Under the pieces are notes generated by a model. That model saw only the letters and a program-made list of their open reading frames with translations, had not been told where the DNA came from and made no database searches. From Halanaerobiaceae bacterium (GTDB lineage Bacteria > Bacillota > Halanaerobiia > Halanaerobiales > DTU029), in NCBI GenBank assembly GCA_012518635.1, contig JAAYRT010000024.1, positions 1-41,692 on the forward strand: a DNA stretch of 41,692 bases. The letters are read 5' to 3'. Positions 1 through 41,692 of this stretch are shown one piece after another. The number at the start of each line of letters is the position of its first letter. Position 1 is the first letter of the stretch. Made by a program: the position numbers and the translations under genes.

Positions 1-3
1 AAG

Positions 4-699
4 ATGTTTTTCCCTTATTATTTTGATCCAACAATGATCATTATTATACCTGCCCTTATCCTGGCCATGTATGCCCAATTCAAGGTCAAAGGTACCTATG
101 GCAAATACAGCCAGGTACTTTCCCACAGCGGGATGACGGGGGCTGAAGTAGCCCGGGAGTTATTGAGACAAAATGGTATTTATAATGTAGCTGTACAACA
201 GGTTGGCGGTTATCTCTCAGATCATTATGATCCAACCAGGAGGGTTGTCAATCTTTCCCCTCAGGTCTATAATAGTTCTTCACTGGCGGCAATAAGTGTA
301 GCAGCCCATGAAGTCGGCCATGCCATTCAACATGCCCTAAACTACAGGCCGCTGCGGATCAGGGCCAGTCTTGTACCTGCTGCTAACCTTGGTGCAAACT
401 TTGGACTGCCCCTGGCTATCTTTGGTTTTTTTATTAACTCCGGGTTTATGATGAACCTGGGTCTGATACTCTTTGTTGGTGCCCTTTTGTTTCATCTGGT
501 AACCTTACCTGTAGAGTTTAATGCCAGTAACAGGGCTATCCAGCTCCTGGACCGGGGCAGATACCTATCACGGCAGGAGATTGGCGGAGCCAAAAAGGTC
601 CTGCGGGCCGCAGCCTTTACCTATGTTGCAGCAACCCTGGTTGCCCTGGCTAACCTGTTAAGGATATTGATGCTGATTGGGATAAGAAGGGATGACTAG
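4..699 (+). CDS. Membrane-bound neutral zinc metallopeptidase, YugP family
   Basis: A 231-residue integral membrane protein of the zinc peptidase 2 (YugP-like) family. The HEVGHAIQH metalloprotease signature lies at residues 102-110, where the two His would bind zinc and the Glu would activate water. A hydrophobic segment near residues 10-25 and two or three more between about 125 and 228 place it in the membrane. Family members are about 225-235 residues, so it is complete. Only three bases precede the ATG, so its ribosome binding site is outside the window and the start rests on family length. It ends 12 nt before rsmB and probably shares that operon. The physiological substrate is not known from sequence. 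Confidence 0.88.
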   Translation: MFFPYYFDPTMIIIIPALILAMYAQFKVKGTYGKYSQVLSHSGMTGAEVARELLRQNGIYNVAVQQVGGYLSDHYDPTRRVVNLSPQVYNSSSLAAISVAAHEVGHAIQHALNYRPLRIRASLVPAANLGANFGLPLAIFGFFINSGFMMNLGLILFVGALLFHLVTLPVEFNASNRAIQLLDRGRYLSRQEIGGAKKVLRAAAFTYVAATLVALANLLRILMLIGIRRDD

Positions 700-711
700 G
701 ATGAATTTCTT

Positions 712-2049
712 ATGAAGAGCAGAAAGCTTGCCCTCGAGATCCTGTTGGAAATTAGCAGGGGAGGATACTCCAATCTTGTCCTGGATAAATACTTAAAGAG
801 AGTAAAGGATGCCAGAGACCGGGCCCTGGTTACGGAGATGGTTTATGGCATCCTCCGTCTAAAAAACAGGCTGGATTATATTATAAAACAGTTTGCCAGT
901 ATTCCCATAAAAAAAATGGATGCAGCTGTTTTACAGGCTTTGCGGATGGGAGTTTACCAGATATTTTACCTGGACAGGGTACCGGACCGGGCTGCCGTGC
1001 ATGAGACTGTGGAGGCAGTAAAGGGATTAAGTAATAAAGGGGCGGCAGGCTTTGTTAATGGTGTCCTGCGGAATATAAGCAGGAAAAAAGACAAGGTGTT
1101 TTTTCCCCGGCCGGAAAAGGACGGGAAGACCTATCTGGTGGATTATCTGTCCCATCCTGAATGGTTAGTGGATTACTGGCTGGGAATCTATGGTTTTGAA
1201 AAAACCAGGGAATTATGTGAATATAATAACCATCCTGCAGGACTTGTTATCCGGATTAATAGCTTGAAATATAGTGAAGAGGATTTTTTACAGGTCTTCA
1301 GGGAGGCTGGAATTGAATTAATTCCTTCCTGGCTGCCTGGGAGTTATATTGTACCTGACAATAGGGGAGTAGAGAATCTGCCCTTATATAGAGAAGGAGG
1401 CTTTATAGTCCAGGGCCTATCAGCGGCACTGGTTGGCCATATAATGGATCCCCTTCCCGGCATGCGGCTACTGGATATGGCGGCTGCTCCAGGCGGCAAA
1501 AGTACCCACCTGGCTGAATTGATGGAGAATCAGGGTGAAATAATTGCCCTTGATATCCATGAACACAAGTTAAAACTGATCAATAGCAATTGCCGGCGGC
1601 TGGGGGTAGAGATAGTAAAAACTGTCAATAGTGACAGCAGATATTTCAAGAGTGAGCAAAAATTTGACATGATTCTACTGGATGCCCCCTGCAGCGGACT
1701 GGGACTCATAAGAGAAAAACCGGAAATCCGCTGGAACAAATCCCTGGACGATATTAAGGATCTGGCTGCCTTGCAGCTGGAAATGCTGGAAAAGGGAATT
1801 AGCCTGCTCAAGGATGGTGGTGTTTTGGTATACAGTACCTGTACCTTAACAAGAGAAGAGAATCAGGGTAATATAGCCAGGTTGCTGGAATTATATCCAG
1901 ATAAAATAGAGATTCAGGATATTAATGAAGATTTAAAGAGATTGGGTCTTAATGATATACTGGAAACTGATGAGGATGGTCTGCTGGAAATCTTTCCTTC
2001 TGAAAATAGGGCAGAAGGATTTTTTATAGCAAAGCTGAAGAAAAGATAG
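712..2049 (+). CDS. rsmB: 16S rRNA (cytosine(967)-C(5))-methyltransferase RsmB
   Basis: A cytoplasmic SAM-dependent enzyme that makes m5C967 in 16S rRNA. The N-terminal ~130 residues form a NusB-like RNA-binding domain. The C-terminal Rossmann methyltransferase carries the SAM loop AAPGGKSTHLAEL (about residues 257-269), PCSGLG with the release Cys327, and STCTL with the nucleophile Cys377. Its 445 residues match the family. It is first of a compact run rsmB-rlmN-prpC-prkC-rsgA-rpe with gaps or overlaps under about 45 nt, the order known from Bacillus (yloM-yloN-prpC-prkC-rsgA-rpe). RsmF/NOP2 relatives share the catalytic motifs, but the NusB domain and neighbourhood favour RsmB. Confidence 0.95.
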   Translation: MKSRKLALEILLEISRGGYSNLVLDKYLKRVKDARDRALVTEMVYGILRLKNRLDYIIKQFASIPIKKMDAAVLQALRMGVYQIFYLDRVPDRAAVHETVEAVKGLSNKGAAGFVNGVLRNISRKKDKVFFPRPEKDGKTYLVDYLSHPEWLVDYWLGIYGFEKTRELCEYNNHPAGLVIRINSLKYSEEDFLQVFREAGIELIPSWLPGSYIVPDNRGVENLPLYREGGFIVQGLSAALVGHIMDPLPGMRLLDMAAAPGGKSTHLAELMENQGEIIALDIHEHKLKLINSNCRRLGVEIVKTVNSDSRYFKSEQKFDMILLDAPCSGLGLIREKPEIRWNKSLDDIKDLAALQLEMLEKGISLLKDGGVLVYSTCTLTREENQGNIARLLELYPDKIEIQDINEDLKRLGLNDILETDEDGLLEIFPSENRAEGFFIAKLKKR

Positions 2050-2062
2050 GGAAGGAATTTTG

Positions 2063-3121
2063 ATGAAAAAGCAGGATTTGAAATCTTTAAGCAGAAAAGA
2101 AATGAAGGAATGGTTTGTAGAGGAAGGCTATCCAGCCTATAGGGCAGAACAGGTTTTTAACTGGATATACAGGCACGGGGCTGATGATTTTGCCGCCATG
2201 CAAAATATTCCGGCAGCGCTGCGGGGAGAACTGGAAGAAAAGGCCTATGTAAAGAGCAATCTTGCTCCAGAGGAAGCCTTATATGCTGAGGATGGGACGG
2301 TTAAGTTTCTCTGGAAAATGACTGATGGCCATTTCATCGAGAGTGTTTTTCTGCCCTATCCAGAGGAAAAGCGATACAGCATCTGCATTTCCAGCCAGGT
2401 CGGCTGTGCCATGAATTGTAGTTTCTGTGCAACAGCCAGGGGAGGACTGGTAAGAAACCTGACTACAGGTGAGATTGTGGATCAGGTACTGGGTATACAG
2501 AGAGAGATCAGCAGGGAAAAATACGGCCAGCCTGGAATCACTAATGTGGTTTTCATGGGAATGGGGGAACCCCTGGCAAATTTGCCGGCAGTATTAAAGG
2601 CTATAGAGATATTGAATGATGAAAAGGGTTTTAATATTGGTATGAGGAGAATAACTCTTTCTACCTGCGGCCTGGTGCCGGAGATCAGAGAACTGGCCAG
2701 GATGGATTTACAACTGGTTCTGGCTGTTTCATTAAATGGACCCAATAATCAGATCCGCAATAAATTGATGCCGATTAATAAAAAGTATCCTATCGAGGAA
2801 TTGTTGGAGGCAGTGAAGTATTATATTGATAAGACCGGCAGGCGGGTTAGTTTTGAATATATTTTAATTGATAAGCTTAACGACTCTCCGGAACAGGCCA
2901 GGGAACTAGCTGATTTATTACAGGGGATACTCTGCCATATAAATCTTATCCCTTTAAATCCCGTCAGGGAATTTGCCTATGGAAGGCCAGCCGGGGATTC
3001 AATAAATAGATTTAGGGAAATTCTACTGGCAGAGGGTATTGAGTGTACGGTAAGACAGGAGCGGGGTACTGGGATTGAAGCTGCCTGCGGCCAATTGCGC
3101 CACCTTAGAAACAAGGGGTGA
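2063..3121 (+). CDS. rlmN: Dual-specificity RNA methyltransferase RlmN (radical SAM)
   Basis: Radical-SAM enzyme that methylates C2 of A2503 in 23S rRNA and A37 of some tRNAs. The cluster motif C-x3-C-x2-C is seen as CAMNCSFC (Cys115, 119, 122), followed by the GEP motif in GMGEPLANL. The C-terminal cysteine needed for the methyl-Cys intermediate is in GTGIEAACGQLR (Cys342). A TTG immediately upstream (2060) is in frame, but the ATG at 2063 sits about 7 nt after GGAAGGAA and fits the family start better. This gives 352 residues. The stop overlaps the GTG of the next gene by 4 nt, so the two are likely translationally coupled. Confidence 0.96.
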   Translation: MKKQDLKSLSRKEMKEWFVEEGYPAYRAEQVFNWIYRHGADDFAAMQNIPAALRGELEEKAYVKSNLAPEEALYAEDGTVKFLWKMTDGHFIESVFLPYPEEKRYSICISSQVGCAMNCSFCATARGGLVRNLTTGEIVDQVLGIQREISREKYGQPGITNVVFMGMGEPLANLPAVLKAIEILNDEKGFNIGMRRITLSTCGLVPEIRELARMDLQLVLAVSLNGPNNQIRNKLMPINKKYPIEELLEAVKYYIDKTGRRVSFEYILIDKLNDSPEQARELADLLQGILCHINLIPLNPVREFAYGRPAGDSINRFREILLAEGIECTVRQERGTGIEAACGQLRHLRNKG

Positions 3122-3834
3122 AGATATTGGAGTATGTAGTTTATACAAACCGGGGAAAAGTGAGACAGGATAATGAAGATAGTTATCTGGTTAAGGAAGC
3201 CCCCTTACCTGTATTTGCAGTTGCTGACGGAATGGGGGGACATCAGGCGGGTGAGGTGGCCAGCCGGCTGGCAGTAGACTTGCTGGACTCCTATGATTTT
3301 GATGCTGAAAATTTGTTGCCAGATATAGAAAAGGCAATCAGAGAGGCCAATGAAGAAATACTTAAAATGGGGACGAGTAATTTATCCTACAGGGGAATGG
3401 GTACTACCCTTTCCATGGGTATTTTATTCGATGACAAATTATTTATCGGCCATGTGGGTGATAGCAGGATTTATCTTTTCAGGGAAGGGGAACTCCGGCA
3501 GCTGACTACTGATCATTCTCTGGTAAATGAGTTGCTGGAGAATAAACAAATTACCTCCCAGGAAGCCTTTAATCACCCGCAAAGGAACATAATTACCCAG
3601 GCCCTGGGCATTACCCGGGATCTCAGTGTGGAAACAAAGGAAATAGAGTTAATGAGTGGTGATATACTCCTCTTTTCCACTGATGGCCTACACGATATGC
3701 TCTGTAGCCCGCAAATAGAAGAATTCTTTATTACCGGGCAGGATATAGAGGGTATCAGTAAGCTGATGGGACAAGGGGCTTTGGATAAGGGCGGTAATGA
3801 TAATATTACCTTTATCATAGTTAAACTACCTTAA
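3118..3834 (+). CDS. prpC: PP2C-family Ser/Thr protein phosphatase (PrpC/Stp)
   Basis: A 238-residue, metal-dependent PPM/PP2C phosphatase expected to dephosphorylate substrates of the adjacent PrkC kinase. All hallmark motifs are visible: RQDNEDS near residue 17, VADGMGGHQAGEVAS near 36 (metal-binding Asp and Gly), GHVGDSRIYLFR, FSTDGLHDML, and the final GGNDNITFIIV. Translation probably starts at the GTG that overlaps the rlmN stop by 4 nt. A TTG three codons further on is a weaker alternative. It is cytoplasmic, with no signal peptide or membrane segment. Phosphatase-kinase pairing in one operon is typical of this family. Confidence 0.94.
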   Translation: MKILEYVVYTNRGKVRQDNEDSYLVKEAPLPVFAVADGMGGHQAGEVASRLAVDLLDSYDFDAENLLPDIEKAIREANEEILKMGTSNLSYRGMGTTLSMGILFDDKLFIGHVGDSRIYLFREGELRQLTTDHSLVNELLENKQITSQEAFNHPQRNIITQALGITRDLSVETKEIELMSGDILLFSTDGLHDMLCSPQIEEFFITGQDIEGISKLMGQGALDKGGNDNITFIIVKLP

Positions 3835-3874
3835 TTCCCTGGATATTCCAGAGTAAGACTTATGGGGTGACAAT

Positions 3875-5794
3875 ATGATCGGGAAAGTACTAAAGGAACG
3901 ATATGAAATTATAAGGGAACTGGGACAAGGCGGCATGGCCATCGTCTATGAGGCACAGGATCTCCTGTTGGATAGGAAAGTTGCCCTAAAGATGTTGAGG
4001 GCTGAATATGTTAATGATGCCAACTTTATCAAACGTTTCAGGCATGAGGCCAAAGCAGTTGCCAGATTATCCCACCCGAATGTAGTTAATATTTATGATA
4101 TTGGCCAGGATGGAAACTATCAGTATCTGGTCATGGAGGATGTAGAGGGAACAAACCTGAAGGATTTGATAAAGAAGAAGGGCCGGCTTGAAGTGGAAGA
4201 GGCTTTAATTCTGGCCAAACAGATCCTGGCTGCCCTGGCTGCAGCCCATAAAAATAATATCATTCACTGTGATATAAAACCCCATAATATTTTATTGACC
4301 AGGGATATGCAGGTCAAGGTTACGGATTTTGGCATTGCCCGGGCTATCAGCTCGGCAACAACTATGACCATTACTGATACAATTGTTGGCAGTGCCCATT
4401 ATTTTTCTCCCGAACAGGCCCGGGGAGCAGATATAGAAACCCGGTCTGATCTTTATTCACTGGGAATCGTTCTTTATGAAATGTTGACAGGAGAATTGCC
4501 TTTCAGGGGAGACAGCCCTATTTCTGTTGCCCTGAAACATATACAGGAACTTCCCAAACCTCCAGGATTGATTAATCCAGATATACCTGAGAGTGTGGAA
4601 AAGTTGATCATGAAGGCTATAGCGAAAGATCCGGAAGACAGGTTTGCTACTGCCGATGAGATGAAAGAGGCCATTGATGAAATTCTGGTTGATCTATATA
4701 ACAGGGATGATTACAGGACAGAGGTTTTTTATGATGAATTTGAAACCAGGGTTATAAACAAGGCTGAATTAAAAGAAGGCAGCAGGCGGGTTCCTGTTGC
4801 TGAAAGAGAATATCTTTCCCGCAGGGAAAGGAGCAGTATACCTCTCTGGTTAAAATGGAGCATCTTCTTATTCTTCTTTTTTGTAATTGCCTTGACCGCT
4901 AGCTTTGTTCTGTATCGTAAATATATGGACGTGCCGATAGTAGAGGTTCCTGATATCTTATATAAAGATTTAGATGATGCCAGGAAAGATGCTGCCCAGG
5001 TGGGTCTGCACCTGGAGCTTCAAAATGAAGGCATCTATCACCCGGATATACCAAAAAATCATATTATATCCCAATATCCCCTGGGAGGGGAAAGGGTCAG
5101 ACAGACCAGAAAGATAATGGTGACCATTAGCCTGGGCCCGGAAGTACTGACAGTGCCGGATTTAAGAAATATGAGTCTGAGAGAAGCCAGGGTAGTACTG
5201 GAGAACCAGAAATTATCTGTAGGGGAAATAGAAGAAATATACTCTGATGAGTTCCCCATGGGAAGTGTGATTTCTCAATATCCACCAGCAGGAGAAGAGA
5301 TACTCCGGGAAACTGAGATAGATTTACTGGTCAGTAAAGGCCCGGAACCCAACATGGTACCGCTGCCAAATGTTATCGGCCTTTCCCTGGAAGAAGCTAT
5401 TGAGAGACTGGAAGCAGAGGGCTTTAAAATCGGCAGCATAACAGAAAGAATGACCACCAGATTCCTGCCCAACCAGGTGGCGGAACTGGCCTATGAACCA
5501 GGGACAACCATTCCGGAAGGAAGCGAAGTGGATATTGTAATCAGTTCAGGATTAATCAATACTGAAAATGATGTAATCCATAAAGCTGTTACCATGAACT
5601 TCACTGTACCACCGGGAACCTGGAATCAATACATTGAGATTGTTATAATCGATAACAATGGAAGGGATATCATCTACGAGGGAGAACATCACCCTGGAGA
5701 CTTTTTACAGGTAATCTTCAATAGTGTCGGTTCTACCCGTTATGAAATATTTATAAACAGGCAATTGCGATATGAAGGAAATTTATCAGGATAG
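3875..5794 (+). CDS. prkC: PASTA-domain Ser/Thr protein kinase PrkC/Stk1
   Basis: A 639-residue membrane kinase. The cytoplasmic kinase domain (1-270) has the glycine loop GQGGMAIVYE (17-26), catalytic Lys39, the catalytic loop HCDIKPHN (His131, Asp133, Asn138) and DFG at 151-153, followed by GSAHYFSPEQ. A single membrane helix lies near 325-346. Outside are three PASTA repeats (about 352-420, 421-488, 490-558) expected to bind muropeptides or lipid II, then a ~75-residue C-terminal beta-type domain that I do not recognise. The usual Arg of HRD is Cys here, making it a non-RD kinase. It lies 40 nt after its phosphatase and 12 nt before rsgA, a reported PrkC substrate in Bacillus. Confidence 0.95.
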   Translation: MIGKVLKERYEIIRELGQGGMAIVYEAQDLLLDRKVALKMLRAEYVNDANFIKRFRHEAKAVARLSHPNVVNIYDIGQDGNYQYLVMEDVEGTNLKDLIKKKGRLEVEEALILAKQILAALAAAHKNNIIHCDIKPHNILLTRDMQVKVTDFGIARAISSATTMTITDTIVGSAHYFSPEQARGADIETRSDLYSLGIVLYEMLTGELPFRGDSPISVALKHIQELPKPPGLINPDIPESVEKLIMKAIAKDPEDRFATADEMKEAIDEILVDLYNRDDYRTEVFYDEFETRVINKAELKEGSRRVPVAEREYLSRRERSSIPLWLKWSIFLFFFFVIALTASFVLYRKYMDVPIVEVPDILYKDLDDARKDAAQVGLHLELQNEGIYHPDIPKNHIISQYPLGGERVRQTRKIMVTISLGPEVLTVPDLRNMSLREARVVLENQKLSVGEIEEIYSDEFPMGSVISQYPPAGEEILRETEIDLLVSKGPEPNMVPLPNVIGLSLEEAIERLEAEGFKIGSITERMTTRFLPNQVAELAYEPGTTIPEGSEVDIVISSGLINTENDVIHKAVTMNFTVPPGTWNQYIEIVIIDNNGRDIIYEGEHHPGDFLQVIFNSVGSTRYEIFINRQLRYEGNLSG

Positions 5795-5806
5795 ATAGGA
5801 GTGACC

Positions 5807-6643
5807 ATGAAGGGATTTGTAACAAAAGCAATCGGTGGTTTTTTCTATGTAGCTGATGAAAAAGAGAATATCTATCAGACCAGAATAAGGGGAAGGATCA
5901 GAGATACTGTTTATCCCGGCGATTACGTGGAATTTAATGAAGAGATTATTGAAAAGGTCTATCCCAGGAAGAACCTGTTGCACAGGCCGGCTATAGCCAA
6001 TGTTGACCAGGTTTTGATATTGCTATCTGTAGCCAATCCAGAATTTGACCGCCGCCTCCTTGATCGTTTCCTGATTATAGTGGAAAAGGCAGGCCTAAAT
6101 CCTTTGATAGTAATTAATAAGATAGATCTGGCAGAAGAAGGATTTTTTGAACAGTTTGAGGATTACAGGGCTGCCGGTTATCAGGTGTATTTTATCAGTG
6201 TAAAACAAAAGCAGGGTATAGATGAATTGATGAGGGATTTAGGAGAACACATCAATGTCTTGACCGGGCCCTCAGGTGTAGGAAAATCTTCTTTAATTAA
6301 TGAGTTGGTGGCAGAGGAGAGGATGAAGGTAGGGGAGATCAGTAAAAGACTGAAAAGGGGGGTTCATACAACCAGGCATGTAGAGTTCCTGGCTGTAGAG
6401 AACAGGGGCTGGGTAGCAGACACTCCTGGTTTTACCTCTCTGGAAATAAAACATATTCAGCCTGAAGAATTGACTTATTTTTATCCTGAATTCACACCCT
6501 ATCTGGACAGATGTAAATTCAGGGGCTGCAGCCATACTCATGAACCTGTTTGTGCTGTTAAGGATGCAGTGGCTGATTCCTTGATTTCAGCAGAGCGGTA
6601 TGATTCATACAGGAATTTTTATAATGAATTGCAGGAAGGATAA
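5807..6643 (+). CDS. rsgA: Ribosome small subunit-dependent GTPase RsgA
   Basis: Circularly permuted GTPase that helps late 30S maturation. The order is an N-terminal OB fold (about 1-65), the G4 motif NKID, the P-loop GPSGVGKSS starting at residue 154, the G3 motif DTPGF, and a C-terminal zinc site C-x5-C-x-H-x5-C read as CKFRGCSHTHEPVC. A GTG six bases upstream is in frame, but AGGAG at 5797-5801 overlaps it and is well spaced for the ATG at 5807. The resulting start MKGFVTKAIGGFFYV matches relatives. This gives 278 residues. It is part of the rsmB-to-rpe operon. Confidence 0.95.
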   Translation: MKGFVTKAIGGFFYVADEKENIYQTRIRGRIRDTVYPGDYVEFNEEIIEKVYPRKNLLHRPAIANVDQVLILLSVANPEFDRRLLDRFLIIVEKAGLNPLIVINKIDLAEEGFFEQFEDYRAAGYQVYFISVKQKQGIDELMRDLGEHINVLTGPSGVGKSSLINELVAEERMKVGEISKRLKRGVHTTRHVEFLAVENRGWVADTPGFTSLEIKHIQPEELTYFYPEFTPYLDRCKFRGCSHTHEPVCAVKDAVADSLISAERYDSYRNFYNELQEG

Positions 6644-6675
6644 ATATATAATTCAGATTACAAAGGAGTGTTATA

Positions 6676-7332
6676 ATGGCTGGTATTTTACCATCATTAC
6701 TGGCTGCTGATTTTGCCAATTTGTATGATGAGATAATGAAGGTTCAGGAGGCCGGTTACCTGCATTTTGATATAATGGATGGCAGATATGTCCCCAATAT
6801 CAGTTTCGGGCCTGATATCCTCAGGGCATTGAGGCCACATTCCAGGCAGGTCTTTGATACACATCTGATGATTGTTGAACCGGAAAGATATATAGAACTC
6901 TTTGCAGAGGCTGGTGCTGATGTGATAACCTTTCATTATGAGGCAACCACCCACCCCCATAGGGTGGTACACCAGGTCAAAGAAGCCGGCTGTAAGGTAG
7001 GGATTGCCCTTAATCCATCAACACCGCTGAATGTTTTGGAATATCTCCTGGAAGACCTTGACCAGGTCCTGGTCATGACAGTGAATCCGGGTTTTGGGGG
7101 GCAGAGATTTATCCCGGCAATGGTCAATAAGATCAGTGAACTCCGCAGGATCATTGAAGACAGGGGGCTGGCAACCCAAATCCAGATTGATGGCGGGGTG
7201 AACCTGGACAATTTAGCTGAATTACATACCCTGGGAGTGGACTTATTTGTCCTTGGTTCAGCTGTTTTTGGTGCAGATAATCCGGGAGAAGTTGTCAGGA
7301 AAGCAAGGGAAATATTAAAAAAGGATAAATAA
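6676..7332 (+). CDS. rpe: Ribulose-phosphate 3-epimerase
   Basis: A TIM-barrel enzyme of 218 residues that interconverts ribulose 5-phosphate and xylulose 5-phosphate in the pentose phosphate pathway. The signatures SLLAADFANL, FDIMDGRYVPNISFGPD, MTVNPGFGGQ and IQIDGGVN contain the metal-binding His/Asp positions and the phosphate-binding loop. AAAGGAG lies 7-8 nt before the ATG. It is the last gene of the rsmB operon, and its position after rsgA is conserved in Firmicutes. No clear terminator hairpin follows it, so some transcription may read into the thiamine riboswitch about 65 nt downstream. Confidence 0.96.
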   Translation: MAGILPSLLAADFANLYDEIMKVQEAGYLHFDIMDGRYVPNISFGPDILRALRPHSRQVFDTHLMIVEPERYIELFAEAGADVITFHYEATTHPHRVVHQVKEAGCKVGIALNPSTPLNVLEYLLEDLDQVLVMTVNPGFGGQRFIPAMVNKISELRRIIEDRGLATQIQIDGGVNLDNLAELHTLGVDLFVLGSAVFGADNPGEVVRKAREILKKDK

Positions 7333-7396
7333 AAGAGGATTTTTTACCTTTATGTAGTATATAGAATTATACAGGTTTCATTTTAATAACATAAAA

Positions 7397-7477
7397 ACGG
7401 GGAGCCCTACGGAGGCTGAGAGGATGTTCGGCATCGACCCGCTGAACCTGATCCTGGTAATGCAGGCGCAGGGAAAA
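7397..7477 (+). promoter_or_regulatory. TPP riboswitch (THI element)
   Basis: The conserved THI-box core is directly readable: ACGGGGAGCCC at about 7397, GGCTGAGAGG at 7413, CGACCC near 7435, CTGAACCTGATC near 7442 and GGTAATGCAGGCGCAGGGAA at 7456-7475. These are the pyrimidine- and pyrophosphate-sensing halves of the thiamine pyrophosphate aptamer. It precedes thiT and thiN, a thiamine uptake gene and a thiamine pyrophosphokinase gene, so TPP feedback control is the obvious reading. No convincing dedicated promoter is visible between rpe and the aptamer. TTTACC near 7343 and TAGAAT near 7362 are too close together. Confidence 0.96.
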
Positions 7478-7508
7478 TATTTTCTTTGTTTTCGTTTTAT
7501 CTTTTTAT

Positions 7509-7550
7509 ACTCGCCTCCGGAAGTAGTACCCGGGAAAGGGGAGTTTTTTT
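7509..7550 (+). terminator. Riboswitch-controlled terminator overlapping the thiT ribosome binding site
   Basis: An imperfect hairpin pairs ACTC at 7509-7512 with GAGT at 7541-7544 and CCT with AGG inside it, with a CCGG-rich upper stem, followed by seven T residues at 7544-7550. The right arm AAAGGGGAG (7535-7543) is also the ribosome binding site for the ATG at 7551. Folding would therefore both stop transcription and hide the start site. An OFF response to TPP is inferred from the arrangement. I did not identify the anti-terminator strand with confidence. Confidence 0.75.
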
Positions 7551-8096
7551 ATGGAAAAGAGAAGAATAAGATTACTGGCAGAGATGGGAGTTGCAGTTGC
7601 ATTAGCAGCAGTATTTAATTTTATAACCTTATTCAGGATGCCCCAGGGTGGTTCAGTAAACCTGGAGATGTTACCTATACTGGTTGTGGCTTTGCGTTGG
7701 GGTGGTATACCAGGAATCATAACAGGCCTGGTTTACGGCCTGGTCCAGTTAGCCCTGGATCCCTATGTGGTACATCCCTTTCAGTTTCTGCTGGATTATC
7801 CGCTGGCCTATATGATGGTGGGGATAGCAGGTTTTTTCAGGCTGAGGAATATGAGAGAAGGAGGAATTAAATTGTACCTCCATGTTTTACCAGGTATACT
7901 TCTGGCTGGTTTTGGACGTTTCCTGGCCCATTTCCTGACAGGGGTAATTTTCTTCAGTGAATTTGCTCCAGAGGGGCAGAAGGTCTGGCTTTATTCAGCA
8001 ATCTATAATGGAACCTATATTTTACCCTCAATTCTGATTGCCTATATTATCATCATTCCCATCCTGAGAAGATTATTTAAAAACGAGGGGTTATAG
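7551..8096 (+). CDS. thiT: ECF thiamine transporter substrate-binding subunit ThiT
   Basis: A 181-residue membrane protein with about six hydrophobic segments, the S-component of an energy-coupling-factor importer for thiamine. The N-terminal LLAEMGVAVALAAV and the segment GGSVNLEMLPILVVALRWG are typical of ThiT/YuaJ. ATPase (EcfA) and EcfT subunits are not in the window and would be supplied elsewhere, as in group II ECF systems. It is controlled by the TPP riboswitch, with the RBS inside the terminator hairpin. Its stop overlaps the GTG start of thiN by one base (TAGTG). Confidence 0.93.
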   Translation: MEKRRIRLLAEMGVAVALAAVFNFITLFRMPQGGSVNLEMLPILVVALRWGGIPGIITGLVYGLVQLALDPYVVHPFQFLLDYPLAYMMVGIAGFFRLRNMREGGIKLYLHVLPGILLAGFGRFLAHFLTGVIFFSEFAPEGQKVWLYSAIYNGTYILPSILIAYIIIIPILRRLFKNEGL

Positions 8097-8749
8097 TGGA
8101 AAAAATGCAGGCACTACTTGTAGTAAACGGTGAGCTGCAGGGTACAGAAGAAGAATACAGAAAAATGATCGGCAAAGGTGATTATATTATTATCGCTGTA
8201 GATGGAGGCCTTTTGCTTGCAGAGCAGTTAGGACTCTTTCCAGATGTTTTACTGGGAGATTTTGATTCTATCCCCCGGGATAGACTTGACTATTACCGGG
8301 AAAAAGGGGCAGAAATCATCCCTTATCCTGTTGAAAAGGATGAAACTGATGCTGAGCTGGCCCTAAATTATTGCCTGAATAAGGGGTATGATAATCTGCT
8401 CCTGGTCGGCGGCATAGGCGGAAGACTGGATCAGCAGCTGGCTAATATTTTTTTATTGGAATATGCCCACAGGCGGGGGCTTAATCTGATAATCAAGGAG
8501 CCTGGACTGGAGTTGGGAATCATTGATCAAGAAAAGTCCTTTTATAACTGTAAGGACAAGTATTTTTCCCTGCTCCCCATCAGTGAAAAAGTCGAGGGAG
8601 TAAATCTGGAGGGTTTTCAATATGGTCTCCAGGATGCTGTGCTATACAGGTACATGACCAGGGGAATTAGTAATAGATTTGTGGAGAATAGGGCCAGAGT
8701 ATCTTTGAAGAAAGGTATTGCACTCTATCTTTTGCAGGAAAGGATTTAA
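8096..8749 (+). CDS. thiN: Thiamine pyrophosphokinase ThiN
   Basis: A cytoplasmic enzyme that converts thiamine and ATP to thiamine pyrophosphate and AMP. Its 217 residues contain the family motifs IIAVDGG (near 33), LLGDFDSIPRDRL (near 58), KDETDAELAL and GGIGGRLDQQLANI. These acidic and glycine-rich loops bind Mg-ATP and substrate. The GTG start overlapping the thiT stop gives coupling, and an ATG three codons later is the alternative. Pairing with thiT under one TPP riboswitch makes a complete uptake-and-activation salvage unit. In Bacillus the orthologue (yloS) follows rpe directly, as it nearly does here. Confidence 0.94.
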   Translation: MEKMQALLVVNGELQGTEEEYRKMIGKGDYIIIAVDGGLLLAEQLGLFPDVLLGDFDSIPRDRLDYYREKGAEIIPYPVEKDETDAELALNYCLNKGYDNLLLVGGIGGRLDQQLANIFLLEYAHRRGLNLIIKEPGLELGIIDQEKSFYNCKDKYFSLLPISEKVEGVNLEGFQYGLQDAVLYRYMTRGISNRFVENRARVSLKKGIALYLLQERI

Positions 8750-8827
8750 AAGATCCTGCAGCTGGGGTTGATGCATATATCCCTCCCTGAATTAATATGA
8801 TTATATAGTAACAGGGGAGGGGTGGCT

Positions 8828-9025
8828 GTGAAAATCAAACTTGGTGATATGGTACTCAGAAAAGGAGAGAAAAATCCTCTGCTTTTCCAGGTTACAGGTT
8901 TTGATGGGGAATATGCTTTATTAAAGGGTATAGAGATACCTATCGTAACCATTTATCAGGTAGATAAATTGATTAAATTAAACAGAAAACGGGAAAAATT
9001 AAATGTTATAAGGCGGATAAAATAA
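8828..9025 (+). CDS. Small SH3/KOW-like protein of unknown function
   Basis: A 65-residue protein I do not recognise. It begins (V)KIKLGDMVLRKGEKNPLLFQV and continues with short alternating hydrophobic strands and glycine turns, as in small SH3- or KOW-like beta barrels. The last ~15 residues are rich in Lys and Arg, compatible with nucleic acid binding (inference). Two in-frame GTG codons occur at 8822 and 8828. The GGGGAGGGG stretch just before them favours 8828, because the first would be too close. It lies 78 nt after thiN and is followed at once by a strong terminator, so it may be the last gene of the thiamine operon or have its own promoter. Confidence 0.6.
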   Translation: MKIKLGDMVLRKGEKNPLLFQVTGFDGEYALLKGIEIPIVTIYQVDKLIKLNRKREKLNVIRRIK

Positions 9026-9062
9026 GCCGGGTTAGTAATTTAAAGCCCGGCTTATTTTTTTA
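9022..9062 (+). terminator. Intrinsic terminator
   Basis: ATAAGCCGGG (9022-9031) pairs perfectly with CCCGGCTTAT (9046-9055) around a 14-nt loop, followed by a run of seven T. The left arm includes the stop codon of the preceding small gene. It ends the thiT-thiN-small-protein unit. Confidence 0.93.
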
Positions 9063-9096
9063 ATCCATTTTTAATTTTTTTTTAATTTTATTTTAA

Positions 9097-9124
9097 TCAA
9101 ACTTTTACCCAATCCTGTTATAAT
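9097..9124 (+). promoter_or_regulatory. Candidate sigma-A promoter for the NEW3-ABC operon
   Basis: A perfect TATAAT at 9119-9124 is preceded at 16-17 nt by a poor -35 (TCAAAC). It lies about 140 nt before the NEW3 gene in an otherwise AT-rich spacer, which would leave a long leader. That leader contains a small AAAGG/CCTTT hairpin near 9175. Confidence 0.45.
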
Positions 9125-9263
9125 ATAAAATGGAGAAATTATATCAGCTACATAAATCTGCTCAAGGGGGTGGTAAAGGCCATTCCTTTATTCTAACAGT
9201 GTAGAAAGACTTACCTAAGTATAGTAAAAATTTTTTCAAAACTAATAAAAGGAGGAATAGTTT

Positions 9264-10433
9264 ATGCTTAAAGGTAAAACTTATTTATTAACACTATTAA
9301 TATTTATAATATTCTGTCTAGTGAATATATCTGTTCTGGCAGCTGATGGTGTAATACTATATACTCCTTTTACCGGTGTATATGTATCTCCCGGTGATAC
9401 GGTAAGATATACAATAACGGTAATCAACAATACTGATCGAATCCAGAATATGAACCTTTCCCTGGAAGGCTTAAATGAAGACTGGCAATATGTGTTTAAA
9501 TCCATGTCCAGGGAAGTCGAGAAGCTGGCTGTCAGGTCAAAAGAGCTGGATGATAATAGCCGGAATATTGATCTGGAGCTGGAAGTACCTTTGCAGGTGG
9601 AAGAAGGGGTCCATAATTTCCGGCTGGTTGCTAATACAGATACAGGTATAAGGACTGTCCTGCCCCTGCAGTTAAATGTCAAGGAAAAAGGGGTCTTTGA
9701 AACAGAATTTACCATAGACCAGGCCAATATGGAAGGATATTCTGATTCTACTTTTACCTATTCGGCTAAACTGAAAAATAAAACTGCAGAAAGGCAGCAT
9801 TATTCCCTGACAGCAAGTGCACCAAGGGGTTGGGATGTAAGATTCAGGGTCAATGCCGATTATGTAACATCTGTTACCCTGGATTCCAATCAGAACCAGA
9901 ATGTTTCCATTCATGTCAAGCCGCCGGTAAATGCCGGAGCTGGTACCTATAATATAAATGTCCGTGCTATTTCCGGCCAGACCTCAGAAGAGATCCAGCT
10001 GGAAACAGTAATCAAGGGCAGGTATGGTATCAATCTGACAACACCTATCGGGCTATTGAGCTCTGATATCCCAATCGGCGGGGAGAAAGATATCGAATTG
10101 ATAGTTGAAAATACTGGTACTGTACCCTTAAGGGATATAAATTTGAGTGCCAGCACACCAATTGACTGGACCGTGGAATTTGAAGAAGAGGAAATACTGG
10201 TATTGGAGGCAGGGGAAAAGCGTAATATTAAGGCCACGATTAAGGCCAGTGAGAAGGCAATTGCCGGAGATTATCAGCTGGTCATTAATGCCAGGACACC
10301 GGAGGTAAATGCAACCAGAACCTTCCGGATTACAGCAAAAACATCCATGTTCTGGGGTGCTGTGGGTATTCTAATTATCTTTGCAGTAATAGCTGTTTTA
10401 TATTACTTTATCCGTAAATATGGGAGGAGATAA
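9264..10433 (+). CDS. Secreted, membrane-anchored NEW3-domain protein
   Basis: A 389-residue exported protein. Residues 1-26 form a signal peptide ending VLA|AD. Residues ~27-360 are beta-rich and look like three tandem Ig-like NEW3 (alpha-galactosidase-associated, COG1470-type) domains, with the recurring pattern of N-x-T(G/D) followed by W-x-V-x-F/R seen at GLNEDWQYVF, APRGWDVRFR and TPIDWTVEFE. A C-terminal helix (about 365-384) with a positive tail anchors it in the membrane. It starts 7 nt after AAAGGAGG and ends 2 nt before an ABC ATPase, so it is very likely part of that transporter system. The exact role and any ligand cannot be told from sequence. Confidence 0.82.
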   Translation: MLKGKTYLLTLLIFIIFCLVNISVLAADGVILYTPFTGVYVSPGDTVRYTITVINNTDRIQNMNLSLEGLNEDWQYVFKSMSREVEKLAVRSKELDDNSRNIDLELEVPLQVEEGVHNFRLVANTDTGIRTVLPLQLNVKEKGVFETEFTIDQANMEGYSDSTFTYSAKLKNKTAERQHYSLTASAPRGWDVRFRVNADYVTSVTLDSNQNQNVSIHVKPPVNAGAGTYNINVRAISGQTSEEIQLETVIKGRYGINLTTPIGLLSSDIPIGGEKDIELIVENTGTVPLRDINLSASTPIDWTVEFEEEEILVLEAGEKRNIKATIKASEKAIAGDYQLVINARTPEVNATRTFRITAKTSMFWGAVGILIIFAVIAVLYYFIRKYGRR

Positions 10434-10435
10434 GG

Positions 10436-11395
10436 ATGCCCGGAACCATTATTGAAATTAATAAGCTTACTAAACTATATAATGGTTACAGGGCAGTAAA
10501 TGAACTGACTTTGAGTATAGAGGAAGGTGAAATTTTTGGTTTGCTGGGACCAAATGGTGCCGGTAAAACCACTACAATATTAATGTTGATGGGATTAACA
10601 GAACCCAGTTCAGGAACAGTCCGGATAGCCGGATATGATTCCACAAGAGAACCCTTGCAGGTGAAGAGGATAGTAGGATATTTACCGGATCAGGTAGGTT
10701 TTTATGAAAATAGAACAGCTCTGGAAAATCTGGTATTTACTGCCCGCTTGAATGGAATTACAGAAGAGGAAGCCAGAAAGGCTGCTGATGAATTACTGGA
10801 TACAGTCGGCCTTACAGAAGTAAAAAATAAAAAGGTGGGTACTTTTTCCAGGGGGATGAGGCAGAGGTTAGGACTGGCCGATGTGCTGATAAAAAATCCC
10901 AAAATAATTATCCTGGATGAACCCACTATAGGTATTGACCCAAAAGGAGTCAGTGATTTTCTGGGCCTGATTAAAAGTCTCAGCAGGGAGAGGGGGATAA
11001 CTGTTTTACTCTCCTCACATCTCCTGAACCAGGTACAGAAAATCTGTGACCGGGTAGGCATTTTTATAAAAGGTAATCTGAAGGCAGTGGGTAAGATTGA
11101 GGAATTGGCAGGAGAATTATTAAAAGAAGGCAATATAGAGATCAGGATTGCAGTCAAAGAAGAATTGAATGAAAAAATTATGGAGAAGGTAAAAGCCTTA
11201 TCCGGTATAACTGAAATCAATTCCAGGAAGAGGGAGATGTTTATAAAGGCCAAAGAAGATTTGAGTTCCCCTATAGCAAAAATCCTTATTGATTCAGGCT
11301 TTTCCTTGCTCCATCTTTCCACTAAAGAATATAGCCTGGAAGATATATACGATTTCTATTTCGGGGGAGGTGCAGCAGATGGAAAGGCAGGCTAG
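10436..11395 (+). CDS. ABC transporter ATP-binding protein (ABC-2/CcmA-type)
   Basis: A 319-residue ATPase of the exporter-type CcmA/NatA class. Visible motifs are Walker A GPNGAGKTT (about 38-46), the Q-loop region near GYLPDQVGFYE, signature FSRGMRQRLG, Walker B IIILDEP followed by TIGIDP, and the switch His in LLSSHLLNQV. The C-terminal ~95 residues form the extra domain common in these ATPases. It lies between a NEW3 protein and the matching permease and overlaps the permease start by 17 nt. The substrate is unknown. Exporters of this class move drugs, lipids, polysaccharides or cations, or act in cell-surface assembly. Confidence 0.92.
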   Translation: MPGTIIEINKLTKLYNGYRAVNELTLSIEEGEIFGLLGPNGAGKTTTILMLMGLTEPSSGTVRIAGYDSTREPLQVKRIVGYLPDQVGFYENRTALENLVFTARLNGITEEEARKAADELLDTVGLTEVKNKKVGTFSRGMRQRLGLADVLIKNPKIIILDEPTIGIDPKGVSDFLGLIKSLSRERGITVLLSSHLLNQVQKICDRVGIFIKGNLKAVGKIEELAGELLKEGNIEIRIAVKEELNEKIMEKVKALSGITEINSRKREMFIKAKEDLSSPIAKILIDSGFSLLHLSTKEYSLEDIYDFYFGGGAADGKAG

Positions 11396-12311
11396 CCCAT
11401 TTGCGGTATTGGTACAAAAAGAGATAGGAGATTATATCTATAGCTGGAAATTCCTCATCCTTCTGGGAATAATCCTGCTGACTGCAATAGGTTCATTAAT
11501 AACGATACTTTCCATAATAAAAGACTATGCAGCTAATATCGATCTGGATAATTCCTTCCTTTTCCTGAATCTTTTTACTGCTTCAGACGGCAATCTCCCT
11601 CCCTTTATTACCATAATCAGTTTCCTGGGCCCGATTATGGGCCTGGCCCTTGGTTTTGATGTGATCAATGTTGAAAGGAATAGGGGGACAATCAGCCGGG
11701 TTTTAGCCCAGCCCCTTCCCAGGGATTATTTCATAAATAGCAAATTCGTAGCTGCCTTGCTGGTCATAGGGGTTTCTATCTTTTCCATTGGCTTTCTAAT
11801 CATGGGGTTTAGCATTCTGACACTGGGAATTTATCCCACCCTGGATGAACTATTAAGGATAATATTTTTCCTCATCTTCACCTGTTTCTATATAGCATTC
11901 TGGTTGAATCTGGGTATATTGTTTTCTACAATCTTTCATCAGTCAGCCACCTCGGCCCTGGCCGGTCTGGCAGTCTGGTTATTTTATACAGTATTCTATT
12001 CCATGCTCATGAATCTTATAGGCAATGCCATTTATGACAACCAGATGGATCTTGGTGTCTTTTTGACCAGGATGAACAGGTTATCTCCAATAGGCCTTTA
12101 CAATGAATTGACGACAATTTTACTCACCCCTTCAATCCGTACAACTACTGCCTTAACATTTGAGCAGCTTTATGGAGCCTTGCCGTCGACCCTGCCCTTT
12201 AGCCAGAGCCTGATGCTGGTCTGGCCCCATATCTGCGGCCTGATAGCTGCTACCTTTATCTGTTTTGCCATTGCCTACCTTATCTTCATGCGGGAGGAAA
12301 TCAGAGCCTGA
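11379..12311 (+). CDS. ABC-2 type transporter permease
   Basis: An integral membrane protein of about 310 residues with roughly six hydrophobic segments, beginning MERQASPFAVLVQKEIGDYIYSWKF, the usual cytoplasmic entry of ABC-2 permeases. The central GPIMGLALGFDVINVERNRGTISRVLAQPLPRDYFINSKF is the typical coupling-helix region. The frame is open further upstream, but the ATG at 11379 follows GGGGGAGGTG by 7 nt, so the start overlaps the ATPase gene by 17 nt. It forms a transporter with the preceding ATPase, probably working with the NEW3 protein. A strong terminator follows 20 nt downstream. Confidence 0.9.
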   Translation: MERQASPFAVLVQKEIGDYIYSWKFLILLGIILLTAIGSLITILSIIKDYAANIDLDNSFLFLNLFTASDGNLPPFITIISFLGPIMGLALGFDVINVERNRGTISRVLAQPLPRDYFINSKFVAALLVIGVSIFSIGFLIMGFSILTLGIYPTLDELLRIIFFLIFTCFYIAFWLNLGILFSTIFHQSATSALAGLAVWLFYTVFYSMLMNLIGNAIYDNQMDLGVFLTRMNRLSPIGLYNELTTILLTPSIRTTTALTFEQLYGALPSTLPFSQSLMLVWPHICGLIAATFICFAIAYLIFMREEIRA

Positions 12312-12331
12312 TGAGGATAAAGAGAATTACG

Positions 12332-12363
12332 GACAGGAGAACCTGTTTCTCCTGTCTTTTTTT
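12332..12363 (+). terminator. Intrinsic terminator of the NEW3-ABC operon
   Basis: A perfect 10-bp stem GACAGGAGAA (12332-12341) / TTCTCCTGTC (12347-12356) with a 5-nt loop is followed by seven T residues. Confidence 0.95.
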
Positions 12364-12382
12364 AGTTCTAATTTTTGAAACT

Positions 12383-12443
12383 ACCTGGACAGGTGGTTAT
12401 TTATTCAAATTATGAATAAAAAGAAAACTACACTATAGTGTAG
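12383..12443. repeat. Cluster of three inverted repeats (candidate operators)
   Basis: Three dyads occur within 61 bases: ACCTG-GA-CAGGT (12383-12394), TTTATTC-N7-GAATAAA (12400-12420) and the perfect 16-bp palindrome CTACACTATAGTGTAG (12428-12443). The last resembles an operator in size and symmetry. They lie between the terminator of the ABC operon and the small membrane protein at 12594. No T tract follows any of them, so they are not simple terminators. Which protein binds them, if any, is unknown. Confidence 0.5.
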
Positions 12444-12593
12444 TAGATAGGAATGGTAAAATACGGTATCATGAAAAAAGAAGAAATTATAATGTAAAAA
12501 CAGTCAGAATTAATAAAATAACGTAAAAAGAATTTTAATAAATGAAATGGAATATATATAATTCAAATAATGATTAAAGGGGGAATTTATTGA

Positions 12594-12863
12594 ATGAAGG
12601 AAAATGTATCATTTGCTGAAATACTACTTAATAGAAAATACTTTTTTTATGCAAATATTTTAGTAGTATTTTGTTTTTTAATTACTCAATTTATCGGTAA
12701 GATTAAAATTATAGGAATTCTTTCTTTGTTGAGTGTTGTATTACTGGTAATTGATATGTTGAAATCAAAGTTGTATAAAAGCCCTTTAATAATTCTTATA
12801 TATTTTGTAATTGGTGTTGCTGGTCTAGCTATGTTTTTTTACCATCTGTTCTATTCAGGATAA
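12594..12863 (+). CDS. Small AT-rich three-helix membrane protein, unknown
   Basis: An 89-residue protein I do not recognise. It has three hydrophobic helices (about residues 18-35, 38-54 and 64-86) separated by short Lys-rich turns, and almost no soluble part. AAAGGGGG precedes the ATG by about 10 nt. The DNA is visibly more AT-rich than the neighbours and uses AT-ending codons throughout, which could mean acquisition by transfer or weak selection. It stands alone, flanked by terminators on both sides, and downstream of three palindromes. A TATAAT at 12488 without a clear -35 is the best promoter candidate. Confidence 0.6.
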   Translation: MKENVSFAEILLNRKYFFYANILVVFCFLITQFIGKIKIIGILSLLSVVLLVIDMLKSKLYKSPLIILIYFVIGVAGLAMFFYHLFYSG

Positions 12864-12900
12864 ATACTTAATATAAAGGCAAAAATATGTTTTTAGCATG

Positions 12901-12926
12901 CTGCCAGTAAAGGCAGTTTTTCTTTT
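12901..12926 (+). terminator. Short terminator after the small membrane protein
   Basis: CTGCC (12901-12905) pairs with GGCAG (12912-12916), loop AGTAAA, followed by TTTTTCTTTTT. The stem is only 5-6 bp, so it may be modest in strength. Confidence 0.6.
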
Positions 12927-12951
12927 TAAATATAGAGCTGCCTAAAGTCCA

Positions 12952-12980
12952 TTGCTATTTATTTTCTTTTAATATATAAT
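12952..12980 (+). promoter_or_regulatory. Sigma-A promoter of the fumarase/malic enzyme genes
   Basis: TTGCTA (12952-12957), a 17-nt spacer, and a perfect TATAAT (12975-12980). The predicted transcript start near 12987 gives a ~33-nt leader to the fumarase alpha gene. Confidence 0.75.
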
Positions 12981-13019
12981 TATTTTAATATCATAAATAT
13001 AAAAGCCTTGGTGATATAT

Positions 13020-13859
13020 ATGCGAAAGATAAGTTCTGTTGAGATAAGTGAGGCCATTGCCGGCCTGGTGAAAGAAGCCAATTATTTTTTACCCGAGGAT
13101 GTCTTAAAAGTAATAGAAAAAAGTGCCAGAGAAGAAGAGTCAGCTGTAGGCAGGGAGATATTGCAACAGATCCTCTTAAATAACCGGATTGCCGGAGAGG
13201 AGAGGGTAGCTGTCTGCCAGGATACAGGTATTGTGGTTGTATTTGCCGAGCTGGGGAATGAGGTATTCATAGAAGGTGACTTATATGAGGCAATAAATGC
13301 AGGGGTACGGAAAGGTTATAAAGAGGGATACCTGAGGACCTCCGTTGTTGATCATCCCCTGCGCCGGGTTAATACCGGTGATAATACTCCGGCAGTTGTC
13401 CACCTGAAACTGGTTCCAGGTGATAAATTGAGACTTATTGTAGCACCTAAAGGGGCCGGTAGTGAAAATATGAGTATAGTGAAAATGTTGAAACCTGCCG
13501 ATGGGAAAGAAGGTATCAGGAAATTTGTTTTGCAAACAGTAATGGAAGCTGGTGCCAATCCCTGTCCCCCTATCGTAGTAGGTATAGGGCTGGGGGGCAG
13601 TTTTGAGAAGGCGGCCTTACTGGCCAAGGAGGCCTTATTAAGACCCCTGGACGATTCGAACCCGGACCCTGTGATAGCAGAAATGGAAAAGAGCCTGCTG
13701 GCTGACATCAATAAACTGGGTATCGGGCCCCAGGGCCTGGGAGGAAGCACTACTGCCCTGGCAGTGAAGATAAATACCTTCCCCTGCCATATCGCTTCTT
13801 TACCTGTGGCCATCAATATCAATTGCCATGTAGCCAGACATAAAGAGGTTATTATATAA
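13020..13859 (+). CDS. fumA: Fumarate hydratase class I, alpha subunit
   Basis: The iron-sulfur half of a two-subunit class I fumarase (fumarate + water to malate) of about 280 residues. The three cluster cysteines expected for the family are visible in VAVCQDTGIV (Cys66), GANPCPPIVVGIG and KINTFPCHIAS. The frame is open to a TTG at 13008, but GGTGAT just upstream places the ATG at 13020 as the start. The beta subunit follows after 43 nt and malic enzyme after that. L-tartrate dehydratase alpha (TtdA) is the closest alternative. Pairing with malic enzyme favours fumarase. The [4Fe-4S] enzyme is oxygen-sensitive, in line with anaerobic life. Confidence 0.88.
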   Translation: MRKISSVEISEAIAGLVKEANYFLPEDVLKVIEKSAREEESAVGREILQQILLNNRIAGEERVAVCQDTGIVVVFAELGNEVFIEGDLYEAINAGVRKGYKEGYLRTSVVDHPLRRVNTGDNTPAVVHLKLVPGDKLRLIVAPKGAGSENMSIVKMLKPADGKEGIRKFVLQTVMEAGANPCPPIVVGIGLGGSFEKAALLAKEALLRPLDDSNPDPVIAEMEKSLLADINKLGIGPQGLGGSTTALAVKINTFPCHIASLPVAININCHVARHKEVII

Positions 13860-13902
13860 AGTTAGAAATAGATATATAAATTTAAATAGATAGGAGGCAG
13901 TT

Positions 13903-14454
13903 ATGGATATTAGACTACCTTTCCGGGAAGAGGATATTAAGAATTTAAGAGCAGGGGATGTCCTTACCCTTAGTGGAGTCCTTTATACCGCCAGAGACCA
14001 GGCCCATGCACGCCTGGTGCGGTCTATTGAAGAAGGCAAGGAACTGCCCATCCCTCTGGAGGGGCAGACCATTTATTATACAGGACCTGCACCGGCGAAG
14101 CCTGGAGCGGTTATTGGCCCTGCAGGCCCCACTACCAGCTATCGGATGGATCCCTATACACCTATCTTATTGAAAAATGGCCTGAAGGGGATGATTGGAA
14201 AGGGTGGCCGTTCCAGGGAAGTGCAGGAAGCCATTAAGGAATATAGGGCTGTCTATTTTGCAGCAGTCGGTGGGGCAGCAGCCTTGATTGCCAGAAGTAT
14301 AAAAAAGGCAGAGGTGGTCGCCTATCCGGACCTGGGGCCGGAAGCCATCAGGAGGTTAGAGGTGGAGAAATTTCCCGTAATTGTCATCAATGATATCTAT
14401 GGCAATGACTTGTATGAGGAAGGCCAGAGAGAGTACAGAAAAATAGATATTTGA
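13903..14454 (+). CDS. fumB: Fumarate hydratase class I, beta subunit
   Basis: A 183-residue catalytic partner of the alpha subunit. Recognisable family stretches are DVLTLSGVLYTARDQAHARL near residue 20, GPAPAKPGAVIGPAGPTTSYRMDPY near 62-86 and GLKGMIGKGGRS near 95. AGGAGG at 13892-13897 precedes the ATG by 5 nt. It is expected to act as an alpha-beta complex in the cytoplasm. The symbol follows the two-subunit naming used in many Firmicutes and does not mean the E. coli FumB protein. TtdB-type tartrate dehydratase beta is the alternative. Confidence 0.88.
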   Translation: MDIRLPFREEDIKNLRAGDVLTLSGVLYTARDQAHARLVRSIEEGKELPIPLEGQTIYYTGPAPAKPGAVIGPAGPTTSYRMDPYTPILLKNGLKGMIGKGGRSREVQEAIKEYRAVYFAAVGGAAALIARSIKKAEVVAYPDLGPEAIRRLEVEKFPVIVINDIYGNDLYEEGQREYRKIDI

Positions 14455-14504
14455 TTTAGATATGGATTGAAATTTTAAAATATATAATGATTGAGGTGGT
14501 AAAT

Positions 14505-15734
14505 TTGTCAGTTTATGAGAAGGCACTTAAGCTACATAAGGAATTACAGGGAAAAATCAGTGTTAAAAGCAAGGTTGCTGTACGTAATAAAGATGATTTG
14601 AGCCTGGCTTATTCACCGGGTGTTGCTGAACCCTGTAGAAAGATAGAGGAAGACAGGACGGCTGTTTATGATTATACCAATAAAGGGAATTATGTCGCTG
14701 TAGTTTCAACAGGTACTGCAGTCCTGGGCCTGGGAGATATTGGCCCGGAGGCAGCCCTGCCGGTTATGGAGGGTAAAGCAGTGCTTTTTAAAGAATTTGC
14801 CGGCATTGATGCTTTCCCCCTCTGTATCGGGACAAAGGATGTAGAAGAGGTAGTGAATTTTATAAAATTACTGGAACCTACCTTTGCCGGTATTAATCTT
14901 GAGGATATTGCCGCACCGGAATGTTTTGAGATAGAGCGGCGGTTAAAGGAAGAAACAAATATGGCCATCTTCCATGACGACCAGCATGGGACAGCCATTG
15001 TTGTCCTGGCCGGCCTGTTGAATGCTCTGAGACTTGTAGATAAAAAGATAGAGGATGTCAAGATAGTGGTTAATGGGGCAGGAGCTTCTGCTACAGCGGT
15101 TACTAAACTCTTGCTCAGTGAAGGGGTTAAAAATATAGTTATTTGTGACAGGGAAGGAGCCCTTTATCCTGACAGGACAGAGGGGATGAATCCAGCCAAA
15201 AGAGAACTGGCCGGTATTACTAATAGGAATAAGGAGAGAGGCCTTCTGGCCGATGTAATAAAGGGTGCTGATGTATTTATCGGTTTGTCTGCAGGAAATG
15301 TTCTTACAGCAGAGATGGTAAGGGATATGGCGGAAGATCCGGTAATTTTTGCCCTGGCCAATCCTGTACCGGAGATAGCACCGGAACTGGCTAAAGAAGC
15401 AGGTGCCAGGATTGTGGCCACCGGCCGTTCAGATTACCCGAATCAGATTAACAATGTGCTGGCCTTCCCGGGGGTTTTTAGAGGTGCCCTGGATGTTCGG
15501 GCAAAAGATATCAATGAAGAGATGAAGCTGGCTGCAGCCCATGCTATTGCTGAATTGGCCGGGGCTGAGTTAAGGGAAGACTATATTATACCCGAGCCTT
15601 TTGATGTCAGGGTTGCTCCAGCAGTAGCAGCTGCGGTGGCCCGGGCAGCCCAGGAAAGTGGTGTAGCCAGGATAAATGTATCTCCTGAAGAAATCCGGGA
15701 AAGGACCAGAAAGTTAGCGGCTATAGGAGATTAA
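14505..15734 (+). CDS. NAD(P)-dependent malic enzyme (oxaloacetate-decarboxylating malate dehydrogenase)
   Basis: About 409 residues, the short bacterial malic enzyme type that converts malate to pyruvate and CO2 with reduction of NAD(P). Visible are LAYSPGVAEPCR, the metal/substrate region GINLEDIAAPECFEIERRL, FHDDQHGTAIV, the nucleotide-binding VVNGAGASATA and ALANPVPEI. An upstream in-frame ATG (14487) lacks a ribosome site. GAGGTGG at 14493-14499 is placed for the TTG at 14505, giving SVYEKALKLHKELQGK as in relatives. Together with the fumarase it makes a fumarate-malate-pyruvate route. Cofactor preference cannot be read here. Confidence 0.9.
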   Translation: MSVYEKALKLHKELQGKISVKSKVAVRNKDDLSLAYSPGVAEPCRKIEEDRTAVYDYTNKGNYVAVVSTGTAVLGLGDIGPEAALPVMEGKAVLFKEFAGIDAFPLCIGTKDVEEVVNFIKLLEPTFAGINLEDIAAPECFEIERRLKEETNMAIFHDDQHGTAIVVLAGLLNALRLVDKKIEDVKIVVNGAGASATAVTKLLLSEGVKNIVICDREGALYPDRTEGMNPAKRELAGITNRNKERGLLADVIKGADVFIGLSAGNVLTAEMVRDMAEDPVIFALANPVPEIAPELAKEAGARIVATGRSDYPNQINNVLAFPGVFRGALDVRAKDINEEMKLAAAHAIAELAGAELREDYIIPEPFDVRVAPAVAAAVARAAQESGVARINVSPEEIRERTRKLAAIGD

Positions 15735-15752
15735 AGTTAATATTGGGAAAAG

Positions 15753-15790
15753 AAAAATGCTGGCTCGATTCAGAGGCAGCATTTTTTTAT
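15753..15790. terminator. Bidirectional terminator between malic enzyme and rpmB
   Basis: AAATGCTG-x-CTC (15755-15766) pairs with GAG-x-CAGCATTT (15773-15784). A T run follows on the plus strand, and on the minus strand the complement of AGAAAAAT gives a broken T run. It can serve both converging genes. Confidence 0.85.
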
Positions 15791-15833
15791 TGAGGAGAAT
15801 GGATAAGTCTCCTGTTTTTATATAATATTATAA

Positions 15834-16064
15834 TTAGTAAGCTCTTTCGATCCGTCCAGATTTGATACAATCTGTACAGACTTTTAATCTCTTGGGAACA
15901 CCATCAACAAGAACCCTTAATCTTTGCAGGTTGGGACTCTGGGTGCGGGCAGAAACCTTGACTACGTGTCTACCAATACCACCCTCTTTTTTAGCTTTAC
16001 CACGACGGGTAATGCGGCTACCATATAATTTCCCTTTACCGCAAACTTCACAAACTCTTGCCAT
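15834..16064 (-). CDS. rpmB: 50S ribosomal protein L28 (zinc-binding, long form)
   Basis: A 76-residue ribosomal protein bL28. Residues 1-10 (MARVCEVCGK) and 44-72 (PNLQRLRVLVDG onward) are unmistakable. Two CxxC pairs (Cys5/Cys8 and Cys63/Cys66) indicate a zinc-binding form. Compared with the common 62-residue type it carries about 13 extra residues around RRGKAKKEGGIG, a segment also known from Thermus-type L28. AGGAGGTGG lies 6 nt before the ATG. It is transcribed alone and opposite to its neighbours, diverging from the Asp23 gene. In Bacillus rpmB sits at the same place, opposite yloU. Confidence 0.96.
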   Translation of the reverse strand: MARVCEVCGKGKLYGSRITRRGKAKKEGGIGRHVVKVSARTQSPNLQRLRVLVDGVPKRLKVCTDCIKSGRIERAY

Positions 16065-16313
16065 GCTTCCACCTCCTCTTAGGAATCCTGTAAGAAAAAA
16101 TAAAACTTTATTTAAATAATCTTTGAAAAGATTGTAAACCTAATAATATAGGCCTGGCAAACAGTACAGAATATATTTTAACACAATTACACGGCTTTTA
16201 GCAAGCATAAATTAATAAAAAGCAGGAATTTATTTATTGGGCATTGAATTATACTGCAGGAAAAATACATAAATATAGAAATAAGGACTAGGGAGGGTTG
16301 GAGAAGTTTATTC
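16065..16313. other. Divergent intergenic region between rpmB and the Asp23 gene
   Basis: About 300 bases separate the two divergent starts. The stretch is AT-rich and I see no gene or RNA in it. Minus-strand -10-like elements (complement of AATATA near 16145) exist without a good -35, so the rpmB promoter could not be fixed. The right end holds the plus-strand promoter listed separately. Confidence 0.5.
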
Positions 16314-16342
16314 TTGCAACAAAAAGTATATTATAGTAGAAT
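16314..16342 (+). promoter_or_regulatory. Sigma-A promoter of the asp23-fakA-fakB-recG operon
   Basis: TTGCAA (16314-16319), a 17-nt spacer and TAGAAT (16337-16342). The predicted start near 16349 leaves only ~17 nt before the ATG, just enough for the AAGAGGTGAG ribosome site. Confidence 0.7.
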
Positions 16343-16365
16343 ATTAATGAAAAGAGGTGAGAAAA

Positions 16366-16731
16366 ATGGAAAAGGAATGGACAAATAATTATGGGAAGGT
16401 CACCATCGCCAAAGAAGTTATTGCCAAAATAGCCGGCCTGGCTGCCATGGAGTGCTATGGCCTGGTGGGGATGGCCTCCGTAAAGGTCCAGGATGGAATT
16501 GCCCAGTTACTGGGTTGGGAAAATTTAAGCAAAGGGGTCATCGTTGATATTGATGATGATGAAGTAAATTTAGAATTAAATATAATAGTAGAGTATGGTA
16601 CCAATATTCATCAGGTGGCAAATAATATAATCGAGAGAATAGATTATACCCTGAGAGAGAAGGTTGGAATAGAAGCTTCAACTATAGATGTAAATGTACA
16701 GGGAGTGAGAGTTGCCAATGCAGGTAGATAA
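16366..16731 (+). CDS. Asp23/Gls24 family envelope stress protein (YloU-like)
   Basis: A 121-residue Asp23-family protein. The run EVIAKIAGLAAMECYGLVGMA is the family opening, and the C-terminal VGIEASTIDVNVQGVRV closes the domain. There is no signal peptide, and members act at the cytoplasmic face of the membrane in cell-envelope homeostasis. An in-frame GTG at 16357 is part of the ribosome site AAGAGGTG, so the ATG at 16366 is taken as the start. It is first in the operon, with its end overlapping fakA, matching the conserved yloU-yloV pair of Bacillus. Confidence 0.92.
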   Translation: MEKEWTNNYGKVTIAKEVIAKIAGLAAMECYGLVGMASVKVQDGIAQLLGWENLSKGVIVDIDDDEVNLELNIIVEYGTNIHQVANNIIERIDYTLREKVGIEASTIDVNVQGVRVANAGR

Positions 16732-18361
16732 ACATAAAGATGTGAATAAGGTTTATGAAATTAGTGGTGAGAAGTATAGGGATATGTTACTGGGAGCCCT
16801 CATGTGGCTCAAAGAGCAACAGGCATTTATAGATTCATTAAACGTCTTTCCGGTACCTGATGGAGATACAGGTACCAATATGTATTTAACCTTCCTTGAT
16901 GCAGTCAAGGCGGTGAAAAAGATTGAGACAAATGATGTAAGTGCTATTAGTGAAGCACTGGCCCGTGGTGCACTGATGGGTGCCAGAGGTAACTCCGGAG
17001 TTATTTTATCACAGTTAATCCGTGGTTTTCAGGTAGCCAACAAAAAGAATAAGACATTCAGTACAGCTAATCTGGCGGAATCATTACGGAAGGCTTCAGA
17101 GATTGCCTATCAGGGTGTTTTGAAACCTGTGGAAGGTACCATCCTGACCGTATCCCGTAAAGCTGCTGAAGGGGCTGAGATAGCCCTGGAAAACAATCTG
17201 GATCTTGTAGGTATGATGGAAAGTACAATTGCCTATGCTCAGGAAGCCCTGAATAAGACACCGGAATTGTTACCTGCCTTAAAGGACGCAGGGGTAGTTG
17301 ATGCCGGCGGCCAGGGTTATCTGACCATACTGGAAGGTATGTTAAAGGGCCTGGTTGGAGAGAAAGACTTTAAGACCAGTGAACTGGAACTGGTAAAGGT
17401 TAGCAGGACTACTGCAGCAGCTCCGGAATTGAATTATGTTTATTGTACCGAGATCCTGATAGACCTTAAAGCAGATAAAGGGATTAATGAGATTAGAAGT
17501 GAACTGGAAAGCTATGGAGATTCTTTACTGGTTGTGGGGACTGAGGATTTTGTCAAGGTCCACATTCATACCAATCACCCAGGAATCATCCTGGAGTATG
17601 GCTTGAAACTTGGTTCACTCAGTGATATCAAGATAGATAATATGCAGTTACAGAGTGCAGAAAAGATCGAGAAACAGGAAGCTGAGACGAGAAAGGAATA
17701 CATGACGAAAAAGAAGGGTATTATTGCTGTAGGACAGGGTGAAGGTATTAAAAAGATCTTTGAAGAACTTGGTGTTGATATTGTTATCAGTGGCGGCCAG
17801 TCCATGAACCCCAGTATAAATGATTTTGTTACTGCCATTAATAATATAAATAGTATGGAGATTGTCATTCTGCCTAATAATAAAAATATAATCTCTGCAG
17901 CAGAACAGGCGGCCTCCCTGACAGATAAAAAGATTGCTGTTATTCCGACCAGGTCTATCCCGCAGGCTATCGCCAGTCTGATGGCCTATGATGAAGATAC
18001 TGATCTGGATGAACTCAAAGAAATGATGACTGATGAAATAGACAATGTAAAGTGTATTGAAATAACAAGGGCAGTTAAGGATTCAAAGGTTAATGGAATG
18101 GAAATCAAAGAAGGAGATGTAATTGCTATCTATAATCAGGACATCAGGACTGTAGGTACTGATTATAATCAGGTGATTATCGAACTGATCAAGGAAATCC
18201 ATGAAGATGAGGAACTGGTTACCCTGCTTTTTGGTGAAGATGTTTGTGAAGAAGAGGCCCTGGAATTGAAAAAGGAGCTGGAAGATAATTTTGAATTTGA
18301 AGAGATAGAAGTATATAATGGCCAGCAGTCTTTATATCCATATATTATTTCACTTGAATAA
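16712..18361 (+). CDS. fakA: Fatty acid kinase FakA (DhaL-domain, YloV)
   Basis: The ATP-binding subunit of the fatty acid kinase that phosphorylates FakB-bound exogenous fatty acids. About 545 residues: an N-terminal DhaL/DAK2 domain with the Mg-ATP motif NVFPVPDGDTGTNMYL (near 44-60) and ARGNSGVILSQ, a middle domain, and a C-terminal DegV-like/FakB-interacting domain. The TTG at 16712 is 6 nt after GGGAG and overlaps the Asp23 gene by 20 nt. ATG at 16718 is the alternative and changes the product by two residues. Next to a FakB gene it forms a complete kinase, delivering acyl-phosphate to PlsX/PlsY. Confidence 0.93.
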   Translation: MPMQVDKHKDVNKVYEISGEKYRDMLLGALMWLKEQQAFIDSLNVFPVPDGDTGTNMYLTFLDAVKAVKKIETNDVSAISEALARGALMGARGNSGVILSQLIRGFQVANKKNKTFSTANLAESLRKASEIAYQGVLKPVEGTILTVSRKAAEGAEIALENNLDLVGMMESTIAYAQEALNKTPELLPALKDAGVVDAGGQGYLTILEGMLKGLVGEKDFKTSELELVKVSRTTAAAPELNYVYCTEILIDLKADKGINEIRSELESYGDSLLVVGTEDFVKVHIHTNHPGIILEYGLKLGSLSDIKIDNMQLQSAEKIEKQEAETRKEYMTKKKGIIAVGQGEGIKKIFEELGVDIVISGGQSMNPSINDFVTAINNINSMEIVILPNNKNIISAAEQAASLTDKKIAVIPTRSIPQAIASLMAYDEDTDLDELKEMMTDEIDNVKCIEITRAVKDSKVNGMEIKEGDVIAIYNQDIRTVGTDYNQVIIELIKEIHEDEELVTLLFGEDVCEEEALELKKELEDNFEFEEIEVYNGQQSLYPYIISLE

Positions 18362-18385
18362 AATATATTTTTTGAGGTGCAGAAA

Positions 18386-19264
18386 ATGAAGATAGGGATT
18401 GTAACAGATAGTACCTGTGATCTCGGTTCTGATTTGTTGGAAAAACACGGGATAGAGATGATTCCTTTAATTATAAATTTCAGTGAAGAAGAAGTCTATA
18501 GAGACACTCTGGATATTACCAACCAGGATTTCTTTGCCAGGCTGGTCCAGGTTGAAAAACTCCCTACTACTTCTCAGCCTTCAATCGGCTGGTTTGTGGA
18601 TAAGTATAAGGAAATGGCAGAACGATATGATGCTATTATCTCCATCCATCTGGCTGAAAGCCTGAGCGGCACCTGCCAGTCTGCCCGCATGGCGGCAAAT
18701 CAAGTAGAGGATATCCGGATTGAGGTTATTGATTCTGCTTCAGCCAGCATGGGTATCGGTTTCCAGGTCTTATTGGCCAGACAGTTGATAGATGAAGGCC
18801 GGGAGTTTGAGGAGATTGTTAAACGAATAAAAGAAGTACAGAATAATATAAAGATATTTTTTACCGTAAATGATTTAAGCTATCTGGAAAAAGGCGGCCG
18901 GATCGGCAAAGCCAGTGCTTTCCTGGGTTCCATCCTGAATTTTTACCCCATCCTGAATATCTCCGAAAAGAATGGGGAGATTTTGCCTGTGGAGAAGATC
19001 AGGGGTAAGAAGAAGATAGTAAAAAGGATGCTGGAACTGGCGAAAGAGGAAATAGGGGATCTGGAGGAGTTGACATTAGGTTTCCTACATGGCAGTGACC
19101 TGGAGTATTTTGATTTATTCAGGACAGACTTAATGGATTATGTGGAAGAAAAGCAAATCTCCTATAGTGAGAAAAGCAACTGGATAAGTTCTGTAATCGG
19201 CTGCCATACTGGTCCCACAGTTTATGGAGTAGTCTTATTTAAAGGGGTAAAATTGGATTTATGA
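18386..19264 (+). CDS. fakB: DegV-family fatty acid-binding protein (FakB)
   Basis: A 292-residue DegV protein that binds one fatty acid in a tunnel and presents it to FakA. MKIGIVTDSTCDLG at the start, PTTSQPSIGWF near residue 54, SGTCQSARMA near 93 and SASASMGIGFQ near 118 are family hallmarks. The Thr-Thr-Ser loop and the conserved Arg/His contacts hold the carboxylate. The ORF is open to a GTG at 18377, which lies within the TTGAGGTG ribosome site, so the ATG at 18386 is preferred. Chain preference cannot be judged. Its stop overlaps the recG start (ATGA). Confidence 0.88.
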   Translation: MKIGIVTDSTCDLGSDLLEKHGIEMIPLIINFSEEEVYRDTLDITNQDFFARLVQVEKLPTTSQPSIGWFVDKYKEMAERYDAIISIHLAESLSGTCQSARMAANQVEDIRIEVIDSASASMGIGFQVLLARQLIDEGREFEEIVKRIKEVQNNIKIFFTVNDLSYLEKGGRIGKASAFLGSILNFYPILNISEKNGEILPVEKIRGKKKIVKRMLELAKEEIGDLEELTLGFLHGSDLEYFDLFRTDLMDYVEEKQISYSEKSNWISSVIGCHTGPTVYGVVLFKGVKLDL

Positions 19265-21309
19265 AAAAAGAACTACCAAAGAGTGTTCAATTTGTTAAGG
19301 GGGTAGGCCCCCGTTATGCCAGCCTCCTGGAAAAGATTAATATTTATACTGTGGAGGATTTATTATATTATTTTCCCCGGGATTACCAGGACAGGAGGAA
19401 GCTGGCCAGGATTAAATATTTAAATATAGGGGAACTGGTCACCGTTGAAGGGGAAGTACTGAAAGTCTCTGAAGAAAAACCCAGGCCCGGCCTCAGTATC
19501 CTGAAGGTCACCTTTACTGATGGTACTGATGTGCTCAACGGGGTCTGGTTTAATCAACCCTATTTAAAAAAACAATTTAAAAAAGGGGAACGCTTTTTTC
19601 TCAGTGGTGAGTTAAATGAGAAAAGCTGGCGTTATGGAAAGAAAGAGATTTATAATCCAGTATATGAACAGGCAGATGAGGGGGAAAGTATCCATACCGG
19701 CCGGATAGTCCCCATTTATTCTTTAACCAGTGGAATGACTCAGAAGAGACTGAGGCAGATTATTTATAATGCCCTGGAAGAATATAGTTGTCATATGCCT
19801 GATTTGCTGCCGGAAAAATTAAAAAAGGAGTATGGCCTGCCGGATATAGCAGAGAGTATCCGGGGTTTGCATTTTCCTGAAGGCCGGAAAGATTATATCA
19901 GGGCCAGGGTCAGGCTGGCCTTTGAGGAGTTATTTTTATTGCAGTTGATGGTCCTGAAGAGAAAAAAGGGCAATCTGGAGAAAGCCGGTATTATCCACCG
20001 GAATTCCTCAGAGGTTATTGAAAAATTTCTGGCTGGTTTGCCCTTTAGGTTGACAGGAGCCCAGTACAGGGTCTGGAAGGAGATTGAAAGGGATATGGAA
20101 AAACCTGTCCCCATGCAGCGTCTCTTACAGGGGGATGTGGGTTCAGGTAAGACCATAATAGCCACTCTTGCCCTACTGAAGACCATGGCCAATGGTTATC
20201 AGGGCATCCTGATGGCTCCTACAGAAATCCTGGCTGAACAGCATTATCTAAAATTGAGTAAGCTGTTGCAGGATACCGGTTTCAGGATTGATTTGCTGAT
20301 TGGCAGTACCGGTACAGCAGAGCGCAAAAAAATTCTGGACGGTATTGCGGAAAACCGCACCAATCTGATAATAGGAACCCATACCCTTTTTCAGGAAGGG
20401 ATTGATTATTATAAACCTGGTTTGGTAGTCATTGATGAGCAGCACCGCTTTGGTGTGGAACAGCGTTTCCGCCTAAAAGAAAAGGGGGAAAACCCTGATC
20501 TGCTGGTCATGACAGCCACTCCTATCCCCAGGACCCTTGCCCTGACAGTCTATGGGGACCTGGATTTATCAGTCATTGATGAATTACCACCGGGCCGGAG
20601 TCCAATCATAACGATTTGGAAAAATGAAGAGGCCAGGATGGAAATATATAGATTTACCAGGGAGAAGATTGCTGAAGGACGTCAGGCCTACATAGTTGCA
20701 CCCCTTATTGAACCCTCTGAGGAGGTCAGGGCCATTTCTGCCCTGGAAATTTTTGAGGAATTGACAGAAAGTATTTTTCAGGATTTGAGGATTGGTCTTT
20801 TGCATGGCAGGGTTTCAGCAGATGAAAAGAATCAGATTATGGAGGAATTCCGGACCGGAAAGATAGATATCCTGGTTTCAACAACAGTGATTGAAGTGGG
20901 GATAGATGTGCCCAATGCCTCTATCATGATTATAGAAAATGCAGAGAGATTCGGCCTGGCCCAATTACACCAATTAAGGGGAAGAGTAGGCCGGGGCAGC
21001 CACCAATCCTATTGTTTTTTGCTGGGTAATCCTACCACAGAAGAAGGAAGACAGCGCCTGACGGTCATGACTGAAACCAGTGATGGTTTCAGGATAGCGG
21101 AAGAGGATTTAAAAATCCGCGGGCCGGGGGAATTTTTCGGTACAAAACAATCCGGGATGCCGGACCTGAAGGTAGCCAATATCCTGAAAGACCATAAGTT
21201 GATCAGGTTAGCCAGGCAGGAGGCGGAAAATATTATTAATATTGATCAGTGGCAGGATATTTACCGGGAACTCTATGAGAAGATTAATGTAATGGAACTT
21301 AAGGTCTAG
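19261..21309 (+). CDS. recG: ATP-dependent DNA helicase RecG
   Basis: A 682-residue branch-migration helicase for stalled forks and Holliday junctions. The N-terminal helix-hairpin-helix-like start VQFVKGVGPRYASLLEKI and OB/wedge domain (about 60-150) precede the SF2 helicase core: Walker A GDVGSGKT (291-298), DEQH (392-395), TATPIPRT, then STTVIEVGIDVPNA, QLRGRVGRG and the C-terminal GPGEFFGTKQSG motif of RecG. The ATG overlaps the fakB stop. The yloU-yloV-recG neighbourhood is conserved in Firmicutes (serine dehydratase genes sit between them in Bacillus). Confidence 0.97.
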   Translation: MKKELPKSVQFVKGVGPRYASLLEKINIYTVEDLLYYFPRDYQDRRKLARIKYLNIGELVTVEGEVLKVSEEKPRPGLSILKVTFTDGTDVLNGVWFNQPYLKKQFKKGERFFLSGELNEKSWRYGKKEIYNPVYEQADEGESIHTGRIVPIYSLTSGMTQKRLRQIIYNALEEYSCHMPDLLPEKLKKEYGLPDIAESIRGLHFPEGRKDYIRARVRLAFEELFLLQLMVLKRKKGNLEKAGIIHRNSSEVIEKFLAGLPFRLTGAQYRVWKEIERDMEKPVPMQRLLQGDVGSGKTIIATLALLKTMANGYQGILMAPTEILAEQHYLKLSKLLQDTGFRIDLLIGSTGTAERKKILDGIAENRTNLIIGTHTLFQEGIDYYKPGLVVIDEQHRFGVEQRFRLKEKGENPDLLVMTATPIPRTLALTVYGDLDLSVIDELPPGRSPIITIWKNEEARMEIYRFTREKIAEGRQAYIVAPLIEPSEEVRAISALEIFEELTESIFQDLRIGLLHGRVSADEKNQIMEEFRTGKIDILVSTTVIEVGIDVPNASIMIIENAERFGLAQLHQLRGRVGRGSHQSYCFLLGNPTTEEGRQRLTVMTETSDGFRIAEEDLKIRGPGEFFGTKQSGMPDLKVANILKDHKLIRLARQEAENIINIDQWQDIYRELYEKINVMELKV

Positions 21310-21335
21310 AATATATCTGATCTGGATTTAATAGA

Positions 21336-21475
21336 ATGTGGTTTTTTAGTAAGGGTTTTCCGGGAATGAAAAAGGGAGTTGACCAGGTCAACTCCCGGGG
21401 AGAGGAGAAATTGGAGGAAGAGTTTTAAAATGGGGAGGACTTAATATCTTACTCCTAAATCCTCATCCCTGAATG
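21336..21475 (+). other. Structured intergenic region after recG, with a possible 30-residue ORF
   Basis: Between recG and rsmD (287 nt) there is a near-perfect dyad, GGGAGTTGACC (21374-21384), one A, and GGTCAACTCCC (21386-21396). A second weaker pairing joins GGGGAGGA near 21432 with TCCT-CA-TCCC near 21460. No T run follows on the plus strand, but on the minus strand the first hairpin is followed by TTTTTC. A short ORF (21336-21428, ATG to TAA) reads through the dyad and ends in an acidic EEKLEEEF, without a clear ribosome site. This could be a leader, a small RNA or just a stem. The remaining 120 nt are AT-rich and empty. Confidence 0.4.
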
Positions 21476-21596
21476 GAACTATTAGTATTATTCCTGCTTT
21501 TCCATTTTAATATACATAAATTATTTATTTTTTTAAAAATATCCTGGACGGGGAATAATTTTAAAGGAAGATATAGCAAAGGATAAGTGGAGAAAG

Positions 21597-22145
21597 ATGC
21601 GGATAATTGCTGGTGAAGCCGGTGGGAGGAGATTAAAGTCTATTAAGGGAAGTTCTACCAGGCCTACCTCTGACCGGATTAAAGAATCATTATTCAACAT
21701 TCTGTCACCCTATTTACCGGTAGGGCAGGGACTGGATCTTTTTGCTGGATTTGGCGGGCTGGGTATTGAAGCCCTTAGCCGGGGTGTGGCCCGGATGACT
21801 TTTGTTGAGAAGGATGTTAGAAACTGTAAGGTATTGAGGGAAAACCTGGCCATTGCTGGTTTTGAAAAAAGAGGCAAGCTTATCAGGGGAGATGTCTTTA
21901 GTTTTTTAAAGAAAACAGAGGACAGTTTTGACCTGGTCTTGATGGATCCACCCTACCAGAAAGATTATGTGATGGAGGCCATGAAACTGCTTCTGGAGAG
22001 GGATCTTTTGCGGAAAGAGGGCATAATTGCAGTAGAACATGAAGGGAATTTAAAACTGGAACAGCTAAGGGGTCTTTTTTTGCTTAAACATAAAGTTTAT
22101 GGTGATACTGCTTTGAGTGTTTTAAAAAAAGGGGGAGAGGAATAG
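21597..22145 (+). CDS. rsmD: 16S rRNA (guanine(966)-N(2))-methyltransferase RsmD
   Basis: A 182-residue SAM-dependent methylase for G966 of 16S rRNA (YlbH in Bacillus). MRIIAGEAGGRRLKS, then RPTSDRIKESLFNIL, the SAM loop LDLFAGFGGLGIEALSRG (near residues 44-61) and the catalytic tetrad LMDPPYQ (DPPY, near 119) are standard. GGAG at 21589-21592 precedes the ATG closely. It directly abuts coaD (stop TAG followed by ATG), the conserved ylbH-ylbI pair. Confidence 0.95.
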   Translation: MRIIAGEAGGRRLKSIKGSSTRPTSDRIKESLFNILSPYLPVGQGLDLFAGFGGLGIEALSRGVARMTFVEKDVRNCKVLRENLAIAGFEKRGKLIRGDVFSFLKKTEDSFDLVLMDPPYQKDYVMEAMKLLLERDLLRKEGIIAVEHEGNLKLEQLRGLFLLKHKVYGDTALSVLKKGGEE

Positions 22146-22628
22146 ATGCAGCAGGTAGTTGTCTATCCAGGCAGTTTTGATCCTGTTACAAATGGCCATC
22201 TGGATATAATTAAAAGGGCTGCTAATCTTTTTGATAAGGTGATTGTGGCAGTATTTAAAAACCCACAAAAACAACCACTCTTTACCATGGAAGAGAGGGT
22301 AGAATTATTAAAAGAGGTAACAAAAGATATGGAGAAGGTCTGTGTTGATTCCTTTTCCGGTCTGACCATGGATTATGTCAGATCAAAAAAGGCTATAGCC
22401 ATAATCAGAGGCTTGAGGGCTGTTTCTGATTTTGAAGGAGAATTTCAGATGGCTTTATTGAATAAAGAGCTAAATAATGAAGTGGAGACAATATTCTTTA
22501 TGACCGATATTAAATATGCCTATTTGAGTTCCAGTGCTGTCAAGGAAGTGGCTCAATTTGGCGGGAATATAGACAGCCTGGTCCCTGAAGTTGTCCAAAA
22601 AGCCCTGAAAGAAAAATATGCCCTATAA
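22146..22628 (+). CDS. coaD: Phosphopantetheine adenylyltransferase
   Basis: A 160-residue cytidylyltransferase-fold enzyme for the penultimate step of coenzyme A synthesis (4'-phosphopantetheine + ATP to dephospho-CoA). The start [18 protein letters not shown] contains the TxGH nucleotide-binding motif at about residues 15-18. [22 protein letters not shown] and [15 protein letters not shown] (ISSTxVR-like) complete the signature. GGGGGAGAGG precedes the ATG, inside the rsmD end, so translation is coupled. CoA made here feeds the fatty acid genes and Pta. Confidence 0.97.
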
Positions 22629-22636
22629 AGATAGTT

Positions 22637-22668
22637 ACCGGAGCAAAGATGCTCCGGTTTTTGTTTTA
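22637..22668 (+). terminator. Intrinsic terminator after coaD
   Basis: ACCGGAGC (22637-22644) / GCTCCGGT (22651-22658), loop AAAGAT, then TTTTTGTTTT. No T run on the other strand, so it serves coaD only. Confidence 0.92.
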
Positions 22669-22680
22669 TATAGTATTTAT

Positions 22681-23904
22681 TCAGTGATGATAAAAGAAGA
22701 TAATCCTGACTCTTTTGAAAAAGTAGATGCCTATGGATAAGAGGAGAGAAATGACAAAAAGGGTGATGAAGATTAAGAGAGCCATGTAAAAGGGATTTAT
22801 CGGTCTGCTGGCAGCCAGGAAGGGTAAGAAGGTGCTTTCTGCCAGGGAGAAATGCCGGTAGAAGAAGAGGGTAAGGATTCCGGCAATAATACTCTGGAGT
22901 ACTCTGGCCCAGATAAATGGCCTGAATCTGATATCAGTTCCATTTATAACTGTTGCAATCTGGGCATGGACAGATAGGCCGCTCCAGGCGATCAATATAT
23001 TGGTCATGATGAGCTGGTGCAGTAAGGGAGCCTGGGCCTGGCTGACCAGATTGGCTCCATTGGTTACTTCAAAAAGGCCACTGATTAAGGGCAGCAGCAG
23101 GCTTTCATTTATTCCGCCTGGTTTCAGGAATAGCATCACCAGGCGGCCGATAGCATTTACCAGCCCGGTAACAATGAAAATCCTGGTAAGGACTGAGAAG
23201 AGGATGATAAAACCGCCTACCATCAGAATGGTATTTATGGCTTCCTTGATGGCATCTCCCAATAATTGGCCTATATCCCGGCCGTCCTTCCTCCTGGCAT
23301 CCAGTAATTCATTGACGGCCCTTGAGAATATATTCATTTTCTGCCTGCCTGTATTATCACTATCGATCAGGACAGGACCGGTGTCCTTTCCCTGATAGAA
23401 ACGCAGGAGGATACCGATAATAACACTTGAAAGATAATGGGTGGCAGCGATAAGCAGGCCCAGGTCAGGCCGGTGAAACATTCCAACGGCAACTGCTCCC
23501 AGCATGAAAGAGGGGTTGGCTGTACAGGTAAAGGAGAGCAGCCTTTCTGCTTCCGTCTGGGTACATAATTTTTTTCTCCTTAAATTACTGGTAATTTTGG
23601 CTCCAATAGGGTAACCTGAAGCCAGCCCCATGGCCAGGGCGAAAGAGCCGACACCGGGCACCTTGAATACCGGCCGCATCAGGGGTTCCAGCAAGACTCC
23701 CAGAAAATGGACAACTCCCAGGCCCATCAAGATCTCTGCTATGACAAAAAAGGGCAGGAGAGAGGGAAAAACGACCTCCCACCAGACCTTTAAGCCTTCC
23801 AGAGCAGCACTGAAGGCCTCTTCAGAGAAAATAATTATAAAGATAGTTATTGATACAGCCAGAACTGCAGCCAGGAGATATTTTTTTTCCTGTTTACCAT
23901 ACAT
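22681..23904 (-). CDS. ylbJ: Sporulation integral membrane protein YlbJ
   Basis: A 407-residue polytopic membrane protein with two nucleoside-recognition (Gate) domains. Typical stretches are VFPSLLPFFVIAEILMGLG (near 46), GLASGYPIGAKITSNL (near 94-109) and CTANPSFMLGAVAVGMF (near 128). AGGAGGTAGG precedes the ATG at 23904. In Bacillus, YlbJ is made in the mother cell under sigma-E and needed for heat-resistant spores, so its presence suggests sporulation ability or ancestry. It is encoded opposite coaD, keeping the ylbH-ylbI-ylbJ order. Nucleoside or ion transport has been suggested for the domain, but the substrate is unknown. Confidence 0.9.
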   Translation of the reverse strand: MYGKQEKKYLLAAVLAVSITIFIIIFSEEAFSAALEGLKVWWEVVFPSLLPFFVIAEILMGLGVVHFLGVLLEPLMRPVFKVPGVGSFALAMGLASGYPIGAKITSNLRRKKLCTQTEAERLLSFTCTANPSFMLGAVAVGMFHRPDLGLLIAATHYLSSVIIGILLRFYQGKDTGPVLIDSDNTGRQKMNIFSRAVNELLDARRKDGRDIGQLLGDAIKEAINTILMVGGFIILFSVLTRIFIVTGLVNAIGRLVMLFLKPGGINESLLLPLISGLFEVTNGANLVSQAQAPLLHQLIMTNILIAWSGLSVHAQIATVINGTDIRFRPFIWARVLQSIIAGILTLFFYRHFSLAESTFLPFLAASRPINPFYMALLIFITLFVISLLLSIGIYFFKRVRIIFFYHH

Positions 23905-23971
23905 AATCCTACCTCCTTTCTATAATAGATATTGTACTACAATGGATTTTATAACCTGGACTATTGAACCC

Positions 23972-24000
23972 TTGACTAATATGCATAAACATGTTATCTT
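23972..24000 (+). promoter_or_regulatory. Candidate promoter for the DUF1015 gene
   Basis: TTGACT (23972-23977), a 17-nt spacer and TATCTT (23995-24000) in the divergent spacer between ylbJ and the DUF1015 gene. It leaves a leader of about 27 nt before the TTG start. Confidence 0.45.
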
Positions 24001-24033
24001 ATGTATAAAATTATTATTCAGGGAGGTTTTATA

Positions 24034-25338
24034 TTGGCACAGATATATCCCTTTAAAGGTTACCGGTATAATGTTGAAAAGGTAAAAGATCTGAATAAAG
24101 TAGTAACACAGCCTTATGACAGGATCGAAGCAGAAGATCAGGATAGATATTATCAGGCCAGTGAATATAATATAGTCAGGCTGATTCTAAATAAGGGTGA
24201 GGATGGCAAGGATAGATATGAGTCAGCAGCAGAATACCTGGAGAAATGGCTTGCTGAAGAAGTCCTGGTCCAGGATGGGCAGCCTTCCTTTTATGCTTAC
24301 TGGCAGGAATATGAAGTAGAGGGAGAAAAGAAGGTACGGAAGGGCTTTGTCGGTATGGGCAGGCTGGAAGGGGAAGAGACAGTCAAAGCCCATGAGAATA
24401 CCCTGGATGCTCCCAAAGAGGATCGTCTGAATTTGATGAGGGCAACAGAAGCAAACTTTGGCCATATCTTCATGCTCTACTCAGATGAGGAGCAGAGGAT
24501 AATAAACTTACTGGATAAGGCTGTCAAAGACTTGAATCCTGTTGCTGAAGTATATGATGAAGACGGGAATTTACATAGGTTATGGCAGATAAGTGATCCG
24601 GCCCTTCTGGAGGCTGTTCAGGAAGAGATGGAGGACAAGATTCTCTACATTGCCGACGGTCATCACCGCTATCAGACGGCGGTAAATTTCCGGAATGAAT
24701 GTCTGGCTAAAGGCTGGAAGTCAATCGGGGCAGAGGGTTTTGAAAACCGCCTGATGACCTTTGTCAACATAAATGATCCAGGTATCAGCATCCTGGCTAC
24801 CCACCGCCTGGTCCACAGCCTGGCAGACTTTGATCTGGAAAAATTCCTGGCTGCAGCAGAGGAGGAATTTATTATTAAGAAATTTACTACAGCTGCTGAA
24901 TTATATCAGGAACTGGATGAAAGCCAAAACAAACTTCATACCATCGGCCTGAAGACCAGAAAGGATTCCTTCTATTATACCCTGACCTTAAAGGATGTCT
25001 CCATCATGGAGAGCCTGGTGCCTGACCAGTCAAAGGCCTGGCGGGAACTGGATGTAGTTATATTGCATAAATTACTTTTGGAAAAATATCTGAGTATTGA
25101 TGAAAGGGCCCTGGCTGAAAACAGGAATATAGATTATATCCGTTACCGGGATAAGGCCCTGGAACTGTTGGAAAGTGATGCCAAGGAATACCAGGCCGCC
25201 TTTTTACTCAATCCAACTCCCATTGAAGCCCTGAAAAAGATAGCCGATGCGGGTGAAAGGATGCCCCAGAAATCCACAGATTTCTACCCCAAACTCCTTA
25301 CCGGGTTGGTCCTTACTAAATTAAATATACAGAAATAA
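24034..25338 (+). CDS. DUF1015 family protein
   Basis: A soluble protein of 434 residues of the DUF1015 (COG4198) family. The opening MAQIYPFKGYRYNVEKV, the stretch VVTQPYDRIEAEDQDRYYQASEYNIVRL, HENTLDAPKEDRLNLMRATEANFGHIF and the central ILYIADGHHRYQTAVNFRNE are family features. The conserved ADGHHRY suggests a catalytic or ligand site, but the reaction is not established. Family members often lie near serine biosynthesis genes (serA/serC), which is not so here. An upstream ATG at 24001 is in frame, but GGGAGG at 24021-24026 supports TTG at 24034. Confidence 0.85.
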   Translation: MAQIYPFKGYRYNVEKVKDLNKVVTQPYDRIEAEDQDRYYQASEYNIVRLILNKGEDGKDRYESAAEYLEKWLAEEVLVQDGQPSFYAYWQEYEVEGEKKVRKGFVGMGRLEGEETVKAHENTLDAPKEDRLNLMRATEANFGHIFMLYSDEEQRIINLLDKAVKDLNPVAEVYDEDGNLHRLWQISDPALLEAVQEEMEDKILYIADGHHRYQTAVNFRNECLAKGWKSIGAEGFENRLMTFVNINDPGISILATHRLVHSLADFDLEKFLAAAEEEFIIKKFTTAAELYQELDESQNKLHTIGLKTRKDSFYYTLTLKDVSIMESLVPDQSKAWRELDVVILHKLLLEKYLSIDERALAENRNIDYIRYRDKALELLESDAKEYQAAFLLNPTPIEALKKIADAGERMPQKSTDFYPKLLTGLVLTKLNIQK

Positions 25339-25349
25339 AGGCATGAAAG

Positions 25350-25394
25350 AACCCCCTTCTGGTTATAATAGAGGATAGTATTCCAGAAGGGGTT
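25350..25394 (+). promoter_or_regulatory. Inverted repeat around -10 element and RBS of the PNPOx-like gene
   Basis: CCCCTTCTGG (25353-25362) is the exact inverse of CCAGAAGGGG (25383-25392), extended by AA/TT with one bulged C. The 20-nt centre contains a TATAAT (25364-25369). The right arm is the ribosome binding site for the ATG at 25402. It may be an operator flanking the promoter, or in read-through transcripts an RBS-masking hairpin. A matching -35 is weak. Confidence 0.6.
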
Positions 25395-25401
25395 GATTTA
25401 T

Positions 25402-25899
25402 ATGAATAGGATCATGAATCCTGTTGAACTGAAAGAACATATCCGGGAATTTTTAAAGGAACACCGCCAGGCCTCCCTGGCTACCTGTCTGAAAAATATA
25501 CCCCGCAGTAGTCCGGTTCAGTATTTCCTGGGCCATGATCTGGATATTTATGTCTGTTCTGCCGGTGGGGAAAAATTTAAGGCTATAGCCGAAAATCCTC
25601 TTGTTTGTCTACTGGTCAATACAGAATATATTAATTACCGGCGGATCAAGGGTGTACAGGTCTTTGGACTGGCCAAAAGCAGTACAGAGAATCCTTACCT
25701 GGCCGATGAAGCGAAGTTCTATGCCCCTGATCCCTATCTTCTTGATTATGTTGGGGAGGGTTTGAAGGTGATTAAAATCCTCCCCCATGAAATTGTTTAC
25801 CTGAATTCCCTGGAAAAGGGGGACAGGACCAAACAGATATTGAAACTGAATACTGTTGAGTTAAAGGAAGAAGAGGAGGAACTTGCCATAAAGCACTGA
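25402..25899 (+). CDS. Pyridoxamine 5'-phosphate oxidase-like flavin-binding protein
   Basis: A 165-residue protein with the split-barrel fold of the PNPOx family. The opening helix PVELKEHIREFLKEHRQASLATCLKNIPRSSPVQYFLGHDLDIYVCS is followed by GGEKFKAIAENPLVCLLVNTEY, the usual layout of FMN- or F420-binding general-stress-type members. It is too divergent and short to be true PdxH. AGAAGGGG about 9 nt upstream favours ATG 25402 over the TTG at 25393. Its acidic tail (ELKEEEEELAIKH) is unusual. The gene stands alone between a dyad-flanked promoter and a terminator, so it is probably regulated individually. The substrate is unknown. Confidence 0.78.
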   Translation: MNRIMNPVELKEHIREFLKEHRQASLATCLKNIPRSSPVQYFLGHDLDIYVCSAGGEKFKAIAENPLVCLLVNTEYINYRRIKGVQVFGLAKSSTENPYLADEAKFYAPDPYLLDYVGEGLKVIKILPHEIVYLNSLEKGDRTKQILKLNTVELKEEEEELAIKH

Positions 25900-25918
25900 T
25901 GTTTTATGGTTTTTTTTA
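25886..25918 (+). terminator. Terminator overlapping the PNPOx-like stop codon
   Basis: CCATAAA (25886-25892) pairs with TTTATGG (25903-25909), followed by TTTTTTTT. The stem encloses the gene's TGA stop. Confidence 0.75.
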
Positions 25919-25919
25919 T

Positions 25920-25969
25920 TTGCCCACAGAACAAATGTATGGTAAAATAAGAATACCAAACAAATGTTC
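25920..25969 (+). promoter_or_regulatory. Promoter with two LexA-like boxes (SOS control of the Y-family polymerase)
   Basis: TTGCCC (25920-25925), 17 nt, TAAAAT (25943-25948). Two sites resemble the Gram-positive LexA/DinR core GAAC-N4-GTTC: GAACAAATGTAT (25929-25940) within the spacer, and AAACAAATGTTC (25958-25969) just after the -10. Each has one or two mismatches. Their placement over the promoter of a lesion-bypass polymerase supports SOS control. Confidence 0.6.
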
Positions 25970-25995
25970 ATTTATCATTAGAAGGGGTGTCCAGT

Positions 25996-27252
25996 ATGGA
26001 GATTGATTATGAAGAATTACCTGACAATAAAATACTTTGTGTTGATATGAGGTCTTTTTATGCCAGTGTCGAGGCTGTTGAGCATGGTTGGGATCCCCTG
26101 GAGGTCTGTCTGGCAGTAGTAGGGGATAAAAACCGTTCTGGTTCTGTGGTACTGGCTGCCTCTCCTGCTTTAAAGGAAAAATATAATATTAAAACCGGTA
26201 GCAGATTATATGAGATTCCGCAAAAGAAAGAGATTAAGATAGTGGAAGCCAGGATGGGGTTATATCTACAACGCTCCCTGGAGATTACCCTTTTATTTAG
26301 GGATTTTGTACCCCTTGACGCCATCCATGTTTATTCCATTGATGAGTCCTGGTTAAAGCTGGCGGGAACTGAACGATTATATGGGGATAAGATGCAGGTT
26401 GCCAGGATGATCAGGGAAAGGATAGAGAAGGAGTTTACCCTGCCCTGCAGTATGGGGATCGGCCCCAATATGTTCCTGGCCAAGGTAGCCATGGATATAG
26501 AAGGGAAGAGAAAAGGCCTGGTGGAATGGTCCTATGCTGATGTCAAGGAGAAATTATGGCCGGTTCCTGTTGAGAAATGTTGGGGAATAGGGAAGAGGAT
26601 GAGCAGATGGTTTAAAAAGATGGGGGTATATACAGTGGGAGATATAGCCCGGCTGCCCCTGGAATTTCTGGAAGACCGTTTCGGGATTATGGGAAATCAA
26701 CTTTATTATCACGCCTGGGGTGTTGACCTCTCAAAGCTGGAGGGTCATTATAATGACCCCCGTAAGGCCATTGGCAGGGGTATTACCCTGTTTAAGGATT
26801 ATAATAATGAAGAGGAGATAAAGACCGTCATTTTCGATCTGGCAGAGGAGGTAGGTAAACGGGCCCGGGATAGTAATCTGGCCGGGAAAACAGTCATTCT
26901 AGGCATCGGTTATAGCAAAAGGGAGAAAGAACCGGGTTTTCATTTGCAGAGGACGGTAGAAGCCTACACCAATCTGACCAGTGATATCTACCGGCTGGCC
27001 CTGGAGTTATTTGCTGAGAATTATCAGGGCCAGGCAGTGAGGAAAATAAGCCTGGCCCTGGGGAATCTGACGTCATCCCGGGATCTGCAGTTAAATTTGT
27101 TTACTGATCAGTCAAAGGAAATTAAACTGGCCAGAATCAAGGATAGGCTTGAAAATAAATATGGCTATAAGGCTCTCTTTTTTGGCAAAAGTTTGCGTTC
27201 CGGCAGTGTCAGGGAAAGGATCAAGACAACAATCGGCGGCCATGGCAGTTAA
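25996..27252 (+). CDS. Y-family DNA polymerase (UvrX/PolY2-like translesion polymerase)
   Basis: A 418-residue lesion-bypass polymerase. Catalytic acidic motifs are VDMRSFYASVEA (Asp near residue 19, Tyr in the steric-gate position) and YSIDESWLKL (SIDE). CSMGIGPNMFLAKVAMD and the helix-hairpin-helix region CWGIGKRMSRWFKKMGVYTVGDIARLP follow. The little-finger domain continues to a beta-clamp binding motif QLNLF near residue 370. The sequence pattern fits the YqjW/UvrX branch better than DinB/PolIV. GAAGGGG precedes ATG 25996. LexA-like boxes lie over its promoter. It converges on the SRAP gene, sharing a TTAA at the two stops. Confidence 0.9.
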   Translation: MEIDYEELPDNKILCVDMRSFYASVEAVEHGWDPLEVCLAVVGDKNRSGSVVLAASPALKEKYNIKTGSRLYEIPQKKEIKIVEARMGLYLQRSLEITLLFRDFVPLDAIHVYSIDESWLKLAGTERLYGDKMQVARMIRERIEKEFTLPCSMGIGPNMFLAKVAMDIEGKRKGLVEWSYADVKEKLWPVPVEKCWGIGKRMSRWFKKMGVYTVGDIARLPLEFLEDRFGIMGNQLYYHAWGVDLSKLEGHYNDPRKAIGRGITLFKDYNNEEEIKTVIFDLAEEVGKRARDSNLAGKTVILGIGYSKREKEPGFHLQRTVEAYTNLTSDIYRLALELFAENYQGQAVRKISLALGNLTSSRDLQLNLFTDQSKEIKLARIKDRLENKYGYKALFFGKSLRSGSVRERIKTTIGGHGS

Positions 27253-27863
27253 AATTGAAGTCGTAGTTGTCCATCCTCCCTCTGGATAATGACCTTATCT
27301 TCCGGATATGGCTTCAGGATTTCCCGTAATTTTTCCGGCTCTGAAGCAGGATTGAGCCAGTCCAGCTCATCTTCCTGCCTCAATATTACAGGCATGCGGT
27401 GGTGGATTGGCTGGATTTTTTTGTTGGCTTCTGTTGTAATGATAACAAAATTGATCCCCATCCGGCCTTTTTGATCAGGGAAAAGATTGTATACTCCGGC
27501 CAGAGAGAAGATTTCCTTTTCTTTAAGATAAATCCGGTGTTTAATCTTATTTTTCCCTTCAGTGCTCCATTCAAAGAAGGCATTGGCCGGGATCAGGCAT
27601 CTCTGGTTCCGAAAAGGCCCTTTAAAGCTTTTCCGCTCTCCTATAGTTTCAGCCCGGGCGTTGATAAGCAGCCGTTTTTGGAAAGAGGCAGGGAAGCCCC
27701 AGCGGGCCAGCTCCAGTTCCGGTCTCTCCTGATAGATGATTACCGGGACCTGCTGGGAAGGGAAGATTTCATCTCCTGCAGATAATTTGATTTCACTTCG
27801 CAGAATACCGTACCTTTCCAGTAATTCATCAATATTGACCTTTAAAAAATATCTTCCACACAT
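27249..27863 (-). CDS. yedK: SRAP-domain protein (YedK/HMCES family, abasic-site crosslinking)
   Basis: A 204-residue SOS response-associated peptidase-family protein. The protein begins MCGRYF, and Cys2, exposed after Met removal, forms the thiazolidine crosslink to abasic sites in single-stranded DNA. Other active-site pieces are INARAET (Asn), CLIPANAFFEW (Glu) and HHRMPVIL (His). A self-processing or shielding role at damaged forks is known for the family. It lies tail-to-tail with a Y-family polymerase, with a 4-nt overlap of stops, a sensible DNA-damage pair. No LexA box was seen upstream of it. A ribosome site AAGGTGAC precedes the ATG. Confidence 0.93.
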   Translation of the reverse strand: MCGRYFLKVNIDELLERYGILRSEIKLSAGDEIFPSQQVPVIIYQERPELELARWGFPASFQKRLLINARAETIGERKSFKGPFRNQRCLIPANAFFEWSTEGKNKIKHRIYLKEKEIFSLAGVYNLFPDQKGRMGINFVIITTEANKKIQPIHHRMPVILRQEDELDWLNPASEPEKLREILKPYPEDKVIIQREDGQLRLQF

Positions 27864-27887
27864 ATTGTCACCTTATTTTGCAATTTA

Positions 27888-27916
27888 TTGTATATTACTA
27901 TATAATATAATAGAAT
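27888..27916 (+). promoter_or_regulatory. Candidate promoter for ylbK-ylbL
   Basis: TTGTAT (27888-27893), 17 nt, TAGAAT (27911-27916). The predicted leader of about 68 nt contains the inverted repeat TGAATAAA-N8-TTTATTCA at 27949-27972. Confidence 0.45.
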
Positions 27917-27990
27917 TATTTTTATAATTATGCAAACAGTATATGCTATGAATAAAAGCCTGTGTTTATTCAAAAGGGGGTAAAAATTGC

Positions 27991-28773
27991 ATGCCTGGTA
28001 AAGGTCCCAGAATCGGCCTGGCATTGGGAAGCGGGGCAGCCCGGGGACTGGCTCATATTCCCATCCTGGAGGTCCTGGAAAAAGAGGGTATTCCCATTCA
28101 TATGATTTCCGGAACCAGTATCGGCAGTCTGATAGGCGGTATTTATGCTACCGGTGCACCGATAAGATATATGATGGAGATTGCCAGAAAGATCGATTGG
28201 GAGCATATCAGCGATGTGACCTTTCCCAGAAAGGGTCTCATTAAGGGAGACAAATTATTGGCCTTCCTGGAGATTATCACCCAGAAAAAGAATTTTGAAG
28301 ATTTAAAAATCCCCTTTAGTGCAATTGCCTGTGATATTGAGAATGGGGAACACATAGTATTAAATAAGGGTTCTGTTGCCAAAGCTATCCGGGCCAGTAC
28401 CTCTATACCAGGTATTTATGTTCCCTTTTATCACCAGGGCCGTTTACTGGTTGATGGTGCGGTTCTTGACCCTATACCAGTATCTACGGTAAGGAAAATG
28501 GGAGCAGATATAATAATTGCAGTTGATGTGGGGATAAAAAATGTGGATTATGCCGCCAATAATATCTTTGATATATTATTTAATACCTTTGATATTATCC
28601 AGAGGGAACTGGAAAAATCCAGGAAGCTTGATGCCGATATTATCATAAGGCCTGATTTGAGTGGAACCAATCAATTTGATTTAAATAATCATGAAAAATA
28701 CTTTGAAGCAGGTTATGAAGCCATCTATAGTGCTTTGCCGGAGATAAAAGAAATCATTAAGGAGAGAAGCTAA
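27991..28773 (+). CDS. ylbK: Patatin-like phospholipase / NTE family protein (YlbK, RssA-like)
   Basis: A 260-residue patatin-fold serine hydrolase. The oxyanion loop GSGAARGLAH (near 13-22), nucleophile elbow GTSIGSLIGG (Ser near residue 45) and catalytic DGA (in LLVDGAVLDPIPV, Asp near 153) are intact. No signal peptide, so probably a cytoplasmic or membrane-associated lipid hydrolase; the natural substrate is unknown. AAAGGGGG precedes the ATG. It is followed directly by ylbL, and in Bacillus ylbJ-ylbK-ylbL are neighbours. Here four genes separate ylbJ and ylbK. Confidence 0.9.
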   Translation: MPGKGPRIGLALGSGAARGLAHIPILEVLEKEGIPIHMISGTSIGSLIGGIYATGAPIRYMMEIARKIDWEHISDVTFPRKGLIKGDKLLAFLEIITQKKNFEDLKIPFSAIACDIENGEHIVLNKGSVAKAIRASTSIPGIYVPFYHQGRLLVDGAVLDPIPVSTVRKMGADIIIAVDVGIKNVDYAANNIFDILFNTFDIIQRELEKSRKLDADIIIRPDLSGTNQFDLNNHEKYFEAGYEAIYSALPEIKEIIKERS

Positions 28774-29775
28774 ATGTCAAGAAGGAATGGTATTGTCACC
28801 AGTATTGCCGGTATTTTATTTATCAGTATAATTTTCTCTTTTTTTCTGCCTACACCATATATGATCATGGCACCGGGAATTGCTCAGGAATTATCTTCGA
28901 TAATAACAGTAGAGGATGGTTATAAAAACGAGATTAAGGGAGAGTTAATGCTTACAGCAGTTTCAACACAAAGGGCAACAATCCTGGATTATTTATATAT
29001 TAAATTTAACAAACCTGTTGGGATAGAACTGGACCATATCTCCGAACACCTTCCAGAGGGCATGAATATGGTGGAATACCTGGAACTTATGGATGAGTTC
29101 ATGCAGGACAGCCAGAATAAGGCTATAGCAGTGGCTTTTCTAAAAGCAGGTTTGCCGGTCAGTATTGAGGATAATGGGGTAATGATTGCAGAAGTGCTTA
29201 AAAATAGCGCTGCGGTGGGGAAATTGCAGCGGGGTGATTTAATCATTGCCGTAGACGGGAAAAAGGTGGGCAGGGACAAGGAAGCTGTTGAACTTATCCG
29301 GCAGCGGGAAATTGGTGATTCAGTTACAATTACAGTAAACCGGGATGGAGAAGTCCTGGACTTTAGCATGAAAACAGTACCCCTTGATGTAGATGATGAG
29401 TCTTATCCCTCTATCGGTGTTACAATCTATAGCAATATAGATTATTCCTTCCCCAGGGAGGTACATTTCCATACTGAGAATATAGGTGGTTCTTCAGCCG
29501 GCGGGATGTTTGCACTGGAAATATATAATCAGCTGGTTAAAGAGGATATAACCCGGGGAAGAAGAATAGCCGGTACCGGCACCATAGACCTGGATGGTAA
29601 AATCGGGCCGATAGATGGAGTAGAACAGAAGGTAATTGCGGCTGAAAGGAAGGGGGCAGAGCTGTTTTTAGTCCCTGTAGAGAACTATGAAAAAGCCCTG
29701 CAGGCTGCCAGTAGTATCAAAGTGGTGGCTGTTGAAAGCTTTGATGAGGCCCTTGAATATTTGCTGCAGAATTAA
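28774..29775 (+). CDS. ylbL: Membrane-anchored PDZ and Lon-type (S16) protease YlbL/SepM-like
   Basis: A 333-residue protease. An N-terminal membrane helix (about 9-27) is followed by an extracytoplasmic region, a PDZ domain (about 120-205, with AEVLKNSAAVGKLQRGDLIIAVDGKKV) and a C-terminal Lon-like domain. The catalytic Ser is in NIGGSSAGGMFALEIY and the Lys in GPIDGVEQKVIAAERKGA, the S16 dyad. Relatives process surface peptides (SepM) or, in Bacillus, YlbL acts on a cell-division checkpoint protein. The ATG follows the ylbK stop immediately, with AAGGAGAG inside ylbK. Its stop shares TTAA with the opposing tmcAL gene. Confidence 0.93.
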   Translation: MSRRNGIVTSIAGILFISIIFSFFLPTPYMIMAPGIAQELSSIITVEDGYKNEIKGELMLTAVSTQRATILDYLYIKFNKPVGIELDHISEHLPEGMNMVEYLELMDEFMQDSQNKAIAVAFLKAGLPVSIEDNGVMIAEVLKNSAAVGKLQRGDLIIAVDGKKVGRDKEAVELIRQREIGDSVTITVNRDGEVLDFSMKTVPLDVDDESYPSIGVTIYSNIDYSFPREVHFHTENIGGSSAGGMFALEIYNQLVKEDITRGRRIAGTGTIDLDGKIGPIDGVEQKVIAAERKGAELFLVPVENYEKALQAASSIKVVAVESFDEALEYLLQN

Positions 29776-31040
29776 TATTTGATCAGGGCTTTTGTGAAGT
29801 CCAGATTTCCCTGCCGGCAGGCAGGGTTTTTATATAGGAGGCTGTAGATATCGCTGGCCAGGATATCATAGCTTAAAGATTTCAGCAAGGGGTCCTGGCT
29901 TTCCAGGTCAATTTCCCTGAGAAATTCAGCCGGATTGATTATCACCGGCAAACCGGCCTTTTTATTAAGTTTGCTCAATAGGTCTGTCCTTTCTTTTCGC
30001 ACACCAAGGACCCGGATATATTGGGGGCCGTATCTGTCCAGGAGCCTGAAATCTTCTTCTTTGATATCGAAAAAAATATGGAGGAGGTTGCGTTGAATCC
30101 TGGTCCAGGTATAGGCTTTGGTCTTGATTTTCCGGACTAAATTTTTGAAATCAGTTGTCCGGTGGGCTTCCCGGTAGACTCTCCTTTCCAGGCCGTTATC
30201 CAGTTCAGCAAATTTCTCCAGCTCTTTTGTGTTAAATTTCCTGATACTGGCAATGAGCAAGAGGCTGAAATGTTCCAGTTCTGCAGGGGCCTGGCCTTTT
30301 TCTATGGCCTTTATAAGAACATGATAGGGTTCTTCCGGGAGATAGGTCTTTATATTATCAAGTTCTCCCCTATAGACCAGTTCCCTGATGGCTGTCGCAC
30401 TGGCATATTTTCCTTCTGTTTTTTTATCATGATAACCGCTGCCAATCCTTTTAATGGTATAGGGGGTAATGGCTGATGTTAATTCTCTCAGGCTCTTGAG
30501 ATATTCGATAGCCAGGATATTATTGGGCTCGGAGATTATTTCCAGGAGTTCACTTGCTGAAAAGGAAGCGAGATCCGGATTGGCCTGCAGATAACTTTGC
30601 AGGGCTGCTTCCCGGGCCAGAGGGAAGGATTTTCCTCCAGCCAGTTCTTCCTGTATTTTTTCCTGCAGCTCCCTTTTTTTATCTATTAAAATCCGGGCAA
30701 TCTCCTGAAGTGGTTCAATTTTACCCAGCTCACTACCGAAAACAATACTGTCTACAATATTGCTTTTGTCCAGGATACCCACTGCACCCCTGGCGAAGTA
30801 TTCTGCACTGCGGATACCATAAACCAAAGGTAGCTCGATGACCAGATCAGCACCACCGGCCAGGGCCATTCTGGTCCGGTTCCATTTATCCAGCAAGGCC
30901 GGCTCTCCTCTCTGGACAAAATTGCCGTTCATAATAACAATCAGGGAATCAGCCTTACTTATTTCTCTGGCTTTTTTTAAATGGTAGAGATGACCGTTAT
31001 GAAAGGGGTTGTATTCACTTATAACAGCAACTGTACCCAT
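29772..31040 (-). CDS. tmcAL: tRNA(Met) cytidine acetate ligase TmcAL (YlbM)
   Basis: A nucleotidyltransferase-fold ligase of 422 residues that uses acetate and ATP to make N4-acetylcytidine at the wobble position of elongator tRNA-Met. The N-terminal MGTVAVISEYNPFHNGHLYHL has the HxGH motif, followed by MNGNFVQRGEPALLDKWNR and the C-terminal helical region typical of YlbM. The frame is open 18 codons further, but AAAGGAGAA sits 8 nt before the ATG at 31040. It is divergent from pta-ackA. The link between acetate use here and acetate metabolism next door is noteworthy, though ylbM is conserved at this place anyway. Confidence 0.92.
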   Translation of the reverse strand: MGTVAVISEYNPFHNGHLYHLKKAREISKADSLIVIMNGNFVQRGEPALLDKWNRTRMALAGGADLVIELPLVYGIRSAEYFARGAVGILDKSNIVDSIVFGSELGKIEPLQEIARILIDKKRELQEKIQEELAGGKSFPLAREAALQSYLQANPDLASFSASELLEIISEPNNILAIEYLKSLRELTSAITPYTIKRIGSGYHDKKTEGKYASATAIRELVYRGELDNIKTYLPEEPYHVLIKAIEKGQAPAELEHFSLLLIASIRKFNTKELEKFAELDNGLERRVYREAHRTTDFKNLVRKIKTKAYTWTRIQRNLLHIFFDIKEEDFRLLDRYGPQYIRVLGVRKERTDLLSKLNKKAGLPVIINPAEFLREIDLESQDPLLKSLSYDILASDIYSLLYKNPACRQGNLDFTKALIKY

Positions 31041-31243
31041 AGAAAATTCTCCTTTAATCGTCATAAAATTTTGAGAAGTAATACTTTGGTACAAAATAAA
31101 GGATAATTTTATATCTTGTAGTATTATAATAATGATATCAAAAATAATTTAAATAAACAATTTATCCAGTAATATTCTGCCGGCCAGGACAGGATAAGTT
31201 GTTTATTTTTAAAGCAATTATATATTTGAAAGGGGATTTTGCG

Positions 31244-32236
31244 ATGGATTTGTTGGAAGGCTTCAGGAAGCGGGCCAGTGAGAACAGAAAAAGCATTGTA
31301 CTACCTGAAGGTAATGAACCAAGGGTAATTAAGGCTGCAGCGTCAATACTCGAACAGGGTATAGCAGATCTTTACCTCCTTGGCAGAGAAGATGAGATTA
31401 GGAGCAGAGCCAGGGATCTTGGGGTAAGTATTGATGGTGCAACATTAATTGACCCTGCTGAATCAGAACTTATAGAGGAGTTTGCAGAGCTTTTCTATGA
31501 CTTGAGGAAACATAAAGGGATTACAGAAGAAGAAGCCAGAAGTCAAGTAGTTAATCCCCTGTATTTTGCTACCATGTTGGTACATACTGGACGGGCTGCC
31601 GGAATGGTGGCCGGAGCAATCAATTCAACCGGTGATGTTCTTAGACCAGCCTTTCAGATCATTAAAACCAGCCCGGGAGTCTCAATAGTATCCGGTGCTT
31701 TTATCATGCAGGTTCCTGACTGTGAATACGGAGAAAAGGGGTCTTTTATTTTTGCCGATTGTGCAGTAAATCCCAATCCAGACGCAGAACAGCTGGCAGA
31801 GATAGCGATTTCTTCAGCTGAAACTGCCAGGACCTTACTGGATGTTGAACCTGTAGTAGCCATGTTATCTTTTTCTACCAAAGGCAGTGCAAAGCATGAA
31901 TTGGTGGATAAGGTTGCCCAGGCTACAGCAATTGCCAGAGATAAAGCACCTGAACTGAAACTGGATGGAGAGTTACAGGCTGATGCTGCCCTGGTGGATT
32001 CTGTTGCCAGGACCAAATGTCCTGATAGTGAAGTTGCCGGTAAGGCCAATGTCCTGGTTTTCCCAGATCTTCAGTCCGGTAATATTGGCTATAAACTGGT
32101 AGAGCGCCTGGCTGGAGCTCAAGCAGTCGGGCCGATTTTGCAGGGTATAGCAAAGCCGGTCAATGATTTGTCCAGGGGCTGTTCTGTTGAGGACATTATC
32201 AATATTGTGGCTATTACTTCTGTTCAGGCAGATTAA
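31244..32236 (+). CDS. pta: Phosphate acetyltransferase
   Basis: A 331-residue enzyme that converts acetyl-CoA and phosphate to acetyl phosphate and Co[17 protein letters not shown] near the N terminus, [43 protein letters not shown], and the C-terminal [18 protein letters not shown] are diagnostic of the short PTA. GAAAGGGG 8 nt upstream marks ATG 31244, although the frame opens at 31199. With ackA 67 nt downstream it forms the acetate-producing, ATP-yielding fermentation branch. An isolated TATAAT at 31125 is the best promoter hint upstream. Confidence 0.96.
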
Positions 32237-32303
32237 TGGCAGCTTAATAATTAGTTGAGAAAGAAAGAACAATTAAAGAAAAATATATAAGGGTGAGGCA
32301 GAA

Positions 32304-33497
32304 ATGAAAATATTAGTAATTAATTCTGGAAGTTCTTCAATAAAATATCAATTATTTGATATGGTAAAGGAAATAGTAGTAGCAAAAGGAGGAATACAGC
32401 GGATTGGTATTGATAACTCTTTTCTGGAACATGAAACCCATGATGGAAAAGAGACAAGAATAGACAGAGATATACCTGATCACGGGGAAGGTATAAAGTT
32501 GCTTATCGATGTTTTGCTTGATAAGGAATATGGTGTAATCAGCAATATAGATGAAATCGATGCTGTAGGTCACCGGGTCCTCCATGGTGGAGAGAAATTC
32601 ACTGAATCAGTAATTATTGATAAAGAGGTAGAAAAGACCATAGAGGAATACTGTGATCTGGGTCCCTTGCACAATCCACATAACTTAACCGGAATCAGGG
32701 TTTGTAAAAAAATATTACCAGGAAAACCGCAGGTGGCAGTTTTTGATACCTCCTTCCATACTACCATGCCGCCAAAGGCCTTTCTCTATGCATTACCTTT
32801 TGAGTATTATGAGAAATATAAGGTTAAGAGATATGGTTTTCATGGAACATCACACCGTTATGTCAGCAGGCGTTGTGCCCAGCTAATGGATAAGCCCTAT
32901 GAAGAACTGAAAATTATCTCCTGTCATCTGGGTAATGGTGCCAGTATCGCCGCTGTTGCCAATGGAAAATGTATAGATACCTCTATGGGGCTAACCCCCC
33001 TGGAAGGACTGGTAATGGGTACCCGTTGTGGTGACATTGATCCAGCTATCATTAAATTCATCATGGAAAAAGAAGGAATCAGCATCGAAGAAATGGATAA
33101 AATCATGAATAAAAAGAGCGGTCTCCTGGGTATTTCAGGTATCAGCAATGACTCCAGAGATGTAAGTGAAGCAGCAAAAAATGGCAATAAACGGGCTCAA
33201 ATGGCTCTGGAACTCTTTGATTACCGTATTGTTAAATATATTGGAGCCTACATTGCAGCCATGGGCGGAGCAGATGCCATAGTTTTCACTGCCGGAATTG
33301 GTGAAAACCAGTGGGAAACCCGTGAGAATATCATTGAACAGCTGGGCTTCCTGGGCATAAAACTGGATAAAGAGGCTAATAAGGTCAGGGGAGAGGAAAA
33401 GGAGATCTCCACACCTGATTCTAAAATACGGGTCTTTGTTATTCCTACCAATGAGGAATTAATGATTGCCAGGGATACCATGGCCTTGATTTCTTAA
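32304..33497 (+). CDS. ackA: Acetate kinase
   Basis: A 397-residue ASKHA-fold kinase that converts acetyl phosphate and ADP to acetate and ATP. The N-terminal NSGSSSIKYQLFD signature, GHRVLHGGEKF, catalytic region VAVFDTSFHTTMP, GFHGTSHRYVSRR, HLGNGASIAAV and FTAGIGEN near 330 are all intact. GGTGAGGC precedes the ATG. No intrinsic terminator follows, but a strong new promoter begins 12 nt after its stop. It works directly with Pta. Confidence 0.97.
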   Translation: MKILVINSGSSSIKYQLFDMVKEIVVAKGGIQRIGIDNSFLEHETHDGKETRIDRDIPDHGEGIKLLIDVLLDKEYGVISNIDEIDAVGHRVLHGGEKFTESVIIDKEVEKTIEEYCDLGPLHNPHNLTGIRVCKKILPGKPQVAVFDTSFHTTMPPKAFLYALPFEYYEKYKVKRYGFHGTSHRYVSRRCAQLMDKPYEELKIISCHLGNGASIAAVANGKCIDTSMGLTPLEGLVMGTRCGDIDPAIIKFIMEKEGISIEEMDKIMNKKSGLLGISGISNDSRDVSEAAKNGNKRAQMALELFDYRIVKYIGAYIAAMGGADAIVFTAGIGENQWETRENIIEQLGFLGIKLDKEANKVRGEEKEISTPDSKIRVFVIPTNEELMIARDTMALIS

Positions 33498-33508
33498 TAT
33501 ATTTTTGC

Positions 33509-33538
33509 TTGACAAGATATGCGGGTTTCTATTATAAT
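33509..33538 (+). promoter_or_regulatory. Near-consensus sigma-A promoter of the ylbN-rpmF operon
   Basis: TTGACA (33509-33514), an 18-nt spacer and TATAAT (33533-33538), both hexamers perfect. The transcript would start near 33545, which rules out the GTG at 33544 as the start of the next gene. Confidence 0.88.
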
Positions 33539-33570
33539 AAATTGTGATTTCCTGTGAGGTGATAGAAGAA

Positions 33571-34056
33571 GTGAACCTTGATTTAAGTAATCTAAAAGAA
33601 CCTGGCAGTTCGAAGAGGATACAGGAAAAGGTACAGATACCTGCTTTTGAATTACACAGCCAGAAGATAGAACCCCCATATCCTTTTGATCTGGATCTAT
33701 ATATTATCAACACAGATGATTCCTTTGTGTTTACTGGACAATTGGCCGGTGTTTTGTCCCTGAACTGCAGCCGCTGTCTGGAAAAATTTGAGCATGAAAT
33801 CCAGGTGGAGGTGGAGGAAGAATTATTTAAGAATGAGCTGGAAAACCTGGAAAGGATAAATCTTATCGGTATTTTACAGGAAAATATCCTTTTGAATTTA
33901 CCGATAAAAAGTCTATGCTCAAATGATTGTAAGGGGCTCTGCACAATATGTGGCCAGAACCTCAATGAGAATAAGTGTGATTGTGAAAGGGAAATGATAG
34001 ATCCAAGGCTAGCTATTTTAAAAGATTTCTATAAAAAAGCTGATCAAGAAAGATAA
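33571..34056 (+). CDS. ylbN: DUF177 (YceD/YlbN) family protein
   Basis: About 161 residues of the YceD/DUF177 family, a conserved partner of rpmF and linked in other bacteria to 23S rRNA accumulation. NCSRCLEKFEHEIQVEVEEELF holds a CxxC, and the C-terminal CSNDCKGLCTICGQNLNENKCDC supplies several more Cys, likely a zinc site. The frame is open to 33544, but the promoter upstream places the RNA start at about 33545. GAGGTG at 33555-33560 then supports GTG 33571 (MNLDLSNLKEPGSSKRIQ). It is 14 nt before rpmF, the universal ylbN-rpmF pairing. Confidence 0.9.
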   Translation: MNLDLSNLKEPGSSKRIQEKVQIPAFELHSQKIEPPYPFDLDLYIINTDDSFVFTGQLAGVLSLNCSRCLEKFEHEIQVEVEEELFKNELENLERINLIGILQENILLNLPIKSLCSNDCKGLCTICGQNLNENKCDCEREMIDPRLAILKDFYKKADQER

Positions 34057-34070
34057 GGAGGTGTTAGGAG

Positions 34071-34244
34071 ATGGCCGTACCAAAGAGAAAAACATCAAAA
34101 GCCCGTAAACGTAAAAGACGGACTCACTGGAAGATTAGTGCTCCAAATTTAATCGAGTGTCCCCAGTGCCATGAGTTAAGGTTATCCCATAGAGTATGTC
34201 CTTCCTGCGGATATTATAAAGGGAGAGAGGCTGTGGGAGAATAA
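34071..34244 (+). CDS. rpmF: 50S ribosomal protein L32
   Basis: A 57-residue ribosomal protein bL32, complete although short. It begins [20 protein letters not shown], and the C-terminal half has two CxxC pairs (Cys30/Cys33, Cys43/Cys46), the zinc-ribbon form, followed by [24 protein letters not shown] precedes the ATG. It is cotranscribed with ylbN and closed by a terminator 8 nt downstream. In many bacteria the next gene is plsX, as is nearly true here with fapR between. Confidence 0.97.
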
Positions 34245-34252
34245 GAATAAAT

Positions 34253-34274
34253 GACCCTGTATAGGGTCTTTTTT
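34253..34274 (+). terminator. Terminator after rpmF
   Basis: GACCCT (34253-34258) / AGGGTC (34263-34268) with a GTAT loop, then TTTTTT. Confidence 0.85.
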
Positions 34275-34295
34275 CATTTGGGGGGAAAATAATCC

Positions 34296-34324
34296 TTGCA
34301 ATCTGTAAATATATCAATTATAAT
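34296..34324 (+). promoter_or_regulatory. Sigma-A promoter of the fapR-fab operon
   Basis: TTGCAA (34296-34301), a 17-nt spacer and TATAAT (34319-34324). The predicted start near 34331 lies just before the FapR operator. Confidence 0.85.
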
Positions 34325-34336
34325 AAGGGTGAATAT

Positions 34337-34353
34337 TTAGTACCTGGTATTAA
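34337..34353 (+). promoter_or_regulatory. FapR operator
   Basis: TTAGTACC-T-GGTATTAA is a 17-bp dyad with one mismatch that matches the known FapR box. It covers about +7 to +23 of the transcript, so FapR bound in the absence of malonyl-CoA would block the operon. A second copy of the right half, GGTATTAAT, follows at 34359-34367 over the fapR start codon. Confidence 0.88.
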
Positions 34354-34365
34354 TAGGTGGTATTA

Positions 34366-34923
34366 ATGAAATATAAAAAAGAAGATAGACAAAAATTATT
34401 GGTGGAATTACTGGAAAAAAACCCTTTATTGACAGATCAGGAACTGGCCAGGCATTTCAATGTCAGCATTCAAACCATCAGGCTTGACCGTCTGATTCTC
34501 GGTATCCCTGAGTTGAGGGAACGGACCAGGCATGCTGCTTCTGCCTATGCCAGGTTGAAATCAATCAGTGAAGGAGAAGTGATTGGTGAATTAATTTCCC
34601 TTGACCTGGGTAAATTTGCCGAATCATTATTGATTACAACCCCTGAGATGGCCCTGCAGCGTTCAAAGGTTATCCGCGGGCATTTTCTTTTTGCCCAGGC
34701 TAATTCCCTGGCTGTAGCAGTGATTGATGCCAGGAATGTTCTGACAGGGAAAGTAGAACTCGGTTTTCATAAAGTGGTGCGGATTGGTGAAGAAATCAGG
34801 GCCAGGGCCGAAGTTAAAAGAGCGGAAAAAAACAGGTATAAGGTTATGGTAAACTCTTACAGGAGTGAGGATTTGGTTTTTTCAGGAGAATTTATTCTCT
34901 TTGCTAAAGAGGAGGTGGAATAG
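34366..34923 (+). CDS. fapR: Transcription factor FapR, fatty acid and phospholipid synthesis repressor
   Basis: A 185-residue repressor sensing malonyl-CoA. The N-terminal helix-turn-helix (about 8-45, with LTDQELARHFNVSIQTIRLDR) is followed by a linker and a hotdog-fold effector domain containing GHFLFAQANSLAVAVIDA, the typical malonyl-CoA pocket region. An upstream GTG (34357) lies in the AGGTGG ribosome site, so ATG 34366 is used. It is autoregulated through the operator just upstream, and its stop codon runs into plsX with an intervening gap of zero. Confidence 0.95.
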   Translation: MKYKKEDRQKLLVELLEKNPLLTDQELARHFNVSIQTIRLDRLILGIPELRERTRHAASAYARLKSISEGEVIGELISLDLGKFAESLLITTPEMALQRSKVIRGHFLFAQANSLAVAVIDARNVLTGKVELGFHKVVRIGEEIRARAEVKRAEKNRYKVMVNSYRSEDLVFSGEFILFAKEEVE

Positions 34924-35934
34924 ATGAAAATATTCCTTGATGCAATGGGTGGTGACCATGCACCAGCAGCGGCAATAAAAGGAGCCCTGGAGGCAATCAG
35001 CCTGTATGAGGATATTGAGATTATTCTTGTGGGACGGGAAAGCGATATAAAAAGTGAATTAGGGGATAATTATAATATAGAAAGATTGAAGATTTATAAT
35101 GCAGAAGAGGTCATAACCATGAATGATTCTCCCGCCCGGGCCATTAGACATAAAAAGGACTCCTCCATAGTTAAGGGTATATCCCTGCTGAAAGAGGAAA
35201 AGGAGGCAGCCTTTGTTTCTGCAGGTAATACCGGTGCAGTTATGGCTGCTGCCTTATTTGGACTGGGCAGGATAAAGGGAATCAAACGGCCTTCCATACT
35301 GACTACTTTCCCTAATATTTCTAGGCAGACTATTATAATGGATAATGGAGCCAATACAGATTGCAAGGAGGAGAATTTACTACAGTTTGCCATTATGGGC
35401 CAGATCTATGCCAGGAAGGTACTGGGAATAGATAATCCCCGTACCGGGCTTTTAAGTATTGGTGAAGAGAAAGAAAAAGGGAACCAGCTGGTTAAGGATA
35501 CATATGAGCTCCTGAAAAATGACCGGCGGATTACTAATTTTATTGGCAATGTTGAGGGCCGTGATATCTTCAATGACAGCTGTGATCTGATAGTCTGTGA
35601 CGGTTTTGTCGGTAATGTTGTTTTGAAGACTACTGAGGGAGTGGCCTCCTTTGTCTTTTCTTTACTGAAAGAGGCCTTTACCAGTAGTATCAGGGCAAAG
35701 ATAGGGGCCCTGCTCTTAAAACCATATTTAAAGGCTTTGAGGGATAAGATCGATTACCGGCATTATGGGGGTGCTCCCCTGCTGGGTGTCAATGGTGTTG
35801 TAATCATTGCCCATGGTAGTTCAGATGCCCTGGCAATTAGCAATGCCATCAAAGTAGCCAGAGAGACCATAAAGAGTAAGGTAGTAGATGAGATACAGGA
35901 AGAAATAAATCAGGGTGGTGAAAAAGATGAGTAG
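34924..35934 (+). CDS. plsX: Phosphate acyltransferase PlsX
   Basis: A 336-residue peripheral membrane enzyme that makes acyl-phosphate from acyl-ACP, the acyl donor for Pls[67 protein letters not shown] and [15 protein letters not shown] are hallmarks. GAGGTGG just before the ATG lies at the end of fapR. PlsX also links the FakA/FakB acyl-phosphate pool to ACP. Its end overlaps fabH by 8 nt. Confidence 0.96.
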
Positions 35935-36919
35935 GAAAGCAACAATTACAGGACTGGGAAAATATATTCCGCCAAGGGTGTTAACAAATAAGGATCTGGA
36001 AAAAATGGTTGATACCAGTGACGAATGGATAACCACCAGGACCGGGATAAAAGAGAGGCATTTAGTGGAAGATGGTGTCAGCACTTCTGACATTGCCTGT
36101 GATGCAGCCCGGGAGGCACTGGCAGATGCCGGGCTGGCAGTAGAGGATATTGACTTAATCATTGTGGCTACAGTAACACCGGATATGCCTTTCCCGTCAA
36201 CTGCCTGTCTGGTCCAGGAAAAATTGGGGGCCTGGAATGCTGCAGCCTTTGATCTTGAAGCAGGTTGTTCTGGTTTTGTTTATAGTCTGGCCGTAGCAGC
36301 CCAGTTTATCGAGAGCGGCCTCTACAGGAATGCCCTGGTAATCGGTGCCGAAATTTTATCCAGGATAACAGACTGGGAAGATCGCAGTACCTGTGTGCTT
36401 TTTGGGGATGGTGCCGGAGCAGCAGTAATTGAGGCATCAGATAAGGGAGGTATGCTGGCCTTTGAACTGGGGGCAGATGGTTCAGGAGGAAAGAGCCTAT
36501 ATATCCCGGCAGGTGGTTCCCTGAAACCCTCCAGTGTGACGACCATTGAGGAGAAAGGCCATTTTATCAGGATGGAGGGTAACCAGGTCTTTAAGTTTGC
36601 TGTAAAGACAATGGGTTATGCTGCCTTAAAGGTGATCGAAAAAGCTGGTTTGCAGCCAGAAGATGTGGATCTTTTTGTACCCCATCAAGCCAATACCAGA
36701 ATTATTCAGTCAGCAGCCAATAAACTAAAGTTACCGGAAGAGAAGGTTTTTGTAAACCTCCCCAAATATGGTAACACCTCCAGTGCATCAGTGCCCATTG
36801 CCCTGGCGGAAGCCCGGGAGGAAGGCCTCATTAAGAATGGGGATATTATAGTCCTGGTAGCTTTTGGTGCCGGTTTGACCTGGGCTTCGACTGTAATAGA
36901 ATGGAATGAGGGTGAATAG
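35927..36919 (+). CDS. fabH: 3-oxoacyl-ACP synthase III FabH
   Basis: The initiating condensing enzyme that joins acyl-CoA with malonyl-ACP. 330 residues with the Cys-His-Asn triad: Cys114 in [12 protein letters not shown], His253 in [10 protein letters not shown] and Asn in [13 protein letters not shown]. An open frame reaches a GTG at 35915, but AGGGTGGTG there is the ribosome site for ATG 35927, so the start overlaps plsX. Chain length and branched-chain preference cannot be told. It is followed by fabK with overlapping signals. Confidence 0.96.
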
Positions 36920-36920
36920 T

Positions 36921-37871
36921 ATGAAAGGTGGAAATCGTTTAACAGAGTTGCTGAAAATCCGCTATCCCATTATTCAGGGAGGTATGGCCTGGGTAGCTAC
37001 TGGAGAGTTAGCAGCAGCTGTTAGCGAGGCCGGGGGCCTGGGTGTTATAGGTGCCGGCAGTGCTCCAGCCGATGTCATCAGGAAGGAGATCCAGAAGCTA
37101 AAGGAAAGGACAGATAAGCCCTTTGCAGTAAATATCATGCTTCTTTCTCCTTTCGTTGACGAAATAGTTGATCTGGTTATCGAAGAAAGGGTACCAATAG
37201 TTACCACTGGTGCCGGAAATCCTGGGAAATACATCGAGCGTTTTAAGGAAAATGGAGTCAAAGTTATACCCGTTGTGCCAACAGTAGCACTGGCCAAAAG
37301 GATGGAACGGATTGGTGTTGATGCTGTAATCGCTGAAGGGACCGAAGCCGGCGGCCATATTGGAGAGATAGCAACAATGGCCCTGATACCCCAGATAGTT
37401 GATACAGTAAAGATTCCAGTGATTGCAGCCGGCGGTATAGCTGATGGGAGGGGGTTTATTGCTGCCTTCGCCCTGGGGGCAGAGGGAGTCCAGATGGGGA
37501 CCCGTTTTGTGGCCTCTACAGAATGTACTGCCCATGAAGCCTATAAAAATGCCATTATTAAGGCCGGGGACAGGGATGCAGTGGTAACGGGCCGGTCAAC
37601 AGGCCATCCGGTAAGAAACTTAAGGAATAGCCTGACCAGGACCCTTGATGAGCTGGAGAAAAAGGGGGCCGCCAGGGAGGAAATCGAGAAACTGGCTGCC
37701 GGAGGCCTGCGTAAGGCGGTCGTGGATGGTGACATAAATGAGGGTAGTGTTATGGCCGGACAGATAGCTGCCTTAATAAAAGAAATCAAACCGGTCAGGG
37801 AAATTATCGAGGATATGGTCAATGAAGCTGCGGGTATACTGAAAAAACTTCAGGAGGAAGCGGGAATATGA
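36921..37871 (+). CDS. fabK: Enoyl-ACP reductase II FabK (FMN-dependent)
   Basis: A 316-residue FMN-containing TIM-barrel enoyl reductase that completes each elongation cycle. IRYPIIQGGMAWVATGELAAAVSEAGGLGVIG is the opening, the catalytic His146 sits in GTEAGGHIGEIATM, and VIAAGGIADGRGFIAAFALGAEGVQMGTRF binds FMN phosphate. GAGGGTGAA positions ATG 36921, giving overlap-free spacing of one base after fabH. No FabI/FabL-type SDR reductase is present in the operon. FabK enzymes are resistant to triclosan (known for the family). 2-nitropropane dioxygenase paralogues are the alternative, but the context settles it. Confidence 0.94.
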   Translation: MKGGNRLTELLKIRYPIIQGGMAWVATGELAAAVSEAGGLGVIGAGSAPADVIRKEIQKLKERTDKPFAVNIMLLSPFVDEIVDLVIEERVPIVTTGAGNPGKYIERFKENGVKVIPVVPTVALAKRMERIGVDAVIAEGTEAGGHIGEIATMALIPQIVDTVKIPVIAAGGIADGRGFIAAFALGAEGVQMGTRFVASTECTAHEAYKNAIIKAGDRDAVVTGRSTGHPVRNLRNSLTRTLDELEKKGAAREEIEKLAAGGLRKAVVDGDINEGSVMAGQIAALIKEIKPVREIIEDMVNEAAGILKKLQEEAGI

Positions 37872-38794
37872 ATATTGCCTTTATCTTCCCTGGACAGGGT
37901 TCACAATATATAGGTATGGGTAAGGAGCTGGTGGAGAATTTTCCCCTGGCTGCAGAAATAATGGAAAAAGCCAATGAGATTCTGGAGTTGGATCTGGCCG
38001 GCTTATGTTTTAATGGTCCGGCAGAAGAGTTAAACCTTACAGAAAATACACAGCCGGCTATCTATACTATCAGCTATATGGTTACCCGCTTGCTCAATGA
38101 GGAAGGTATTTATCCTTTGCTGGCAGCAGGCCATAGTCTGGGGGAATATTCTGCCCTGGCTGCTGCCGGTGTATTTAGCTTTGAGGAAGGCCTCCGCCTG
38201 GTCAGGCAGAGAGGGATCCTGATGAATAGGGCGGTGCCGGACAATCAGGGCAGCATGGCTGCAATTATAGGCCTGGAGGATAAGATTGTCCAGGAGATTT
38301 GTCAGGAGGTTAATGGTATCTGTGAAATAGCCAATTATAATTCTCCGGGACAGATAGTCATATCTGGAGAAAGGGAAGCGGTTGAAGTTGCCTGTCAGTT
38401 AGCTGAAGATAAAGGAGCCAGACGGACAGTGGGCCTGAAGGTAAGCGGCCCCTTCCATTCTTCCCTGATGAAGAGGGCTGCAGAGGATTTTGCTAATATT
38501 ATAGGTGAAATTGAATTTAAAAAACCGGCCTTCCCTGTTGTATCCAATGTTACTGCTAATTTTGTGGAAGAGCCGGAAGAGATAAAGGGATTATTAATCA
38601 AACAAATAAGCAGCAGTGTCCGCTGGGTAGAATCTATAAAATTAATACAGGCTCAGGGTGTTAATACCTTTATAGAAGCAGGGCCCGGCAAAGTATTACG
38701 GGGTTTACTGAGGAGAATTGATTCTTCTTTAACTACCTATAATATTGATGATCCTAAAACAATGCAGGATTTCTTAAATATTTATCAGCTATAG
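37868..38794 (+). CDS. fabD: Malonyl-CoA:ACP transacylase FabD
   Basis: A 308-residue transferase loading malonyl groups onto ACP. IAFIFPGQGSQYIGMGKEL, then the nucleophile elbow GHSLGEYSAL (Ser90), GSMAAIIGL, and VSGPFHSSLMKRA with the catalytic His. The ATG overlaps the fabK stop (ATGA). It uses malonyl-CoA, the FapR effector, so it drains the signal that keeps the operon open. Confidence 0.96.
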   Translation: MNIAFIFPGQGSQYIGMGKELVENFPLAAEIMEKANEILELDLAGLCFNGPAEELNLTENTQPAIYTISYMVTRLLNEEGIYPLLAAGHSLGEYSALAAAGVFSFEEGLRLVRQRGILMNRAVPDNQGSMAAIIGLEDKIVQEICQEVNGICEIANYNSPGQIVISGEREAVEVACQLAEDKGARRTVGLKVSGPFHSSLMKRAAEDFANIIGEIEFKKPAFPVVSNVTANFVEEPEEIKGLLIKQISSSVRWVESIKLIQAQGVNTFIEAGPGKVLRGLLRRIDSSLTTYNIDDPKTMQDFLNIYQL

Positions 38795-38885
38795 GTATAA
38801 TAAGGAAGAAAAGCAGGTAATTTGGAGAAGAATTTTAAATAATCGGCCAGGTTATGTCTTGAAATATATAATAAGGGGGTATATT

Positions 38886-39635
38886 ATGAGATTGGAGGGT
38901 AAAGTTGCTCTTATAACCGGGAGTTCAAGGGGAATCGGTGCAGCTACTGCTCTGAAAATGGCGGAAGAGGGTGCAGATATAATCATAAATTATCCCTTTG
39001 CTGCAGAAAAAGAGAATGCTGCAGAAGTAAGGGATAAAATAATAAAGATGGGCCGCCAGGCCCTGATAGTGGAGGCAGATATATCTGTACTGGCAGAAGC
39101 AGAGCGGATGATTGAGGAAGCCCTGGAGAAGTTCGGCAAGATTGATATATTGGTTAACAATGCCGGCATTACCCGGGATTATCTCCTCCTGCGTATGAAA
39201 GAGGAGGACTGGGATGCTGTAATCAATGTAAACTTGAAGGGAGTCTTCAATTGCACAAAAGCCGTCCTCCGCTCCATGATGAAACAGAGAGCTGGAAAGA
39301 TCATTAATGTAGCTTCAGTTGTAGGTATTATGGGGAATGCCGGGCAGACCAATTACTCTGCCTCAAAGGCCGGTGTGATCGGTTTTACTAAATCACTGGC
39401 TAAAGAGGTGGCCAGCAGAGGCATAACTGCCAATGCCATAGCCCCTGGCTTTATCGAATCACAGATGACAGAAGTATTGCCAGAGGATGTTAAGGAAAAG
39501 ATGCTGGCAGCTATACCCCTAAATAGATTTGGTAAGCCGGAAGAGGTGGCCAATGTGGTCTGTTTCCTGGCTTCGGCGGAAGCAGATTATATTAATGGAC
39601 AGGTAATCAATATTGATGGCGGAATGGTCATGTAG
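38886..39635 (+). CDS. fabG: 3-oxoacyl-ACP reductase FabG
   Basis: A 249-residue NADPH-dependent SDR that reduces 3-ketoacyl-ACP. Cofactor motif TGSSRGIG (11-18), NNAGITRD, catalytic Ser144, Tyr157 and Lys161 (in NYSASKAG), and the C-terminal YINGQVINIDGGMVM. The frame is open to 38859, but AAGGGGG 6-8 nt before ATG 38886 and the family start (MRLEGKVALITG) fix it. It follows fabD after 91 nt, the largest gap in the operon together with that before fabF. I see no clear promoter in that gap. Confidence 0.96.
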   Translation: MRLEGKVALITGSSRGIGAATALKMAEEGADIIINYPFAAEKENAAEVRDKIIKMGRQALIVEADISVLAEAERMIEEALEKFGKIDILVNNAGITRDYLLLRMKEEDWDAVINVNLKGVFNCTKAVLRSMMKQRAGKIINVASVVGIMGNAGQTNYSASKAGVIGFTKSLAKEVASRGITANAIAPGFIESQMTEVLPEDVKEKMLAAIPLNRFGKPEEVANVVCFLASAEADYINGQVINIDGGMVM

Positions 39636-39659
39636 CATTTTTGAAAGGAGGTGAATATA

Positions 39660-39893
39660 ATGGCAGATATCTTTAATAAGGTTGTTGAAATCATTGTAGA
39701 GGAATTAGGTGTTGATTCTGAGGAAGTTACACCAGAGGCATCTTTTATAGATGATCTTGGTGCAGACTCTCTGGATGTAGTAGAGCTGGTTATGGCTTTT
39801 GAAGAGGAGTTTGATTTAGAGATTCCAGATGAAGATGCAGAAAATATTAAAACAGTGCAAAATGCTGTAGATTATATTGAGGAGAATTTATAA
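39660..39893 (+). CDS. acpP: Acyl carrier protein
   Basis: A 77-residue acidic four-helix ACP. Phosphopantetheine attaches to Ser37 in [22 protein letters not shown] perfect AAAGGAGGTGA lies 6 nt before the ATG, the strongest ribosome site in the operon and fitting for an abundant protein. A GTG at 39651 is within that site and is not the start. It lies between fabG and fabF and serves all the enzymes of this operon. Confidence 0.97.
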
Positions 39894-40023
39894 TCTCTCA
39901 TATGTTTTTTATAACAGGGAGGTCCTGTTATACGGGGTCTCCCTTCCACCAAAATTGAAGAGATGATAATTTGTTTTTAGAGGAATCTAAAAGGCAGTGA
40001 TAAATAAGTAAAGGGTGGAGATT
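39894..40023 (+). other. acpP-fabF intergenic region with alternative hairpins
   Basis: This 130-nt gap contains ATAACAGG (39911-39918) / CCTGTTAT (39924-39931), a perfect 8-bp stem without a following T run. Overlapping it, AGGGAG (39916-39921) can pair with CTCCCT (39939-39944) instead. The two are mutually exclusive. It may be a processing or attenuation site that adjusts acpP relative to fabF, or a relic. Confidence 0.45.
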
Positions 40024-41265
40024 ATGGGAAGAAGAGTAGTTATTACAGGTCTAGGTGTAGTTACTTCTTTAGGTGATACAGTTGAGGAATTCTGGAATAA
40101 TATCATTAATGGAAAATCAGGAATAAGCAGGATAAGTAAATTTGATGTTTCTGAATATCCCAGCCAGATTGCTTCTGAGATTGGAGATTTTAATCCAGAT
40201 GAATATATATCTCCCAAGGATGCCAGAAGGCTTGCTCTTTTTACCCAATATGCTATTTTTGGGGCTCAGAGAGCCCTGAAAGATGCTGGACTGGAGATCA
40301 ATGAAAATAATGCTGAGCAGGTAGGAGTACTGATTGGTTCCGGCATAGGCGGCATTGAGGTATTGGAGGAACAGATAGAAAAACTCCTGAGCAAGGGTCC
40401 CAAAAGGGTCAGCCCTTTCTTTATCCCCATGATGATTTCCAATATGGCTTCCGGAAATGTATCCATTTATACCGGCGCAAAAGGCCCCAACAGTAATGCT
40501 GTTACTGCCTGTGCTTCCGGAACTACAGCAATTGGAGAGGCCATGGAGATGATTAAAAGAGGAGATGCAGATATCATGATTGCCGGAGGTACTGAAGCCT
40601 CTATAACACCTTCTGCCCTGGCGGGATTTGGTAATATGAAGGCTTTGAGTTCAAGGAATGCTGAACCGGAAAGAGCCAGCCGTCCCTTTGATGCTGGTCG
40701 GGATGGTTTTGTGATCGGGGAAGGAGCCGGTATCTTAATCCTGGAGGAATTGGAATCTGCCCGGAAAAGAGGAGCCAGGATATATGCTGAATTATTGGGC
40801 TATGGCAGTACAGGAGATGCCTATCATATGACCCAGCCGTCACCGGGCGGAGAGGGAGCATCAAGGGCTATGGAAGCAGCCATAAGGAAGGCTGGAATAG
40901 CCAGAGATGAACTGGATTATATTAATGCCCATGGTACTTCAACACCTCTCAACGATAAATTGGAGACCAATGGAATCAAGAGTGTATTTAAAGACCATGC
41001 CTATAAATTGATGGTCAGTTCCACTAAGTCTATGACCGGTCATTTATTGGGAGCAGCCGGTGGTATTGAGGCTGTCATTTGTGCAAAGGCCCTGGAGGAA
41101 GCTATTATACCACCGACCATAAATTATGAAAATCCTGATCCAGAATGTGATCTGGATTATGTTCCCAATGAGGCAAGGGAATATCCTGGAATCAGGTATG
41201 TCATGAGCAATTCTTTTGGTTTTGGCGGTCAAAATGCCTGTCTGGTCCTGGGTAAATTTGAATAA
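40024..41265 (+). CDS. fabF: 3-oxoacyl-ACP synthase II FabF
   Basis: A 413-residue elongating condensing enzyme. [20 protein letters not shown] opens the protein. The active site is Cys163 in [15 protein letters not shown], His in [13 protein letters not shown] and His in [15 protein letters not shown], with [15 protein letters not shown] at the end. AAAGGGTGGAG places ATG 40024, with GTG 40015 inside the site. It follows acpP in the FapR operon and is followed by rnc after 14 nt. FabB is absent from such operons, so FabF probably carries out all later condensations. Confidence 0.97.
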
Positions 41266-41279
41266 AAGGGGTTTATATA

Positions 41280-41692
41280 ATGGCTTTGCTCCTGGATAAA
41301 GAATTGGTTCGAGAACTGGAAAAGAAGATTGAGATTAATTTTAATGACAGGCTTTTACTGCAGAGGGCCTTGACCCATAAATCCTTCAGTAATGAAAATA
41401 CTGATTTAAATTTGAGGAATAATGAAAGGCTGGAATTTCTCGGAGACTCTGTTTTAAGCATAGTAATAAGCAGTTATATATTTGAATATTTTCCCGACTA
41501 TCCGGAAGGGGAGCTGGCAAAAATGCGTTCTGTTATAGTCAGTGAACCAAGCCTGGCTGATCTGGCCCGGAAAATTAATCTGGGTAAATATATCCTCCTG
41601 GGCAGGGGTGAGGATTTATCCGGCGGCCGGGATAGAAACTCTATACTGGCCGATACAATGGAGGCTTTAATTGCTGCCATTTATCTGGATAA
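41280..41692 (+). CDS. rnc: Ribonuclease III (partial, cut by window end)
   Basis: The first 137 residues of RNase III, the double-strand-specific ribonuclease for rRNA precursors. Translation by eye from ATG 41280 (after AAAGGGG) gives the catalytic-domain features QRALTHKSF, the signature NERLEFLGDSVL with metal-binding Glu and Asp, then GELAKMRS and ADTMEALIAAIYLD. The rest of the nuclease and the dsRBD lie past the window. Its place after the fab genes is conserved (acpP-rnc in Bacillus), and the 14-nt gap suggests cotranscription with fabF. Confidence 0.95.
   Translation, partial: MALLLDKELVRELEKKIEINFNDRLLLQRALTHKSFSNENTDLNLRNNERLEFLGDSVLSIVISSYIFEYFPDYPEGELAKMRSVIVSEPSLADLARKINLGKYILLGRGEDLSGGRDRNSILADTMEALIAAIYLD

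Follow-up and report, generated by a model that had tools for sequence, protein, structure and literature searches.

The window analysed here, a stretch of 41,692 nucleotides of a Halanaerobiaceae bacterium, contains a short gene of the PNPOx_N family directly behind a co-directional DUF1015 gene. No terminator was found between the two by a terminator scan that admits loops of 3-8 only. The DUF1015 open reading frame stops 14 nt short of an inverted repeat in the PNPOx leader. The two arms, CCCCTTCTGG (25353-25362) and CCAGAAGGGG (25383-25392), are perfect inverse complements with a spacing of 20 nt. TATAAT (25364-25369) lies between them, and the Shine–Dalgarno (SD) sequence AGAAGGGG (25385-25392) is located inside the right arm, 9 nt before the ATG at 25402. 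A preliminary description of this DNA had reported a perfect 10-bp inverted repeat with TATAAT inside it and the ribosome binding site in its right arm, and all of its coordinates were confirmed. Genes, SD sequences and upstream neighbours were called with simple scripts rather than with a gene finder. The features of the locus are as follows.

23972-24000, plus strand: candidate promoter of the DUF1015 gene, sigma-A-like TTGACT-17-TATCTT, from a consensus scan and of unproven function
24034-25338, plus strand: DUF1015 gene (PF06245, 305.5 bits) within the open reading frame 24001-25338, presumed source of read-through RNA
24034, plus strand: probable TTG start of the DUF1015 gene behind AGGGAGG, chosen by reading the sequence
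25341-25345, plus strand: -35 element GCATG of a putative sigma-F-type promoter
25353-25362, plus strand: left (anti-SD) arm CCCCTTCTGG, which lies within the -35/-10 spacer and reaches into the GG of the -10 element
25361-25370, plus strand: putative -10 element GGTTATAATA, containing TATAAT
25376, plus strand: predicted transcription start, placed from the spacing about 6-7 nt past the -10 element
25383-25392, plus strand: right arm CCAGAAGGGG, with the SD sequence at 25385-25392
25402-25899, plus strand: PNPOx_N-family gene with ATG start, 165 aa (PF01243, 42.9 bits)
25885-25910, plus strand: terminator-like hairpin where the PNPOx gene ends, from the terminator scan

The PNPOx protein matched Pfam PNPOx_N only, with no match at E 0.001 in PHROGs, NCBIfam or the PDB sequences. 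In Rfam, nothing reached the gathering score at the dyad site, where seven matches lay far below their gathering scores.

Other features were also observed in the window. Two boxes, GAACAAATGT and ACAAATGTTC (25929-25969), which we take to be LexA-like, precede a gene named as Y-family-polymerase-like from a reading of its sequence alone, and this gene contains a perfect 18-bp palindrome, GGGTCATTATAATGACCC (26742-26759). A TPP riboswitch (RF00059, 66.3 bits) lies at 7388-7492, before a gene predicted at 7551. A further hairpin, GGGAGTTGAC/GTCAACTCCC (21374-21396), is located between an open reading frame ending at 21309 and another starting at 21597, and its arms are present in both sister contigs.

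Conservation of the dyad and predicted opening of the ribosome site

Taken alone, the PNPOx dyad is just moderately unusual. The isolated leader fold has a z score of -2.09, and 9 of 200 shuffles were equally stable. Perfect inverted repeats of this class are not rare in the window, in which 8 of at least 10 bp with a spacing of 3-60 nt were counted (mean 3.1, sd 1.8, in 10 Markov shuffles). The dyad 10-mer was found 2 times in the window against 0.19 expected, with at least two in 1 of 100 shuffles, and TATAAT, present at -65 to -20 in 50 of 289 genes, is nothing special by itself. The dyad rises above chance because it is conserved in the genus.

Three genomes of the genus, 73, 90 and 95% complete, were compared, the first being that of the window (G000, 1.48 Mb). 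The 10-bp arm pair occurs once in G000, and CTTCTGG-N{8,38}-CCAGAAG has exactly one copy in each of the three genomes, at the PNPOx locus. The preliminary description had proposed a genome search for arm pairs, which yields this one copy per genome, and had regarded loss of the dyad in close relatives as telling against its reading; no such loss was seen, the core being kept in both sister species. Invariant across the three genomes are a block, CTTCTGGTTATAATA, and the sequence CCAGAAGGGGTTG; both arm cores, the -10 element and an upstream GG(C/T)ATGAAA are retained, while much of the loop drifts. The stem has 12 perfect bp in G001. In G002, it is reduced to a 7-bp core, as three outer pairs have been lost on the left, and the loop measures 26 nt, as compared with 20 nt in the other two species. 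Since the stem core is invariant, covariation across the three genomes is uninformative at this stem and lends no support. There is no dyad regulon, the dyad being single-copy per genome, and near matches to CTTCTGGTTATAATA (2 mismatches) are about as frequent in the three genomes as in a reversed control (56 versus 47). As a separate observation, CCAGAAGGGGTTG, the right arm with TTG, was found 27 times with at most one mismatch in the three genomes, versus 8 times in the reversed control, and it is perhaps a favoured ribosome-site sequence.

Relatives of the PNPOx protein at E 1e-10 or better are present in 7 of 59 genomes of the class, namely the three genus genomes and four distant ones. 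The proteins of G001 and G002 match that of the window at 87%, and the four distant ones at 42-48%. The PNPOx gene of Clostridium sp. Cult3, at 66% identity, has a divergent neighbour in front and no such hairpin, and an SD-hiding hairpin is missing at 4 of 5 distant PNPOx homologues. At one distant PNPOx gene (L008, about 1420-1489, in G054), CCCTTCTT pairs with the SD sequence and TATAAT lies between them. This is a weaker look-alike, with a long-minus-short difference of 4.6 kcal/mol in the computation described below, and it was left out of the layout counts.

The cost of opening the SD sequence was computed for a long RNA beginning at -110 and for a short one beginning at -28, in 278 predicted genes with an SD sequence from the window and two sister contigs; these genes are not independent, because the sister contigs share many orthologues. 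The long-minus-short difference was 10.0 kcal/mol in G001, 8.6 in the window and 6.1 in G002, which places the three PNPOx genes at ranks 1, 2 and 4 of the 278. With varied 5' ends, the cost was 11.5-15.8 for long versus 2.8-2.9 kcal/mol for short RNA in the window, 17.0-20.4 versus 5.7-7.6 in G001, where some folding persists in the short RNA, and 4.4-11.0 versus 1.1-3.4 in G002. For the window and G001 together, the gap persists for 5' ends from -60 to -400 (11.5-20.4 versus 2.8-7.6 kcal/mol), whereas a 400-nt leader lowers the long-RNA cost in G002 to 4.4 kcal/mol. When the left arm alone was shuffled, none of 300 sequences reached the real cost in any of the three species. Pairing of the SD sequence in read-through RNA is thus a computational prediction for all three PNPOx orthologues.

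The putative nested promoter

The promoter nested between the arms is probably, to judge from its letters, a forespore promoter of the sigma-F type, GCATG-N15-GGTTATAATA, and not an ordinary sigma-70 box. Promoter-like sequence between the arms is conserved in the genus, the element being GCATG-N15-GGTTATAATA in the window and in G001 and GTATG-N14 in G002. A sigma-F-type -35/-10 match with 14-15 nt spacing is found at all three PNPOx orthologues, and it resembles what we take to be the sigma-F consensus. A sigma-70 scan revealed no -35 element near TTGACA at this promoter. In other words, the TATAAT that the preliminary description had read as a -10 box is present, but it is better read within a sigma-F-type promoter. 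According to one report, the majority of sigma-F promoters have a spacing of 15 nt, and sigG has 14 nt (PMC5942855).

A search upstream of 289 genes for GYATR-N14/15-GGNNANANTR returned 5 matches versus 0.2 expected from Markov shuffles, at the three PNPOx genes and at a LysM-M23 pair. Genome-wide, the pattern was found 97 times in the three genomes versus 52 in a reversed control, so many single matches are due to chance. It is also partly fitted to PNPOx, because R at the last place of the -35 element was allowed for the sake of this gene, whose GCATG/GTATG is weaker than the GTATA of the sigG, SpoIIQ-like, LysM-M23 and gpr sites. The pattern is conserved between genes before sigG, a SpoIIQ-like gene, LysM-M23 and a gene for a SPOR-domain protein (each in 3 of 3 genomes), before genes for a PrsW-family protein and a secreted protein (each in 2 of 3), and, in the 2 genomes with an identified gpr, before a small gene that precedes it, the small gene and gpr presumably forming one operon. 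For these names, one representative of each was searched, and sigG was identified by a sigma-factor match and its place behind sigE. Directly upstream of spoIIR (0/3), of gpr itself (0/2) and of SASP genes (0/12, from 12 of 16 SASP matches), the strict pattern was absent, as it was from the three sigma-factor upstream regions scanned in two distant genomes. All four distant Halanaerobiia PNPOx homologues have CATACTA 38-41 nt before the start, one of them with GCATA 17 nt further upstream, and CATACTA is presumably a sigma-G-type -10 element.

Matches to sporulation proteins indicate that the genus carries sporulation genes. SASPs were above the cut-off in all three genomes and GPR in two of them, while the SpoIIR matches (3/3 genomes) were all under the cut-off. 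Each of the three genomes has two strong SigF/SigG-like proteins, all under the curated cut-off of a sigma-factor model that also gives matches in 11 of 14 control genomes.

Recurrence of the nested layout

The same layout was found at further genes. The 99 unique pattern sites were reduced to 31 candidates that a script judged non-coding and that were followed by an SD sequence and an open reading frame, 68 being dropped. Among these 31, seven pair more strongly than all 200 of their spacer shuffles: the three PNPOx sites, three SpoIIQ-like sites and L110. For L091/L140, a pair of secreted-protein sites, the result is intermediate (4 and 6 of 200 shuffles).

The SpoIIQ-like M23 gene lies directly behind spoIID in all three genomes; its spacer holds TATCCACCTTCTG, its loop the -10 element, and CAGGAGGTGGATA covers the ribosome site. 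The hairpin of 13-15 bp is located at 2249-2301 of L173 (G000:C66), and also in L171 and L127. In G000, its fold has a z score of -5.23, and none of 200 shuffles was as stable. The spoIID gene of G000 matches TIGR02870 at 309.6 bits versus a cut-off of 234.75, and those of the other two genomes were identified by reading. The name SpoIIQ-like rests on the place behind spoIID and on the M23 domain, the score against the SpoIIQ model being far below its cut-off (50.5 vs 250 bits). L110, also L172 (G002:C53), concerns a membrane-protein gene with the arms TCCCTGGCT and AGCCAGGGA and the same nested promoter and hairpin. Its protein has no match in Pfam or NCBIfam, and the upstream open reading frame, cut at the contig end, stops at the -35 element. 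PNPOx and SpoIIQ-like arms have CTTCTG in common, but whole arms differ between genes, and at PNPOx, SpoIIQ-like and L110 each arm is complementary to the SD sequence of its own gene. That arms differ and yet each matches its own SD sequence favours RNA pairing over a protein operator.

The position of the gene in front also distinguishes these sites. In 22 of the 31 candidates, the -10 element is within 60 nt of the start; the nine beyond 60 nt were left out. The hairpin is present at 7 of 7 sites where a co-directional open frame ends no more than 36 nt upstream with no terminator in between, and at 0 of the 15 others. A terminator-like hairpin is found instead at nine of the 15 (sigG 3, LysM-M23 3, L091/L140 and the PrsW gene of G000). 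Neither structure is present at the other six (the gpr leader 2, SPOR 3 and the PrsW gene of G001), which are farther from the gene in front or have no such gene that was found. Counted by gene family, the split, which was noticed post hoc in three close genomes, is 3/3 versus 0/6 (p 0.012, or 0.036 without L110). Overall, the proposal of the preliminary description that translation depends on which promoter is used is well supported computationally by the opening costs, the left-arm shuffles, the conservation and this recurrence.

Proposed mechanism, alternatives and known parallels

We consider it likely that a sigma-F-like promoter nested in a hairpin that hides the ribosome site would silence read-through RNA and spare forespore RNA. 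The analysis shows the sequence parts, their conservation, the predicted folds and the recurrence of the layout; which sigma factor acts, where the RNA starts, that read-through RNA exists and how translation is affected are inferred. RNA read through from DUF1015 would contain both arms and fold, leaving PNPOx untranslated, whereas RNA from the nested promoter would start past the left arm, be unable to form this fold and be translated. The hairpin would in this way insulate the spore-stage PNPOx gene from the gene in front, a role that a terminator may play at several other genes of the set. A broader proposal, which we advance tentatively and to which we give slightly less than an even chance, is that forespore genes directly behind another gene are routinely insulated in these Halanaerobiales by an anti-SD arm in the -35/-10 spacer. 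Translation, in addition to transcription, would then enforce cell-type specificity, spoIID RNA of the mother cell would make no SpoIIQ-like protein and vegetative DUF1015 RNA no PNPOx protein, and terminators would serve alike at several other sigma-F genes.

Other explanations of the site may be weighed against this one. The nested promoter could be an ordinary sigma-A promoter with the same start-site logic, and PNPOx would then not be a spore gene. TATAAT is perfect and fits sigma-A as well, and there is no need for a PNPOx-like oxidoreductase to belong to the spore. This is nevertheless unlikely in our view: the promoter lacks a -35 element near TTGACA and is absent from the sigma-70 scan list, what is conserved upstream is GCATG/GTATG at 14-15 nt, the -10 element GGTTATAATA is similar to its counterparts at the sigG, SpoIIQ-like and gpr-operon sites, and CATACTA, which we take to be sigma-G-like, stands at 4 of 4 distant Halanaerobiia homologues. 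It is also conceivable that promoter and SD sequence, each conserved separately, happen to pair. The left arm shares bases with the promoter, as the right arm does with the SD sequence, so that each has another reason for conservation, and G002 keeps just the 7-bp core. Such a coincidence has a very slight probability given the 12 perfect pairs of G001, the absence of CTTCT from other sigma-F-type sites except the SpoIIQ-like one, where it is again within the arm, the failure of all 200 spacer shuffles to reach the PNPOx pairing in each of the three orthologues, and the recurrence of the layout at two further genes.

Further readings assign the dyad itself to another purpose. The preliminary description had offered an operator for a repressor as its alternative, and a perfect dyad around a -10 box would suit a dimer or tetramer bound over the promoter. 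This is disfavoured, and we attach minimal weight to it, because there is one site per genome, because the loop grows from 20 to 26 nt in G002 (6 bp, about half a helical turn, so that arm spacing is not phase-fixed), and because the SpoIIQ-like and L110 sites have the layout in common but not the whole arm sequence; moreover, the outer bases were lost from one arm only. That the hairpin acts mainly on DUF1015 read-through, as an intrinsic terminator or attenuator, seems quite improbable, although the stem is GC-rich with some T after it and ATATTTTTTATG follows the SpoIIQ-like hairpin. The PNPOx loops of 20-26 nt and the poor T runs (TTGATTTA, TTGTTATC) do not fit it, the PNPOx hairpin is missing from the terminator scan (loops 3-8 only), L110 has no T run, and the property common to the sites is SD pairing; for the PNPOx gene, the outcome of such a terminator would be the same. 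Finally, ribosomes finishing DUF1015, which stops just 14 nt ahead of the left arm, could open the hairpin, and translation of read-through RNA would then keep pace with that of DUF1015. Such translational coupling appears very improbable, since the DUF1015 stop lies before the stem and not within it, and in G002 DUF1015 ends 36 nt before the -35 element, hence still farther from the arm.

The silencing of read-through RNA by a nested hairpin is known in kind; what would be new is that several forespore genes use it. In B. subtilis, as PMC5942855 describes, sigG (spoIIIG) lies behind spoIIGA-sigE with a sigma-F promoter of 14 nt spacing, and it is proposed there that RNA from its own promoter cannot form the hairpin. 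The locus described here resembles sigG in having a putative sigma-F-type promoter and a hairpin predicted to be impossible in own-promoter RNA, but differs in concerning a PNPOx-family gene of another bacterial class, in its shorter stem (7-12 pairs) and in the position of the arm in the -35/-10 spacer. The sigG gene of the genus itself, unlike that of B. subtilis, is separated from sigE by a terminator and lacks such a hairpin. The preliminary description had called the layout unusual for a PNPOx-like gene; with a sigma-F-type promoter, it would have a precedent in sporulation, namely B. subtilis sigG, and would not be odd for PNPOx.

Phage genes offer a second precedent. According to the sources, long early RNAs of phage T4 gene e (lysozyme) fold over and hide the ribosome site, as proposed for PNPOx, and lysozyme synthesis from them is 100-fold lower (PMC3014915); late-promoter RNA of T4 I-TevI, related homing endonuclease genes and Aeh1 mobE cannot form the hairpin at the ribosome binding site, and I-TevI also binds an operator over its own late promoter (PMC2988022). 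The start-site logic is described there as established for gene e and I-TevI (PMC3014915, PMC2988022). Unlike PNPOx, gene e uses phage late promoters and is not a host developmental gene, while I-TevI and Aeh1 mobE are mobile endonuclease genes. Axe-Txe was considered as a parallel and set aside, as its arrangement differs. The transposases of IS10 and IS50 share the fold logic with PNPOx, read-through RNA being untranslated through a fold missing from native RNA, but they are placed at transposon ends. In the open-access literature, repeated use with an anti-SD arm in the promoter spacer was not found in print, and nothing relevant beyond the sigG paper was found on a forespore PNPOx or on read-through hairpins at other forespore genes.

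If the proposed mechanism is correct, a device familiar from individual examples, namely B. subtilis sigG and T4 late genes, would be reused within one genome, and the hairpin would represent an alternative to terminators between spore genes. This would give a searchable rule for any endospore former: an anti-SD sequence in a forespore promoter spacer behind another gene. As spoIID is a mother-cell gene in B. subtilis, the hairpin would also explain how a SpoIIQ-like gene directly behind it could stay silent in the mother cell. Moreover, the PNPOx-like protein, which is uncharacterised, would be a likely product of the forespore.
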